Positions 1 through 64,000 of a stretch of DNA of 64,000 bases are shown one piece after another; the first letter of the stretch is position 1; the number at the start of each line of letters is the position of its first letter. The notes under the pieces are model-generated. The model saw nothing but the letters and a program-made list of their open reading frames with translations. It was not told where the DNA came from and searched no databases. A program made the position numbers and the translations under genes. Source of the DNA: Mesorhizobium sp. ZC-5 (lineage in GTDB: Bacteria; Pseudomonadota; Alphaproteobacteria; Rhizobiales; Rhizobiaceae); contig NZ_JAOWPT010000005.1 of NCBI RefSeq assembly GCF_025753855.1, forward strand, positions 310,001-374,000, given 5' to 3'.

Positions 1-259
1 CATTCCTCGCAGCGCCGAGGATATCGCCGGCTATGTGATCGACCACTACGATGCGATGCTTGCGCTTTACGGCGTCGAAAGCGGGCTCAGGCAAGCCAGA
101 AAACATCTCGGCTGGTATCTGGAGCGTCACGCGGCAGCCGCCGCTCCAGACCTGCGCAAGGCGATCATGACCGGCCTGGAGCCGCAACAGGTAATCGCCG
201 CGCTGCGCGAAGCATTCCTGGCCGGCGAAGCCGCAATGGACATCAGGGAAGTCGCATGA
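1..259 (+). CDS. dusB: tRNA-dihydrouridine synthase DusB (NifR3), C-terminal end, partial
   Basis: The reading frame is open from base 2 of the window and ends in TGA at 257-259, so only about the last 85 residues of the protein are present. The visible part ([10 protein letters not shown], then RKHLGWYLE) matches the C-terminal helical tail of the DusB/NifR3 family, flavoenzymes that reduce uridine to dihydrouridine in tRNA. The catalytic flavin barrel lies outside the window. The stop overlaps the ntrB start (ATGA). The nifR3-ntrB-ntrC order is the classical rhizobial and Azospirillum arrangement, and this supports the call strongly. Confidence 0.9.
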
Positions 260-1391
260 ATGTGACACAGGCAGCAGTGCCGCCGCCGGCCGACGCCGCG
301 CAGATCGTGCTCAACACGATTCGCCATCCGGTGATCATGGTCAGCGCGGAAGGTTTCATCACCTTCGCCAACGCGGATGCGGAAGATTTTTTCCGTGCCA
401 GCGCCACCATGCTCGGGCGCTACACGCTGGCGAAGTTCGTGCCGTTCGGCAGCCCGCTGCTGACGCTTGTCGAGCAGGTGCGCGAGCGGAAGGCGCCGGT
501 CAACGAATACCGTGTCGACATTTCCTCGCCGCGCCTCGGCATCGAAAAGATCGTCGACATCTATGTCGCGCCGGTGCCCGAACTGCCGGGTTCGGTGGTG
601 GTGATGTTCCAGGAACGCTCGATGGCCGACAAGATCGACCGCCAGATGACGCATCGCGGCGCGGCCCGCTCGGTTACCGGTCTCGCCGCCATGCTGGCGC
701 ACGAGATCAAGAACCCGCTGTCGGGCATTCGCGGTGCGGCACAGCTGCTGGAGACCGCGGTTTCGGACGAGGATCGGGCGCTGACCCGGCTGATCACCGA
801 CGAGACCGACCGCATCGTCTCGCTGGTCGACCGCATGGAGGTGTTTTCCGACGAGCGGCCGATCGACCGTTATCCGGTCAACATCCATGTCGTTCTGGAT
901 CATGTGAAGGCGATAGCCAGAAACGGTTTCGCCAAGGGAATCAAGATCATAGAGGAATATGATCCTTCATTGCCTGCGGTTTATGCCAATCGCGACCAGC
1001 TGATCCAGGTGTTCCTGAACTTGGTGAAGAACGCCGCCGAGGCGATCGGTTCCGACCCGCAGGGCGAATTGACGCTTTCGACCGCTTTCAGGCCCGGCAT
1101 CCGCGTTTCGGTGCCCGGCACCCAGGATCGCGTGTCGCTGCCACTCGAATTCACCGTCCGCGATAATGGTCCGGGCGTACCGGAGGACATTTTGCCGATC
1201 CTGTTCGATCCGTTCATCACGACCAAGCCCAACGGCTCCGGACTGGGACTCGCCCTGGTGGCGAAGATCGTCGGCGAACATGGCGGCGTCATCGAATGCG
1301 ATTCGACGCCGCGCGGCACCTCTTTCCGCATCCTGCTGCCGGCCTGGAAAGAGGCGCCTTATGCCGGTGACACCGAGACGGGATCCGGCCG

Positions 1392-1395
<4 letters not shown>
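256..1395 (+). CDS. ntrB: Nitrogen regulation sensor histidine kinase NtrB
   Basis: 379 residues. There is an N-terminal PAS-like sensor region (about 15-120), then a dimerisation and phosphoacceptor helix with [11 protein letters not shown] (His149), then a HATPase domain with the N box (LVKNAAEA), DNGPG and a GSGLGLALV lid motif. In the known system NtrB phosphorylates or dephosphorylates NtrC in response to nitrogen status signalled by PII. It has no membrane segments, as expected for cytosolic NtrB. The start ATG overlaps the dusB stop, and its end overlaps ntrC by 4 bases, so dusB-ntrB-ntrC look translationally coupled. Confidence 0.96.
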
Positions 1396-2849
<1,454 letters not shown>

Positions 2850-2900
2850 GCCGTCAAAGTTTTTCCCGCGGCACAGTTTTGTTGCATAATCGCCACAATG

Positions 2901-2918
2901 CGTTGCATAGATGCAACG
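2901..2918. promoter_or_regulatory. Perfect 8+8 bp palindrome upstream of ntrY
   Basis: CGTTGCAT at 2901-2908 and ATGCAACG at 2911-2918 are exact reverse complements around a 2-base spacer. A further GTTGCAT half site lies at 2881-2887. The palindrome covers an upstream in-frame ATG at 2911, which argues that translation of ntrY begins at 2944 and that this is operator DNA. It does not match the usual NtrC consensus (TGCACC and GGTGCA), so the binding protein is unknown. Confidence 0.5.
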
Positions 2919-2943
2919 GAATCAGTGGCTGTTAGAAGCACCA

Positions 2944-5226
2944 ATGACGACTGACATCCAGGCAGCGGCAAGGCCGCTGTTTCCAAAATCGAGTTCCGAG
3001 ACGCGCCGTCTCCTGGCCTTGCCCGGAGTGATCGCCGTCATCGGCGCCATGCTGACGGCGGCGCTTTCATTCGTCGTCCTGCTTGGCGGCGCCGAGCCCT
3101 ATATCGCGCCCGATGAGCGGACGACGCTCGCGGTCATCGCCATCAACGCGGTGTTCGTGCTGTTGCTGATCGCGCTGATCGGCCGCGAGGCACACCGCAT
3201 CCTGATGGCGCGGCGGCGCGGCAAGGCGGCCTCCCGCCTGCATGTGCGCATCGTCGCCATGTTCTCCCTGGTGGCGGCGATCCCGGCCATCCTGGTCGCA
3301 GTCGTCGCCTCGATCACGCTCGATATCGGCCTCGACCGCTGGTTCGAGATACGCACCAAGACCATCATCAGCCAGTCGCTGTCGATCGCCGACGCCTATG
3401 TGCAGGAGAACGGCCGCACCTTGCAGAACACGACGCTGTCCATGGCATTCACGCTGGACGAGGCGCGCTCCCTTTACAATCTCGACCGCACCGGCTTTCG
3501 CGAACTGATCACGCGGCAGGCGATCGGCCGCGGTCTGGCGCACGCCGCGCTGGTGCGCAATGACGGTTCGGTGGTGGCAGCGGCGCAGACCAACGCCGAC
3601 TTCGAGATGCCGGAGATACCCGACGAATGGATCCAGTCGGCGACCGAAGAACAACCGGTGCTGATCGAGCCGCGCAGCCGCAACATCGTCGGTGCGATCG
3701 TCAAGCTGCGCCAGATTCCGGATGCCTATCTCTATACGATCCGCCTGGTCGACCCGGAGGTGATAAAGGCGCGCCAGATCGTGCGCTCAAATGCCGATGA
3801 ATACCGCGGCCTGGAGGCGTCGCGGCCGACGACGCAGATCGCCTTCGCGCTGCTTTATCTCGGACTGACGCTGATCGTCGTTCTCGCCGCGATCTGGACG
3901 GGCATCGCGGTGGCCGACCGGCTGGTACGGCCGATCCGCCAGTTGATCGGCGCGGCCGACGAGGTTTCCACCGGCAACCTCGACGTCTCGGTGCCGGTCA
4001 GGATTTCCGACGGCGATGTCGGCTCGCTCGCCGACACGTTCAACAAGATGATCCTGCAGCTCAAATCGCAGCGAAACGAGTTGCTGCATGCAAAGGACGT
4101 CATCGACGACCGCCGGCGGTTTTCCGAAGCGGTGCTGGCGGGCGTCACCGCCGGCGTCATCGGCGTCGATTCAAACGGCGTTGTCACCATCGTCAACCGC
4201 TCCGCGGAAACGATGCTGGCGATTTCGGAGAAAGTCGCCGTCGGCCAGAATCTGTCCGCCATTCTCCCGCATGTCGGCCGGGTGCTTGAAATCGGCCGCA
4301 AGTCGGGCCGGCCCGTCTATCGCGAGCAGGTGACGTTCTACCGGACGGGCGCCGAACGCACCTTCAACGTGCTGGTGACGGTGGAGGAGGAGACTGAGAC
4401 CGAGGACAAATCCTATGTCGTCACCATCGATGACATCACCGATCTGGTCCAGGCGCAGCGCACCTCGGCCTGGGCCGACGTGGCGCGCCGCATCGCCCAT
4501 GAAATCAAGAACCCGCTGACCCCGATCCAGCTTTCGGCCGAGCGCATCCGCCGCCGCTACGGCAAGGTCATTACCGAGGACCGCGAGGTGTTCGACCAGT
4601 GCACCGACACCATCATCCGGCAGGTCGAGGACATCGGCCGCATGGTCGACGAGTTCTCGGCGTTCGCGCGCATGCCGAAACCGGACATGCAGACGCTCGA
4701 CCTGCGCGAACCCCTGCGCGAGGCGTCGTTCCTGGTCGAGGTCAGCCGTTCCGACATCAGCTTCGAACGGGCATTCGGCAGCGAAGCCCTGATGGGCACG
4801 TTCGACAGCCGGCTGATGGCCCAGGCCTTCGGCAACATCATCAAGAACGCGGCGGAGGCGATCGAGGGGTCCGGGCGCGAAGCCGGCAGGGCCGGCGCCA
4901 TCCGCATCCGCGCCAGCCGCGAAGGCAACATGATCCGCGTCGATGTCATCGACAACGGCAAGGGCTTGCCGCGCGAGAACCGCCAGCGGCTGCTCGAGCC
5001 CTATATGACGACGCGCGAAAAAGGCACCGGCCTTGGCCTCGCTATCGTCAAGAAGATCGTCGAGGACCACGGCGGCAGGCTGGAACTGCACGATGCGCCG
5101 GCGGATTTCCATGACGGGCAGGGGGCGATGGTCTCGATCGTCCTTCCGGCCGCGGCCGCGCAGGCACGGGCCGAAACGCGGCCCACAAGCGAAAGAGCAA
5201 CTGAAAAGGTCGGTAATGGCTTCTGA
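2944..5226 (+). CDS. ntrY: Membrane nitrogen sensor histidine kinase NtrY
   Basis: About 760 residues from the ATG at 2944; an in-frame ATG at 2911 lies inside a palindrome and lacks a ribosome site. The N-terminus has several hydrophobic segments (about residues 25-130), followed by an extracytoplasmic sensing region, another membrane segment, a HAMP linker (LVRPIRQLIGAAD), a PAS domain, the phosphoacceptor motif [12 protein letters not shown] and a HATPase domain (NIIKNAAEA, DNGKGL, GTGLGLAIV). In the known system NtrY pairs with NtrX to control nitrogen, redox and cell-envelope responses in alphaproteobacteria. Its 3' end overlaps ntrX by 11 bases. Confidence 0.94.
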   Translation: MTTDIQAAARPLFPKSSSETRRLLALPGVIAVIGAMLTAALSFVVLLGGAEPYIAPDERTTLAVIAINAVFVLLLIALIGREAHRILMARRRGKAASRLHVRIVAMFSLVAAIPAILVAVVASITLDIGLDRWFEIRTKTIISQSLSIADAYVQENGRTLQNTTLSMAFTLDEARSLYNLDRTGFRELITRQAIGRGLAHAALVRNDGSVVAAAQTNADFEMPEIPDEWIQSATEEQPVLIEPRSRNIVGAIVKLRQIPDAYLYTIRLVDPEVIKARQIVRSNADEYRGLEASRPTTQIAFALLYLGLTLIVVLAAIWTGIAVADRLVRPIRQLIGAADEVSTGNLDVSVPVRISDGDVGSLADTFNKMILQLKSQRNELLHAKDVIDDRRRFSEAVLAGVTAGVIGVDSNGVVTIVNRSAETMLAISEKVAVGQNLSAILPHVGRVLEIGRKSGRPVYREQVTFYRTGAERTFNVLVTVEEETETEDKSYVVTIDDITDLVQAQRTSAWADVARRIAHEIKNPLTPIQLSAERIRRRYGKVITEDREVFDQCTDTIIRQVEDIGRMVDEFSAFARMPKPDMQTLDLREPLREASFLVEVSRSDISFERAFGSEALMGTFDSRLMAQAFGNIIKNAAEAIEGSGREAGRAGAIRIRASREGNMIRVDVIDNGKGLPRENRQRLLEPYMTTREKGTGLGLAIVKKIVEDHGGRLELHDAPADFHDGQGAMVSIVLPAAAAQARAETRPTSERATEKVGNGF

Positions 5227-6577
5227 CATTCTCATCGTCGACGACGAAGAAGACATCCGCGAACTGGTCGCCGGAATTTTGAGCGACGAGGGTCACGAGA
5301 CACGCACCGCGCACGACAGCGACAGCGCCCTGGCGGCGATCGCGGATCGGGTGCCGCGGCTGGTCTTCCTCGACATCTGGCTGCAGGGCTCGCGCCTCGA
5401 CGGCCTGGCGCTGCTCGATCAGATCAAGATCATGCATCCGGGGCTGCCGGTGGTGATGATTTCCGGCCACGGCACCATCGAAACCGCGGTTTCGGCGATT
5501 CGCCGCGGCGCCTATGATTTCATCGAAAAGCCGTTCAAGGCCGATCGCCTCATCCTGATCGCCGAGCGGGCGCTGGAAACCTCGAAGCTGAAGCGCGAGG
5601 TCTCCGACCTCAAGCTGCGCAGTGGAGACAGTTTCGATCTCATCGGCATGTCGGGTGCGATGAACCAGCTGCGCCAGACCATCGAGCGCGTCGCGCCGAC
5701 CAACAGCCGCGTCATGATCATCGGGCCTTCTGGTTCGGGCAAGGAACTCGCGGCGCGCGCCATCCATGCGTTGTCGGCGCGCAAGACAGGACCGTTTGTT
5801 TCCCTGAACTCCGCCACGATCACGCCCGAACGCATGGAGATCGAATTGTTCGGTACCGAATCCAACGGTGGCGAACGCAAGGTCGGTGCGCTCGAGGAGG
5901 CACACCGGGGCATCCTCTATCTCGACGAAGTGGCCGACATGCCGCGCGAGACGCAATCGAAGATCCTGCGCGTGCTGGTCGACCAGCAGTTCGAGCGGGT
6001 AGGGGGCACCAAGCGGGTGAAGGTCGACGTCCGCATCATCTCGTCGACGGCGCAGAACCTCGAAGGCATGATCGCCGAAGGCCGCTTCCGCGAAGATCTC
6101 TATCACCGCCTCGCCGTGGTGCCGGTGATGGTGCCGGGGCTGGCCGAGCGACGCGAGGACATTCCCTTCCTGGTCGACCATTTCATGCGCCAGGTCGGAC
6201 GCCAGGCCGGCATCAAGCCACGCCGCATCGGCGACGACGCGCTGGCGGTGCTGCAGGCGCACAACTGGCCGGGCAATGTGCGCCAGCTGCGCAACAACAT
6301 CGAACGGCTGATGATCCTGGTGCGCGGCGACGATGTCGAAGCCCCGATAAGCGCCGACTTGTTGCCGTCGGAGATCGGCGATGTCATGCCGCGCGCGCCC
6401 AACCAGTCGGACCAGCACATCATGGCGCTGCCGTTGCGCGAGGCGCGCGAGATGTTCGAAAAGGAATATCTGTTGGCCCAGATCAACCGTTTCGGCGGCA
6501 ACATCTCGCGCACGGCGGAATTCATTGGTATGGAACGTTCCGCCCTGCACAGGAAACTCAAATCGCTGGGCGTGTAG
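5216..6577 (+). CDS. ntrX: Nitrogen assimilation response regulator NtrX
   Basis: 453 residues. The ATG at 5216 is preceded by GAAAAGG and lies inside the last codons of ntrY. Domains are a receiver (Asp53 in FLDIW), an AAA+ domain with Walker A GPSGSGKE at 170-177 and LYLDEVADM as Walker B, and a C-terminal Fis-type helix-turn-helix (GNISRTAEFIGMERSALHRKL). The sigma54-contact loop is not GAFTGA: the corresponding segment at about 212-225 reads FGTESNGGERKVGA. This is known for alphaproteobacterial NtrX, which probably does not act as an ordinary sigma54 activator. It forms an operon with ntrY. Confidence 0.95.
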   Translation: MASDILIVDDEEDIRELVAGILSDEGHETRTAHDSDSALAAIADRVPRLVFLDIWLQGSRLDGLALLDQIKIMHPGLPVVMISGHGTIETAVSAIRRGAYDFIEKPFKADRLILIAERALETSKLKREVSDLKLRSGDSFDLIGMSGAMNQLRQTIERVAPTNSRVMIIGPSGSGKELAARAIHALSARKTGPFVSLNSATITPERMEIELFGTESNGGERKVGALEEAHRGILYLDEVADMPRETQSKILRVLVDQQFERVGGTKRVKVDVRIISSTAQNLEGMIAEGRFREDLYHRLAVVPVMVPGLAERREDIPFLVDHFMRQVGRQAGIKPRRIGDDALAVLQAHNWPGNVRQLRNNIERLMILVRGDDVEAPISADLLPSEIGDVMPRAPNQSDQHIMALPLREAREMFEKEYLLAQINRFGGNISRTAEFIGMERSALHRKLKSLGV

Positions 6578-6663
6578 GGGCTTTTTCGGACAGTGCCGCC
6601 GGGAGGCCGGGCGGCTCCTCCAGACGCAAGTTATTGCGCTAACCTATTGCAAACAGAGAAAAA

Positions 6664-7425
6664 ATGCGCGTTCAACTCATTCGCAATGCCACCTTGAAGA
6701 TGAACTATGGCGGCGCGACGATCCTCGTCGATCCCTATTTCGCGGCGCGCCACAGCCTGCCTTCCTTCACCGGCCGCTCGCCCAATCCGATGACCGAATT
6801 GCCGGTTTCGACGGCCGAGATCCTGGACGGCGTCGAACTGGTGATCGTTTCCCACCTGCACACCGACCATTTCGATACGATCGCCAAGCAGGAGGTTCCG
6901 AAAGACCTGCCGCTGATCTGCCAGCCAGGCGACGAGGACAATATCCGCGAGGCGGGGTTCCGGGACGTGACGCCGCTAACCGACACGCTGTCGTGGCGCG
7001 GCATCGAAATAACGCGCAGGCTGGGCGAACACGGCAGCGGCGCGGTGCTCGACAAAATGGGGCCGGTCATGGGTTTCAGCCTGACGGCCGAAGGGGAGCC
7101 TTCCGTTTACTGGACCGGCGATACGATTTTCTATCCACCGGTCGAAGAGACCATTCGCACGAGCCAGCCCGAGATCATCTTCACGCATTCCTGCGGCGCG
7201 CGCTGGGACGGCACGCTGATCGTCATGGACGACGCGCAGACGGTCGCGACCGTCTGCGCTGCGGAGCAGGCGATCGTCGTGGCGACGCATATGGAAGCGC
7301 TCGACCACGCCACGGTCGATCGCGCGACACTGCGCGCTTTCGCCGACGGGCAGGGTATCGCCCGGGACCGGCTGCGCATCCCGGCCGACGGCGAGACGAT
7401 GGAATTTGCCGCATCGCGCAAGTGA
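6664..7425 (+). CDS. UlaG-like metallo-beta-lactamase fold hydrolase
   Basis: 253 residues of the metallo-beta-lactamase fold. The metal-binding signature HLHTDH is at 64-69, and later His/Asp residues (WTGDT, FTHSCG, THMEALDH) complete a dinuclear site. The N-terminal MRVQLIRNATLKM followed by ILVDPYF resembles the UlaG or L-ascorbate-6-phosphate lactonase-like group. The substrate cannot be read from sequence. It is a cytosolic protein with no signal peptide, lying 86 bases after ntrX and 74 bases before dat on the same strand, so co-transcription is possible but not shown. Confidence 0.85.
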   Translation: MRVQLIRNATLKMNYGGATILVDPYFAARHSLPSFTGRSPNPMTELPVSTAEILDGVELVIVSHLHTDHFDTIAKQEVPKDLPLICQPGDEDNIREAGFRDVTPLTDTLSWRGIEITRRLGEHGSGAVLDKMGPVMGFSLTAEGEPSVYWTGDTIFYPPVEETIRTSQPEIIFTHSCGARWDGTLIVMDDAQTVATVCAAEQAIVVATHMEALDHATVDRATLRAFADGQGIARDRLRIPADGETMEFAASRK

Positions 7426-7499
7426 CGACGCGTTTGTAATCGCCTGCCGAAGCCCGAAAGTCGGCATATTGAAGACCAGAAGAATCTCCGGGGAAAGAA

Positions 7500-8360
7500 A
7501 TGCCGCGCATCGCTTACGTCAATGGCCGCTATGTCGCTCACGCCGATGCGGCGGTCCATATCGAGGATCGCGGCTACCAGTTCGCCGACGGCGTCTATGA
7601 GGTCTGCGAGGTGGCGCGTGGCTACATCGTTGACATGAAGCGCCATCTCGACCGGCTGAACCGGTCGCTGAACGAACTCGGCATCGCCTGGCCGATGGCC
7701 AGAAAAGCACTGGAAATCGTGCTGCGCGAAGTGGTTGCCCGCAATCGTGTCGTCAACGGCCTCGTCTATTTCCAGGTAACCCGGGGCGTTGCCGGGCGCG
7801 ATTTTGCTTTCCCGGCCGACACGCCGCCTTCGCTGGTGGTGACCGCCAAGAAGGTCGATCCGGCAGGCCCGGCAAAGCGCGCCGAAACCGGCATCAACGT
7901 CATCACCGTGCCGGAGAACCGCTGGGACCGGGTCGATATCAAGTCGGTCGGCCTGTTGCCCAATGTGCTCGCAAAGCAGAAGGCCAAGGAGGCCGGTGCC
8001 CAGGAGGCCTGGTTCGTCGATGCCGACGGCAACGTCAAGGAAGGCGGGTCGTCGAACGCCTGGATCGTCACCAAGGACGGCTCTTTGGTCACCCGGCCTG
8101 CCGAGCACGGCATCCTGCGCGGCATCACCCGGACGACCCTGTTCGATGTGGCCGCCAAGCTGGGGCTGAAGATCGAGGAGCGCTTCTTTTCCGTCGCCGA
8201 GGCCAAGGCGGCACGCGAAGCCTTCATCAGTTCTGCGACCACAATCGCCATGCCGGTGGTCGCGATCGACGGTGAGCCGGTCGCCAACGGCCACCCCGGA
8301 TCGGTTGTGCTTACGCTACGGCAGGCATTTTTTGACGTTGCGGAAAAAAGCCAAGCCTGA
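7500..8360 (+). CDS. dat: D-amino-acid transaminase, PLP fold type IV
   Basis: 286 residues. The fold-type IV opening YVNGRYV and DRGYQFADGVYE is characteristic. The PLP lysine is Lys148 in DIKSVGLLPN, and the phosphate-binding and substrate region VKEGGSSNAWIV follows. The family interconverts D-alanine and other D-amino acids with 2-oxo acids, supplying D-Ala and D-Glu for peptidoglycan. A branched-chain aminotransferase is the main alternative, but the DRGYQF and DIKSVGLL motifs favour D-amino-acid transaminase. The gene sits between ntrX and hfq, as in other Rhizobiales. Confidence 0.9.
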   Translation: MPRIAYVNGRYVAHADAAVHIEDRGYQFADGVYEVCEVARGYIVDMKRHLDRLNRSLNELGIAWPMARKALEIVLREVVARNRVVNGLVYFQVTRGVAGRDFAFPADTPPSLVVTAKKVDPAGPAKRAETGINVITVPENRWDRVDIKSVGLLPNVLAKQKAKEAGAQEAWFVDADGNVKEGGSSNAWIVTKDGSLVTRPAEHGILRGITRTTLFDVAAKLGLKIEERFFSVAEAKAAREAFISSATTIAMPVVAIDGEPVANGHPGSVVLTLRQAFFDVAEKSQA

Positions 8361-8508
8361 TAACCGCTTCGCCAGAACAGACATTGGTTAATTCTCTTGT
8401 TTGCCTGTCGTGTCACCGCGATAGGATATGTCTTTGCGTGCTTGACAGCGGCGTATTATTTTGGCGCACTGGCTGCATTGCCCAGGGGATCGGCGAAAGA
8501 AAAGAAAA

Positions 8509-8757
8509 ATGGCGGAACGATCGCAAAATCTTCAGGACCTGTTCCTGAATTCAGTTCGCAAGAGCAAGAACCCACTCACCATCTTTCTCATCAACGGCGT
8601 GAAACTCACCGGGGTGGTGACGTCATTCGACAATTTCTGCGTGCTGTTGCGTCGCGACGGCCATTCGCAGCTTGTCTACAAGCATGCCATTTCCACCATC
8701 ATGCCGAGCCAGCCGGTTCAGATGTTTGATGGCGAGGAAGCTGCCCGGGAAGCCTGA
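8509..8757 (+). CDS. hfq: RNA chaperone Hfq
   Basis: 82 residues, from the ATG at 8509 with a purine-rich GAAAGAAAAG just upstream. The Sm1 motif ([20 protein letters not shown]) and Sm2 motif ([11 protein letters not shown]) are both complete. The protein begins [14 protein letters not shown], as in rhizobial Hfq. It forms a hexameric ring that pairs small RNAs with mRNAs, and in rhizobia it influences nitrogen and envelope genes. Only 3 bases separate its stop from the hflX start, so the two are almost certainly one transcript. Confidence 0.98.
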
Positions 8758-8760
8758 TTT

Positions 8761-10149
<1,389 letters not shown>

Positions 10150-10281
10150 GGCCTGGTCGCAGGATTTGTTGTCTTCTCGACACCGATACGATCGTGCGAG
10201 CTTTCAAGGATTGGCGCTGCAGCGGCCAGTTGTCAGATTATTCGTTCCGACAATAACGGCGGCCCAGCGGAAGTTTGCACG

Positions 10282-11121
10282 CTAATGAGACGCCGGTATC
10301 TGGCCTAGAATGCGCGGTAAAAGCTCTTCCAAAGGATCGCGAAGCGGACGCAGGTTAGCAACTGTGTCCCATCGGTAGAATTGGATGGTCCTGTCGGGCA
10401 AAGTGAGGAAGAGCACACCCTTCTCCAGACTCCGCAACAGGACACCGTCTTGCGGAGACGATGCTGCTTCGCCGCTGAAAGCCAAACGATAATTCGCTGA
10501 ACCCATCATTTGTATCACTGCCGAGAATGCACCGACGACAAAAACCGCGCCAAACACCAAGGTGCCGAGAACTGTAACAACGCCGACGCCGGTGATTGGC
10601 AGCTTGTCCGGCTTGGACAATAAAAAACTAAGAATGGCAGCCAGAAAAATGATGGTTAGGAAAAGCACGACCGCCGAAACGGCTCCCCAGCCAAACAAAT
10701 CAACGGTCAAGTAGGCAACGCTGAGCGATGAAATCGCGATGAAAAGTGCGAGCGGGATGAAAACCCAAGGCAAGATATTGATGATGCGAGTTTCGCGAAA
10801 CCGTTGGAGATTCTGAGCGCGTTTCGGAACAAACATCCGGTTGAGAGAACTCTCGAAAGGCAACACCAACAGCCGTATGGCAATGATGTAGAGAGCACCG
10901 AAGGCGAGAGGCGCGGGAAGCCACAGAATCGCATTACGAAGGTAATCCAGAGGACCCATCAGTGTGAGGAGCTCAAACCCCACGATGGTGAAGTATCCGA
11001 GTTCATAGAGGATGGAGAGAAAGAGCGCGGTCGTTCCTATCGCTGTAGTGAAACCCGGCAAGTCGTCGATAACCCGTTTCCAGAACGGACTCTCCTTCGA
11101 TTGATCGCTTGTTTGAGACAT
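10282..11121 (-). CDS. Membrane protein of unknown function inserted between hflX and mazG
   Basis: 279 residues from the ATG at 11121, which has a good GAGGAC ribosome site; an upstream in-frame ATG at 11169 lacks one. About five hydrophobic segments are visible (roughly residues 25-50, 65-85, 115-140, 145-170 and 185-210), with a soluble C-terminal part of about 75 residues containing a QFYRWD motif. I recognise no family. Base composition is clearly more AT-rich than the neighbours. The gene interrupts the usual hflX-mazG neighbourhood, which suggests acquisition. It stands alone, with short flanking spacers of 132 and 160 bases. Confidence 0.75.
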   Translation of the reverse strand: MSQTSDQSKESPFWKRVIDDLPGFTTAIGTTALFLSILYELGYFTIVGFELLTLMGPLDYLRNAILWLPAPLAFGALYIIAIRLLVLPFESSLNRMFVPKRAQNLQRFRETRIINILPWVFIPLALFIAISSLSVAYLTVDLFGWGAVSAVVLFLTIIFLAAILSFLLSKPDKLPITGVGVVTVLGTLVFGAVFVVGAFSAVIQMMGSANYRLAFSGEAASSPQDGVLLRSLEKGVLFLTLPDRTIQFYRWDTVANLRPLRDPLEELLPRILGQIPASH

Positions 11122-11281
11122 GAAACGAAAGTCCTCAAAGACGAAACAATGGACGAATAGCATAAGCATAACGCCGCTTATGACTTAGAGCTATGTGGCC
11201 ACCGTGATCGCGATCACCTTTCGCCAATTGGACGAAGTGCGTCGCCCGGGCGATGCCGAGCCTCGAAGGACGCACGATAGC

Positions 11282-12106
11282 CTATCGCTTGCCCTTGGCC
11301 TGCTGCCAGAGGTCTTCCATCTCATCGAGTGTCGCCTTCTCCAGGCTGCTTCCGGACGCGTCGAGCGCCCGCTCGACATGGTGCAGACGCGAACGGAATT
11401 TCTCGTTGGTGCCGCGCAGCGCCGTCTCGGCGTCGATCTTCAGATGGCGGCCGAAATTGACCAGGGCGAATAGAACATCGCCGAATTCGTCCTCGATCGC
11501 CGGACGATCCTGCTTTTCCATCGCCTCGCGCAGCTCGCCGATCTCCTCCTCGATCTTGTCGAGGATCGGCTTGGCATCCTTCCAGTCGAAACCCACCTGC
11601 GCGGCTTTTTCCTGCAGCTTCAGCGCACGGGTCAGCGCGGGCAGGGCGACGGGCACACTGTCCAGATAGCCCGAGCCATGGTCTTCCGGATCGAGGCCGC
11701 GGGCGAGGCGGGATGCACGTTTCTCGGCCTTCTCCTCCGCCTTGATCCGATTCCACATGCCCTTGGCCATGCCGGCATTGCGTGCGGCATCGTCGCCGAA
11801 CACATGCGGATGACGGCGGATCATCTTGGTGGTGATCGCCTCGACCACATCGCCGAAACCGAATTCGCCCTGTTCCTCGGCCATGCGGGCATGAAACACC
11901 ACCTGCAGCAGGAGATCGCCGAGCTCGTCGCGCAGATCGTCAAGATCGCCGCGAGCAATCGCGTCGGCGACTTCATAGGCCTCTTCGAGGGTGTAGGGCG
12001 CGATGGTCTCGAAGGTCTGCTCGACATCCCAGGGGCAGCCTGTGACGGGCGTCCTGAGTGCCGCCATGATCTCAAGCAGGCGGGAAATGTCCTTGGAAGG
12101 CTTCAT
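11282..12106 (-). CDS. mazG: Nucleoside triphosphate pyrophosphohydrolase MazG
   Basis: 274 residues with two MazG domains. The first begins LLEIMAALR and CPWD, then has EEAYEVADAI and DELGDLLLQVVFHA, the metal-binding Glu/Asp helices of the all-alpha NTP pyrophosphatase fold. The second, from about residue 150, is more divergent (EEEIGELREA, DEFGDVLFALVNF). MazG hydrolyses dNTPs and NTPs to monophosphates and PPi, and in other bacteria influences ppGpp levels. It is convergently or independently placed relative to hflX and divergent from metH. Confidence 0.94.
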   Translation of the reverse strand: MKPSKDISRLLEIMAALRTPVTGCPWDVEQTFETIAPYTLEEAYEVADAIARGDLDDLRDELGDLLLQVVFHARMAEEQGEFGFGDVVEAITTKMIRRHPHVFGDDAARNAGMAKGMWNRIKAEEKAEKRASRLARGLDPEDHGSGYLDSVPVALPALTRALKLQEKAAQVGFDWKDAKPILDKIEEEIGELREAMEKQDRPAIEDEFGDVLFALVNFGRHLKIDAETALRGTNEKFRSRLHHVERALDASGSSLEKATLDEMEDLWQQAKGKR

Positions 12107-12221
12107 TGGCGGATGCTAGCGCGGCGGCAGGCGAACGGGTACCGGCCGGGCGAGGCAGAGCCGGCTTGTCCACAGCAAGCAAGTCCTCCGGTTTGGCCGG
12201 GCGGACAGGTTTCGCATGTTG

Positions 12222-12241
12222 ACATAAAGATGTCCTTATGT
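12222..12241. promoter_or_regulatory. Palindromic operator-like site with a TTGACA box upstream of metH
   Basis: An imperfect palindrome with CATAA and TTATG outer arms and matching GA/TC inner positions lies 37-56 bases before the metH start. It overlaps a -35-like TTGACA at 12219-12224. I infer an operator for a methionine-cycle repressor. The shape is like sites I associate with the ArsR-family SAH-responsive regulator SahR of Rhizobiales, but that identification is from memory and needs motif comparison. No clear -10 could be assigned. Confidence 0.5.
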
Positions 12242-12277
12242 GATTGCATTGTGGTAATGTCGCTGTAAGGAAAAACC

Positions 12278-15200
12278 ATGTCGCAAACGAATTCGGCCAT
12301 TGATGAGTTGTTCGGCGCGGTCACGGCGAAACGCGACGGTTCCGAAGTGCTGGCGGCGTTGACCGCTGCGGCGCGCGAACGCATCCTCATCCTCGACGGC
12401 GCCATGGGCACGCAGATCCAGGGGCTCGGTTTCGGCGAGGATCATTTCCGCGGCGACAAGTTTGTCGGCTGCGACTGCCACCAGCAGGGCAACAACGATT
12501 TGCTGATCCTCTCGCAGCCGGCGGCGATCGAGGAAATCCACTACAAATACGCCATCGCCGGCGCCGACATCATCGAAACCAACACGTTTTCGTCCACCAG
12601 CATCGCCCAGGCCGACTACGGCATGGAGGACATGGTCTACGAGTTGAACCGTGACGGAGCGCGTCTGGTGCGGCGTGCGGCGATCCGGGCCGAACAGGAA
12701 GACGGCAAGCGCCGTTTCGTCGCTGGCGCGCTCGGGCCGACGAACCGCACCGCCTCGATCTCACCGGATGTCAACAACCCCGGCTATCGCGCTGTTTCCT
12801 TTGATGATTTGCGAATCGCCTATGGCGAACAGCTGCGCGGCCTGATCGATGGCGGCGCCGACCTGATCCTGATTGAGACGATCTTCGACACGCTAAACGC
12901 CAAGGCCGCGATCTTTGCCTGCAACGAGATTTTTGCCGAGAAGGGCATTTTCCTGCCGGTGATGATCTCCGGCACCATTACCGATCTTTCCGGCCGCACG
13001 CTCTCGGGGCAGACGCCGACGGCGTTCTGGAACTCGGTTCGCCACGCCAGCCCGTTCACCATCGGCCTGAACTGCGCGCTCGGCGCCAATGCCATGCGAG
13101 CCCATTTGGATGAGATTTCCAGCGTCGCCGACACGTTCGTCTGCGCCTATCCGAATGCGGGCCTGCCCAACGAATTCGGCCAGTACGACGAAAGCCCGGA
13201 ATTCATGGCCGCGCAGATCGAGGAATTCGCGCGGGAAGGGCTGGTCAACATCGTCGGCGGCTGTTGCGGCTCGACGCCGGAGCATATCCGCGCCATTGCC
13301 GAGGCGGTGAAAAAGTATCCGCCGCGCGCGGTGCCCGAAATCGCGCCGCTGATGCGGCTTTCCGGGCTGGAGCCGTTCGCGCTGGCGGACGAGATCCCGT
13401 TCGTCAATGTCGGCGAGCGCACCAATGTCACCGGCTCCGCGAAGTTCCGCAAGCTCGTCACCGCCGGCGATTATGCGGCAGCGCTCGACGTGGCGCGCGA
13501 CCAGGTGGCGAACGGCGCCCAGATCATCGACATCAACATGGACGAGGGCCTGATCGATTCGCAGAAGGCGATGGTCGAATACCTGAACCTTATCGCGGCC
13601 GAACCGGACATCGCCAAAGTGCCGGTGATGATCGACAGCTCCAAGTGGGAGGTGATCGAGGCCGGGCTGAAATGCGTGCAGGGCAAGCCTCTGGTGAATT
13701 CGATCTCGATGAAGGAAGGCGAGGCGGCTTTCCTGCACCACGCCAGGCTATGCCGGGCCTATGGCGCGGCCGTCGTGGTCATGGCCTTCGACGAGCAGGG
13801 GCAGGCGGACACGCAGGCCCGCAAGGTCGAAATCTGCACACGCGCCTACAAATTGCTGACCGAGCAGGCCGGGTTCCCGCCGGAAGACATCGTCTTCGAC
13901 CCGAACATCTTCGCGATCGCCACCGGCATCGACGAGCACAACAATTACGGCGTCGACTTCATCGAGGCGACGCGGGAAATCATCCAGACGCTGCCGCATG
14001 TTCACATCTCGGGCGGCGTCTCCAATCTTTCCTTCTCGTTCCGTGGCAACGAGCCGGTGCGCGAAGCCATGCATGCGGTGTTCCTGTATCACGCCATCCA
14101 GGCGGGCATGGACATGGGCATCGTCAATGCCGGCCAGCTTGCGGTCTATGAATCCATCGATCCGGAGCTGCGCGAGGCTTGCGAGGATGTCGTCAACAAC
14201 CGCACGCCCAAGGGCGGTGGCACGGCAACCGAGCGCATGCTGGAGCTTGCCGAACGCTTCAAGGGAACGGCCGGCAAGGAGGCCAAGGAGCGCGACCTGA
14301 AGTGGCGCGAATGGCCAGTCGAGCAGCGCATCAGCCACGCGCTGGTGAACGGCATCACCGAATTCATCGATGCCGACACGGAGGAGGCACGGCTGGCGGC
14401 CGAGCGGCCGCTGCATGTCATCGAAGGACCGCTGATGGCCGGCATGAACGTCGTCGGCGACCTGTTCGGCGCGGGAAAAATGTTCCTGCCGCAGGTGGTG
14501 AAGTCGGCGCGCGTGATGAAGCAGGCGGTGGCCGGGCTGCTGCCGCACATGGAAGCCGAGAAGCTTGCCAATGGCGGCTCTGGCGAACGCGAAAGCGCCG
14601 GCAAGATTTTGATGGCGACGGTGAAGGGCGACGTTCACGACATCGGCAAGAACATCGTCGGCGTCGTGCTGGCTTGCAACAATTACGAGATCATCGATCT
14701 GGGCGTCATGGTGCCGGCGACCAAGATCCTGCAGACCGCCAGAGAACAGAAGGTCGACATCATCGGCCTTTCCGGGCTGATCACGCCGTCACTCGACGAG
14801 ATGGTGCACGTCGCATCGGAAATGGAGCGCGAGGGTTTCGACATTCCGCTGTTGATCGGCGGCGCCACGACCAGCCGCGTGCACACGGCGGTGAAAATCC
14901 ATCCGCGCTACAGCCAAGGCCAGACGGTCTATGTCACCGACGCCAGCCGCGCCGTCGGCGTGGTTTCCAGCCTGCTGTCGCAAGACGCCAAGGGCGGCTA
15001 TGTCGAGACCGTGCGCGGCGAATACAAGAAGGTCGCCGACGCGCATGCCCGCTCGGAAGCCGACAAGCAGCGCCTGCCGCTGGCCAAGGCGCGCGCCAAC
15101 GCGCACAGGATCGACTGGGCAGCCTACCAGCCGCCGAAGCCGACGTTCCTCGGCACGAAAGTGTTCGAAACCTGGGATCTGGCCGAACTTGCCCGCTACA

Positions 15201-16075
15201 TCGACTGGACGCCTTTCTTCCAGACCTGGGAGTTGAAGGGACGCTATCCGAAAATCCTCGAGGACGAGGCGCAAGGGCCGGCGGCGCGCGCGCTGTTCGA
15301 GGACGCGCAAGCGATGCTGAAACAGGTCATCGCCGAGAAATGGTTCGCGCCGAAGGCGGTGATCGGTTTCTGGCCGGCCAATGCGGTGGGCGACGACATC
15401 AAGCTCTACACGGACGAGACAAGGGGCAGGGAGCTTGCCACCTTCTTCACACTGCGCCAGCAACTGACGAAGCGTGACGGCAAGGCAAACGTCGCGCTGT
15501 CCGACTTCGTGGCCCCGGAAGACAGCGGCAGGCCGGACTATCTCGGCGCGTTCGTCGTCACGGCGGGCATCGAGGAAGTGGCGATCGCCGAGCGCTTCGA
15601 GCGAGCCAACGACGACTACTCGTCGATCATGGTCAAGGCGCTGGCCGACCGGTTTGCGGAAGCCTTCGCCGAGCGCATGCACGAGAAGGTGCGCAAGGAG
15701 TTCTGGGGTTATGCGCCGGATGAGAATTTCGCGCCGGACGCTCTGATCGGCGAACCGTATGGCGGCATCCGCCCGGCACCGGGTTATCCGGCGCAGCCGG
15801 ACCACACGGAAAAGGTGACGCTGTTCAAGCTGCTGGAGGCGGAAAAGAACGCCGGCGTCAGCCTGACCGAAAGTTACGCCATGTGGCCCGGCTCATCGGT
15901 TTCCGGTCTCTACCTGGCGCATCCGGAAAGCTATTATTTCGGCGTCGCCAAGGTCGAGCGCGATCAGGTCGAGGATTATGCCAGGCGCAAGGGCATGCCG
16001 GTCAACGAGGTCGAACGCTGGCTTGGTCCGATCCTGAACTATGTCTCGACGGGGATTGTCGATGAAGCTGCATGA
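12278..16075 (+). CDS. metH: Cobalamin-dependent methionine synthase MetH
   Basis: 1265 residues, full length for the family. Domains in order are: homocysteine-binding barrel with zinc cysteines (GLNCALGA and Cys329-Cys330 in GGCCGS); pterin or methyl-THF barrel ([17 protein letters not shown]); B12 cap; B12-binding domain with His787 in DVHDIGKN, the lower axial ligand; and the SAM-binding reactivation domain ([10 protein letters not shown]). It transfers the methyl group from 5-methyl-THF to homocysteine. The start is preceded by TAAGGA at the right distance. A stand-alone gene here, with no metF beside it in the window. Confidence 0.98.
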
Positions 16076-16152
16076 CGGCGTCGGCACGTGATGTTTGCTT
16101 CTCCCAGGCCGGATAACTAGTCTGCGGGGATGATGACGAGGGCTTTTGCGAA

Positions 16153-16455
16153 ATGATCACCGGACCGATGTGCAAGGCGGCGCGCGCCCTGGTGGAAATC
16201 ACGCGATCCAAACTCGCAACGGCCGCAAGCGTTGACGAAGCAGTGATCGAAGCTTTCGAGCGCCGGATCAATGTTCCCGACGCCGCAACCGTTGAAGCGC
16301 TGCAGTCGGCTCTGGAGACGCTGGGAGCAAGCTTCATTCCCGAACGAGGCGCGGACGGCGCCGGCGTGCGGCTGAAATTCAGCCAGTCGGTGACGCGCAG
16401 GCTGGCAACCCTGGAAAATGAAGGCGGCCCGACCGCTACTGACGAAGTGCCGTAG
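16153..16455 (+). CDS. Small XRE-like helix-turn-helix protein
   Basis: 100 residues. The layout CKAARALVEITRSKLATAASVDEAVIEAFE, with a following ALQSALETLGASFIPE and GVRLKF, is that of short XRE-type regulators, where the first part is the helix-turn-helix and the end reads like the common GVEFI and GGGPGVRL tail. The recognition helix is somewhat unusual (ASVDEAVIEAFE). It probably binds DNA, but the target is unknown. The 3' end overlaps a convergent hypothetical gene by 20 bases. A weak GAGGG lies 12 bases before the ATG. Confidence 0.7.
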   Translation: MITGPMCKAARALVEITRSKLATAASVDEAVIEAFERRINVPDAATVEALQSALETLGASFIPERGADGAGVRLKFSQSVTRRLATLENEGGPTATDEVP

Positions 16456-16747
16456 AGCTATCCCTTTGATGGAGCATTGCGACACGCTCCGAAACCATTT
16501 CGCCGATTTCGTTCCAAACGGCTTCCAGAGAATTCGCGGTTTCCCGGACCTCGGAGCCGACTTTTGCCCTTCGCAGCCGGCTTCTCAGGCGCTTCATATC
16601 CTGCGAGCATTTTCCGAGGACCTGGGAAAGATGCTCCACATCCTCAACGCCGTGGCGCGGGTCCGCCAAGAAATCCGGAATTGCCTGGGCGGTTCGCGCA
16701 GCAAGTTCACTGCGCTCTTTCAGAATACTCGTCCAATCGGTCGCCAT
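16436..16747 (-). CDS. Hypothetical protein, helical and charged
   Basis: 103 residues, not recognised. It is predicted to be almost entirely helical and is rich in Arg, Glu and Ala, with repeated leucine spacing (LSQVLGKCSQDMKRLRSRLRR) that could form a coiled coil. There is no signal peptide or membrane segment. A GGTAGG lies 4 bases before the ATG. It is convergent with the XRE-like gene and overlaps its last 20 bases. Coding status is likely but not certain. Confidence 0.55.
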   Translation of the reverse strand: MATDWTSILKERSELAARTAQAIPDFLADPRHGVEDVEHLSQVLGKCSQDMKRLRSRLRRAKVGSEVRETANSLEAVWNEIGEMVSERVAMLHQRDSSTALRQ

Positions 16748-16909
16748 GTCAGCCTACCAATACTGCCACGCGCCCTCCGCAATTGGATGAAACCAGCGAA
16801 ATGGATCAATTGCAAGCAACCCGACCGTCGTCTTTATACTTGCGGTTAACCGTTTGGTTGGAGCGGCGCGCGGCGCATTCGCAGGCCGCAACGCGGTTGA
16901 TGTCAACGC

Positions 16910-17314
16910 TCACGATCCGCCGACAAGCCACCTGGGGTCGAACCAGCGGTCCGCGGGACCGTCATAGGGGAGGCGAGTCACATCCCAGTGGCTCACCAAA
17001 TGTGCGTAGGCGTTCCAGACCGGCGGGCCTCCTCCAATAAACACGATGCGACCGGCAAAACGTCCCAGAGTCTCCTGCGGATCCATGCTGGAGCGCACCG
17101 TGAAAAGTTCACGGTCGACGCGCGCGAACTTCGGGACGCTCGCGATCGTCTTGGGACCAGCGAGCAGGACATGGCCTCTCGTGAGGTCGAAGAAACGCGC
17201 AACATCGGCCACATAGGGCGGCGATCGGTTGCCCTCCCAGGGCAATTTGCCTTCGAGGCCAAGCTGGCCGGACTGGCCGATGGCACAGACTACGCGGACG
17301 ATGGCCTGCTGCAT
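16910..17314 (-). CDS. Dihydrofolate reductase-like protein
   Basis: 134 residues from the ATG at 17314, which has AAGGGA upstream; an in-frame extension to 17395 has no ribosome site. The N-terminal strand VRVVCAIGQSGQLGLEGKLPW resembles DHFR (AIG, G-LPW). It is followed by a short VLLAGPKT segment, as in the NADPH-binding part of DHFR, and IVFIGGGPPVWNAY, as in the FIGG motif. It is shorter than typical DHFR (about 160 residues), so folate reduction is not assured. Probably an accessory DHFR-fold reductase. Confidence 0.75.
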   Translation of the reverse strand: MQQAIVRVVCAIGQSGQLGLEGKLPWEGNRSPPYVADVARFFDLTRGHVLLAGPKTIASVPKFARVDRELFTVRSSMDPQETLGRFAGRIVFIGGGPPVWNAYAHLVSHWDVTRLPYDGPADRWFDPRWLVGGS

Positions 17315-17531
17315 TTCAAATCCCTTGATTGCATGCCCGCAGCTGTCTGCGCAGTCGCAGAAACTCTGCCTCCCGACGAAATGGCGCACCATCAAGGGAG
17401 GGCAAGGGGACCGGAGCGACAGCCTGGGACAGATAGGCGGTGGAGGACAATTGGAAGCCGGGGCTTCTGCGGATACAATGCAATCCCGAGCTTTTAAATA
17501 GATTGCTACTTGGGACTAAGAGGAGGGCCAG

Positions 17532-17825
17532 ATGAGCGAAGACAGGGAAGAGCGGGTTCGGCAGCGTGCCCACGAGATCTGGGAGCGCGATGGCAGGCCT
17601 CACGGACACGACAAGAAGCACTGGGAGCAGGCTTCCAACGAGATTGATGCGGAGGAGGGCGCGAAGCCCGCTGACGCTGCTGCAGCGACCGGCACAAGTC
17701 CACCTTTGGAGAAATTGGCTGGCAAACGCCGTGCCGCAGCAAAGCCGAAGCAGGCAACGGAGAGCAAACCTGACGGACAGAAGAAATCGGCTGCAAAGCG
17801 GACATCTTCACGATCGAAATCGTGA
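17532..17825 (+). CDS. DUF2934 family protein with basic tail
   Basis: 97 residues. The first 40 (VRQRAHEIWERDGRPHGHD, HWEQA) match the DUF2934 motif, a short helical module found in many rhizobial proteins of unknown function. The rest is low complexity, rich in Ala, Lys, Ser and Pro, like a histone H1 tail, which suggests nucleic-acid contact. A strong AGGAGG precedes the ATG. It is divergent from the DHFR-like gene and convergent with the MFS gene. Confidence 0.8.
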   Translation: MSEDREERVRQRAHEIWERDGRPHGHDKKHWEQASNEIDAEEGAKPADAAAATGTSPPLEKLAGKRRAAAKPKQATESKPDGQKKSAAKRTSSRSKS

Positions 17826-17922
17826 ATCGAGCCCAAAGCGGTCTGCAGGTTCTGCAAGGTGTATCGGGTCCGAAATGGCGGACACGCCATGCCATCGACG
17901 CAGCATGTGGCAAGAACCTCGA

Positions 17923-19089
17923 TCAGGTCCGCCGTCTCTGCGCCATCAGAAGCACCGCCAGCAGACAGCACAGCAGCCCAAGGGACCAAGGCAGCCCCTG
18001 ATGTCCGATCAGTTGCATCGTGAGGCCTGTCGCGGGCGAGCCGACAATGCCGCCGATGCCCCAGACGAACGCGAAGGCCGCGTTACCGGCGATCAAGGCT
18101 TGACCGGTGAAACGCTTGCCGAGCTGGATCAGCGTCATCGTGTAGATCCCGAACGAAACCCCGCCCCAGACGAAAACAAGCGGCCAGACGAGCCACGTAC
18201 CGAAGCTCGGCGACAGAACCAGGCAGCCGGCCAGCGAGGCCAGGGCACAGAACAGCATGATGCGCGTCGAGCCGAACCGGTCTGCCGCACGTCCGAGCAA
18301 AATCTGAAGCGCGGCATCGCCGGCGATGAAGCAGGCGATCAGCGAAGCGACGCGGCTTTCGGAACTGCCGAGCGCGGCGCCATAGACAGGGAATAGCGAA
18401 ATCAGGGTCTGCTCGAAGGCGGCCGCGGCAAAAACCGCGAACAACAGCAGCGGCGCCAGCGTAAAGAAGCCGCCGACCGACGTTGCCTCGCCTTCATGCG
18501 GTATCCTTGGCAGGCGCGGAACGACCGCAAGCATGATCAGGCCGCAAAGAAGCAGAGCCGTGACGGCGACGATGAAGGGCGGCCAACCCTGCGTGCCGAC
18601 CAGGCCGAGCGACAGCGGGCCGATGGCGAAGCCGCCCGAAACGATCGCTGAATAGAGGCCCATGATGCGGCCCCGGCGCGACGCGGGAGTGATCGAGATC
18701 AGCCAGGTTTCACTGATCACGTAACCCGGCTTGGTGAAGAAGCCGAGCAGGAAACGCAGCGGCATCCAGGCCCAGACGTCCTGCGTCAAGGCAATCGCGA
18801 TCAGCGTGGCTGCCGCCAGAGTGGAACACAGGATCGCCAGCCGTGCCTCGCCGACGCGCCGCGCCAGCGCCGGCGTGAGGTAGGCGGATACGATGAAGCC
18901 CAGCGGCATCATCGCCGCCGACAGGCCAATCAGGCCAGGCGCCGTGCCCTGGCGCTCGAGGATGAAAGAGAGCAGCGGATAGGTCACCCCCGCAGCCACG
19001 GCGCCCAACGCGACGGTCGCGATGAGGCCCGCCATCGCGGCCCATGGGACCAGATCTTCTCGCGGCAATGTCGTGCTTTCGGCAATCAT
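17923..19089 (-). CDS. MFS transporter
   Basis: 388 residues with about 12 hydrophobic segments and the MFS hallmark loops: RRVGEARLAIL in the loop between segments 2 and 3, and a shorter copy in the middle of the protein (GRAADRFGSTRIML). The conserved ASRRGRIMGLY between segments 4 and 5 fits the YfkF/YcaD-like group of small exporters. Substrate unknown. Only 12 bases separate its start from the end of the DUF1127 gene on the same strand, so the two are probably co-transcribed. Confidence 0.88.
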   Translation of the reverse strand: MIAESTTLPREDLVPWAAMAGLIATVALGAVAAGVTYPLLSFILERQGTAPGLIGLSAAMMPLGFIVSAYLTPALARRVGEARLAILCSTLAAATLIAIALTQDVWAWMPLRFLLGFFTKPGYVISETWLISITPASRRGRIMGLYSAIVSGGFAIGPLSLGLVGTQGWPPFIVAVTALLLCGLIMLAVVPRLPRIPHEGEATSVGGFFTLAPLLLFAVFAAAAFEQTLISLFPVYGAALGSSESRVASLIACFIAGDAALQILLGRAADRFGSTRIMLFCALASLAGCLVLSPSFGTWLVWPLVFVWGGVSFGIYTMTLIQLGKRFTGQALIAGNAAFAFVWGIGGIVGSPATGLTMQLIGHQGLPWSLGLLCCLLAVLLMAQRRRT

Positions 19090-19101
19090 GCAGCATTCGC
19101 C

Positions 19102-19353
19102 TTATGCTTGCCAGAACGGCTTGGCGATCTCTGCTTCGACCTGCCGTCTCGTCAGACCGATATCGTCGATCAGATGCGGATTGGCGTTCGACATTTGCTC
19201 AAAATCCCAGCGAAGGCGTATCCGCTCGCTCCAGGTCGCGATAATGCTTCGCGGGATTGCCAGGTGCCGACGCGACACTTCCGCCGGCTTTATGGGCGTT
19301 CCCGGCCACGCTGCCTGGTGCGGGGCCGACGCAAGGGTAGGGGCGTCGTTCAT
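19102..19353 (-). CDS. DUF1127 family small protein
   Basis: 83 residues. The ATG at 19353 has GGAGGT just upstream. The C-terminal half is the DUF1127 (YjiS-like) module, with an arginine-rich helix (WSERIRLRWDFEQ) then HLIDDIGLTRRQVEAEI. Members are known in rhizobia as regulators of RNA turnover and phosphate or carbon storage. The N-terminal 40 residues are unstructured and proline-rich. It lies upstream of the MFS gene and divergent from the ureohydrolase, sharing a 180-base promoter region. Confidence 0.88.
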   Translation of the reverse strand: MNDAPTLASAPHQAAWPGTPIKPAEVSRRHLAIPRSIIATWSERIRLRWDFEQMSNANPHLIDDIGLTRRQVEAEIAKPFWQA

Positions 19354-19533
19354 GGCAACCTCCATACGGTTTGAGGGCCCGGAGACCCTTCGACCTGAAA
19401 GAGGATGAATTCTGCAGGATACGAACCGCGTCGTACTTAAGCCCTCCCAAATAGTTCCAAAAACTTCCAAACGGACTAATCTTGCGCCCTCAACACCGAA
19501 TTTCAGCTGAACCATCATCAAGACCATCAAGAA

Positions 19534-20445
19534 ATGACCGCTTCGCCTCCCTTTCTCGGCTTTCCCGATCGCCTCGCCGATGGCCGCATGCCCCGTGCGG
19601 TGATCTTCGGAGCCGGTCACGGCAGCACATATCCCGGCAAGGACAGCAGCGGCTATGCCTTGGCCGCCGACGCCATCCGCGCTGCGAGCCAGGACGATGC
19701 CGCACTCGTCGAGCACTGGGATTTCGATCTCGGCGGCCCGCTGTTCGACGGCAAGCCGATCTGCTGCATCGACGCCGGCGACATTCCGACCACCATGCAT
19801 GACAATGCCGGCAACCGGGCCCGGATCGAGGCGAAGACGCGCGAGGTGCTGGCATTACAGGCTGTACCGATCCTGCTCGGCGGCGACGATTCCGTGCCCA
19901 TTCCCTTCCTCGCCGGCTTTGCGGATCACGGGCCGGTCTGGATCCTGCAGGTCGACGCCCATATCGACTGGCGCGACGCGTTGCATGGCGAGCGCTACGG
20001 CTATTCGAGCCCGATGCGCCGGGCGAGCGAGATGCCGCATGTCGCCGGCATGGTGCAGGTCGGCCTGCGCAGCGTCGGCAGCGCACGCCTCACCGAAATC
20101 GAAGCGGCGCAGCACTATGGCAGCCACTTCGTGACCGCCCGCGAGGTTCACGCTGAGGGCGTCGAAGCCGCGCTGCGGCATATTCCGGAAGGTGCCCGCG
20201 TCGTCGTCACCCTCGACTGCGACGGCCTCGATCCCGGCATCATGCCGGGCGTGGCGGCGCGTACGCCCGGCGGCCTCACCTACGGCCAAGTGATCGACCT
20301 GATCGCGGGCCTCGGCAGGCGGGCCAGGATCGCAGGGGCAGACCTTGTCGAGCTTTATCCTCCCGCCGACATTGACGGCCTGTCAGCCCTGACCGCGGCG
20401 CGCCTTCTCGTCAATATGATCGGCACCATCGTCCGGCAGGTTTGA
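19534..20445 (+). CDS. Agmatinase/arginase-family ureohydrolase
   Basis: 303 residues of the ureohydrolase fold. Metal-binding motifs are visible: DAHIDW at 141-146, and DCDGLDPGIMP further on. The first motif is GGDDS at 116-120, where most agmatinases and arginases have GGDHS, so Asp119 replaces a metal-ligand His. The tail GADLVELYPPADIDG is also typical. The family hydrolyses guanidino compounds to urea and an amine, but which one (agmatine, guanidinobutyrate, formimino-glutamate or another) cannot be read. The gene stands alone. Confidence 0.85.
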   Translation: MTASPPFLGFPDRLADGRMPRAVIFGAGHGSTYPGKDSSGYALAADAIRAASQDDAALVEHWDFDLGGPLFDGKPICCIDAGDIPTTMHDNAGNRARIEAKTREVLALQAVPILLGGDDSVPIPFLAGFADHGPVWILQVDAHIDWRDALHGERYGYSSPMRRASEMPHVAGMVQVGLRSVGSARLTEIEAAQHYGSHFVTAREVHAEGVEAALRHIPEGARVVVTLDCDGLDPGIMPGVAARTPGGLTYGQVIDLIAGLGRRARIAGADLVELYPPADIDGLSALTAARLLVNMIGTIVRQV

Positions 20446-20508
20446 ACCCGGCTTCTTCTCGCAGCATGATGGCGCCCAACGGCGCAGTCCGTCGGGCGCG
20501 TTGCGTGA

Positions 20509-21042
20509 TCAGGCAGGAACGTAGGTCAACCTGATCACATCCTCGCCAATCCGATCATGAGTCATAAGACGGAGCGGCGGCCGGGGTCCGGCGAAATATG
20601 GATTGCCGTGACCAAGCACGACGGGGTGGAGATAGATTCGATACTCATCGATCAGGCCAAGTTCGGTGAGGCTTCCCGCCAGGTCCGGGCCGGCGACTTC
20701 GATCTCCCCGTCGCGCTCGGCCTTCAGTGCGCGGATCGCGCTCTCGAGATTGCCCGCGACGAGCGTCGCATTGGGGCCGACCTCCTTCAACGTCCGCGAA
20801 ACGACCCATTTGGGCTGCTTGCGCCACGCTGCCGCAAAGGCCGCTCCCTCCGGCTCCCAGTCGGTATGGTCATCATCCCAATAGCGCATGAGCTCATAGA
20901 TCTTGCGGCCATAGATGCTGCCCGCCTGCCGCTCGGCCTCCTCGATGAAGTGGCGGAAGAGCGTCGGGCTAGGGCCTGGCAACGCCATATGGTCGACGTA
21001 GCCATCCAGGGACTGGTTCATTCCGAACACGAGCTTTGCCAT
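20509..21042 (-). CDS. RibD C-terminal/dihydrofolate reductase-like protein
   Basis: 177 residues from the ATG at 21042, with GGGAGGAG upstream. The opening KLVFGMNQSLDGYVD, then YGRKIYELM, PKWVVSRTL and GEIEVAGPDLAGSLTELGLIDEYRIYLHPVVLG, is the RibD C-terminal reductase family. These are NADPH-dependent proteins whose true substrate is usually unknown. It lies 4 bases after the MBL lactonase gene, so the two form a pair. A broken partial copy of its 5' end lies upstream of the MBL gene. Confidence 0.88.
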   Translation of the reverse strand: MAKLVFGMNQSLDGYVDHMALPGPSPTLFRHFIEEAERQAGSIYGRKIYELMRYWDDDHTDWEPEGAAFAAAWRKQPKWVVSRTLKEVGPNATLVAGNLESAIRALKAERDGEIEVAGPDLAGSLTELGLIDEYRIYLHPVVLGHGNPYFAGPRPPLRLMTHDRIGEDVIRLTYVPA

Positions 21043-21046
21043 ACTC

Positions 21047-21697
21047 TCATTCTCCTCCCAATTCCGCTCGACCGGCGCGGGGTCGCCACGGCTCGTGCTC
21101 GTGCGCGAGCCAGACCAGTTCGGGATCGAGCGCGCACACCAGCAACTGGCCTTCGCTGGTCGGCTCATCGAGTTCGCCATGCCAGACCGCCACGTCGCCG
21201 CCGACGACGACCGGCCGCCCGCCCGTCTCGACGACGACGACCTGCATGCCGGCCGTGTGGCCCGGCGCAGGCAAGAGCCGGAGCCCGGGAAGCAGCTCGA
21301 ATTCGCCGTCGACCGGCACGTAGCGCACGCCGGGCGCATCGACCCACTCGCGAATGGGGTATTCGTCCTCGTTGCTGTGGGCGTCGTCGAACTCCCGGCG
21401 CTGAACGTAGATCGGCTTGCCGGCGAAGAGGTGGTTGCCGCCGCAATGGTCGGCGTGCAAGTGCGTGTTGACGACGATGTCGATGCCGGCGAGGTCGAAA
21501 TCCTGCTTGCTCAGCGGATAGAGGCGGGGATCGAGGGCGGCGACCACCGCCGGGTGCAGCTCCGTCATGCCGGTGTCGACCAGTATGCGTGCATCGGGAT
21601 GGTCGATGACGTGCACGTAGACCGGCATCACCTCGCCCTCGACGCTCAGGTCGGCAACGAGGATTGGCGTGATGGTGATTGAGGCGGGGGCGTTCAT
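21047..21697 (-). CDS. AHL lactonase-like metallo-beta-lactamase fold protein
   Basis: 216 residues from the ATG at 21697 (GGAGATG upstream). It carries the full signature NTHLHADHCGGN, then GHTAGMQ and GGDVAVWHGEL, placing it near the quorum-quenching lactonases (AiiA- or AttM-like) and other MBL hydrolases. No signal peptide. Lactonase activity is inferred from family resemblance, and hydrolysis of other esters is possible. It is in a two-gene unit with the RibD-like gene. Confidence 0.85.
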   Translation of the reverse strand: MNAPASITITPILVADLSVEGEVMPVYVHVIDHPDARILVDTGMTELHPAVVAALDPRLYPLSKQDFDLAGIDIVVNTHLHADHCGGNHLFAGKPIYVQRREFDDAHSNEDEYPIREWVDAPGVRYVPVDGEFELLPGLRLLPAPGHTAGMQVVVVETGGRPVVVGGDVAVWHGELDEPTSEGQLLVCALDPELVWLAHEHEPWRPRAGRAELGGE

Positions 21698-21736
21698 CTT
21701 TTCATCTCCGTCAACATTTTGCACGCTGCCGGGCAT

Positions 21737-21815
21737 GTCCCCGATGAAGTGGCGAAAGAGCGTGGGGCTTGGGCGCAAACGCCATGTGGTCGACGTAACC
21801 GTCGAGCTTGGCCAT
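21737..21815 (-). pseudogene. Relic of a duplicated RibD-like gene 5' end
   Basis: Reading the - strand from an ATG at 21815 with an AGGGAGATGG site gives MAKLDGYVDHMA, the same as the start of the intact gene (21042 leftwards) but with 24 bases removed. A frameshift follows, and then DNA encoding SPTLFRHFIGD again matches the intact gene. Nothing further of the family remains before the MBL gene starts at 21697. I read this as a decayed duplicate left by recombination. It cannot make a RibD protein. Confidence 0.7.
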
Positions 21816-21961
21816 TCCATCTCCCTTTCCTCACACGGCGCATTCGCAATTCTGATTGCATTATGCAACCAGTTGCAAGTTAAATCAACTGATCTTATCG
21901 CTTTCGCGCCCGTAGTCACGCTCTCCCAAATCTTTCGCAGAAACGTCCAACTAGGCTATAG

Positions 21962-23494
21962 ATGCGCCGCATGCAGGGAGCGCGCTTTGCCTTTGGTCCG
22001 TTCGTGCTTGATCCGGGTGCCGGGGTGCTCCTCCGGAACGACGATCCCGTTGCAGTTGGCCACCGCGGGCTGAAGCTGCTTGCGGCGCTCGTCGAACGGC
22101 CGGGCGAAATCCTTGCCAAGGCCGAGTTGATGGACGCAGCATGGCCGGGCAGGGCGATCGAGGAGGGCAATCTCACCGTCCAGATCGCGCAGCTCAGAAA
22201 GCTGCTTGGTCCGGCCGGCGATGGCGAAGAGGGGGGCGGTGAATGGATCGCCACGGTTCCACGCGTCGGCTACCGCTTCTCAGGCGCCGTCGAACAGCTC
22301 GATGGCGCGAAGCGAAAAAGACCTTTGCCGCTGCCCGACAAACCATCGATAGCCGTACTGCCCTTCGTCAATGTCGGCAACGATCCCGAGCAGGACGCCT
22401 TCGCGGACGGGTTGACCGAGGACCTCATCACCGACCTGTCAAGAAACTCCGGCCTGTTCGTCATCGCGCGCAACTCGGCCTTCGCCTACAAGGGCAGGGC
22501 GATGAATGTGCGTGAAATCGCCGAGGAGCTTGGCGTGCGCTACCTGCTGGAGGGCAGCGCACGGCGCGCTGCAGGACGCGTGCGCATCAATGCACAACTG
22601 GTCGACGCGGTGAATGGCGACCACTTGTGGGCGGAACGCTTCGACCGCGGGCTGGACGATATATTTGCCGTCCAGGACGAGGTGACGACCAGGATCGTCG
22701 AGGCGTTGCTCGGCCGGCTCACCGCACCGCCGCCGCGCAATCGGCCCAAGAATCTCGAGGCCTACGATCTCTGCGTGCGGGCGCGCAGGCTGATGGATGA
22801 CACGCCACAGGCGGCGCGGGAAGCGCATCTGATGCTGACGCGCGCGATCGCGCGCGATCCGGAATATGCCGAAGCCTACCGCTGGCTTGCCATGAACCAC
22901 TGGATGGGATGGGTGCATTCCGGCGGACCGACCGAAGCCGACCGCAGCGTTGCCCTGGAGCTGGCGCGCAAAGCTGTCGCGATCGATCCCAACGATGCCG
23001 GCTGCCGGTGGGTCCTGGCTTACCTGCTGGCCTATGAGCGCAGCTTCGCTTTAGCCGATGTGGAATTCGAGCACGCGATCGAACTCGACCCGAACGAGGC
23101 CGACGCCTGGGCGGCATTGTCCGACATCGCGGTCCTGGCCGGGCGGATCGAGGAAGGCCTTGAGCATATCGCGAAGGCGTTCCGGTTGAACCCGTTTCCG
23201 GCAAGCTGGTACTATCTGGCGCTCGGCCAGGCGCAATATGCGCATCGAGAATACGAAGCCGCCATCGAGACGCTGCGCAGGGACGAGACCTATCGGACAA
23301 GCTCACGCCGTTTCCTGGCTGCAAGCCTGGCTCAACTCGGCCGGCTCGAAGAAGCGCGCGCCGAGGTCGAACTGTTCCTCGTCGGCAACCCGGATTTCAC
23401 GATACGCCACTGGGCCACGACGGAGCCATTCCGCGATGCAACGACGCTTGAGCATTTCGTTGATGGTTTTCGCAAGGCCAGACTGCCGGAGTAA
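21962..23494 (+). CDS. CadC-like transcriptional regulator with TPR repeats
   Basis: 510 residues. An OmpR/CadC-type winged helix occupies about residues 5-105 (FGPFVLDPGAGVLLRND, VGHRGLKLLAALVERPGE, VRLGYRF-like VPRVGYRFSG). Next is the beta-rich SIAVLPFVNVGNDPEQDAFADGLTEDLI domain common to adenylate-cyclase-linked TPR proteins, then TPR units (AYRWLAMNHW, AWAALSDIAVLAGRIEEGLEHIAKAF and others). No membrane helix is evident between the first two parts, so it may be cytosolic. It is divergent from the MBL gene, and a role in controlling that unit is only a guess from position. Confidence 0.85.
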   Translation: MRRMQGARFAFGPFVLDPGAGVLLRNDDPVAVGHRGLKLLAALVERPGEILAKAELMDAAWPGRAIEEGNLTVQIAQLRKLLGPAGDGEEGGGEWIATVPRVGYRFSGAVEQLDGAKRKRPLPLPDKPSIAVLPFVNVGNDPEQDAFADGLTEDLITDLSRNSGLFVIARNSAFAYKGRAMNVREIAEELGVRYLLEGSARRAAGRVRINAQLVDAVNGDHLWAERFDRGLDDIFAVQDEVTTRIVEALLGRLTAPPPRNRPKNLEAYDLCVRARRLMDDTPQAAREAHLMLTRAIARDPEYAEAYRWLAMNHWMGWVHSGGPTEADRSVALELARKAVAIDPNDAGCRWVLAYLLAYERSFALADVEFEHAIELDPNEADAWAALSDIAVLAGRIEEGLEHIAKAFRLNPFPASWYYLALGQAQYAHREYEAAIETLRRDETYRTSSRRFLAASLAQLGRLEEARAEVELFLVGNPDFTIRHWATTEPFRDATTLEHFVDGFRKARLPE

Positions 23495-23624
23495 GGCGCC
23501 GACGGCAATTGAGGCGACACACACAAAAGTCGCATAAGATAGATTATGGAACTGAAGTGCGTGTGGAAATGCGGGAAATCCTGGGGCTTTCGTGTTCCGT
23601 CCCGCGTCGAAGATGATGCTGCCC

Positions 23625-24095
23625 TCACGCCGACAGCGGCACTGCCTTAGCTTTCGCTGCCTGTATCAATGACGCAGGCTCTGCCGAAAATACCGCGTCA
23701 TGCGCGCCAGCGGCAGCCCAGACTATGTCGAAGCGCAGCAGCGTCTCGTCGGCGAATGCGGGAATGTCGATCAGATGGCCGATCGGCGCGACGCCGCCGA
23801 TGGCGAAGCCGGTCTCGTCGCGGATGTGGCGCGGATCGGCACGCTTCAGCGTTTCGCCGGCCAGGTCCGCAGCCTTGGCCAGATCGAGTTGGTTGGTGCC
23901 GGAAACCAGGAACAGGAACAGCCTGCCGCTGGATTCTCCCTGGAAAATCAGCGATTTGATGATCTGCGCTACCGTGCAGCCGCACTGAACTGCTGCTTCC
24001 TCGGCGGTTCGTGTCGATCCACCCATGCGCCGAATTTCGATGCCGAGCCCGGCGCTGGCCGCTGCCTGTTGTACGCGATCAATGCTGCCAGCCAT
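23625..24095 (-). CDS. YbaK/EbsC-type aminoacyl-tRNA deacylase
   Basis: 156 residues of the YbaK/ProX fold: an ECTVAQIIKSLIF-like segment (CGCTVAQIIKSLIF), LVSGTNQLDLAKAADLAG, then TGFAIGGVAPIGH, which is the TGY-GGxxPxG signature. Such proteins hydrolyse mischarged Cys- or Pro-tRNA in trans. The gene lies 15 bases after the PhnP-like gene, in the same run, at the 3' end of the metG operon. Confidence 0.87.
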   Translation of the reverse strand: MAGSIDRVQQAAASAGLGIEIRRMGGSTRTAEEAAVQCGCTVAQIIKSLIFQGESSGRLFLFLVSGTNQLDLAKAADLAGETLKRADPRHIRDETGFAIGGVAPIGHLIDIPAFADETLLRFDIVWAAAGAHDAVFSAEPASLIQAAKAKAVPLSA

Positions 24096-24110
24096 GAAGT
24101 TTCTCGTCCA

Positions 24111-24929
24111 TCATACTGATTTAAAAGGAATTTCTATGGTCATGCCGTCGTAGCCCGGTTCAACATGGTCCGGCGTCTCTTTCATCACCGTCTCGTAATC
24201 CAGCGGCACGTGCATGTGGGTCAGTATGGCGCGTTTCGGCTTCAGCCTGTCGATCCATTCCAGCGCCTGGGCGAGCGAGATGTGGCTCGGATGCGTGCGA
24301 TATTGCAGCGCGTCGATGATCAGCACATCGAGATCGGCGAGCCGCTCGACGGTTGCCGAAGGGAAGTCGCTGATGTCGGGGCAGTAGGCCAGGCCGCCGA
24401 TGCGAAAGCCGAGCGAGATGATGTCGCCATGGATCTGCGGCAAGGGCTCGAAGGTGAGGGCACCCCCCTCTCCTTTTATCACCACCGATGCGGCGTGCTC
24501 GATGACATTGGCGCGCAGGATCGGTGGATAGGAACTGCCAGGCGGCGTCTCGAAACAGTAGCCGAAGGCTTCCTGGAGACGTTCCAGGGTCGGCTTGTCG
24601 GCAAAAATGTCCATCAGCCGACGCTGCTCGATGACATAGCCGCGCAGATCGTCGATGCCATGAATATGGTCGGCGTGCGGATGCGTGTAGATCGCCGCAT
24701 CGAGACGCGTCACCTCGGCCCTGAGCATCTGTTCACGAAAATCCGGTCCGGTGTCGATGACGACCCGCGTTACGGCGCCGTCACCGGCGATGCGTTCGGC
24801 CATGGCGGCGGCGCGTGTGCGCCGGTTCTTCGGATTGGCGGGATCGCAATTGCCCCAGTCGCCGGTGATGCGCGGCGTGCCTGGCGATGAGCCACAGCCG
24901 AGCAGAGTGAAGCGAAGCCGGTCGGCCAC
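24111..24929 (-). CDS. PhnP-like metallo-beta-lactamase fold hydrolase
   Basis: 272 residues. It has TLLGCGSSPGTPR near the start, then THPHADHIHGIDDLR (HxHxDH), GYCPD-like AYCPDIS, and LTHMHVPLDY near the end. This pattern is the MBL subfamily related to PhnP and RNase Z that sits beside tatD in alphaproteobacteria. Phosphodiesterase activity is a family inference. It starts 3 bases after the tatD stop, so it is in the same operon. Cytosolic. Confidence 0.87.
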   Translation of the reverse strand: MADRLRFTLLGCGSSPGTPRITGDWGNCDPANPKNRRTRAAAMAERIAGDGAVTRVVIDTGPDFREQMLRAEVTRLDAAIYTHPHADHIHGIDDLRGYVIEQRRLMDIFADKPTLERLQEAFGYCFETPPGSSYPPILRANVIEHAASVVIKGEGGALTFEPLPQIHGDIISLGFRIGGLAYCPDISDFPSATVERLADLDVLIIDALQYRTHPSHISLAQALEWIDRLKPKRAILTHMHVPLDYETVMKETPDHVEPGYDGMTIEIPFKSV

Positions 24930-24932
24930 CGG

Positions 24933-25727
24933 TCAACCGCTCCGGCCGTTGGGGCGCGGCATCTTCCTGAACAGCCGGAAAAAATTGTCGGTGGTGATGG
25001 CCGAGAGTTCGCCAGCCTCGACGCCGATCGTCTCGGCGAGCACCATGGCGGTATAGGCGACATAGGCCGGTTCGTTGCGCTTGCCGCGGAACGGCTGCGG
25101 CGCGAGATAAGGCGCGTCGGTCTCGACCAGAAGACGATCGCGCGGCACGTTCCTTGCGATCTTGCGCAATTCGTCCGATTTCTTGAAGGTCAGGATGCCG
25201 GAGAAGGATACGTAGCCGCCAAGCTTCACGCCGGTTTCCGCCAAGCCGCGGCCGGACGAAAAGCAATGCAGGATGAAGGGGAAGGCCCCCTTCCCCGTTT
25301 CGTCTTCCAGAATCGCCGCCATGTCGGCGTCGGCGTCGCGCGAATGGATGACGAGCGGCAGCCCGGTTTCGCGCGCGGCCGCGATGTGACGGCGAAAACC
25401 CGTCGCCTGCGCATCGCGCGGCGCACGGTCGTAGAAATAATCGAGACCCGCTTCGCCGATCGCCACCACCTTGGGATGCTGCGAAAGATGGACCAGTTCC
25501 TCGGTCGTGACGTCTGTTTCTTCGGCGGCGTTGTGCGGATGCGTACCGACCGAACAATAGACTTCTGCATGGCTCTCGGCGATTTCAAGGATCGACGGGA
25601 AGCGCTTCACCCGGGTCGAGATGGTGACCATACGGCGGACGCCCGCGGCGACGGCGCGGGCAACCACCGCGTCGCGCTCATCCGAAAAATCTGGAAAGTC
25701 CAGGTGGCAGTGACTGTCGACAAGCAT
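24933..25727 (-). CDS. tatD: TatD-family metal-dependent hydrolase
   Basis: 264 residues of the amidohydrolase-like TIM barrel. Motifs are DSHCHLDF at the start, GTHPHNA, IGEAGLDYFY, LPLVIHSRDAD, and ETDAPYLAP near the end, all metal ligands in the family. TatD proteins are 3'-5' DNA exonucleases or phosphoesterases. It lies 15 bases after metG and 3 before the PhnP-like gene. The metG-tatD-MBL order is widespread in alphaproteobacteria. Confidence 0.93.
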   Translation of the reverse strand: MLVDSHCHLDFPDFSDERDAVVARAVAAGVRRMVTISTRVKRFPSILEIAESHAEVYCSVGTHPHNAAEETDVTTEELVHLSQHPKVVAIGEAGLDYFYDRAPRDAQATGFRRHIAAARETGLPLVIHSRDADADMAAILEDETGKGAFPFILHCFSSGRGLAETGVKLGGYVSFSGILTFKKSDELRKIARNVPRDRLLVETDAPYLAPQPFRGKRNEPAYVAYTAMVLAETIGVEAGELSAITTDNFFRLFRKMPRPNGRSG

Positions 25728-25742
25728 TGTTTCGAAGCGAGC

Positions 25743-27290
25743 CTATGCCTGTTCCGCCGGCTCGACATAGCGCGGGAATACCGGCGCCGGCACCGGCAGC
25801 GGCGTGCCGGAGCGCAGCGCGTGCGCTGCGTCGAGATGTGCGAAGTCGCGGCTGTCCCTGGCGACCGCCAGCAGATCGAGCAGCTTCGCCGCCGAGCCCG
25901 GAATATAGGGCTGGCAGAGGATGGCGACGCGCCGGATCGTTTCCGCAGTGGCGTAGAGCACGGCCTCCATGCGTGCCGGATCGGTCTTTTTCAGTGCCCA
26001 CGGTTCCTGGCCGGCGAAATAACGGTTGGCCTCGGCCACGACGCCGAAGATCGCCGCCAGCGCGTGATGGATGCCCTGCTCAGCCATTGCCTTGCGGGCC
26101 GCCGGAAGTGCTGCGCTCGCCTGATCGAGAATGGCGCGGTCGGCATCCGTTTCCGCCCCGCGCTGCGGCACCACGCCGTTGCAGTTCTTGGCGATCATCG
26201 ACAGCGAGCGCTGCGCCAGATTGCCGAGATCGTTGGCGAGATCGGCATTGGTGCGGTTGACGATCGCATCGTGGCTGTAGCTGCCGTCCTGGCCGAACGG
26301 CACTTCCCGCAGGAAGAAATAGCGTACCTGGTCGAGCCCGTAAGCTTCGATCAAGGCGAAGGGATCGACGACGTTGCCGACCGACTTCGACATTTTTTCA
26401 CCGCGGTTGAACAGGAAGCCGTGCGCGAAAACCCGCTTGGGCAGCTCGATGCCGGCCGACAGCAGGAACGCCGGCCAGTAGACGGCGTGGAAGCGCAAAA
26501 TATCCTTGCCGATGATGTGCGTCGCCGGCCAGAAATCCCACTTGTCGCCGCTCGTATCCGGAAAACCGGCCGCGGTGATGTAGTTGGTCAGCGCATCGAC
26601 CCAGACATACATGACGTGCTTGTCGTCACCCGGCACCGGTACGCCCCAGTTGAAGGTGGTACGCGAGATCGACAGATCCTTCAGGCCGGATTTGACGAAG
26701 CTGATCACCTCGTTGCGGCGTTCGCTTGGCTCTACGAATCCGGGATTGGCTTCGTAGAGCGCCAGAAGCTTGTCCTGGTAGGCCGAGAGCCGGAAGAAAT
26801 AGGTTTCTTCCTCGTTCCATTCGACCGGCGAGCCGAGCGGCTCGCGGCGCACGCCGTCCTCGCCGACAGTGGTTTCCTTCTCGTCGAAATAGGCCTCTTG
26901 GCGCACCGAGTACCAGCCGCTGTAGCGGTCGAGATAGATATCGCCATTGGCCGCCATGCGCTTCCAGATCGCCTGGCAGGCCTTGTAGTGCCGTTCTTCG
27001 GTTGTACGGATGAACTCGTCATTGGAACTGCCGACGGCCTCCTCCATCGCGCGGAAGATCGCCGAATTGCGGTCGGCCAGCTCAAGTGGAGTAACGCCCT
27101 CCTGGTCTGCCGTCTGCTGCATCTTCAACCCGTGCTCGTCGGTACCGGACAGGAAGAAGACGTCCTTGCCCTCAAGCCGCTGGAATCGCGCCAGCGCGTC
27201 GGTCGCGATCACATTGTAAGCGTGGCCGATATGGGGCTTGCCGTTCGGGTAGAAGATCGGCGTGGTGATGAAGAATTTTTCGCGTGACAT
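25743..27290 (-). CDS. metG: Methionyl-tRNA synthetase, short form
   Basis: 515 residues. Class Ia motifs: HIGH at 20-23 in [10 protein letters not shown], and KMSKS in [10 protein letters not shown] near residue 300. The middle region lacks the CxxC zinc knuckles, and there is no C-terminal EMAP or dimerisation domain, as expected for the short alphaproteobacterial form. It charges initiator and elongator tRNA(Met). The ATG at 27290 has no strong ribosome site, but the protein begins exactly where homologues do. First gene of a metG-tatD-MBL-ybaK run. Confidence 0.97.
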
Positions 27291-27602
27291 GAATGAAGCC
27301 GGTTGAAGATCGTCGCAAGCCGCCGGAGATAGCGCATCGGGCCGGCGATTGCCATCCCGAACAAATGGTGGCGGGCTGGCGAAGGCGGAGGGGTTATTCG
27401 CCGCCTGAGGGGCGATACGACGGACTGCGTGCCCTATCCAACACATGTCGGTCAAATAGCCAGAAAATATCCTGAACTTTTTTGTCGGAATCGCATCCGG
27501 CCGTTCGTCTATGGATTAAGGCGGGGCAACCCAGCAGCCCGAAGACCGTTACAGATGACGGGAACAGGCCGGAAAATCCGGCTTCAAACGAAAGGACGAG
27601 CA
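27291..27602. other. Divergent intergenic region between metG and the VOC gene
   Basis: This 312-base gap must contain the promoter of metG, whose usual upstream neighbour holB is cut off by the VOC gene, and the promoter of that VOC gene. A possible ECF-type promoter is listed separately. I see no further gene, tRNA or clear hairpin. Confidence 0.6.
27483..27509 (+). promoter_or_regulatory. Possible ECF-sigma promoter for the VOC gene
   Basis: TGTCGG at 27483-27488 and CGTC at 27506-27509, with a 17-base spacing, lie about 95 bases before the VOC start. The pair resembles promoters read by ECF sigma factors that control VOC/DGPF-type genes in actinobacteria and rhizobia. No sigma gene lies nearby. 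This is a pattern-based inference. Confidence 0.3.
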
Positions 27603-28085
27603 ATGGCGAAGATTGCCAAGAACACGATCTGCCTGTGGTACGACAAGGACGCCGAGGAAGCCGCGCGCTTCTACGCCGAAGTTTTTCCGAACAGTTCAGT
27701 CGGCTCGGTGTTCCGCGCGCCAGGCGACTACCCCGACGGTAAGCAGGGCGACGTGCTGACGGTGGATTTCACGGTCTGCGGCATCCCCTGTGTTGGTCTC
27801 AACGGCGGACCCCACTTCAAACAGAGCGAAGCCTTCTCCTTCATGATCTCCACGGAAGACCAGGAGGAGACCGACCGCTACTGGAACGCCATCGTCAACA
27901 ATGGCGGCAAGGAGAGCGAGTGCGGCTGGTGCAAGGACAAATGGGGCGTGTCCTGGCAGATTACGCCGCGGGTCCTTATGGAGGCGATGGCGGCCGGCGG
28001 CGCCGAGGCCAAGCGCGCCTTCGACGCAATGATGAAGATGCAGAAGATCGACGTCGCCAAGATCGAGGCGGCACGGCGCGGCTGA
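27603..28085 (+). CDS. VOC-family (PhnB-like) protein
   Basis: 160 residues from the ATG at 27603, with AAAGGACGAG upstream. The motif KNTICLWYDKDAEEAARFYAEVFPNS is typical of the PhnB or 3-demethylubiquinone-methyltransferase-like VOC group. It continues with FMISTEDQEETDRYWNAI and CGWCKDKWGVSWQITPR. Function is unknown. These are glyoxalase-fold proteins often under ECF sigma control. It is on the + strand in an otherwise - strand housekeeping string, between holB and metG. Confidence 0.9.
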   Translation: MAKIAKNTICLWYDKDAEEAARFYAEVFPNSSVGSVFRAPGDYPDGKQGDVLTVDFTVCGIPCVGLNGGPHFKQSEAFSFMISTEDQEETDRYWNAIVNNGGKESECGWCKDKWGVSWQITPRVLMEAMAAGGAEAKRAFDAMMKMQKIDVAKIEAARRG

Positions 28086-28093
28086 CGCGAGCG

Positions 28094-28118
28094 CGTCCAG
28101 CGGCGGACTAGCTGGACG
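28094..28118 (+). terminator. Hairpin after the VOC gene
   Basis: CGTCCAGC at 28094-28101 pairs exactly with GCTGGACG at 28111-28118 around a 9-base loop, starting 9 bases after the VOC stop. Only a TT follows, so it is a weak intrinsic terminator at best. Confidence 0.4.
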
Positions 28119-28174
28119 TTGCATCAGCGCCTTGCCTGGCAAGCGGCGCTACCGGCGTGTTTGCCGGTTGCGGC

Positions 28175-28200
28175 GGGCGCTGGCCGAGAACCCAGCGCCC
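28175..28200 (-). terminator. Hairpin after holB
   Basis: A 9-bp perfect stem (28175-28183 with 28192-28200) around an 8-base loop lies just past the holB stop, in the convergent gap between VOC and holB. No T-run follows on the - strand, so termination by it is uncertain. Confidence 0.35.
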
Positions 28201-28211
28201 GATCTTAACCC

Positions 28212-29264
28212 CTACCCGCGCATCGCCGCATTGAGCGCGTGGATGACGCCCAGCACATGCTGTTTCTTGTCGAGATTGTAGGTCTCGGCGTCGTCGATGG
28301 TCTTCAGGGCGTTCTGCCAGAATTCCGAAAGCCGGCTGGCTTTTGCCATGTCGCCTGCCCGGGCCGCCTGGCTCGCGGCGTCGGTGACGATGTCCAGCAC
28401 ATGCCGGTTGAAGAGGCTGAACTGAATTGTCTGGTCGCGCGCTGCGACCGCGTCGGCGAGCCGATGCGCCTTGGCGATGTCCAGGGATCCCGCGGTCGCC
28501 AGCCGGTCGATCGCCTCGGAGATTTCGAGCCCGCCATATTGGGTGAGCAGGATGGCATTGCGCGGGCTGCCGCCGGCGCGGGCGGCGATCGCCGCCCTCT
28601 CCGATTCGGCATCCGGCAATCCGCTGTCGAAGCCCTGCAGGACGCCAAGCAGATCCTCGGCGCTCAGCGGCTGCAGCAGGATCGTCTGGCAGCGGGAGCG
28701 GATCGTCGGCAGCAGACCTCCGATCGAATGGGTGATCAGAATGAACAGAGTGCGTGAAGGCGGCTCTTCAAGGTTTTTCAATAACGCGTTGGCAGCATTG
28801 ATGTTCATGTCGTCGGCCGGGTCGACAATGACGACACGGTAACTGCCGTCGTGCGACGTCATTGACAGAAACTTGCTGACCTTGCGGATCTCGTCGACGG
28901 TCACCACCGACTTGAAAGACTTGGTCTTGTCGTTGACCGGGCGGGTCAGGTGCAGCACCGACGGATGGGCGCCGGTGGCGATCTGGCGCGACATCGACGA
29001 GGCAGGGTCCGGCTCCGCGAACTCGTCGGAGGCACTTGCGGCTGACGGGTGTTTCAGGAGGTGATGCGCGAGATGAAAGGCAAGTGTCGCCTTGCCGATG
29101 CCTTGCGGACCGGCGAACAGCAGCGCATGCGGCAGCTTGCCGGCCTTGTAGGCGCCCACCAGCATTCTTGCCGCTTGGGTATGACCTATGAGCCGCGGAT
29201 TTTCCGCAGGCTCGGGAATTCCTTCGATCGTATCGAACTGTTCGGGTGCGAGGCGTTCGAACAT
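28212..29264 (-). CDS. holB: DNA polymerase III delta' subunit
   Basis: 350 residues of the clamp-loader AAA+ fold. Opening PRLIGHTQAARMLVGAYKAG and Walker A GPQGIGKAT are present, then VVDPADDMNINAANALLKNLEEPP and the sensor-1 region LFILITHSIGGLLPTIRSRC. Delta' is part of the complex that loads the beta clamp. The start overlaps the tmk stop by one base (TAATG), so they are translationally coupled. The usual next gene metG is separated by the VOC gene. Confidence 0.95.
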   Translation of the reverse strand: MFERLAPEQFDTIEGIPEPAENPRLIGHTQAARMLVGAYKAGKLPHALLFAGPQGIGKATLAFHLAHHLLKHPSAASASDEFAEPDPASSMSRQIATGAHPSVLHLTRPVNDKTKSFKSVVTVDEIRKVSKFLSMTSHDGSYRVVIVDPADDMNINAANALLKNLEEPPSRTLFILITHSIGGLLPTIRSRCQTILLQPLSAEDLLGVLQGFDSGLPDAESERAAIAARAGGSPRNAILLTQYGGLEISEAIDRLATAGSLDIAKAHRLADAVAARDQTIQFSLFNRHVLDIVTDAASQAARAGDMAKASRLSEFWQNALKTIDDAETYNLDKKQHVLGVIHALNAAMRG

Positions 29265-29932
29265 TATTGGCCTGCCAGCGCCTTCGGCATCACGCCAGCC
29301 TTTTCGATGGCCGCGAACGCGGCTGCGGCGATCGCCTGCTCGACGCCAGCCGGGCTTGCCGCCGCGTCGACGACGACGCAGCGCTCTGGTTCGCTGCGGG
29401 CAATTGCCAGATAGGCCTCGCGCCGCCGCCGGTGGACGGCAAGCGTTTCCTTCTCATAGCGGTCGGGCGTGTCGAGACCGCGCCTGGCGGTCGCCCGGCG
29501 AAGTCCCTCGGCGGGATCGAGGTCGAGGATGAGCGTCAGGTCGGGCATCATGCCGTTGATCGCGACGCGCTCCAGCTCCGTCATGAAGGCAGCGTCGAGG
29601 TTGCCGGTGACGCCCTGATAGACGCGGGACGAATCGAGGAAGCGGTCGCACAGCACCACGGCGCCGCGCTCTACCGCCGGCCGGATGACCTGTTCGACAT
29701 GATCGGAGCGCGCGGCGGCAAACAGGATGGCTTCCATTTTTGGGCCGAACGGCTCTGCCGCACCCGACAGAAGCACGTGGCGCACCGCCTCGGCACCCGG
29801 CGAACCGCCGGGTTCGCGCGTCACCACGACGTCGAAATCACGGCCGCGCAGCTTGTTCGCCAGGCGGGCGATCTGGGTCGATTTTCCGGCCCCTTCCCCG
29901 CCTTCGAACGTTATGAAAAATCCGCGCGCCAA
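29264..29932 (-). CDS. tmk: Thymidylate kinase
   Basis: 222 residues from a TTG at 29932, which has GGGAAGG at the right spacing and gives the family's usual opening [18 protein letters not shown]. Another TTG at 29983 would add 17 residues and has no ribosome site. The P-loop is GGEGAGKST, the DR motif is LCDRFLDSS, and the lid region is [11 protein letters not shown]. It phosphorylates dTMP to dTDP. It overlaps holB by one base and follows dac by about 105 bases. Confidence 0.93.
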
Positions 29933-30037
29933 ACCGGCCTTCCCGTGGCTGTTTCCCGTCTTCGCAGACCTGGAAGACGCCAATGTCTTATGCCGCGGAG
30001 CGGCAAAGGTCCATGCCGGATATATAGGGGTATCAGG

Positions 30038-31207
30038 CTAGCGCAGCCAGCCGACCAGCAATTCTCCGACGGCGTCCCATGCGCGCTGGTGCAGCGACCC
30101 GACGCCGACGCTTTCGGCCGCAAACAGCGGCGTTTCCTGGCTGAGCGTGTCGCCGATCCAGACCCGCAGGGTTCCGACCCTGGTCCCCTCCTCCACCGGC
30201 GCCGCCAAAGGGCCTTCATAGACGATGCGGGCGATAAGGCGGTCCTTGTTGGTGATCGGAATGAATATCGCCACCGGCCCCTTGGCTTTCAGCGGCACGC
30301 CCCCTCTGGCGCCGCCAAACACCTGCGCCTCGCCGACCACCTCGTTCTCGGCGAAGAGCTCCGACTTCTGGAAGGCACGGGCGCCCCATTCCAGCAACTT
30401 GCGCGCTTCCTCGGCACGCTCGCGTTCGCTGCTCATGCCGCTCATTGCGACAAAGACGCGATTGCCGCCGCGGGTGACGGAACCGACGATCGCATAGCCT
30501 GATTCTTCGGTAAAACCGGTCTTCATGCCGTCGGCGCCGATGTCCATGGTCAGCAGCGGGTTGCGGTTCCTCTGGGTGATCTTGTTCCAGGTGAAATCGC
30601 GCAGCCCGTAGAATTTGTAGAATTCCGGATATTCGCGCCAGATATGTTGTGCGAGCTGCACCAGTTCGCGCGCCGTCACCACCTGTCCTTCGGCCGGCAA
30701 TCCGGTGGAATTCTTGAACACCGACTGCGTCAGCCCGATCTCGCGGGCGCGTTCGGTCATCAGCGCCGCGAAATTTTCCTCCGAGCCGGCCATGCCTTCC
30801 GCGATGATAATGCAGCCGTCGTTGGCCGACTGGACGACCACGCCCTTGATCAGGTCTTCGAGGCGGATCGTCGACTTCAGCGCGGCGAACATGGTCGACC
30901 CGCCCGAACTGGCGCCGCCGGTTCGCCAGGCATTTTCGCTGACCTGGAATTTGTCTTCCAGCGTCAGCCGGCCGGCCTTGATCGCATTGAAGACGACTTC
31001 CATCGTCATCAGCTTGGCGAGCGACGCCGGCGGAATGGGTTTGTCGGGATCCTTCGAAAACAGGATCGTGCCGGTGTCGGCATCGATCATGAACGCCTGC
31101 CCGGCCTTGGTCTCGAACAACTGGGCCTGGGCGGGCGCAACCGCCAGCAGCATCGCCGCGAAAGCGAACAATCGACACAAACGGAAAAGGCTCAGGGTGG
31201 AGATCAC
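30038..31207 (-). CDS. dacC: D-alanyl-D-alanine carboxypeptidase (PBP5/DacC type)
   Basis: 389 residues starting at a GTG at 31207. A signal peptide (hydrophobic core AFAAMLLAVAP, ending AQAQ) exports it. The penicillin-binding motifs are SLAK at 62-65, SAN at 127-129 and KTG at 229-231. A beta-rich C-terminal domain ends in an amphipathic helix (DAVGELLVGWLR), as in membrane-anchored PBP5. It removes terminal D-Ala from peptidoglycan stem peptides. rlpA lies upstream and tmk-holB downstream, the standard rhizobial order. Confidence 0.93.
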   Translation of the reverse strand: MISTLSLFRLCRLFAFAAMLLAVAPAQAQLFETKAGQAFMIDADTGTILFSKDPDKPIPPASLAKLMTMEVVFNAIKAGRLTLEDKFQVSENAWRTGGASSGGSTMFAALKSTIRLEDLIKGVVVQSANDGCIIIAEGMAGSEENFAALMTERAREIGLTQSVFKNSTGLPAEGQVVTARELVQLAQHIWREYPEFYKFYGLRDFTWNKITQRNRNPLLTMDIGADGMKTGFTEESGYAIVGSVTRGGNRVFVAMSGMSSERERAEEARKLLEWGARAFQKSELFAENEVVGEAQVFGGARGGVPLKAKGPVAIFIPITNKDRLIARIVYEGPLAAPVEEGTRVGTLRVWIGDTLSQETPLFAAESVGVGSLHQRAWDAVGELLVGWLR

Positions 31208-31308
31208 TGCCCGCTCGATTCACGCACCGGAGAGGCCAGGCTGGCAGCATGAAACCGGGGGGAGCAACAAGCCGCGCAGCGGAATGGATGCCGGACCACG
31301 AGCGACGA

Positions 31309-32535
31309 TCAATCGCGGATCGTCATCGCGTCGGGGGCGCCACTTCTCCACGCGGTCTCGAGCAAGCCGTCGATATCTTGGCGTCCGTCCGGATAGACGC
31401 TGACCGTGTACCAGACGGCGCCGTTTTCTTCCGATTTCTCCAATACGGTGCGTCCGTAACCCGACAGCGCGTCGATGATCGCGCGGGCTTCAGGCTCGGA
31501 GGCAAAGGAGCCCGCGGAGACATAGGCGGCGCCAGCAGGTTGCAAAGCCGCGGCAGGGTTCTGCCGCTTCCAAGAAGCGGCAATGTCGGTTGCGGTCATG
31601 CCTTCGAGCGCGGCGAAGGCGCGCGCGGCGTTGGATACCCGCTCATCCGCATAGGACATGGTGGCGAAAGCCACCTGGGTTTCCGGAGCGCCGACGAATG
31701 GCCGTTCCGGCGCAATCGGGCCGAATGCGGGCAACTGCAGATCGCCGCCCGCGCCCATCGTGCTTACCGCCGCCACTGCGGTCGGCGCGTCGGTCAGGGT
31801 GCCCGGGAACGCCACCGCCGTCTGTCCGACGGCTACGCTCGGCGTCGGGCCGTTCATGGCGATCATGACGCCGGTGGGCAGGCCATCGGAGGGATCCGGC
31901 GCCTGGTTGCCGGACCGATAGGACGCCATGAGATACTGGTCGTCATGGCCGTCGAGCGGTGCGCGACCGACATATTCGACCTTGACCTTCGCGGTGCCGT
32001 GATGGGTGTAGTCGAGCAGCTCCGCGGCACGTTTGGAGAGATCGATGATGCGGCCGTTGGCATAAGGACCACGATCGTTGACGCGAACAATGATCGAACT
32101 GCCGTTCTTGGTGTTGGTGACGCGCGCATAACTCGGCAGCGGCATGGTCGGGTGCGCCGCGGTCAGATGCGTCATGTCGTAGATTTCGCCGTTGGCGGTC
32201 AGCCTGCCGTGAAACGCATCGCCATACCAGGACGCCGAGCCGAGCTTGCGATAATTCTTGTCTTCTTTCGGATAGTACCACTTGCCGGCGACCTTGTAAG
32301 GTTTGCCGACCTGGTCGCGGCCACCGCCGCGCTGAAGCCGCGAACGTTTGTTGGTGACGCGTGGGCTTGCCTTCACGCCATAGGCCGCTTCCGAAAAATA
32401 TTCCTTGGAGCGCTTCTTTTCCTGCACGGCCACCTTTGGCGACGAAGAAGTGCAGGCAGCAAGGAACGCGGCCGAGATGGCCATGATGGCGACTGTCGAT
32501 GCGCGACGGAGACGCGGCTGCGTCAAGAATATCAT
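31309..32535 (-). CDS. rlpA: RlpA family septal ring lytic transglycosylase, lipoprotein
   Basis: 408 residues. The N-terminal signal has the lipobox LAAC (Cys28). The RlpA double-psi beta-barrel core is clear: GSASWYGDAFHGRLTANGE, then AHPTMPLPSYARVTN and RVNDRGPYANGRIIDLSKRAAELL. The C-terminus (about 335-408) is a SPOR-like domain (YVSAGSFASEPEARAIIDAL) that binds denuded glycan at septa. RlpA cleaves naked glycan strands during division. The middle linker is long and low in complexity. It is upstream of dacC. Confidence 0.94.
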   Translation of the reverse strand: MIFLTQPRLRRASTVAIMAISAAFLAACTSSSPKVAVQEKKRSKEYFSEAAYGVKASPRVTNKRSRLQRGGGRDQVGKPYKVAGKWYYPKEDKNYRKLGSASWYGDAFHGRLTANGEIYDMTHLTAAHPTMPLPSYARVTNTKNGSSIIVRVNDRGPYANGRIIDLSKRAAELLDYTHHGTAKVKVEYVGRAPLDGHDDQYLMASYRSGNQAPDPSDGLPTGVMIAMNGPTPSVAVGQTAVAFPGTLTDAPTAVAAVSTMGAGGDLQLPAFGPIAPERPFVGAPETQVAFATMSYADERVSNAARAFAALEGMTATDIAASWKRQNPAAALQPAGAAYVSAGSFASEPEARAIIDALSGYGRTVLEKSEENGAVWYTVSVYPDGRQDIDGLLETAWRSGAPDAMTIRD

Positions 32536-32751
32536 GCGTGGATTGTCCCCGGACTTCGCATTCGGGCATCGTCAACGAATATGCGCGCACTCACAACGCG
32601 ATGCACACACACACCTTCCTGCACCCAAAACCCAACCAGCCTTGTGCGCAGGAATTGTTTACGAGCCTGTTAATCGATTATGTCCGGAAACCGGCAAGAT
32701 TGTGGCGCGATGGGGAAGCGCCTGTGTGCAAGCGGCCAAGGACCGGCGCAG

Positions 32752-33144
32752 TTATCCTTCGATGCGCGCTGTGCCGGACAAGCCGTCGTCGCGCATCCAC
32801 GAAATCGAGGCCCTTCCAGTCTGCCGTACCGAGAAGCACAACGTCTTGCCGTTGTACCAACTCGGCCATTTCTGGCAGAGCTTTTCCCCTTCCACCCACC
32901 ATTTCCCAGTCTCCTTGGGCGCGAACATGCCGGCCAACTTGAAGCCGGAAGCATCGCCGTTGACCTCGCCGTTGGCGCGATAGCGCAACGGGAACTCCAG
33001 CCCGTAAGGGGTTGAAAGATAAACTCGTTTGCCGGATATAAGCGCCTTGATCTCTTCGCCCGACAGCTGTTGCGCCATCACAGGCGCGAGGCCGGCAATC
33101 AGAAGAGCAGCGACAGCGATCGATCTCAATAGAACTCCAGGCAT
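32752..33144 (-). CDS. Small exported protein of unknown function
   Basis: 130 residues from the ATG at 33144 (GAGGG upstream). A signal peptide (SIAVAALLIAGLAPVMAQ) is followed by LSGEEIKALISGKRVYLST, as in small rhizobial proteins with a beta-barrel-like core, and by GKWWVEGEKLCQKWPSW and LCFSVRQTG. This resembles the DUF995 type but I cannot be sure. Two Cys residues could form a disulfide. Predicted periplasmic. It ends about 216 bases from the rlpA start, and that gap shows nothing further. Confidence 0.7.
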   Translation of the reverse strand: MPGVLLRSIAVAALLIAGLAPVMAQQLSGEEIKALISGKRVYLSTPYGLEFPLRYRANGEVNGDASGFKLAGMFAPKETGKWWVEGEKLCQKWPSWYNGKTLCFSVRQTGRASISWMRDDGLSGTARIEG

Positions 33145-33264
33145 TCGTCGTCCCTCATCGCGATGCGGATAAGGGGGTAACGAAGGTGCCACCGTGTTGG
33201 TTTCAAATTGAGGATGAGCTTGAAAAATATGACCTGTTCGCGCATAGAGCGCCAACCGCGAGCC

Positions 33265-33354
33265 GGAGGGATGGCCGAGCGGTTTAAGGCACCGGTCTTG
33301 AAAACCGGCGTGGGCGCGAGTCCACCGTGGGTTCGAATCCCACTCCCTCCGCCA
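33265..33354 (+). tRNA. tRNA-Ser (UGA)
   Basis: A 90-base cloverleaf. Acceptor arm GGAGGGA pairs with TCCCTCC, followed by G and an encoded CCA at 33352-33354. The anticodon stem CCGGT/ACCGG encloses the loop CTTGAAA, giving anticodon TGA. The long variable arm (GCGTGGGCGCGAGTCCACC) is as expected for a class II tRNA, and GGTTCGAATCCC is the T arm. It reads UCA and UCG codons. Confidence 0.97.
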
Positions 33355-33546
33355 TATATCATTGAAATGCTTGGATTATTTTCAGATTTCTGATTGACCC
33401 GTACAAAATTGCGCACAGGGATGAAAGCCCGGCCACTTTTACGGTTCCTTGATGCCCAAGGGATGTTCGAACACTGCCGAGCGCGCCATCGAGTCACGCT
33501 CGTGTCGCACCCGTGATGGTTGTATGCTGCCGACAGGGGGCTCCCG

Positions 33547-33636
33547 ATGCAACGCTTCTCGCTCATGACTGCTCTGGTCATATCCTTCGCTGCCGGGTTT
33601 AGTCTGTTTTCTCTCGCTACGATGGCCTGGGTCTAA
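33547..33636 (+). CDS. Very small hydrophobic ORF, 29 residues
   Basis: An ATG at 33547, with GGGGG nearby, encodes 29 residues with one hydrophobic stretch (TALVISFAAGFSLFSLATMA) ending in TAA. It looks like a single-pass membrane microprotein. No family is recognised and no relatives are visible. Coding is uncertain. Confidence 0.35.
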   Translation: MQRFSLMTALVISFAAGFSLFSLATMAWV

Positions 33637-33839
33637 CAGGGTAGCGGCGAGGCGACTCGATCGCATGCTGAGTCAGTCCTTACCTGGTCGCCAGACAACG
33701 TCAGAGTGCACCACGACGCCGAACAACATCGTCGAATGCAACCAGCGCAAGAAGCCAAAATTCTTCGGAACCATGTGGGAAAGATCACATTCCTCTTAGA
33801 CCAGCGAGGGTAGATATCGCTCGTTGATGGAGATGTGTC

Positions 33840-33950
33840 ATGAACCATTTCGAGAGACTTCCCGGTGACGAGACGGCAGCCAGACTGGCGTTTGCAGCTC
33901 TTTTTGTCGCAGCGGGTCTTTTCATAAGCGTTGTCTGGCTGACCACCTGA
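33840..33950 (+). CDS. Very small membrane ORF, 36 residues
   Basis: 36 residues, with GGAG 7 bases before the ATG. A polar start (NHFERLPGDETAARL) leads into a hydrophobic helix (FAALFVAAGLFISVVWL). Single-pass membrane topology is likely. It is in the region between tRNA-Ser and the kdp locus, which also holds a 29-residue ORF, a RidA relic and a 67-residue ORF. Function unknown. Confidence 0.45.
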   Translation: MNHFERLPGDETAARLAFAALFVAAGLFISVVWLTT

Positions 33951-33999
33951 CGCGCAAACAGCCGCCCGTCACCGAGCAGCGGGCGTCCTGCTGTTGAGA

Positions 34000-34245
34000 T
34001 CACGCGCAGCAATCAGGCCCCAGGATTCTTGCAAACGGCCAGGCGATGCACTCGACTTCGGCTCTCGCGCCGAGAGCCAGATCTGACGAGCCGAACGCGC
34101 TGCGGGCGGGGTAGCGGCATTGCTTGAAGAAGGTCACGTACCACCGCGTTGAATGCGGGCCAGTCGGCCATGCTCTCGAGCATGACCGTGCACCCATGCA
34201 ATCTTGATATCTTTCGGGGCGGCGCCGTCTCGAACCTTTATGCCG
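34000..34245 (-). pseudogene. Broken RidA-family gene
   Basis: Translation on the - strand shows RidA-family segments in three frames. GAAPKDIKI lies in one, VMLESMADWPAFNAV in a second, and YVTFFKQ then YPARSAFGSSDLALGARAEVECIAW in a third, ending at a TGA at 34000-34002. The main frameshift is near 34140, where an extra G splits FNAV from YVTF. The N-terminal strand of a normal RidA (about 130 residues) is missing. RidA deaminates reactive enamines and imines. This copy cannot do so. Confidence 0.65.
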
Positions 34246-34317
34246 CGGTGGCTAGCTTCCTCCCCTGCCCGATTTTCGCGAATGTGGCGATGATGGGCAG
34301 GCCATAAGAGGGAAGTC

Positions 34318-34521
34318 ATGGCCACCAGCCATTTCGAACAGATGCTGAAACAGCAGGAGCGCGCGCAGGCCGCTGCTGCCAGGCGTGCGCGTGCACGGGC
34401 GCAGGCCAAGGCCGCCCCTAAACCCGGCAGAGCGGCTGCGCTCGATTTCCTGTCCGGGGTATTTCTTGTCGTTGGCGTCGCGGTGGCCGCCGCAGGTATC
34501 CTCGCCGCGCTGGCGTTCTGA
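34318..34521 (+). CDS. Small membrane protein with basic helical N-terminus
   Basis: 67 residues with AGAGGGAAG before the ATG. The first 40 residues are a charged Ala/Arg/Gln/Lys helix (KQQERAQAAAARRARARAQAKA), and the end is one membrane helix (FLSGVFLVVGVAVAAAGILAALAF). The layout suggests a cytosolic helix tethered to the membrane. Not recognised. It lies about 220 bases before the kdp promoter-like site and may be independent. Confidence 0.55.
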   Translation: MATSHFEQMLKQQERAQAAAARRARARAQAKAAPKPGRAAALDFLSGVFLVVGVAVAAAGILAALAF

Positions 34522-34572
34522 TCCGGCCCCTCCCTTCGTGAGCCGCCTGTAAAGCTCCCTCGCCCGCCGGGT

Positions 34573-34593
34573 CTTTATAGGATTTTTATAAAG
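34573..34593. promoter_or_regulatory. AT-rich palindrome upstream of kdp, possible KdpE site
   Basis: CTTTATA and TATAAAG arms face each other around a T-rich centre, in otherwise GC-rich DNA, about 150 bases before the first small ORF of the kdp operon. E. coli KdpE binds a T-rich site with a similar TTTATA core. I infer a KdpE operator, with the 34522-34744 gap as the kdp control region. No -35/-10 could be fixed. Confidence 0.45.
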
Positions 34594-34744
34594 TCGCCGC
34601 GCCGCGCGTCTCGAAACTTAATGCGGTTCCAACGAGATTCCCCTCCGTATCGACGAAGCTCGGCCAGCGCCCGTGTGCTGGCCAGCCTTCGCAATGTGAA
34701 CATCGTGCGCGCCGTATCCGAGCGCGCGCCCTGAAGGTCAAACC

Positions 34745-34828
34745 ATGCTGGACATCATCCTCATCGCGGTCGGCGTCGTCTCGTTCGCACTCTTCTTTGC
34801 CTACACGTCCGCCTGCGATCATCTCTAG
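34745..34828 (+). CDS. 27-residue hydrophobic ORF at the head of the kdp operon
   Basis: ATG at 34745, stop TAG at 34826-34828. Residues are hydrophobic (DIILIAVGVVSFALFFAYTSACDHL), one membrane helix. A gap of 10 bases separates it from kdpF. Small ORFs like this precede kdpF in some rhizobial kdp loci as far as I recall, but no function is known. It could be a leader peptide or a small Kdp-associated subunit. Confidence 0.5.
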   Translation: MLDIILIAVGVVSFALFFAYTSACDHL

Positions 34829-34838
34829 GAACCGGAAA

Positions 34839-34928
34839 ATGCTGATCGACTACATTCTGGCAGGGGGCGTCACCGTCCTGCTCCTTGCCTATCTCGTCTA
34901 CGCGCTGATCCGTCCCGAACGTTTCTGA
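34839..34928 (+). CDS. kdpF: KdpF, small stabilising subunit of the Kdp ATPase
   Basis: 29 residues with one membrane helix (ILAGGVTVLLLAYLVYALIRPERF). The end LVYALIRPERF is the KdpF signature. In E. coli KdpF is a lipid-like peptide that stabilises the KdpABC complex. It lies 33 bases before kdpA. It is below the usual length cut-off for gene callers. Confidence 0.85.
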   Translation: MLIDYILAGGVTVLLLAYLVYALIRPERF

Positions 34929-34961
34929 CGCGCCCCCTTCGATTTCGAAAGCTGACAAGCC

Positions 34962-36665
34962 ATGACCCTCAACGGCTGGATCCAGATCCTCATTTTCTGC
35001 GGGATCATCGTACTTCTCGTGAAACCGCTCGGCGGTTACATGACGCGCGTCTACAATGGCGAGCGCACTTTTTTATCCCTGCTGCTCGCTCCCTTCGAAC
35101 GCCTGCTTTATCGCGCGGCGGGCACCGGCGAGCGTGAGGAGCAGCACTGGACGACCTATGTCGGCGCCATGCTGGCCTTCAACGTGCTGGGTTTCCTGAT
35201 CCTTTATCTGCTGCAGCGTCTCCAGGCTGGGTTGCCCTTCAATCCCGCCGGCATGGCGGCGGTTCCGCAAGAACTTTCGTTCAACACAGCGGTCAGCTTC
35301 GTCACCAACACCAACTGGCAGAACTACGGCGGCGAAAGCACGATGTCCTATCTCGTGCAGATGGCCGGCCTGACGGTGCAGAATTTCGTCTCCGCCGCCA
35401 CCGGCATGGCGCTGGCCGTTGCGCTGATCCGCGGATTTGCCCGCGCGTCGGCAAAGACGGTCGGCAATTTCTGGGTCGACCTGACCCGCTCCACGCTCTA
35501 CGTGCTTCTGCCGATCTGCATCGTGCTGGCGCTGGTCTATGTCTTCCTCGGCGTGCCGCAGACACTTGGCGCCTATGTCGATGCGACCACGCTCGAAGGC
35601 GGCAAGCAGACCATCGCCGTCGGCCCAGCCGCCTCACAACTCGCGATCAAAATGCTCGGCACCAATGGCGGCGGCTTCTTCAACGCCAACTCGGCGCATC
35701 CGTTCGAAAATCCGGATGCCTTGGCCAATTTGATCCAGATGGTCTCGATCTTCGCCATAGGCGCGGCATTCACCAATGTCTTTGGCCGCATGATCGGCGA
35801 CCAGAAGCAAGGCTGGGCGATCTTCGCCGCGATGGGCGTACTGTTCCTCGCCGGCGTGTTCTTCACCTACTGGGCCGAGGCTTCCGGCAATCCGCTGATG
35901 CATGCGCTCGGACTCGAGGGCGGCAACATGGAAGGCAAGGAAGTACGCTTCGGTATCGCGCTTTCGGCGCTGTTCGCCGTCGTCACCACCGCCGCATCAT
36001 GCGGCGCGGTCAACGCCATGCATGATTCGTTCACCGCGCTCGGCGGCATGATCCCGTTGATCAACATGGAACTCGGCGAAGTGATTATCGGCGGCGTCGG
36101 CGCCGGCCTCTATGGCATCCTTCTCTTTGTCATCATCGCCATCTTCGTTTCCGGCCTGATGGTTGGCCGCACGCCGGAATACCTCGGCAAGAAGATCGAG
36201 GCCAAGGAGGTCAAGATGGCGATGCTCGCCATCCTCTGCCTGCCGCTTGCCATGCTCGGCTTCACGGCAATCGCCGTGGTGATGCCGTCGTCGGTCGCCT
36301 CCATCGCCAACCAGGGACCGCACGGGTTCTCGGAGATCCTCTACGCCTACACCTCGGCGACGGCCAACAACGGCTCCGCCTTCGGCGGTCTGACGGGCAA
36401 CACACCCTGGTACAATTTGACCCTCGGCATCGCGATGCTGATGGGCCGCTTCCTGGTGATAGTCCCGGCGCTGGCCATCGCAGGCTCCCTGGCGGCCAAG
36501 AAGACGGTTCCGGCTTCGGCAGGCACCTTCCCCACCAATGGCGGCCTGTTCGTTGGCTTGCTGGTCGGCGTCATCCTGATCGTCGGCGGCCTCACTTTCC
36601 TGCCGGCGCTGGCGCTCGGCCCGATCGCCGAACATCTCGCCATCCTGTCCGGCCAGACGTTCTGA
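34962..36665 (+). CDS. kdpA: Potassium-transporting ATPase subunit KdpA
   Basis: 567 residues of integral membrane protein with about ten segments. Four selectivity-loop regions with the expected [42 protein letters not shown] and [12 protein letters not shown] motifs are visible, the pore loops of the K+ channel-like subunit. It gates the entry of K+ to KdpB. It is followed by a small membrane protein gene and not directly by kdpB. Confidence 0.97.
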
Positions 36666-36673
36666 GGTGTGAG

Positions 36674-36874
36674 ATGTCACCGCATCCGTTGAGCAGCCTG
36701 CGCCATCTGCTTCATCCCCGCGCCGACAAGGCGCGGGAGCGGCAGCCACAGTTTGCCGTCTCCGACGTCATCCTCGTCATGATGATCGTCGTCGCCATAC
36801 TCGTCCTCTTCGTCGAGGGCGCCTCTTATCTCGCTTCTGCCATGCAGATCGAAAACCCGGGACTACTCCAATGA
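36674..36874 (+). CDS. 66-residue membrane protein encoded between kdpA and kdpB
   Basis: Starts 8 bases after the kdpA stop behind a GAGGTGTGAG site. Its stop TGA overlaps the kdpB start ATG (ATGA, 36871-36874), so kdpB translation is coupled to it. The N-terminal 30 residues are basic ([13 protein letters not shown]), then one long hydrophobic helix ([22 protein letters not shown]) follows, and the end is polar. Not KdpF, which lies upstream. I recognise no family. Its position predicts a partner of the Kdp complex, but this is inference. Confidence 0.75.
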
Positions 36875-38970
36875 GCAAAGTCGAATCCGCCAGCATCATG
36901 GATGCCGGCATCATTTTTCCCGCGATCGGCGCTTCGTTCACCAAGCTGGATCCGCGCTCGCTCGCCAGGAACCCCGTGATGTTCGTCGTCGCGGTGGTTT
37001 CCGCGCTGACCACTGTCCTGTTCATCAAGGACGCGGTGCTGGGCAGTGGCGCCGAATACGGCTTCACCCTGCAGATCATCATTTGGCTGTGGTTCACCGT
37101 GCTGTTCGCCAATTTCGCCGAGGCGGTCGCCGAAGGGCGCGGCAAAGCGCAGGCCGATGCACTGCGGCGCACCCGCACCGAAACCACCGCGAAGTTGCTC
37201 GCGCCCGATGGAAAGTCGAGCTACGAGATCGTGCCCGGCACCAGCCTGAAGGTCGGAGACGTCGTAGTCGTCGAAGCCGGCGACATCATCCCCTCCGACG
37301 GCGAAGTGGTGGAGGGCGTCGCCTCCGTCAACGAAGCGGCGATCACCGGCGAATCCGCGCCGGTCATCCGCGAAAGCGGCGGCGACCGCTCGGCCGTCAC
37401 CGGCGGAACGCAGGTGCTCTCCGACTGGATCCGCGTGCGCATTACCGCTGCCGCCGGCTCGACCTTCCTCGACCGCATGATCGGCCTGGTCGAAGGTGCG
37501 CAGCGCAAGAAGACGCCCAACGAGATCGCGCTCAACATCCTGCTTGCCGGCATGACACTGATCTTCGTGCTCGCCGTCGCGACGATCCCGAGCTTTGCCA
37601 GCTATGCGGGCGGCTCGATCCCGATCGTAGTCCTGGTCGCACTGTTCGTGACGCTCATCCCGACCACCATCGGCGCACTGCTGTCGGCGATCGGCATCGC
37701 CGGCATGGATCGGCTGGTGCGCTTCAATGTGCTGGCGATGTCCGGCCGTGCCGTCGAGGCCGCGGGCGACGTCGATACGCTGCTGCTTGACAAGACCGGC
37801 ACCATCACGCTCGGCAACCGCCAGGCGAGCGAATTCCGGCCGATCAAGGGCGTCACCGAGCAGGAGCTGGCCGATGCCGCCCAGCTTGCGTCGCTGGCCG
37901 ACGAGACGCCGGAAGGCCGCTCGATCGTCGTGCTGGCCAAGGAAAAGTATCGCATCCGCGAACGCGACATGCGTTCGCTGCACGCGACTTTCGTGCCGTT
38001 CACTGCGCAGACACGCATGAGCGGCGTCGATGTCGATGGCAGCTCGATCCGCAAGGGGGCGGTTGATGCGATTCTTGCCCATGTCGGGGCCAACCCGACG
38101 GTAGCGGTGGCAAGCGGCGCGGCGACGGCCGTCAAGACGCAGGCCTCGACCGACAGCGTTCGTGAAATCCGCGCCATAGCCGACGAGATCGCCAAGGTCG
38201 GCGGCACGCCGCTCGCCGTTTCGCGCGATGGCCGCCTGCTCGGCATCGTTTACCTGAAGGACATCGTCAAGGGCGGCATCCGCGAACGTTTCGCCGAACT
38301 GCGCCGCATGGGCATCCGCACGGTGATGATCACCGGCGACAACCCGATGACGGCTGCGGCGATCGCGGCGGAAGCCGGCGTCGACGATTTCCTGGCCGAG
38401 GCAACGCCCGAGAACAAGCTGTCGCTGATCCGGGAAGAACAGACCAAGGGCAAGCTGGTCGCCATGTGCGGCGACGGCACCAACGACGCCCCTGCCCTGG
38501 CGCAGGCGGACGTCGGCGTTGCCATGAACACCGGCACGGTGGCCGCCCGCGAGGCCGGCAACATGGTCGATCTCGACAGCGACCCGACCAAGCTGATCGA
38601 GATCGTCGAGATCGGCAAGCAGCTCTTGATGACGCGCGGTGCGCTGACCACCTTCTCTATCGCCAACGACATCGCAAAATATTTCGCCATCATTCCGGCG
38701 ATGTTCGTGGCGTTCTACCCGCAATTGCAGGTGCTGAACATCATGGGCCTGTCGACGCCGCAGTCGGCGATCCTGTCGGCCATCATCTTCAACGCGCTGA
38801 TCATCATCGCGCTGATCCCGCTGGCGCTGCGCGGCGTCAAATACCGCGCCGTCGGTGCGGCGGCCCTGCTCCGGCGCAACCTTCTCATCTATGGCCTTGG
38901 CGGCATTCTGGTGCCGTTCGCCGGCATCAAGGCGATCGATATGATCGTCTCCGGCCTCGGCCTCGCTTAA
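36871..38970 (+). CDS. kdpB: Potassium-transporting P-type ATPase subunit KdpB
   Basis: 699 residues. The phosphorylation site is Asp307 in [11 protein letters not shown]. The TGES motif is [10 protein letters not shown], the hinge motif [20 protein letters not shown] is intact, and [19 protein letters not shown] is the characteristic KdpB segment. It hydrolyses ATP to drive high-affinity K+ uptake with KdpA and KdpC. A run of hydrophobic helices flanks both sides of the catalytic core. It overlaps the upstream small membrane protein gene by 4 bases. Confidence 0.98.
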
Positions 38971-38981
38971 GGAAGAAGACA

Positions 38982-39584
38982 ATGTTGAAACAACTTCGCC
39001 CCGCCCTCGTCATGATCGTCGCGCTGACGGCGATCACCGGCCTTGCCTACCCGCTGGCGATGACCGGCATCGCCGGCGCCTTGTTCCCGCACCAGGCCAA
39101 CGGCAGCCTGATCGTCGAGAACGGCACCGTCGTCGGCTCCGAACTGATCGGCCAGAACTTCACAACCGAGCGTTATTTCCACGGCCGGCCTTCGGTGACG
39201 CTCGGTCCCGACCCGGCCGATCCGTCGAAGACCACCACGGTTCCCTACAACGCCGTGAATTCGATGGGCTCGAACGCCGGTCCCGGCAACGCCGCGCTCA
39301 TCGAACGCGTCAAGGCCGATGTTGAGAAGCTGAAGGCGGAAAATCCATCGCAGCCGGTGCCGATCGACCTCGTCACCTCGACCGGCAGCGGCCTCGACCC
39401 GCACATTTCGCCGGACGCGGCACTTTTCCAGGTACCACGCGTAGCGAAAGCCCGCGGTGTTGCCGAGGACCAGATACGCACGCTGGTCCAAGAGCATACG
39501 GACGGGCGGCTCCTGGGCGTTCTCGGCGAACCGATGGTCAATGTGCTTGCCCTGAACCGCGCGCTCGACGCGGCCGCACGATAG
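38982..39584 (+). CDS. kdpC: Potassium-transporting ATPase subunit KdpC
   Basis: 200 residues from the ATG at 38982 (GGAAGAAGAC upstream), 11 bases after kdpB. One N-terminal membrane helix ([21 protein letters not shown]) precedes the periplasmic domain with [26 protein letters not shown], and [20 protein letters not shown]. KdpC assembles and stabilises KdpA with KdpB. Confidence 0.97.
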
Positions 39585-39598
39585 TGCGGCACCCGTCC

Positions 39599-39630
39599 AA
39601 AGCCGCTCCGGTTGACGCCGGGGCGGCTTT
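39599..39630 (+). terminator. Strong hairpin between kdpC and kdpD
   Basis: A 13-bp stem (39599-39611 with 39618-39630, one T-G pair) around a 6-base loop lies 14 bases after the kdpC stop. The stem ends in TTT without a longer T-run, so it may terminate or attenuate transcription and separate structural genes from the kdpDE pair. Confidence 0.6.
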
Positions 39631-39677
39631 GCACAACCAATGAGGTGGACATTGCCCGGAGGCCCTGAGTCGCTTTG

Positions 39678-42377
39678 ATGGCCGATGAAGCCGACAGGCG
39701 TCCCTCTCCGGACGCCCTTCTGGAAACCGCGGAACGCGAAGTGCGCGGCAGGCTGCGCATCTTTCTGGGTGCGGCACCCGGCGTCGGAAAAACCTACGAA
39801 ATGCTGCTTGCCGGCCGCGCCCGCAAGGCCGAAGGCGTCGATGTGGTCATCGGCATCGTCGAAACGCATGGACGCAGGGAAACGGAAGCGCTTGTCCAGG
39901 GTCTGGAGACCATTCCGCGGGTCTCGATCGCCTACAAGGGCCGCGCGCTCGACGAGATGGACCTCGACGGCATTCTGAAGCGCCGGCCGGAGCTGGTGCT
40001 GGTCGACGAGCTCGCGCACACCAACGCAGCCGGCAGTCGGCACCCGAAGCGCTATCTCGATATCGAGGAATTGCTGGCGGCCGGCATCGACGTGTACACG
40101 ACCGTCAACATCCAGCACGTCGAAAGCCTGAACGACATCGTCGCCCAGATAACCCGGATACGGGTGCGCGAGACGGTGCCGGATTCCATCATCGACCGTG
40201 CCGATGACATCGAGGTCATCGACCTGACGCCCGGCGACCTGATCGAGCGGCTGAAGCAGGGCAAGGTCTATCTGCCGCGCACCGCTAAAAGCGCCATCGA
40301 GAATTACTTTTCCCCCGGCAACCTGACCGCGCTTCGCGAGCTTGCGCTGCGGCGCACCGCACAGCGCGTCGACGACCAGTTGGTCAGCCACATGCAGGAA
40401 CATGCGATCTCCGGCCCATGGGCGGCCGGCGATCGTGTTCTTGTCTGCGTCGACGAAGCGCCGCGGTCGCTGGCGCTGGTTCGTTACGGCAGGCGGCTTG
40501 CCGAACGCATGCGTGCGCCATGGTCGGTAGTGACCGTCGAGACCACCAGGTCATCGCGGCTTTCCGAAGCGGAGCGCGACAGGATCGCCATGTCCATGCG
40601 CCTTGCTGAAACCCTGGGTGCCGAAACGGCAACGTTGCCAGGCCGCAGCGTTGCCGACGAGGCCATGCGATATGCGCGCGAACGCAATGTCACCCACATC
40701 GTCATCGGCCGGTCCGACAAGTCGCGCTGGCGGGAATGGCTGGAAGGTTCGGCGACACATGACCTCATCCGCATTGCCGGCGATGTCAGTGTCCATGTCG
40801 TCTCAGGGCGCGAGAAGATAGCGGGCGATCCCAAAGGCTCGATACAACTCGGCAGTACAGCCGAATTTTCGCCGAAGCCCTACATCGCCTGCGTGGCTAT
40901 AACCGCGGTGGCCCTTGGTTGCGCGCTGCTGCTGCGGCAATTCCTCGATGTCGACAACATCGGCATCGTCTTCCTGATGGGCGTGCTGACCAGCGCGCTT
41001 TGGTACGGACTGGCGCCGGCGATCTTCACCTCCATCGTCAGCGCGCTGGCCTTCAACTTCTTCTTCCTGCCGCCGCTTTACACGCTGACGCTGGGAAGCG
41101 CCGAAAGCGTCGTCACTTTCGTTTTCTTCCTCATCGTCGCGGGCATTGCCAGCAACCTGACGGCGCGCGTGCGCGGACAGGCGGTTGCGGCAAGGCAGCG
41201 CGCCCGTATGACCGAAGATCTCTATCTCTTTTCGAAGAAGCTTGCCGGCACGGCGACGCTTGATGACGTCCTGTGGGCCACCGCCTTCCAGATCGCGTCG
41301 ATGCTGAAAGTGCGTGTCGTTCTGCTCCTGCCGCAAGACGGTACGATCACCGTCAAGGCGGGCTATCCGCCTGAAGATACGCTCGACCAGGCCGATATCG
41401 CGGCGGCGAAATGGGCCTGGGAAAACGACCGGCCGGCGGGGCGCGGCGCCGATACCTTGCCGGGCGCCAAACGGCTGTTCCTGCCGGTGCGGACGGCGCG
41501 CGGCGCGATCGGCGTGGTCGGCATCGACGATGACCGGCAGGGGCCGTTGCTGACTCCGGAACGGCGGCGCCTGATGGATGCGCTCACTGATCAGGCAGCC
41601 CTTGCCATCGAACGCGTGAACTTGGTCGAAGATCTCGACAACGCCAAGCTTGCGGTCGAAGCCGACCGGCTCCGTTCGGCGCTGTTGACCTCCATATCAC
41701 ACGATCTGAAAACCCCCCTCGCCTCGATCATGGGTGCGGCGGGAACTCTGAAGGAATTTCCAAAAGAACTGGACGACGCCGCCAAGGAAGACCTGCTGGC
41801 GACCATCCAGGATGAATCCGAGCGGCTGAACCGCTTCATCGCCAACCTGCTCGACATGACAAGGCTCGAATCCGGTGCGATCGAGCCGAATTTTGGCATG
41901 CTCGAGGTCAATGAAATTGTCGGCACCGCCCTGTCGCGCGCCAGGAAAATCCTGGCGTCGCACCAGGTCGACGTGGACCTGCCGAAAAACCTGCCGCTGA
42001 TCCGGGTCGACCCCGTGCTCTTCGAGCAGGTGCTGTTCAACCTGTTCGACAATGCGGGCAAATATTCCGAGCCGCAATCGCGCATCCGCGTCCAGGCGTT
42101 CGCCGACGATGGAGCCGTGACCTTGCAGATACTCGACGAAGGACAAGGTATCGCCAGCGAGGACCTGGAGCGTATCTTCGGCAAGTTCACCCGCGCCCAG
42201 AAGGGCGACAGCGTGCGCGCCGGCACCGGGCTTGGGCTTGCCATATGCCGCGGTTTCGTGGAGGCGATGGGCGGCACGATCACCGCCGGCAACCGCACCG
42301 ACCGCACCGGCGCGGTGTTCACGATCAGGATGCCGTTTTTTCCTGGCGAAGCAGACAGAAAGGCCGTCCCGCTGTGA
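39678..42377 (+). CDS. kdpD: Potassium sensor histidine kinase KdpD
   Basis: 899 residues from the ATG at 39678; a TTG one codon earlier is possible. The N-terminal KdpD domain has Walker A GAAPGVGKTYEM (31-42) and VDELAHTN. Next come a USP-like region (DRVLVCVDEAPRSLALVRYG), four membrane helices (about 400-500), a GAF domain, the phosphoacceptor SISHDLKTPLASIMG (His675) and a HATPase domain (NLFDNAGKYSEP, GTGLGLAICRGFV). It senses potassium limitation and osmotic conditions and phosphorylates KdpE. It overlaps kdpE by 4 bases (GTGA). Confidence 0.97.
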   Translation: MADEADRRPSPDALLETAEREVRGRLRIFLGAAPGVGKTYEMLLAGRARKAEGVDVVIGIVETHGRRETEALVQGLETIPRVSIAYKGRALDEMDLDGILKRRPELVLVDELAHTNAAGSRHPKRYLDIEELLAAGIDVYTTVNIQHVESLNDIVAQITRIRVRETVPDSIIDRADDIEVIDLTPGDLIERLKQGKVYLPRTAKSAIENYFSPGNLTALRELALRRTAQRVDDQLVSHMQEHAISGPWAAGDRVLVCVDEAPRSLALVRYGRRLAERMRAPWSVVTVETTRSSRLSEAERDRIAMSMRLAETLGAETATLPGRSVADEAMRYARERNVTHIVIGRSDKSRWREWLEGSATHDLIRIAGDVSVHVVSGREKIAGDPKGSIQLGSTAEFSPKPYIACVAITAVALGCALLLRQFLDVDNIGIVFLMGVLTSALWYGLAPAIFTSIVSALAFNFFFLPPLYTLTLGSAESVVTFVFFLIVAGIASNLTARVRGQAVAARQRARMTEDLYLFSKKLAGTATLDDVLWATAFQIASMLKVRVVLLLPQDGTITVKAGYPPEDTLDQADIAAAKWAWENDRPAGRGADTLPGAKRLFLPVRTARGAIGVVGIDDDRQGPLLTPERRRLMDALTDQAALAIERVNLVEDLDNAKLAVEADRLRSALLTSISHDLKTPLASIMGAAGTLKEFPKELDDAAKEDLLATIQDESERLNRFIANLLDMTRLESGAIEPNFGMLEVNEIVGTALSRARKILASHQVDVDLPKNLPLIRVDPVLFEQVLFNLFDNAGKYSEPQSRIRVQAFADDGAVTLQILDEGQGIASEDLERIFGKFTRAQKGDSVRAGTGLGLAICRGFVEAMGGTITAGNRTDRTGAVFTIRMPFFPGEADRKAVPL

Positions 42378-43066
42378 GCGCTCCTCCCGTCAGGATATTG
42401 ATCGTCGACGACGAACCGCCGATCCGCAAGCTGTTGCGCGTCGGTTTGACGACGCAAGGCTATACGGCAATCGAGGCGACCAACGGCAAGACGGCACTGG
42501 AGCGCATGGCCGACAGCGCGCCTGATCTGGTGATCCTCGACCTCGGCCTGCCGGACATCCAGGGCCACGACTTGCTGAGGCGCTGGCGGGACGAAAACAA
42601 TCTCGTGCCGGTGATCATCCTGTCCAGCCGCACCGACGAGGCAGGCATCGTGGACGCGCTCCAACTCGGCGCCGACGATTATGTGACAAAACCGTTCGGC
42701 GTGAATGAACTGCTTGCCCGCATCCGCGTCGCAATTCGGCACCGGCTGCAGCAGCAGGGCGAAAAGCCGGTGTTCCACACCGGAGAATTGTCGGTCGACC
42801 TGGTCAGGCGCATCGTCAAGGTCGGCGACGAGGAGAAAAAGCTGTCGCCGAAGGAATACGACATATTGCGAGTGATGGTGCAGCACGCCGGCAAGGTGCT
42901 GACCCACAACTACCTGCTCAAGCAGGTGTGGGGCGACGCCTATGACGTGCAGTATCTGCGCGTCTATGTGCGGCAGTTGCGCCAGAAGATCGAGCCGAAC
43001 CCCGAACAGCCGCGTTATATCAAGACCGAGACGGGCGTCGGCTACCGGCTCAGCGAAGGCAACTGA
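42374..43066 (+). CDS. kdpE: Kdp response regulator KdpE
   Basis: 230 residues, starting at a GTG at 42374 that overlaps the kdpD stop (GTGA). Receiver domain with DDE pocket and phosphoacceptor Asp56 (VILDLGLPD), and a C-terminal winged helix of the OmpR type (KLSPKEYDILRVMVQHAGKVLTHNYLLKQVWG, YVRQLRQKIE). It activates kdp transcription when phosphorylated. The palindrome at 34573-34593 is the likely target. Confidence 0.97.
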   Translation: MSAPPVRILIVDDEPPIRKLLRVGLTTQGYTAIEATNGKTALERMADSAPDLVILDLGLPDIQGHDLLRRWRDENNLVPVIILSSRTDEAGIVDALQLGADDYVTKPFGVNELLARIRVAIRHRLQQQGEKPVFHTGELSVDLVRRIVKVGDEEKKLSPKEYDILRVMVQHAGKVLTHNYLLKQVWGDAYDVQYLRVYVRQLRQKIEPNPEQPRYIKTETGVGYRLSEGN

Positions 43067-43126
43067 TCGGCACGCCGCAGCAGGCATTGCTTGCGTTGTG
43101 TTCCCTTTTTGTTCTAAGTTGCCCAG

Positions 43127-43894
43127 ATGCAGCAAGTGCTCGATTTTGGTGCTTGCGTCGATATCGCTATGATGCGCGACCTGTTGCGACCGATCTTTCC
43201 ACGTCCAAGCGATCGGCCTCAACTCGACCTTTTGGCGCAACTGATCCGGTCCCTACTCGGCAGCCGGACCAGGGATGCGGTGTCGTGGCAAGCCTTTTGG
43301 GATCTGGTCGACCGGTTTCCGGACTGGGCCGACCTTGCCTGCGCGCCGGTTGCAGAAGTCGAGGCGATTATCGCAGACGTCACCTTCGCGGACGACAAGG
43401 CGAAAAGAATTATCGAAACGCTGCAACGAATCATGGTGCTGCGTGGCGAATATAGACTGGAATTCCTTGCTGAATTGCCGGTTGAGGCCAGTTTGGCCTG
43501 GTTGCGGCGCCTCAAAGGCGTCGGACCGAAGATTGCGGCGGCGACCCTCAACTTCAGCATCAGGCAAGGCAGTGCCTTCGTCGTCGACACGCACATACTC
43601 AGGGTCTTGCAGCGGTTCGGCATGATTGGTCCCAATGCGGATATCGACCGGGCGTTTCAGGTCGTCACGTCAGCCACGCGAGGATGGTCGGCGGACGAAC
43701 TTCAGGAACTGCATTTCCTGTTGAAACGTCTCGGCCAAACCTGGTGCAGGCACAGCATCGCGGAGTGTGGCCCATGCCCGTTGCAATCACGCTGCCAACG
43801 ACGCACTTGCACGGAGCAAAAAATGCCTCGCGTTGCAAAATCGCCGGCACCTTTGGGTGCCGGCGCCTATGATCAGCTGCGCTTACAATATTAG
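43127..43894 (+). CDS. Endonuclease III-like HhH-GPD DNA glycosylase
   Basis: 255 residues. The helix-hairpin-helix LKGVGPKIAAATLNF carries Lys135, and the GPD aspartate is Asp154 in FVVDTHILRV. An iron-sulfur cluster loop has four Cys (207, 214, 217, 223; C-X6-C-X2-C-X5-C), as in Nth. It is longer than E. coli Nth (211), with an extended C-terminal tail. It probably removes oxidised pyrimidines, but the substrate may differ. A lone gene between kdpE and terC. Confidence 0.9.
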   Translation: MQQVLDFGACVDIAMMRDLLRPIFPRPSDRPQLDLLAQLIRSLLGSRTRDAVSWQAFWDLVDRFPDWADLACAPVAEVEAIIADVTFADDKAKRIIETLQRIMVLRGEYRLEFLAELPVEASLAWLRRLKGVGPKIAAATLNFSIRQGSAFVVDTHILRVLQRFGMIGPNADIDRAFQVVTSATRGWSADELQELHFLLKRLGQTWCRHSIAECGPCPLQSRCQRRTCTEQKMPRVAKSPAPLGAGAYDQLRLQY

Positions 43895-43944
43895 CCGTCA
43901 AGCATGCGGCACCCGACTTGACGTAACCGGACCCTACACTGTAC

Positions 43945-43965
43945 GGCGTCTGTATACAGAGCGCC
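43945..43965. promoter_or_regulatory. Palindrome upstream of the TerC gene
   Basis: The 12-bp perfect palindrome TCTGTATACAGA (43949-43960) is flanked by GGCG and CGCC, with one extra base on the right. It lies 27 bases before the terC start and may be an operator or an RNA hairpin. No known metal-regulator motif was recognised. Confidence 0.45.
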
Positions 43966-43991
43966 GAAGCACCAGAAGGGTCGACCGATCG

Positions 43992-44687
43992 ATGGAAATT
44001 TTCACCGCCGCCGGCTTTTCAGCGCTCCTCCAGGTCATCGCCATCGACCTCGTTCTTGCCGGCGACAACGCCATCGTGATCGGCCTCGCGGCGGCCGGCC
44101 TGCCGTCCGAACAGCGCAAGAAGGCGATCCTCATCGGTATCATCGCCGCCACCGTACTGCGCATTTTCTTCGCTCTCGTCACCCAGCAATTGTTGCAGAT
44201 TGGACCGATCCTGCTGGTCGGCGGCGGCCTGCTGCTGCTCTACGTATGCTGGAAGATGTGGCGCGAATTGCGGACATCGCACCAGGACGAACATGAGGCG
44301 ACCGAGGCCCTTGGCGACACCGACTACAACGCTGACGGGACGGTCGCCAAGGCTGCGAATAAAAAATCACTCGGACAGGCGGTATGGCAGATCGTCATCG
44401 CCGACGTTTCGATGTCGCTCGACAACGTGCTGGCCGTCGCGGGAGCCGCGATGGATCATCCGACGGTCCTGATCATCGGCCTGGCGCTTTCGATTGCGCT
44501 GATGGGCTTTGCCGCCTCCTTCATTGCCAGGCTGCTGCACAAGCACCGCTGGATCGCTTATGTCGGCCTCGCCGTCATCCTCTACGTCGCCATCGAGATG
44601 ACGCTGAAGGGGGCTTATGGCCAGTGGCCGGAGCAACTTTCGTTCCTAAGCGCATGGTTCGGTGCGCCCGGACAGATGGGGCACTGA
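43992..44687 (+). CDS. TerC family integral membrane protein
   Basis: 231 residues, seven predicted membrane helices. The two conserved acidic repeats are AIDLVLAGDNAIVIGLAA and IADVSMSLDNVLAVAGAA. Helices 3 and 4 are linked by a charged loop (HQDEHEATEALGDTDYN). TerC/YjbE proteins are implicated in manganese export and in metalation of secreted enzymes. Upstream yybP-ykoY-type RNA is not evident, but a palindrome lies there. Confidence 0.9.
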   Translation: MEIFTAAGFSALLQVIAIDLVLAGDNAIVIGLAAAGLPSEQRKKAILIGIIAATVLRIFFALVTQQLLQIGPILLVGGGLLLLYVCWKMWRELRTSHQDEHEATEALGDTDYNADGTVAKAANKKSLGQAVWQIVIADVSMSLDNVLAVAGAAMDHPTVLIIGLALSIALMGFAASFIARLLHKHRWIAYVGLAVILYVAIEMTLKGAYGQWPEQLSFLSAWFGAPGQMGH

Positions 44688-44740
44688 AACTGGAGATTCC
44701 GGGGCTGGCGAAATGCCGGCCTCTGAATTCCCTTCCTATC

Positions 44741-45000
44741 CTAGCCGTTATTCAGCCGCCTGATTGCCTCGGCCTGCATGCTTTGCGGCGACATCTGCAT
44801 GAATTCTATGCGGTTGCCGTCGGGATCCTCGATCCAGCACCCACTTTTCGGCTCGACGGTGAATTTATGCCGACCTTGCGCAAGACCTCCGCGGTCGCGT
44901 CGAGGTCATTGCACTCCGTCACCGATTGTCCTTCCATGAAGCGTTCCGCGGCAGTGATTACAAACCCGGAAAACTGTGTTACTGCGCCGCCTTCTCCGAA
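44741..45000 (-). pseudogene. Broken glyoxalase (VOC) gene
   Basis: The - strand encodes [18 protein letters not shown] and DLDATAEVLRKVGI in one frame. Then, shifted by one base near 44868, comes SGCWIEDPDGNRIEFMQMSPQSM and EAIRRLNNG with stop TAG at 44741-44743. These are the middle and C-terminal halves of a glyoxalase or VOC protein (CxWFEDPDGNRIE). The N-terminal half is absent, so it is not functional. The remnant occupies the gap before rimO. Confidence 0.7.
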
Positions 45001-45020
45001 TAGATCAGAAAGCCTGCCCG

Positions 45021-46334
45021 ATGTCCGCCCCACGCGTCAGTTTCGTCAGCCTTGGTTGCCCGAAGGCGCTTGTCGATTCCGAACGCATCATCACCCGGCT
45101 TCGCGCCGAGGGCTACGAAATCGCCCGCAAGCATGATGGCGCAGACTTGGTCGTGGTAAACACCTGCGGCTTTCTCGATTCCGCGCGCGATGAATCGCTG
45201 GGTGCGATCGGGACCGCTTTGAAGGAAAACGGCAAGGTCATCGTCACCGGCTGCATGGGCGCCACCCCGGAATTGATCCGCGAAAAGCACCCGAACGTGC
45301 TGGCGATCACCGGGCCGCAGGCTTACGAGAGCGTCATGGCGGCGGTGCACGAGGCCGCGCCTCCCACGCACGAACCCTTCATCGATCTCCTGCCCCCGCA
45401 AGGCGTCAAGCTGACGCCGCGTCATTACGCCTACCTGAAGATCTCCGAGGGCTGCAACAACCGCTGCACCTTCTGCATCATTCCCGACCTGCGCGGCGAT
45501 CTCGTCTCGCGGCCGGCGGCGGACGTCCTGCGTGAAGCCGAGAAGCTGGCCAATGCCGGCGTCAAGGAGATCCTGGTTATCTCCCAGGATACAAGCGCTT
45601 ACGGCATCGACATAAAGTACCAGCCGAGCATCTGGAAGGAGCGCGAGGTCCGCGCCAAGTTCCTCGACCTGTCACGCGAACTCGGCGAGATGGGGATGTG
45701 GGTGCGCATGCACTACGTCTACCCCTACCCGCATGTCAGCGATGTCATCCCCCTGATGGCGGAAGGCAAAATACTGCCCTACCTCGATATCCCCTTCCAG
45801 CACGCCTCGCCGCAGGTGCTGAAGAACATGCGGCGTCCGGCCCACAATGAAAAGACGCTGGAGCGTATTCGCGGCTGGCGCGAAACCTGCCCCGACCTGG
45901 CGGTGCGCTCGACCTTCATCGTCGGTTTCCCCGGCGAGACCGATGAGGATTTCGAGATGCTGCTCGACTGGCTGGACGAAGCCAAGATCGACCGCGCAGG
46001 CTGTTTCAAATACGAGCCGGTGAAGGGCGCACGCTCAAACGACCTCGGGCTGCCGGAGGTGCCGCAGGAGATCAAGGAAGCGCGCTGGCACCGCTTCATG
46101 CAACGCCAGCAGAAGGTTTCCGCGGCCCAGCAGTCGAAGAAGGTTGGCAAGCGGCTGCCGGTGATCATCGACGAAGCGCATGGAAATTCCGCCAAGGGCC
46201 GCACCAAATACGACGCGCCCGAAATCGACGGCGCGGTGCACATCCAGTCGCGCCGGCCGCTGCGCGCCGGCGACATCGTCACGGTCAAGATCGACCGCGC
46301 CGATGCTTACGACCTCTACGGCGCTGCGGTCTGA
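45021..46334 (+). CDS. rimO: Ribosomal protein S12 methylthiotransferase RimO
   Basis: 437 residues from the ATG at 45021. N-terminal UPF0004 domain ([36 protein letters not shown] with Cys residues for one cluster), then radical-SAM core with CxxxCxxC in [14 protein letters not shown], and a C-terminal TRAM domain ([15 protein letters not shown]). It methylthiolates Asp88 of ribosomal protein S12. The gene follows a broken glyoxalase gene. Confidence 0.96.
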
Positions 46335-46346
46335 GCGAAAGAACGT

Positions 46347-46994
46347 TTACTCGCCTTTCGCCCCGAACTGCTTCTGGAAGAATGGCACCTTCATCGCGGC
46401 CGCACTGTCCATCTGCTGCGACCGTTGATGGGCCGGACGTGCCGCGATGCGATCCATATAGGCGCGGAAGACTGGCCGTTCCGGCAGTATCTTCATCATG
46501 TCCATCGTGTAGCCAATAGCTGAGGCAAGCTGCGTGTCGGCCGCTGTGAAGCGGTTGCCCGCCGCGTAGTCGCGTTCAGTCAGGCAGCGCTCAAGATAGT
46601 TCACCATGTCGTCGAACAGGCCGAACGAATAGTCGTTGCTTTGGTAGGTCAGGCCATGCGCTCGCGCGGCAATGCACGGGTCCATCACGGAATCGCAATA
46701 GACGTTCATCGTCAGATACGGACCTCGCATCGGGTCGCCGATCGCTGGAGCGAGCCCGGCATCCGGGAAGGCATCCGCCAGATAGGTGGTGATCGCTCCG
46801 CGCTCCGTGATGACGACGCCGTCGTGCTCGATGGCCGGCACCTTCTTGTTGGGCTGCACCTTGCGATAGGCCTCCGGCAAGCCGCCATCCTGCCTGATAT
46901 CGATCTCGACAGTCTCATAGTCGACGCCCAGTTCCTGGAGCAGGTAGAGCACGCCCGAAGCGCGCGACCACGGTGCGTAGTAAAATTTCAGCAT
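46347..46994 (-). CDS. Glutathione S-transferase
   Basis: 215 residues from the ATG at 46994 (AAGGAG upstream). The N-terminal thioredoxin fold has YYAPWSRASGVLYLLQELG (a Ser near the start of helix 1 as possible catalytic residue) and NKKVPAIEHDGVVITERGAITTYLAD (cis-Pro and glutathione-binding ERGA). An all-helical C-terminal domain follows. It conjugates or reduces with glutathione; substrate unknown. Convergent with rimO, with a 12-base gap. Confidence 0.9.
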   Translation of the reverse strand: MLKFYYAPWSRASGVLYLLQELGVDYETVEIDIRQDGGLPEAYRKVQPNKKVPAIEHDGVVITERGAITTYLADAFPDAGLAPAIGDPMRGPYLTMNVYCDSVMDPCIAARAHGLTYQSNDYSFGLFDDMVNYLERCLTERDYAAGNRFTAADTQLASAIGYTMDMMKILPERPVFRAYMDRIAARPAHQRSQQMDSAAAMKVPFFQKQFGAKGE

Positions 46995-47078
46995 CGGCGG
47001 GGTCTCCTTGTTGTCTGGCAAAGACATAGCGGAGCCATGCTGACAGTCCATGTCAGGAGCGGAATACGCTCCGACGAA

Positions 47079-47104
47079 AAAGGGCGCCGTCTGAGGCGCC
47101 CTTT
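47079..47104 (-). terminator. Intrinsic terminator after the BMP binding-protein gene
   Basis: A GGGCGCC/GGCGCCC stem (47082-47088 with 47095-47101) around a 6-base loop is followed on the - strand by TTTTT, 25 bases beyond the BMP stop. It is a good rho-independent terminator for the four-gene ABC operon. Confidence 0.85.
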
Positions 47105-47128
47105 CCTGTTTGTGGAGGCAGGCGGTGC

Positions 47129-48199
47129 TTACTGCGGCAGCTTGTCGTCGACGCCCTTGACGTAGAAATTCATGCCGAGCAGCGTGCCGTCGTCGGAGAC
47201 TTCGCCGGCCTTGAGCCACTCGGTGCCGTCCTGCTTGGTGATCGGGCCGGTGAAGGGATTGAATTCACCCGACTTGATCTTGGCTTCGGTCTCTTCGGCG
47301 AGTTTCTTCACGTCGTCGGGCATGTTGGTGTACGGCGCCATCACCACATGGCCCTCCTTCATGCCGCCCCAGACGTCCTGCTGCTTCCAAGTTCCGTCGA
47401 TCAGCGCCTGGATGCGCTCGATGTAATACGGACCCCAATCGTCGACGATGGAGGTGAGCTGCGTCTCCGGGCCGAACTTGATCATGTCGGAAGCCTGGCC
47501 GAACGCCTTGATGCCGCGTTCGGTGGCGACCTGCATCGGCGCGGTCGAATCCGTGTGCTGGGTGATGATGTCGACGCCCTGGTCGATCAGCGCCTTGGCT
47601 GCGTCGGCTTCCTTGCCGGCGTCGAACCAGGTGTTGGCCCATACGACCTTGACCTTGAAGTCCGGATTGACCGACTGCGCGCCTAGCACGAAGGCGTTGA
47701 TGCCCATCACCACTTCCGGGATCGGGAAGGAGGCGATGTAGCCGGCAACGCCGGCCTTCGACAGCTTGGCGGCGATCACGCCCTGCACGTAGCGGCCCTC
47801 ATGGAATTTCGAATTGTAGGTCGCGACGTTCGGATGCTCGCGCTTGTAGCCGGTGGCGTGCTCGAACTTCACGTCCGGAAACTTGCCGGCGACCTTGTTG
47901 GTCGGATCCATGAAGCCGAACGAAGTGGTGAAGATGATGTTGCAGCCGGAACGCGCCAGCCGCTCGATGGCGCGTTCGGCGTCAGCGCCCTCCGGCACGC
48001 TTTCCAGATAGGCGGTTTCCAGTTCGTCGCCGAACTTCTCCTTGGCCTGCAGCAGGCCCTGGTGGTGCTGGTAGGAATAGCCGAAATCACCGATCGGGCC
48101 GACATAGACCCAGCAGCCCTTGACCTTGGCTTCGGCGGCGATGGTGCCGAACGACAGCACGGCGGCTGCGGCGGCGGTTAAGAGAATGGTCTTCTTCAT
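47129..48199 (-). CDS. BMP-family (PnrA-like) ABC transporter substrate-binding protein
   Basis: 356 residues from the ATG at 48199 (AGAGGAAG upstream). A signal peptide (KKTILLTAAAAAVLSF, ending AEA) with no lipobox Cys exports it. The body matches the BMP family: VYVGPIGDFGYSYQHHQGL, IIFTTSFGFMDPT, FPDVKFEHATGY and IPEVVMGINAFVLGAQ. Such proteins bind purine nucleosides. It is the last of four genes and may be made in excess because of its own ribosome site. Confidence 0.92.
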   Translation of the reverse strand: MKKTILLTAAAAAVLSFGTIAAEAKVKGCWVYVGPIGDFGYSYQHHQGLLQAKEKFGDELETAYLESVPEGADAERAIERLARSGCNIIFTTSFGFMDPTNKVAGKFPDVKFEHATGYKREHPNVATYNSKFHEGRYVQGVIAAKLSKAGVAGYIASFPIPEVVMGINAFVLGAQSVNPDFKVKVVWANTWFDAGKEADAAKALIDQGVDIITQHTDSTAPMQVATERGIKAFGQASDMIKFGPETQLTSIVDDWGPYYIERIQALIDGTWKQQDVWGGMKEGHVVMAPYTNMPDDVKKLAEETEAKIKSGEFNPFTGPITKQDGTEWLKAGEVSDDGTLLGMNFYVKGVDDKLPQ

Positions 48200-48248
48200 T
48201 TTGTTCTTCCTCTTGAAGGTGTTGCCGGGGGCACATCCCTTTTTCGTT

Positions 48249-49163
48249 TTAGCGATCTGGCACAAACGGCCGCCCCAAAGAAGCCGGTGTGTTCACCATT
48301 GTCAGTCGCCGATTGCGGGAGATTAGAACAAGCACCACGATCGTCGCCAGATAGGGAAGCGAAGAAAGTAGCTGCGAGGGCACGCCTATCCCCAGGGCTT
48401 GCGCATGCAACTGGCCGATCGAGACCGCGCCGAACAGATAAGCGCCGGCAAGCACGCGCCATGGACGCCATGACGCAAAGACAACCAGTGCCAGCGCGAT
48501 CCAGCCGCGGCCGGCGGTCATGTTCTCGATCCACTGCGGCGTGTAGACCAGCGACAGATAGGCACCCGCCAGCCCCGCGCAGGCGCCGCCGAACATCACC
48601 GCCAGATAGCGGATGCCGATGACATTGATGCCGAGTGCGTGGGCCGAGGTGTGGTTGTCGCCGACGGAGCGCAGCGTCAGGCCGGCGCGCGAGCGGAACA
48701 GGAACCAGGCGACGCCGGCAGTGAGGATGATCGAGAGGTAGAAAAGCGGGTCCTGGCCGAACAGCAATTTGCCGACGAACGGAATGTCGGTGAGGTACGG
48801 GATATAGAGATAGCTCATCTTGACGCCGGGCTGGCCGACGAAACCCTCACCGAGCATGCCGGAAAGTCCGAGCCCGAGCAGCGTCAGCGCAAGGCCGGTG
48901 GCCACCTGGTTGGTTACCAGCGTCAGGGTGAGGAACCCGAACAGCAGCGAAAACAGCGCGCCGACCATGATGGCGGCCAGCACGCCTAGCCACGGCGATC
49001 CAGTGGCCAGCGCGACGCCGAAGCCGGTCACCGCGCCCATCACCATCATGCCCTCGACGCCGAGATTGAGTACGCCGGAGCGCTCGACCACCAGTTCCCC
49101 AACGGAGGCGATCAGCAGCGGCGTTGCTGCTGTCGCTATGGTGATCAGGATGGATTCAAACAT
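48249..49163 (-). CDS. BMP-system ABC transporter permease, second
   Basis: 304 residues with about 8-9 hydrophobic segments of the BPD_transp_2 type. Motifs include GELVVERSGVLNLGVEGMMVMGA near the start and a cytoplasmic coupling segment GDNHTSAHALGINVIGIRY. The two permeases form the membrane channel for nucleoside uptake. The start overlaps the end of the first permease gene by 8 bases. Confidence 0.93.
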   Translation of the reverse strand: MFESILITIATAATPLLIASVGELVVERSGVLNLGVEGMMVMGAVTGFGVALATGSPWLGVLAAIMVGALFSLLFGFLTLTLVTNQVATGLALTLLGLGLSGMLGEGFVGQPGVKMSYLYIPYLTDIPFVGKLLFGQDPLFYLSIILTAGVAWFLFRSRAGLTLRSVGDNHTSAHALGINVIGIRYLAVMFGGACAGLAGAYLSLVYTPQWIENMTAGRGWIALALVVFASWRPWRVLAGAYLFGAVSIGQLHAQALGIGVPSQLLSSLPYLATIVVLVLISRNRRLTMVNTPASLGRPFVPDR

Positions 49164-50253
49164 TTTGAGCGGCCTCCCACGTCTTGGCCGGCGCGCCGAT
49201 GAAACGTATGCGGTAGTGGATCAGCGTGTCGCAGGCGAGCACGAAGAACAGAAGCATGCCCTGGAAGGCGCGGACAACCTTGTCGGAAACGCCGATCGAG
49301 ATCTGCGCCGCCTCGCCGCCCAGATAGGAAAGCGCCAGCACCAGCCCCGCGGCGACGATGCCGAGCGGATTGAGGCGGCCGAGGAAGGCCACGATGATCG
49401 CCGCGAAGCCGTAGCCGGGCGAGATCGTCGGCCGCAACTGGCCGATGGCGCCGGAGACTTCGGAGATGCCGGCGAGGCCGGCAAGGGCGCCCGATACGAT
49501 AAAGACGAAGAACACCATCTTTGACGCCGAGAAGCCGGCGAACTTGCCCGCCCGCGGGCTCTGGCCGAGCACCTTGACCTCGAAGCCTTTCAGGGTACGC
49601 GACAGCATGAACCACAGCACCACGGCGGCGACCAGCGCGAACACGAAACCCCAGTTGGCGCGACCGGAAGCCGCCCAGATTTCCGGCAGCACTGCATATT
49701 CGTGGAAGTTGCGCGTCTCCGGAAAATTCATGCCCTCCGGATTGCGCCAGGGGCCGCGCACCAGCCAGTCGAGGAAAAGCTGCGCCACGTAGACCAGCAT
49801 CAGGCTGGTCAGGATCTCGTTGGTGTTGAAGCGCGCCTTGAGGAAAGCAGGGATAGACGCATAGGCGGCGCCACCCACCATGCCCATGATCAGCATCAAC
49901 GGCAGCACGGCCCAGTTCTGGAACTGCGGAAACAGCACCGGCAGGATCGAGCCGGCGATGGCACCGATGGTGAACTGTCCTTCGGCGCCGATATTCCAGT
50001 TGTTGGAGAGGTAGCAGACCGAAAGTCCAACCGCGATCAGGATCAGGGGTGCTGCCTTGATCGCCAGTTCATGTAGCGACCAGACCTCGCGCAGCGGGTC
50101 GACGAAGTAAAAATAAAGCGCATCGACGGGATTCTTGCCAAGCAGTGAAAACATGATGGCGCCGGCAATCAGCGTCAGGCCGAGAGCGATGAACGGAGAA
50201 AGCGCGCTGAAGAGCCTCGATTGTTCCGGACGCTTGACGAGTTCGATCCGCAT
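49156..50253 (-). CDS. BMP-system ABC transporter permease, first
   Basis: 365 residues from the ATG at 50253 (GAGGTG upstream), overlapping the ATPase stop by one base (TGATG). It has about ten hydrophobic segments. The NNWNIGAEGQFTIGAIAGS motif near residue 90 is typical for this permease class, and the coupling region GQSPRAGKFAGFSASKMVFF lies near residue 240. Partner of the second permease. Confidence 0.93.
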   Translation of the reverse strand: MRIELVKRPEQSRLFSALSPFIALGLTLIAGAIMFSLLGKNPVDALYFYFVDPLREVWSLHELAIKAAPLILIAVGLSVCYLSNNWNIGAEGQFTIGAIAGSILPVLFPQFQNWAVLPLMLIMGMVGGAAYASIPAFLKARFNTNEILTSLMLVYVAQLFLDWLVRGPWRNPEGMNFPETRNFHEYAVLPEIWAASGRANWGFVFALVAAVVLWFMLSRTLKGFEVKVLGQSPRAGKFAGFSASKMVFFVFIVSGALAGLAGISEVSGAIGQLRPTISPGYGFAAIIVAFLGRLNPLGIVAAGLVLALSYLGGEAAQISIGVSDKVVRAFQGMLLFFVLACDTLIHYRIRFIGAPAKTWEAAQNV

Positions 50254-51824
50254 CACGCCACCTCAAGCACGCGCTCGGCATGGCCGGGTTCGGCGCCCCC
50301 CATCAAGAGGCCGACCTTTTCCAGCGTCGCCTCGGCTCGCGGCAGCGGCTTCGACAGTTCGCCATTGTGCATGACGGCGATCAGGTCTGAAATCTCGAAG
50401 AGTTCATCGAGATCCTGGCTGATGACCAGCACCGCTGAGCCGCTGCGCGCCAGTTCGATCAGTGCCTGGCGGATACGCGCGGCGGCGCCCGCATCGACGC
50501 CCCAGGTCGGCTGGTTGACCACCATCACAGCCGGCTGGCGGTCGAGTTCGCGTCCGATGATGAATTTCTGCAGATTGCCGCCTGAAAGGGCCGCGGCTTC
50601 GGGGTCAACGGCGCTCTTGCGGACGTCCATTGCCGCGATGATGCGCTGCGCGGCAAACTTCACGGCGCCACTATGCACCAAGCCGGCGAGACCGAGGAAT
50701 GCTTTCCTGTCGGTGGTGTGGCGCGACAAAAGCAGGTTTTCGGAAAGCCGCATGCGCGGCGCCGCACCATGGCCGAGCCGTTCTTCCGGCACGAAGGCCG
50801 CGCCCAGCAGCCGGCGCCCGGATATAGACAGGCGCCCGGCATCCTTGCCGCGAATGCGGATCGCCCCGGCATCGTCCTGCAGGGCCTCGCCGGAAACCGC
50901 CTCGAAAAACTCCCCCTGCCCGTTGCCGGCGACACCGGCGATGCCGATCACTTCGCCGGCGCGGACGTCGAGCTTGATGTCGCGCAGCGGGATCGAAAAC
51001 GGTGTTGCCGGCTTGCGGCTGAGATTGCGGATTTCGAGCAACACGCTGGCCTTTTCGATGCCTTCCGAGGGTGGCCGCACCACGGCTTTCACTTCGTTGC
51101 CGACCATCATGCGGGCCAGCGAAGCGGCTGTTTCCTTGCGCGGGTCGCAATGGCCGACCACCTTGCCATGCCTGAGCACGGTGGCGCGGTCGCACATGCG
51201 CTTCACCTCCTCGAGGCGATGCGAGATGTAGAGGATCGACTTGCCTTCCGAACGCAGCCGCTCGAGCGTCTCGAACAGCTTGTCAGCCTCCTGCGGCGTC
51301 AGCACCGAAGTCGGCTCGTCGAGGATGATCAGTTCCGGCGTCTGCAGCAGGCAGCGGATAATCTCGATGCGTTGCCGCTCGCCGACCGACAGATCGCCGA
51401 CCAGCGAATAGGGATCGAGCGGCAGGCCGTAGCTGTAGGAAAGCGCCTTAGCCTTGGCCGCGATCGTGCTGATCGGCGTGTCCTCGTTCAGCGACAGGGC
51501 GATGTTTTCAGCCGCCGTCAGCGCTTCGAACAACGAAAAGTGCTGGAAAACCATACCGATGCCGAGTTTTTTTGCGGCGTGCGGGTTGGCGATGCGGACA
51601 GGCTGTCCATTCCACAAGATCTCGCCCGAGTATGGTTCGAGCGTGCCGAACAGCATCTTGACCAGCGTCGACTTGCCCGCACCGTTCTCGCCGAGCAATG
51701 CGTGAATCTCGCCCTTCGCGATCGTCAGGTCGATCGCGTCGCAGGCTTTCAGGGCTCCAAAAATCTTGGTGAGGCCGCGAACCTCAAGCAGGTTCACGGT
51801 TTCGCTGCCGTGCAGAGCACCCAC
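50253..51824 (-). CDS. BMP-system ABC transporter ATP-binding protein (double NBD)
   Basis: 523 residues with two nucleotide-binding domains, starting at a GTG at 51824 with GGAGGT. NBD1 has Walker A GENGAGKST (45-53), signature LSVGERQRIEIIRCL and LIILDEPTSVLTPQ. NBD2 has a degenerate Walker A (GVAGNGQGEFF, near residue 300, without the GKS/T), but keeps LSGGNLQKFIIGREL. That asymmetry is usual in the nucleoside/ribose-type ATPases. It energises the two permeases. Confidence 0.95.
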   Translation of the reverse strand: MGALHGSETVNLLEVRGLTKIFGALKACDAIDLTIAKGEIHALLGENGAGKSTLVKMLFGTLEPYSGEILWNGQPVRIANPHAAKKLGIGMVFQHFSLFEALTAAENIALSLNEDTPISTIAAKAKALSYSYGLPLDPYSLVGDLSVGERQRIEIIRCLLQTPELIILDEPTSVLTPQEADKLFETLERLRSEGKSILYISHRLEEVKRMCDRATVLRHGKVVGHCDPRKETAASLARMMVGNEVKAVVRPPSEGIEKASVLLEIRNLSRKPATPFSIPLRDIKLDVRAGEVIGIAGVAGNGQGEFFEAVSGEALQDDAGAIRIRGKDAGRLSISGRRLLGAAFVPEERLGHGAAPRMRLSENLLLSRHTTDRKAFLGLAGLVHSGAVKFAAQRIIAAMDVRKSAVDPEAAALSGGNLQKFIIGRELDRQPAVMVVNQPTWGVDAGAAARIRQALIELARSGSAVLVISQDLDELFEISDLIAVMHNGELSKPLPRAEATLEKVGLLMGGAEPGHAERVLEVA

Positions 51825-51942
51825 AGTACCTCCAATCTGGTTTCCAGATATGTTTTATGTTCCCGCCGCATCGTAGGCGCGCTTTGTGCGCAACGCAAAG
51901 TGCAGGCCATCTTGAAAGAGCTTCAAGAATTTCAGCGGAAGC

Positions 51943-52920
51943 TCATGGAATCAGCACTGTCGTTCCAGTGGTCTTGCGGGCTTCGAGATCGGCATGTGCC
52001 CGGCCGACCTCTTTGAGGGCGAAACGCTGGTTGATCTTGATCTCGACGATGCCTTTCGATACCACGTCGAACAGCGCTTCCGCGGAAGCCACCAAGGCTT
52101 CCCGCTTCGCATTGTAGACGAACAGGGTCGGCCGCGTGGCGTAGAGCGAACCTTTCTGTGCGAGCAACGCCATGTTGAATGGCGGAATTGGCCCTGAAGA
52201 CTGGCCGAAGCTGGCAAAAAGCCCGAATGGCTTCAGGCAGTCCAGAGAGCCCGGGAACGTGTCCTTGCCGACCGAATCGTAGACGACGTCGCAGAGCTTG
52301 CCGCCGGTGATCTCCTTCACGTCGGCGACAAAATCCCGGTCGCGATAATTGATGACGTGGTCAAAGCCGTGCGCCTTGGCCAGTTCGATCTTATCGGCCG
52401 AGCCCGCGGTACCGATGACGGTTGCGCCAAGATGTTTTGCCCACTGGCCAAGGATGAGACCGACCCCGCCTGCGGCGGCGTGGAAGAGGATGGTGTCACC
52501 CGCCTTCACCTTGAAGGTGCGGCGCAGAAGATATTCGGCGGTCATACCCTTGAGCATCATGGCTGCGGCCTGCTCGTCGGAAACGCCGTCCGGGATCTTC
52601 ACCAGCTTTTCGGCGGCGATAGTGCGCTGCTCACAATAGGCGCCGAGCCCGACCGCGTAGGCGACGCGGTCACCGACTTTCAGATCGGAAACGCCCTCGC
52701 CCAATTCGAGCACCACGCCGGCAGCTTCGCCGCCCGGAATGAGCGGCAGTCCTTTCGGTGCGGCGTACAGGCCGGTCCGATAATAAACGTCAATGAAATT
52801 CAAGCCGATGGCCGTGTGCCGGATCAGCACTTCGCCCTTGCCGGGCTTACCGGGATCGGCATCGACATAGTGCAGGGCTTCGGGACCGCCGTGGGCGGTG
52901 ATGTGAATCGCTTTGGACAT
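51943..52920 (-). CDS. qor: Quinone oxidoreductase, MDR family
   Basis: 325 residues. The medium-chain dehydrogenase/reductase fold shows FIDVYYRTGLY, then GGEAAGVVLELGEGV and the Rossmann motif AAAGGVGLILGQWAK. No zinc-ligand Cys set is seen, as expected for the zeta-crystallin/QOR type. It reduces quinones with NADPH. It ends 118 bases from the start of the ABC operon on the same strand, and its start lies 5 bases after pcs, so it may belong with pcs. Confidence 0.92.
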   Translation of the reverse strand: MSKAIHITAHGGPEALHYVDADPGKPGKGEVLIRHTAIGLNFIDVYYRTGLYAAPKGLPLIPGGEAAGVVLELGEGVSDLKVGDRVAYAVGLGAYCEQRTIAAEKLVKIPDGVSDEQAAAMMLKGMTAEYLLRRTFKVKAGDTILFHAAAGGVGLILGQWAKHLGATVIGTAGSADKIELAKAHGFDHVINYRDRDFVADVKEITGGKLCDVVYDSVGKDTFPGSLDCLKPFGLFASFGQSSGPIPPFNMALLAQKGSLYATRPTLFVYNAKREALVASAEALFDVVSKGIVEIKINQRFALKEVGRAHADLEARKTTGTTVLIP

Positions 52921-52925
52921 GATTT

Positions 52926-53726
52926 TCAGGTCTTCTTCAGGCCGAGGGTTGGGAAAAGCTGCATAACGCCGCCGATGACGAACAGGTAGACGCCGGTGAC
53001 GGTGATGCCGATCTTGGTGATGAGGCCGGCATGTTCGCCGAGCACACCGATCTGGTTATAGAACTGCGCCATCGCGGATTGGGCCAAAGCGAGCGCTCCG
53101 AATGCGCACCACAAAAGCGTCATGCCGAGATTGAGCGGCCGCAGCCGCACCACGCGGACGGGATGCAGGAAATTCACCGGCACGAATGTCAGGATACCGG
53201 CGATGACGACAACCGCGAAGGACACCCACTGCCCGGGTTCGATGACGAAGAGCGTGAACACGACCATGTTCCAGACGACAGGAAAGCCCTTGAAGAAGTT
53301 CTCCTTCGTCTTCATGCCGGTATCGGCGTAGTAGATGGCGCTCGATACGACGATGATCGCTGCCGACAGGAACGACAGCCCCTCGCCCATGAAACCGCGC
53401 TGGTAGAGCGCGAAGGCCGGGATGATGACATAAGTCACGTAGTCTATGATGTTGTCGAGGAGTTCGCCCGACCATGTTGGCAGGACTTCCTTAACCTCGA
53501 GCTTGCGCGCGATCGGCCCGTCGATGCCGTCCACCAACAGCGCCAGGCCCAGCCATAGGAACATCAACGTCCAGTTCTCTTCGCTTGCCGCCACCAGCGA
53601 GAGGAAAGCCAGGAACGAACCGGACGCGGTCAACAGGTGAACCGAAAACGCCCTCGCCTGCGGCCAAGTGACCTTCTTTTTGGGCAGTGGGATGCGCTCC
53701 GCGAGCTTCTTGCCGCTTGCCTTCAT
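52926..53726 (-). CDS. pcs: Phosphatidylcholine synthase
   Basis: 266 residues from the ATG at 53726, or 273 from a GTG at 53747 that overlaps the upstream stop (GTGA). It is a CDP-alcohol phosphotransferase with the motif D-G-x2-A-R (69-74) followed by G87, D91 and D95. Several membrane helices follow, with MKTKENFFKGFPVVWNMVVFTLFVI, HPVRVVRLRPLNLGMTLLW. It condenses CDP-diacylglycerol with choline to make phosphatidylcholine, a membrane lipid typical of rhizobia and needed for host interaction. Part of a DUF2182-DUF1326-pcs-qor run. Confidence 0.94.
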   Translation of the reverse strand: MKASGKKLAERIPLPKKKVTWPQARAFSVHLLTASGSFLAFLSLVAASEENWTLMFLWLGLALLVDGIDGPIARKLEVKEVLPTWSGELLDNIIDYVTYVIIPAFALYQRGFMGEGLSFLSAAIIVVSSAIYYADTGMKTKENFFKGFPVVWNMVVFTLFVIEPGQWVSFAVVVIAGILTFVPVNFLHPVRVVRLRPLNLGMTLLWCAFGALALAQSAMAQFYNQIGVLGEHAGLITKIGITVTGVYLFVIGGVMQLFPTLGLKKT

Positions 53727-53743
53727 GGCGTCTGTGCGTTTGC

Positions 53744-54358
53744 TCACGGACCGCGCCAGTCCAGCTTGCAGATTTCTGCCGAACGGCCGGCGAAATTCCA
53801 GTTGCGACCGAAGGCGCGCAGCCGGCTCTTGTCGGATTTCGCCACGATGATTTCCGGGGCGATCCAGTATTCCGAATTGGTGATCACCGTGTCGCCATCG
53901 CGGCTCTTGCCGGGGATGGGCGTCACGGCGCCGTCGATGATCTTCGGAATCTGGAAGATGCGTGTCTTGTCCTTCGTCTCGTAGGCGATCGGCACCTGCT
54001 CGACGCCGAGGAACTTGCCGACCAGGATCGAAAGCAGCGAGGTCGTGCCCCCTGCCTTGCCGGTGAATATCTTGCTGATCGCCTTGACCGCGTAGATGGA
54101 GGCGCGCTGGTCGATGAACAGGCCGGCGGTCCAGTTGCCGCGGCTCATATAGCCCGGGATTTCCATGATCAGGCCGAGATTGAGGCCGGAAAGGTCGACG
54201 TCGCCGAAATGACCGGCGTCGATGCGGAACCCCGCCCAGGTCTGGCAATAACCTTCGGTCGGCGGATGGCCGCCGAGCGACAGCACGCAGGGGCAAAACA
54301 CCGTGCAATTGCAGGAGAGGACGAGTTCCCCCTTCATCGCCCAGCTCTGCTCTTTCAT
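53744..54358 (-). CDS. DUF1326 domain protein
   Basis: 204 residues from the ATG at 54358 (GAGGG upstream). The motif LSCNCTVFCPC near residue 15-25 has three close Cys and is the DUF1326 hallmark. WAGFRIDAGHFGDVDLSGLNL and EYWIAPEIIVAKS follow. No signal peptide, so probably cytosolic or membrane-associated with its DUF2182 partner. The Cys cluster suggests metal binding, unproven. The stop overlaps a possible pcs start (GTGA). It lies 17 bases after DUF2182. Confidence 0.88.
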   Translation of the reverse strand: MKEQSWAMKGELVLSCNCTVFCPCVLSLGGHPPTEGYCQTWAGFRIDAGHFGDVDLSGLNLGLIMEIPGYMSRGNWTAGLFIDQRASIYAVKAISKIFTGKAGGTTSLLSILVGKFLGVEQVPIAYETKDKTRIFQIPKIIDGAVTPIPGKSRDGDTVITNSEYWIAPEIIVAKSDKSRLRAFGRNWNFAGRSAEICKLDWRGP

Positions 54359-54375
54359 GATCGCGTCCCTCGTCG

Positions 54376-55266
54376 TCAGGCGGAGATTAATAGCAGCGCC
54401 GCCGCCCATACAAGCAGTATCGCACCGGCGAGCCTGCCCGGAAGCCTGCCGGGAACGTGTTTTTCAACCAGGGTGAACAGCGCGATGAGTGCCATCCAGA
54501 AGACATTCATCAACCCGACTGCGAACATCACCAGCATCAGCGCCCAGCAACAGCCGAGGCACCACATACCCTGGTCGACCCCGAGCCGGAAAATACGCGA
54601 CGGCTTCACGCTCCAGCGCGAAAACAACGTGGCGAAGGGATTGGCGCATTTTTTCAGGCAGCTCTCCTTGAGGCCGCTGAACTGGTAAAGCCCGGCAACA
54701 AGCAAGGCGGCAGCCCCGGCGATGCCCTGCACGGGTGCAAACGCGACAGCGGCGGATCCTGCCTGCACCGCCAGCGACAGCCCTGCGAACCCCAGCGATG
54801 CGCCAAGCCAGACGGCGAGATAGCCAGCGACGAGAACCAGTGGATGCACGACCGGCTCGCCCTTTGCCCGCGCCGTATCGGCGATTTCGCAATAGGTCCG
54901 CACCAGCGGCGCCGCGGAAGGCAGCATCATTGCCAGCGACATCAGGAACCACATCGCGGAAAGTGCCGCGAAACTGGCGAAAAGCGAACCATCCACCGTC
55001 GCGGGCGTCAGGCAAAGCTGCAGGAAACGATCGAGAAAACCGGGCAACGGCGGAACCGGCAAGGCTTGCAGGAGTTGGCCGCCAGGCCCCGTGGTTCCTG
55101 GAGCGATCGTCGCGTTGCGCGCCGACATCGCGATCAGCACGAACCATGCCAGCCCGATCGCCAACCCCAGCACGAGGTTGGCGGCAAAGCGCGGCCGCCG
55201 TGCGATCGCGGCGGTTGCCTGGCCGGCGTGGTCGAGATGGTCGAATCTGCCGTTTTCGTCCGCCAT
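54376..55266 (-). CDS. DUF2182 integral membrane protein, putative metal binder
   Basis: 296 residues from the ATG at 55266. About seven hydrophobic segments are seen. Typical DUF2182 motifs: FLMSLAMMLPSAAPL, YQFSGLKESCLKKCANP and LGVDQGMWCLGCCWALM. The Cys pairs (C-x3-C and C-x2-CC) and Met residues near membrane borders look like metal ligands. DUF2182 is often beside DUF1326, as here. The gene is first in the run leading to pcs. It is divergent from a UbiH-like gene. Confidence 0.9.
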   Translation of the reverse strand: MADENGRFDHLDHAGQATAAIARRPRFAANLVLGLAIGLAWFVLIAMSARNATIAPGTTGPGGQLLQALPVPPLPGFLDRFLQLCLTPATVDGSLFASFAALSAMWFLMSLAMMLPSAAPLVRTYCEIADTARAKGEPVVHPLVLVAGYLAVWLGASLGFAGLSLAVQAGSAAVAFAPVQGIAGAAALLVAGLYQFSGLKESCLKKCANPFATLFSRWSVKPSRIFRLGVDQGMWCLGCCWALMLVMFAVGLMNVFWMALIALFTLVEKHVPGRLPGRLAGAILLVWAAALLLISA

Positions 55267-55326
55267 GACACCTGTTGGGATGAAACGCCGCGTTGATGCG
55301 ACAGGCCATGCTGCCATATACGAAGG

Positions 55327-56589
55327 GTGGTTCCTGTTCCACCCGCTGCACCTGAAGCGCAACCGCCGGTCACCGTCTTGAGCAACAAAACCCAACCCAG
55401 GATTCTTGTAGCCGGCACCGGCCCAGCCGGACTTATCGCTGCGCTGGCGCTGGCCAGGGCCGGCTTCGGCATAACGCTCATCGGTCCGGAAGTCCGCAAG
55501 GACGACCGGCGCACGACTGCATTGATGATGCCGGCGATCCAGTTTCTCGACGGCCTCGGCATCATCGAACCGATTCGCACGAAAACGGCGCCGCTGCGTG
55601 TCATGCGCATCGTTGATGCCACGAAAAGGCTGATCCGCAGCCCGGTCGTCACGTTCCGCGCCAGTGAAATCGGCGGGCAAGCGTTCGGGCTGAACATCCC
55701 CAACGGTGTGCTGAACGATGCGCTGGAGGTCTCTATTAACGCGGAACCAGGTGTCGAATGGCGCAAGACTTTGGTGACGCGCTGGGAATTTGCCGACGAC
55801 ACGATCACCGCCGTTCTGGAAGACGGCTCCTCTGCGACCGGATCCCTCGCAGTTGCCGCCGATGGCAGGGCGTCGACGGCGCGGGAGGCCGCCGGCATCA
55901 CCACGACGACGCATCGTTACGAGCAGGCCGCGCTGGTGCTCACCTTCTCGCACAGCCGCGGCCATGCGGATACGTCGACCGAGTTCCATACCGAGACCGG
56001 GCCGTTCACCCAGGTACCTCTGCCCGGAGACCGCTCGAGCCTCGTCTGGGTGGCGACGCCGGCGGAAGTCGACGAGTTGGCCGCTCTGGACGAGGCCGAA
56101 TTGTCGCGTCGTGTCGAAGATCGCATGCAATCCATGCTCGGCCGCGTGGCGGTGGAACCCGGGCGTCAAATCTATCCTCTGTCGGCCGGTTTGCCGGCGC
56201 GTTTCGCCCAGAACCGCGTCGCCCTGATCGGCGAAGCAGCCCATATCTTCCCGCCGATTGGCGCCCAGGGGCTAAACCTCGGTATAAGGGACGTCCAGGA
56301 ACTCATTGATATCGTATCGAAGAACACCGATGATCCAGGCTCAAAAGCCGCACTGGCGGCTTACGATCGCCGCCGCCGCCCAGACATCTTTGCACGCACG
56401 GGGGCGGTGAACCTGCTCAACCTGTCACTGCTGTCGAATGTCATCCCGGCGCAATTGGCGCGCAGCGCCGGCCTCACGGTGCTGGGCGGCTTTGCGCCGC
56501 TGCGGGCCCTGTTCATGCGCGAAGGCTTACGTCCCGGCAGCGGGTTGCGTTCGGTGTTTTCCGATCTAAGGGAACAGATCCGGCGGTAA
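55327..56589 (+). CDS. UbiH/VisC-like FAD-dependent monooxygenase
   Basis: 420 residues from a GTG at 55327; a TTG at 55378 that skips a proline-rich stretch is an alternative start. The FAD-binding GTGPAGLIAALALARAG motif and VAADGRASTAREAAGI, then RVALIGEAAHIFPPIGAQGLNLGIRDVQEL are the UbiH/COQ6 family signatures. The usual roles are ubiquinone ring hydroxylation, but no ubiquinone gene is near. Its 3' end overlaps the convergent AEC gene by 24 bases. Confidence 0.85.
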   Translation: MVPVPPAAPEAQPPVTVLSNKTQPRILVAGTGPAGLIAALALARAGFGITLIGPEVRKDDRRTTALMMPAIQFLDGLGIIEPIRTKTAPLRVMRIVDATKRLIRSPVVTFRASEIGGQAFGLNIPNGVLNDALEVSINAEPGVEWRKTLVTRWEFADDTITAVLEDGSSATGSLAVAADGRASTAREAAGITTTTHRYEQAALVLTFSHSRGHADTSTEFHTETGPFTQVPLPGDRSSLVWVATPAEVDELAALDEAELSRRVEDRMQSMLGRVAVEPGRQIYPLSAGLPARFAQNRVALIGEAAHIFPPIGAQGLNLGIRDVQELIDIVSKNTDDPGSKAALAAYDRRRRPDIFARTGAVNLLNLSLLSNVIPAQLARSAGLTVLGGFAPLRALFMREGLRPGSGLRSVFSDLREQIRR

Positions 56590-57528
56590 GACACCGCTTT
56601 TGATCATATAGAGCAACGCCGTCACGGTGCCGACCGAAAGCACGGTGGTGAGCAGGATGCTCGCCGAAGCGCGCTGCACCCAGACGCCGTACTGCTGGGC
56701 GATCACGAAGACATTGGTGGCCGTCGGCAATGCGGCGAGCAAAACCGCCGAAAACAGCCAGATTTCGGAAAAATTGCCGGCCCAGCTCAGGACCACGTAG
56801 CAGAGCAGCGGGTGGCATATGAGCTTCAGCGCCGCGATTAGTCCAAGTTCGCGCGGCACGCGGTTGAGCGGACGCAAGGCCAGCGTCACGCCCATCGCAA
56901 ACAGCGCGCAGGGCGCGGCTGCGCGCGCCAGATAATCGAGTAGCCGCTCGATGGGCATTGGCGGCTGGAACTCCAGATAGGCGGCAAGGACACCGACTGC
57001 CGTCGCGATGATGAAGGGATGCAGCACGATCTTCTTCAGGACACTGAGCACCAGCGCGCCGGGAGACGCCTTTTCGCCGCCGGACAGCGCCATCATCATC
57101 GGCGCGATGGCGAAATGCATGATGTTCTCGAAGCAGAAGATCAGCGCCACCGGCACCGCTGCCTCCTCGCCAAAGGCGAGCAATGCGAGCCCCGGACCCA
57201 TGTAGCCGATGTTTCCGTAGGCGGCGGCGAGCCCCTTGATCGTCGATTCGGCGATTGCGCCGCGCGATGCGACCACCGAGATCGAGAACATCAGCGAAAA
57301 GATGACGAAGGTCGAGAACACCGAACCGAAGATATAGCTCCACTCGGTCAGCCGCTCGATCGGCGTCTTGGCGAGAAGCTGGAAAAACAGCGCCGGCAGG
57401 GCCACATAGATGATGAAGGTATTCATCCAGCCCAGCGCTTCGAGCGGCTGCCGTGTTATGCGCGCCACGGCAAAGCCCAGAAAAATGAGCCCGAAGAACG
57501 GCAACACCAGCCCGATGACGTCTGTCAT
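56566..57528 (-). CDS. AEC family transporter
   Basis: 320 residues from the ATG at 57528, with AGGTGG upstream. Ten hydrophobic segments of the auxin efflux carrier fold are seen, with FFQLLAKTPIE and ALPTATNVFVIAQQYGVW, the latter a characteristic helix-break motif near the C-terminal half. Members export or import organic acids and malonate; the substrate is unknown. The end overlaps the monooxygenase gene on the other strand. Confidence 0.88.
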   Translation of the reverse strand: MTDVIGLVLPFFGLIFLGFAVARITRQPLEALGWMNTFIIYVALPALFFQLLAKTPIERLTEWSYIFGSVFSTFVIFSLMFSISVVASRGAIAESTIKGLAAAYGNIGYMGPGLALLAFGEEAAVPVALIFCFENIMHFAIAPMMMALSGGEKASPGALVLSVLKKIVLHPFIIATAVGVLAAYLEFQPPMPIERLLDYLARAAAPCALFAMGVTLALRPLNRVPRELGLIAALKLICHPLLCYVVLSWAGNFSEIWLFSAVLLAALPTATNVFVIAQQYGVWVQRASASILLTTVLSVGTVTALLYMIKSGVLPPDLFP

Positions 57529-57645
57529 GACCACCTGCGCGGGAAAACTTTCCGTCGCGCTATCGCGTTGCTGAACAGCGCGTCAAGGGCAAGCGGGATT
57601 GAATTGATGGGCCGGCTGCGCCAAATAGCGCGAGAGGTTTGTGCT

Positions 57646-57978
57646 ATGAATGACATGAAGACCGCAAAATTCAGGATCGGCCAGGTGGTCAAGCACCGGC
57701 TGTTTCCGTTCCGTGGCGTCATTTTCGACGTCGACCCGCAATTCAACAACACCGACGAATGGTATGAAGCGATCCCGGCCGAAGTCCGGCCGCGCAAGGA
57801 CCAGCCGTTCTACCACCTGCTCGCCGAAAATTCCGAGACCGAATACATTGCGTATGTGTCTGAGCAGAACTTGCTTGAGGACGAGACCGGCGAACCGGTC
57901 CGCCATCCGCAGTTGCGGGAGATGTTCAACAAGGCGCCGGACGGCAGCTATGCGCCGAAGGATCGGGCGCGCCACTAG
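57646..57978 (+). CDS. hspQ: Heat shock protein HspQ
   Basis: 110 residues from the ATG at 57646 (GAGAGG upstream). The YccV/HspQ motif AKFRIGQVVKHRLFPFRGVIFDVDP, then PFYHLLAENSETEYIAYVSEQNL. HspQ binds hemimethylated DNA, and in E. coli it affects Lon-dependent proteolysis and DnaA stability. It is followed by a strong bidirectional terminator. Confidence 0.95.
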   Translation: MNDMKTAKFRIGQVVKHRLFPFRGVIFDVDPQFNNTDEWYEAIPAEVRPRKDQPFYHLLAENSETEYIAYVSEQNLLEDETGEPVRHPQLREMFNKAPDGSYAPKDRARH

Positions 57979-58002
57979 CCGAGCCAGGAACTCTTAAAAG
58001 AA

Positions 58003-58027
58003 AAGCGGGGCTTTGGCCCCGCTTTTT
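58003..58027. terminator. Bidirectional intrinsic terminator between hspQ and ialB
   Basis: AAGCGGGGC (58003-58011) pairs with GCCCCGCTT (58016-58024) around the 4-base loop TTTG, with T-runs on both strands. It ends hspQ on the + strand and ialB on the - strand. Confidence 0.9.
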
Positions 58028-58052
58028 CATTTCAGGATATCCGGCCGGTCGA

Positions 58053-58691
58053 TCAGTTGCCGGCCTTCGCCTTGTCCTGCTCTTCCTTGAGCTTCTTGGC
58101 GAAATCCTCGTTGTTCTTGGACACGAAATCCTGCAGCTTCTTCTGGCGGTCCTCGATGTCCGACTGCTGCATCGCTTCGCCATCATAGGCGCCGGTAAAG
58201 CCCTTGAGCGACACCTTGATAGGGTTCGGCTGGTTCTGGAAGTTGACCGAGGTCAAGGTGATCTCCTGGCCCTTCTTGAAGGAGGCGACCAGCTGGTCGG
58301 AAAGTGCCGCTTCCGCGACGCAGCGGTCCGGGAAGCAGATCACGTAGTCGAGCTTCTGGGCCTTGCCGCCGTCGATCTGCAGGCCAATGCCCGGAGGCAC
58401 CAGACGGCCGCTCGGCACCGAAACCTGGAAGACCTTGCGGTTCACCTTGCCCTTGAGCTCAATCATGCTGACGCCGGTGACCATCTGGCCCGTGCTGGCG
58501 ACAGTGATGTTCTGAACGTTGCAGATGTCCACGTCTTCCTGCTTCGAACAGGCCTTGAACCAACCCTGCGGCACCTGCTGCTGCTGCTGGGGCTGTTGCT
58601 GAGCCATCGCCGGCGAGAGATTTGCAGCTAGCAATCCCACCACGCCTGCAGCCATGACCGAAAAAGGAGCGTTGGGTTTCAGGCTCGCCAT
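58053..58691 (-). CDS. ialB: Invasion-associated locus B (IalB) family protein
   Basis: 212 residues with a signal peptide (FSVMAAGVVGLLAANLSPAMAQ) and then a glutamine-rich linker (QQQPQQQQQVPQ). The IalB fold follows: WFKACSKQEDVDICNVQNI, VSVPSGRLVPPGIGLQIDGG and CFPDRCVAEAAL, with two likely disulfide pairs. The C-terminal 30 residues are charged and helical. IalB is linked to erythrocyte invasion in Bartonella, but in free-living rhizobia it is a general envelope or stress protein. Divergent from the yejA-like gene. Confidence 0.93.
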   Translation of the reverse strand: MASLKPNAPFSVMAAGVVGLLAANLSPAMAQQQPQQQQQVPQGWFKACSKQEDVDICNVQNITVASTGQMVTGVSMIELKGKVNRKVFQVSVPSGRLVPPGIGLQIDGGKAQKLDYVICFPDRCVAEAALSDQLVASFKKGQEITLTSVNFQNQPNPIKVSLKGFTGAYDGEAMQQSDIEDRQKKLQDFVSKNNEDFAKKLKEEQDKAKAGN

Positions 58692-58766
58692 TGTCTAGAA
58701 ATCCTCTCAAAGAAATTCGGATCCGGCCCGAAGCCGGAGTTCCCCGCTAAGTGTTGCCCAAATGAG

Positions 58767-58785
58767 GCAAGAGAATGACTCTTGC
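58767..58785. repeat. 7-bp hairpin in the ialB-yejA gap
   Basis: GCAAGAG (58767-58773) and CTCTTGC (58779-58785) are exact reverse complements around a 5-base loop. It is the first of three tandem stem-loops in this gap. Confidence 0.7.
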
Positions 58786-58796
58786 GGGCGTGTTAC

Positions 58797-58853
58797 ACCG
58801 CATGGAGCCGCGAATCCAGCCGCAAAAAGCACGGATTCGCGGCTCCATGCGGT
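58797..58853. repeat. Perfect 21-bp inverted repeat with 15-base loop
   Basis: The arms 58797-58817 and 58833-58853 are exact reverse complements over 21 bases, around an A-rich 15-base loop. No T-run follows. A smaller GCGGG/CCCGC stem at 58858-58871 comes right after. The structure lies between two divergent genes, where no terminator is needed, so it may be a regulatory RNA structure, a dispersed palindromic repeat or the footprint of a mobile element. Confidence 0.85.
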
Positions 58854-58929
58854 TCTCGCGGGCAAACCCGCCGCATCATGCTAGGTTCGTCGCCGAATCA
58901 CGATTTTCGGCCGGGACGGAGGTTTGACC

Positions 58930-60747
58930 ATGCGCCATCTTTTGTCTGCGCTGTTTTCGGTCGCCCTTGCCCTGGGCGCCGCAACCGGTGCATCGGCCGA
59001 ACCGAAGCATGCGATCGCGATGAATGGCGAGCCCGCGTTGCCCGCCGATTTTTCGCACTTTACCTACGCGAACCCCGACGCGCCGAAGGGCGGAAGCATC
59101 AGCTATTGCGTGGTCGGCAGCTTCGACAACCTGAACCCGTTCATCATCAGGAGCCTGCGCACCACCGCCCGCGGCGTCATCGACACCATCTTCGGAAACC
59201 TGGTTTTCGAATCGCTCATGCAGCGCAATTTCGACGAGGCGTTTTCGCTTTACGGACTGATTGCCGAGTCCATCGACATCTCGCCGGATCGCAAGGTTGC
59301 CGAGTTCAATCTGAACCCGAAGGCAAAATGGTCCGATGGCGAACCGGTGACGCCGGACGACGTGATCTTCACCTATGAGGTCTACACGGAGAAAGGCCGC
59401 CCGCCCTACAGCGACCGCATGAAGAAGATCGAAAAGATCGAAAAGACCGGCGACCACAGTGTGCGCTTTACCTTCAACGAAAATTCGGATCGAGAATTTC
59501 CCCTGATCGTGGCGATGACGCCGATCGTGCCGAAGCACATTTTCAGCAAGGAGACCTTCGACGAGACGACGCTGGAGCCGGTGACCGGCAGCGGGCCTTA
59601 TCGGATCGCGAAGGTCGTCCCCGGGCAGCGGATCGTTTTCGAACGCAACCCGGACTACTGGGCAAAGGATCTGCCCGCCAAGCGCGGCTTCGACAATTAC
59701 GACCGCATCACGATCGAATATTTCCTCAATGCCAACGCGCAATTCGAGGCCTTCAAGAAGGGTCTTTGCGCCATCCAGACCGAAGCCGATCCGGTCAAGC
59801 GGGAGCGCGATTTCGATTTCCCGGCAGTGAAGAATGGCGAGGTCGTAATGAAGGCCTTCGAAAGCGGCCTTCCGCCGGTGGTCACCGGCTTCCTGTTCAA
59901 TACCCGTTTGCCCAAATTTTCCGATGTCAGGGTGCGCCGAGCGCTCGGCATGCTCTACGATTTCGAGTGGGCGAACCGGAACTTTTTCGGCGGGCAATAT
60001 CAGCGTACCATAAGTTACTGGCAGAATACCGAACTGTCGGCTCTGGGACGCCCGGCGGACGATATCGAGCGCGCGCTGCTCGCTCCCTTCCCGGACAGGG
60101 TCTTGCCCGAAGTGATGGACGGAACCTATCGCCCGCCCGAGACCGACGGTTCGGGCCGCGATCGGCTTTCGCTGAAAGCAGCTTTGAATTTGCTGAAGGC
60201 TGCCGGCTATTCCCTCAGCGGCCGACAGTTGCTCGACCCTTCCGGCCAGCCTTTCAGTTTCGAGATACTCACTGCGTCGCAGAGCGAGGAGCGGCTGGCG
60301 ACGATCTATCAGCGCACGCTGGAGAAAATCGGGATACGGATGGACATCCGGTCGCTCGAAGCCGATCAGATCCAGATGCGCAAGCAGCGGTTCGATTTCG
60401 AGGCGCTGATCGGCACCACCGGTTTCCAGGGGACCCTCTCCCCGGGGATCGAACTTTTATACCGCTGGGGTTCCGAATCCCGGGACGCCGAGGGATCGTT
60501 CAACCTTGCGGGCGCCGCCGACCCGGCGATCGACGCCGTCATCGAGGCGATACTCAACGCCGATAGCAAGGAAAAGTATGTCGCCGCGGTGCGCGCGCTC
60601 GACCGCCTGCTGATCTCCGGGGCATACATGGTGCCTATGCAGCACGATACGCGGCAGTTTCTCGCTTACTGGAACTATCTGGAACATCCCGAAAAGACAC
60701 CCATATTCGGCTATCAGCTGCCCACCTGGTGGCGCAAGACCAACTGA
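58930..60747 (+). CDS. YejA-like extracellular solute-binding protein, family 5
   Basis: 605 residues from the ATG at 58930 behind GGAGG. A signal peptide (LLSALFSVALALGAATGASA) exports it. Family 5 motifs: YANPDAPKGGSISY, PKAKWSDGEPVTPDDVIFTYE, GSGPYRIAKVVPGQRIVFERNPDYW. The opening HAIAMNGEPALPADF is typical of YejA-like peptide-binding proteins. No permease or ATPase gene is beside it in the window, so it is an orphan, or works with a transporter elsewhere. frnE follows 15 bases later and may be co-transcribed. Confidence 0.93.
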   Translation: MRHLLSALFSVALALGAATGASAEPKHAIAMNGEPALPADFSHFTYANPDAPKGGSISYCVVGSFDNLNPFIIRSLRTTARGVIDTIFGNLVFESLMQRNFDEAFSLYGLIAESIDISPDRKVAEFNLNPKAKWSDGEPVTPDDVIFTYEVYTEKGRPPYSDRMKKIEKIEKTGDHSVRFTFNENSDREFPLIVAMTPIVPKHIFSKETFDETTLEPVTGSGPYRIAKVVPGQRIVFERNPDYWAKDLPAKRGFDNYDRITIEYFLNANAQFEAFKKGLCAIQTEADPVKRERDFDFPAVKNGEVVMKAFESGLPPVVTGFLFNTRLPKFSDVRVRRALGMLYDFEWANRNFFGGQYQRTISYWQNTELSALGRPADDIERALLAPFPDRVLPEVMDGTYRPPETDGSGRDRLSLKAALNLLKAAGYSLSGRQLLDPSGQPFSFEILTASQSEERLATIYQRTLEKIGIRMDIRSLEADQIQMRKQRFDFEALIGTTGFQGTLSPGIELLYRWGSESRDAEGSFNLAGAADPAIDAVIEAILNADSKEKYVAAVRALDRLLISGAYMVPMQHDTRQFLAYWNYLEHPEKTPIFGYQLPTWWRKTN

Positions 60748-60762
60748 CCCGAAGGAACCGTC

Positions 60763-61437
60763 ATGAGCGAGCGCCAGTCCATCACCGTCGATGTCGTGTC
60801 CGACGTCGTCTGCCCGTGGTGCTTCATCGGCCAGAAGCGGCTGGACAAGGCGGTCGCGGCCGTGCCTGAGGTTGCCGTCGACATCCGCTGGCGGCCCTAT
60901 CAGCTCGATCCGACGATCCCGCCTGAGGGCAAGGACCGCAAGCAATACATGCTGGCCAAGTTCGGCAATGAGGAACGTATCCGCGAGATTCACCAGCGGA
61001 TCGAGCCGCTCGGCGCCGCGGAAGGCATCGTTTTCGATTTCGGCGCCATCAAGGTAGCCCCCAACACGCTGGATGCTCACCGCGTCATCCGCTGGGCCGG
61101 CACGGCGGGCGACGGTGTCCAGAACCGGCTGGTGCGCCGCCTCTTCCAGCTCAATTTCGAAGAAGGCGCCAACATCGGCGATCAGGCTGTGCTTCTCGAG
61201 GCCGCGCGCGAAAGCGGCATGGACGTCGCCGTGGTCGAGGCGCTGCTGCCGACCGATGCCGACCGCGACGCGGTCTCGAGCGAGATTGCGACGGCGGGGC
61301 GGATGGGCATCACAGGGGTGCCCTGCTTCCTGCTGGAAGGCAAATATGCCGTCATGGGTGCGCAGGATGCGGAAACGCTCGCCGACGCCATCCGCCAGGT
61401 CGCGGCGGAGAAAGTGAGAGACGAGGTGGTGGGTTGA
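60763..61437 (+). CDS. FrnE-like DsbA family oxidoreductase
   Basis: 224 residues. The active-site CPWC (Cys17 and Cys20) lies just after the first strand (VDVVSDVVCPWCFIG). A helical insert and GITGVPCFLLEGKYAVMGAQ, the cis-Pro region, close the fold. No signal peptide, so it is a cytosolic 2-hydroxychromene-2-carboxylate isomerase/FrnE type. It is likely a disulfide reductase or isomerase. Fifteen bases after the yejA-like gene. Confidence 0.92.
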   Translation: MSERQSITVDVVSDVVCPWCFIGQKRLDKAVAAVPEVAVDIRWRPYQLDPTIPPEGKDRKQYMLAKFGNEERIREIHQRIEPLGAAEGIVFDFGAIKVAPNTLDAHRVIRWAGTAGDGVQNRLVRRLFQLNFEEGANIGDQAVLLEAARESGMDVAVVEALLPTDADRDAVSSEIATAGRMGITGVPCFLLEGKYAVMGAQDAETLADAIRQVAAEKVRDEVVG

Positions 61438-61508
61438 CCCATCCGCCGCCTATCGCTGGTTCGGGTCAGATTCCCTGCGCATTGACGTTCTCGACGAAGG
61501 AAGCGGAG

Positions 61509-62147
61509 CTATAGCTTAGTCTCCGGTTTTGGCTTTGCGACCGGAAGCGCTTGATCCCCAAGCTTTTTGATCAGCTTCGGGCGGATTTCTTTCAGGTTGC
61601 GAAAGAACGGCTTGATGTTGTCATTGCCGTAGGCACGTTTGCTGATCCCAACAAGCATTGCACCAGTTCTGCCATTTGCCCCTTTGTGGGGAACATACCG
61701 ATAGGCATTCCACTCGACTAGAACCCCTCCGGATGTATCTGTTCCGCTCATAACGAAGTCGAGTATGATTTCCCCGGTTTGCTGGTTCTGAAAGACGTCC
61801 CTGTTTACCACAGGATCGGTCGCTTTCCGTTGATCGAGCAGGGTAACCATGGTGCCTACGGCACTCTTGATGTCCGTGCCGTTCTCGTACACATCGATCA
61901 AGAGCATCTCGGTATATGCATCGAAGCTGTTTCCCTGTGTTTCTGGGAAATATTCTTGTCTGTATCTATCCGGCCCGAGAACGGTACTCCATCCAAGTGT
62001 GTACGTCGTGCCGTCAAAGACGATGGGGCCTGGTATGTCCAGATAATCGACAACGTCTTCAGACCGCGCCGCAGTAGACATCGCCAGAATTGCCGCGGTG
62101 ATTGCTAACAGTCGAATTGCGGCGGCAAAAGCCGATTGCATTCCCAT
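61509..62147 (-). CDS. Exported protein of unknown function
   Basis: 212 residues from the ATG at 62147, with a strong AAGGAGG upstream. A signal peptide (AAAIRLLAITAAILAMSTAARS) is followed by a mostly beta-sheet body (VDYLDIPGPIVFDGTTYTLGW, VYENGTDIKSAVGTMVTLLDQRK, RVYPHKG-like YRYVPHKGANG). A basic C-terminus (KPKPETKL) is charged. It is AT-richer than its neighbours. No family recognised. Convergent with frnE, and mfd ends upstream. Confidence 0.75.
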   Translation of the reverse strand: MGMQSAFAAAIRLLAITAAILAMSTAARSEDVVDYLDIPGPIVFDGTTYTLGWSTVLGPDRYRQEYFPETQGNSFDAYTEMLLIDVYENGTDIKSAVGTMVTLLDQRKATDPVVNRDVFQNQQTGEIILDFVMSGTDTSGGVLVEWNAYRYVPHKGANGRTGAMLVGISKRAYGNDNIKPFFRNLKEIRPKLIKKLGDQALPVAKPKPETKL

Positions 62148-62206
62148 GGGAAGCCTCCTTGGCGGGTCGCAATGAGAAGCTACATCAAATGATGTCGCAG
62201 ACAACC

Positions 62207-64000
<1,794 letters not shown>

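Follow-up and report, generated by a model that had tools for sequence, protein, structure and literature searches.

The locus described here raises a simple question: what is a gene for a small membrane protein doing between kdpA and kdpB, in the operon of an ATPase, KdpFABC, which is a model P-type ATPase and is described as a complex of four subunits (PMC6255902, PMC10654040)? The window, that is the whole stretch of 64,000 nucleotides of Mesorhizobium sp. ZC-5 that was analysed, carries on its forward strand a kdp operon in the order 27-aa mini-ORF, kdpF, kdpA, 66-aa ORF, kdpB, kdpC, after which comes kdpD. The 66-aa ORF (36674-36874) starts with ATG and is the gene of a small, predicted single-pass membrane protein, to judge by the ORF list, its relatives, dN/dS and helix prediction. 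The known small subunit is encoded separately upstream, as the initial annotation had stated, by kdpF (34839-34928, 29 aa), recognised by PF09604 (E 1.2e-9) and TIGR02115 (36.3 bits, cut-off 26.85). kdpA (34962-36665, 567 aa) matches PF03814 and TIGR00680; kdpB (36871-38970, 699 aa), which has the TGES motif, matches TIGR01497 at 1041.6 bits; kdpC (38982-39584, start read from the sequence) matches PF02669 at E 9e-75; the context includes a kdpD sensor kinase gene (39678-42377), named by sequence and position. In the relatives, matches to a kdpD query lie downstream of kdpC.

The small ORF starts 8 nt past the kdpA stop; the segment 36663-36673 comprises this stop codon and the GAGGTG-like ribosome site that precedes the ATG. 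AlphaFold2 predicts helices at residues 6-12 and 29-60, with a mean pLDDT of 74 that rises to about 95 over residues 31-50. The ribosome site after kdpA, the basic N-terminus and the one long membrane helix, all claimed by the initial annotation, are thus found in the window. The closest named genome among the matches listed is that of Mesorhizobium albiziae DSM 21822 (L004), where identity is 71% for the small protein, 92% for KdpA and 95% for KdpB.

The position of the gene was followed with KdpB as query, taking the best 80 of 577 confirmed matches, a sample which is for this reason biased towards close relatives; in 79 of the 80 loci kdpA could be read ahead of kdpB. An ORF of 35 aa or more that encodes a membrane protein lies in the kdpA-kdpB gap in 71 of these 79 Rhizobiales loci. 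Eight are without it: five have gaps of 15-60 nt, two have gaps of 113 nt, and in L024 (231 nt gap) the helix region is open and a start codon was not found by the rule used. The ORF occurs between kdpA and kdpB more often than by chance: among gaps of at least 90 nt in this sample it is present in 71 of 74 real ones, against 1 of 1480 dinucleotide-shuffled versions.

The reading frame is also conserved as protein. Pairs were drawn from the 71 copies and the window, one member being dropped where mismatch was below 3% and the pair being left unused where it exceeded 33%. For the small gene, 29 independent pairs yield a dN/dS of 0.334 (bootstrap range 0.284-0.390), compared with 1.26 and 1.64 in the two other forward frames and 1.07, 0.47 and 1.67 in the antisense frames, the value of 0.47 presumably being that of the antisense frame that shares third positions. 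The window's own pair gives 0.58 for the small gene, 0.089 for kdpA and 0.065 for kdpB, and 5 pairs of copies from the rearranged operons discussed below give 0.55 (1.20 and 1.06 in the other forward frames), so that the constraint on the small gene is moderate; the family as a whole shows it clearly, the window's pair taken alone only weakly. The search of related kdp operons and the dN/dS estimate, both proposed in the initial annotation, support the small ORF as a protein-coding gene that is conserved, tied to the kdp operon and different from kdpF. An absent ORF or an unconserved frame in related operons, which had been named as evidence against the gene, was looked for as well, and the gene stands, though many lineages are without it.

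A four-base overlap, ATGA, joins the small ORF to kdpB (start 36871) in the window, and had been taken as a sign of translational coupling. The overlap is real in the window but is not a general feature: among the 71 copies from the best 80 of 577 loci, 29 overlap kdpB by four bases, 40 stop 28-58 nt before it and two 86-87 nt before it. Coupling through ATGA is thus lineage-specific and does not hold as a general rule. The small ORF could nevertheless be a leader cistron, whose translation would make the kdpB ribosome site accessible or supply it with ribosomes and would determine the ratio of KdpA to KdpB, the product having little function of its own. Such a role would suit the 29 overlapping copies and the presence of a small ORF ahead of kdpB in rearranged operons too; it would also suit a six-frame scan of the same 80 loci and the window, which found further copies in only three loci, the calling rule itself covering only the site before kdpB. 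Ribosome sites were read in eight printed loci and the window. In the window and in L004 the kdpB site is altered and appears less strong than the GGAG seen in the remaining printed loci, which a leader would also explain. In the printed loci where the genes are separate, kdpB has its own GGAG-type site outside the small ORF, CTGGAG in L010, L030 and L046, the three such loci printed. Together with this separate site, the 42 of 71 copies (same sample) that stop 28-87 nt before kdpB, the conservation of amino acids at a dN/dS of 0.33, and the motif and charge pattern common to the members speak against a leader, and we consider this explanation quite unlikely. In the printed overlap forms of Mesorhizobium (L034) and Phyllobacterium (L014), the C-terminal tail results from translation of the kdpB ribosome site (GGAG); the tail was rejected as a functional domain for these forms, and some of the protein's residues may, for the same reason, be a side effect of that site.

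The small proteins are one family of predicted single-pass membrane proteins, with a median length of 57 aa and without a Pfam or NCBIfam model; a Pfam scan of the window protein gives no match at E up to 1, and its NCBIfam matches are all sub-threshold. Among 139 distinct proteins as called, doubtful ones included, lengths range from 37 to 112 aa and no column is invariant. P-R is frequent in the basic N-terminal part, which is followed by P-P-R, A, S/T, S/D/N/T, I, I and L at the membrane edge; the short motif before the helix is mostly A-S-S/D/N. Mean net charge is +4.2 before the helix and +0.1 after it, the N side being higher in 128 of 139 proteins, and an N-in topology is predicted from this difference by the positive-inside rule, which is well established.

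A family profile was trained on 83 copies from standard operons, while 8 copies from order-family f42 and 31 of the Mesorhizobium type were held out. At E 1e-3 or better it finds 23 of the 31 Mesorhizobium-type copies, 5 of the 8 from f42 and 15 of 17 distinct copies from rearranged operons or from loci where kdpA was not read; the two that it misses are doubtful calls. At the level of sequence, independent support for one family comes from these held-out copies (rearranged operons, Mesorhizobium type and f42). The window protein scores E 4.3e-14 among 4814 background ORFs, its copy being in the training set through L084. The background gives 32 hits at E up to 1, of which 17 are the loci's own copies; three of the other 15 reach 1e-3, namely two second copies and one 27-aa mini-ORF. 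Two halves of the family aligned by hhalign have a probability of 89.2 (E 2.2e-6). With a profile of Mesorhizobium-type copies alone, none of the f42 or rearranged copies is recovered at 1e-3. Doubtful membrane calls were dropped: L203 with its longer copy L256, and L304, which the family profile does not match, and also L342 (118 aa), which is probably still in the training set of the profile. L256 and L304 are counted among the 139 proteins and are labelled as present in the count of changes on the tree described below, and L256 is excluded from the count of independent pairs.

KdpF is likewise a small single-helix membrane protein of the kdp operon; that the small protein is a duplicate of it was rejected. 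KdpF here has 29 aa and ends in P-E-R-F, whereas the small protein has roughly double that length and an extended basic N-terminal part. hhalign between the two gives a probability of 1.9 over 7 columns, against 89.2 for the control halves. The window protein matches no KdpF model in Pfam or NCBIfam; PF09604 is found in 0 of 44 members of the small family at 0.1, and NF011334 (PRK14750, KdpF) in 1 of 44, at E 0.0013, the cut-off of this model being 53 bits.

The distribution of the gene was established from synteny around kdpB, since a whole-genome search with the small-family profile, which has matches in 22 of 397 genomes, is insensitive. Six matches outside kdp were inspected, five from that search and one, in L003, from another; they lie in open frames of 174-468 aa resembling other genes and were taken as chance. 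At the family level a KdpB search has matches in 194 of 395 genomes, and the upper 130 of 196 matches were examined. KdpB identity is at least 81% in 98 of these 130, and kdpA lies upstream in 79 of the 98; 45 of the 79 have the ORF, 25 have gaps shorter than 70 nt, and 9 have longer gaps and no ORF. Where KdpB is at about 68-71% identity, the small ORF is found in 0 of 32 loci of the same 130. Other families of the order contributed a further 58 loci, selected from the best KdpB matches: 18 with the ORF, 36 without it, 2 uncertain and 2 where kdpA was not read; order-family f42 has it in 8 of 8 loci and f35 in 0 of 13. The best matches from other orders of the class have it in 0 of 27 loci, kdpA not being read in L273. 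Among the loci examined, the small gene is thus found only in Rhizobiales and only with one KdpB type.

Loci with the gene group together in the KdpB phylogeny. Its presence takes 19 changes on a tree of 174 KdpB sequences built with FastTree, compared with 49.9 in shuffles, and at least 11 of them fall on well-supported branches; there are 11 independent presence/absence pairs on starred branches and 18 on all branches. With 11 to 19 gains or losses, the pump has been kept without the small gene in many lineages. Our reading, drawn from an unrooted KdpB tree, is a probable origin within Rhizobiales followed by many losses. This distribution also bears on a role in signalling, in which the small membrane protein would act on the KdpD sensor and not on the pump. 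kdpD follows kdpC in the same cluster, and in connection with mycobacterial KdpF the literature discusses membrane peptides that interact with sensor kinases (PMC3618439). The small gene, however, adjoins kdpB and not kdpD, and its presence tracks the KdpB type, being nil in the 32 loci with the 68-71% type; we regard action on KdpD as unlikely.

The association with kdpB is illustrated by operons in which the other subunits differ. In 19 of the 98 loci with KdpB of at least 81% identity (upper 130 of 196 matches), kdpA is not upstream of kdpB, and the order is kdpB, kdpA, kdpC; these are L070 (Phyllobacterium phragmitis) and 18 others (L239-L256). They are chimeric (L070, 5001-9041; L239-L256), with a window-type KdpB and, kdpA being downstream, KdpA and KdpC of another type: identity to the window is 80-84% for KdpB, 43-46% for KdpA and 34-42% for KdpC, and KdpA of the 18 loci is 77-88% identical to that of L070. 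The small gene precedes kdpB in L070 and in 14 of the other 18 loci, following kdpF wherever a KdpF could be identified; in all, 15 of the 19 operons of the family have it, in the order kdpF-small-kdpB-kdpA-kdpC. Three more rearranged operons, in order-family f41 (L303, L304, L310), have the small gene absent or doubtful, which gives 15 of 22 in total. Operon architecture changes twice on the KdpB tree. The most parsimonious account would be loss of kdpA from its original position and arrival of a kdpA-kdpC pair from elsewhere, the small gene having stayed with kdpB; on this reading KdpB (or KdpF) would be a likelier partner than KdpA. An assembly or stability factor, acting transiently and remaining outside the finished complex, would fit a gene placed between those of two large membrane subunits and missing from many lineages; a factor for KdpA-KdpB assembly, however, need not survive a change in the type of KdpA and KdpC, and the gene is kept in 15 of these 22 operons, so that we hold this explanation very unlikely.

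The reading that we favour, and consider probable, is that the small protein serves the Kdp potassium ATPase of Rhizobiales as an accessory subunit or regulator, one that is confined to certain lineages and dispensable. The N-terminus would lie in the cytoplasm after membrane insertion, the single helix would pack on KdpB (or KdpB/KdpF) within the membrane, and the basic tail and the juxtamembrane serine motif would be brought near the cytoplasmic domains of KdpB; as a result the complex would be stabilised or its turnover tuned, as happens with small single-helix partners of other P-type ATPases. Since it is recurrently absent, the protein would modulate the pump and would not be required for transport. 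Inhibition of KdpFABC through phosphorylation of a KdpB serine is known (PMC7535926), and this makes an added layer of pump control by the small protein plausible by analogy.

P2A and P2C ATPases have small single-helix partners, and in the Kdp ATPase the accessory subunits described are KdpF and KdpC (PMC10654040). Phospholamban and sarcolipin (P2A) and FXYD (P2C) are animal proteins of this kind, and the window protein, with a predicted short N-terminal helix and one long helix, resembles them in plan only. Pfam holds phospholamban and FXYD models, and these families are matched neither by the window protein (E up to 1) nor by 44 members of the small family (0.1). The analogy might be extended to a bacterial protein that has converged on phospholamban: with its one helix it would brake or tune KdpB, it would have stayed with KdpB when KdpA and KdpC were replaced, and its juxtamembrane serine motif, on the cytoplasmic side, would switch its grip; we consider this rather unlikely, and, if true, Rhizobiales would gain a post-translational control of K+ pumping that is absent from the four-subunit pump. 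Extra genes inside kdp operons are also represented by KdpZ and by KdpG, which lies between kdpB and kdpC in cyanobacterial kdpABGCD.

In the papers searched, we recognised no account of a Rhizobiales gene located between kdpA and kdpB, and kdp is not mentioned in the main text of PMC10117765. The Sinorhizobium fredii Kdp study, in the text available, describes the operon as kdpF, A, B and C only (PMC9239096), whereas the small gene is present in a plasmid record of the strain studied, CCBAU 45436, at 98.2% identity to the copy of S. fredii USDA 205. In a plasmid collection the USDA 205 copy finds 9 Sinorhizobium records, and the stretch of the gene is unannotated in both of the two inspected; the window protein as query finds none. 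Many soil and plant-associated bacteria have, in the operon of their emergency potassium pump, this unnamed gene, whose product is probably an accessory component or regulator of the pump that has been overlooked. With a fifth gene, restricted to some lineages and linked to KdpB, the set of proteins to express and purify for work on Kdp in rhizobia and agrobacteria would change, and sister lineages naturally without it offer ready comparisons.

Other small ORFs were observed around these operons. A 67-aa ORF upstream of the kdp operon of the window (34318-34521) has a basic N-terminal part and a C-terminal hydrophobic stretch; it does not match the small-family profile, and among the matches listed it has a clear counterpart only in L004 (70% over 57 aa, E 3.7e-13). 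The 27-aa membrane mini-ORF of the ORF list (34745-34828), which lies upstream of kdpF, has only a sub-threshold Pfam match to PsbW (E 0.031) and no NCBIfam match; mini-ORFs of this kind, with a recurrent ...Y..ACD.L end, are found in 29 of the 78 sources with a pattern-recognised KdpF, from the best 80 of 577 loci and the window, the window being counted. Finally, the six-frame scan of the best 80 of 577 loci and the window identifies in 3 of 81 sources a second member of the small family, as an open frame upstream of kdpF (L008, 2027-2461; L023, 2256-2483; L032, 2335-2598), and the family is for this reason not strictly intergenic to kdp. These second members directly follow an unrelated protein of 95-116 aa with the motif GGLFTDRAxAVHFAMFESD.
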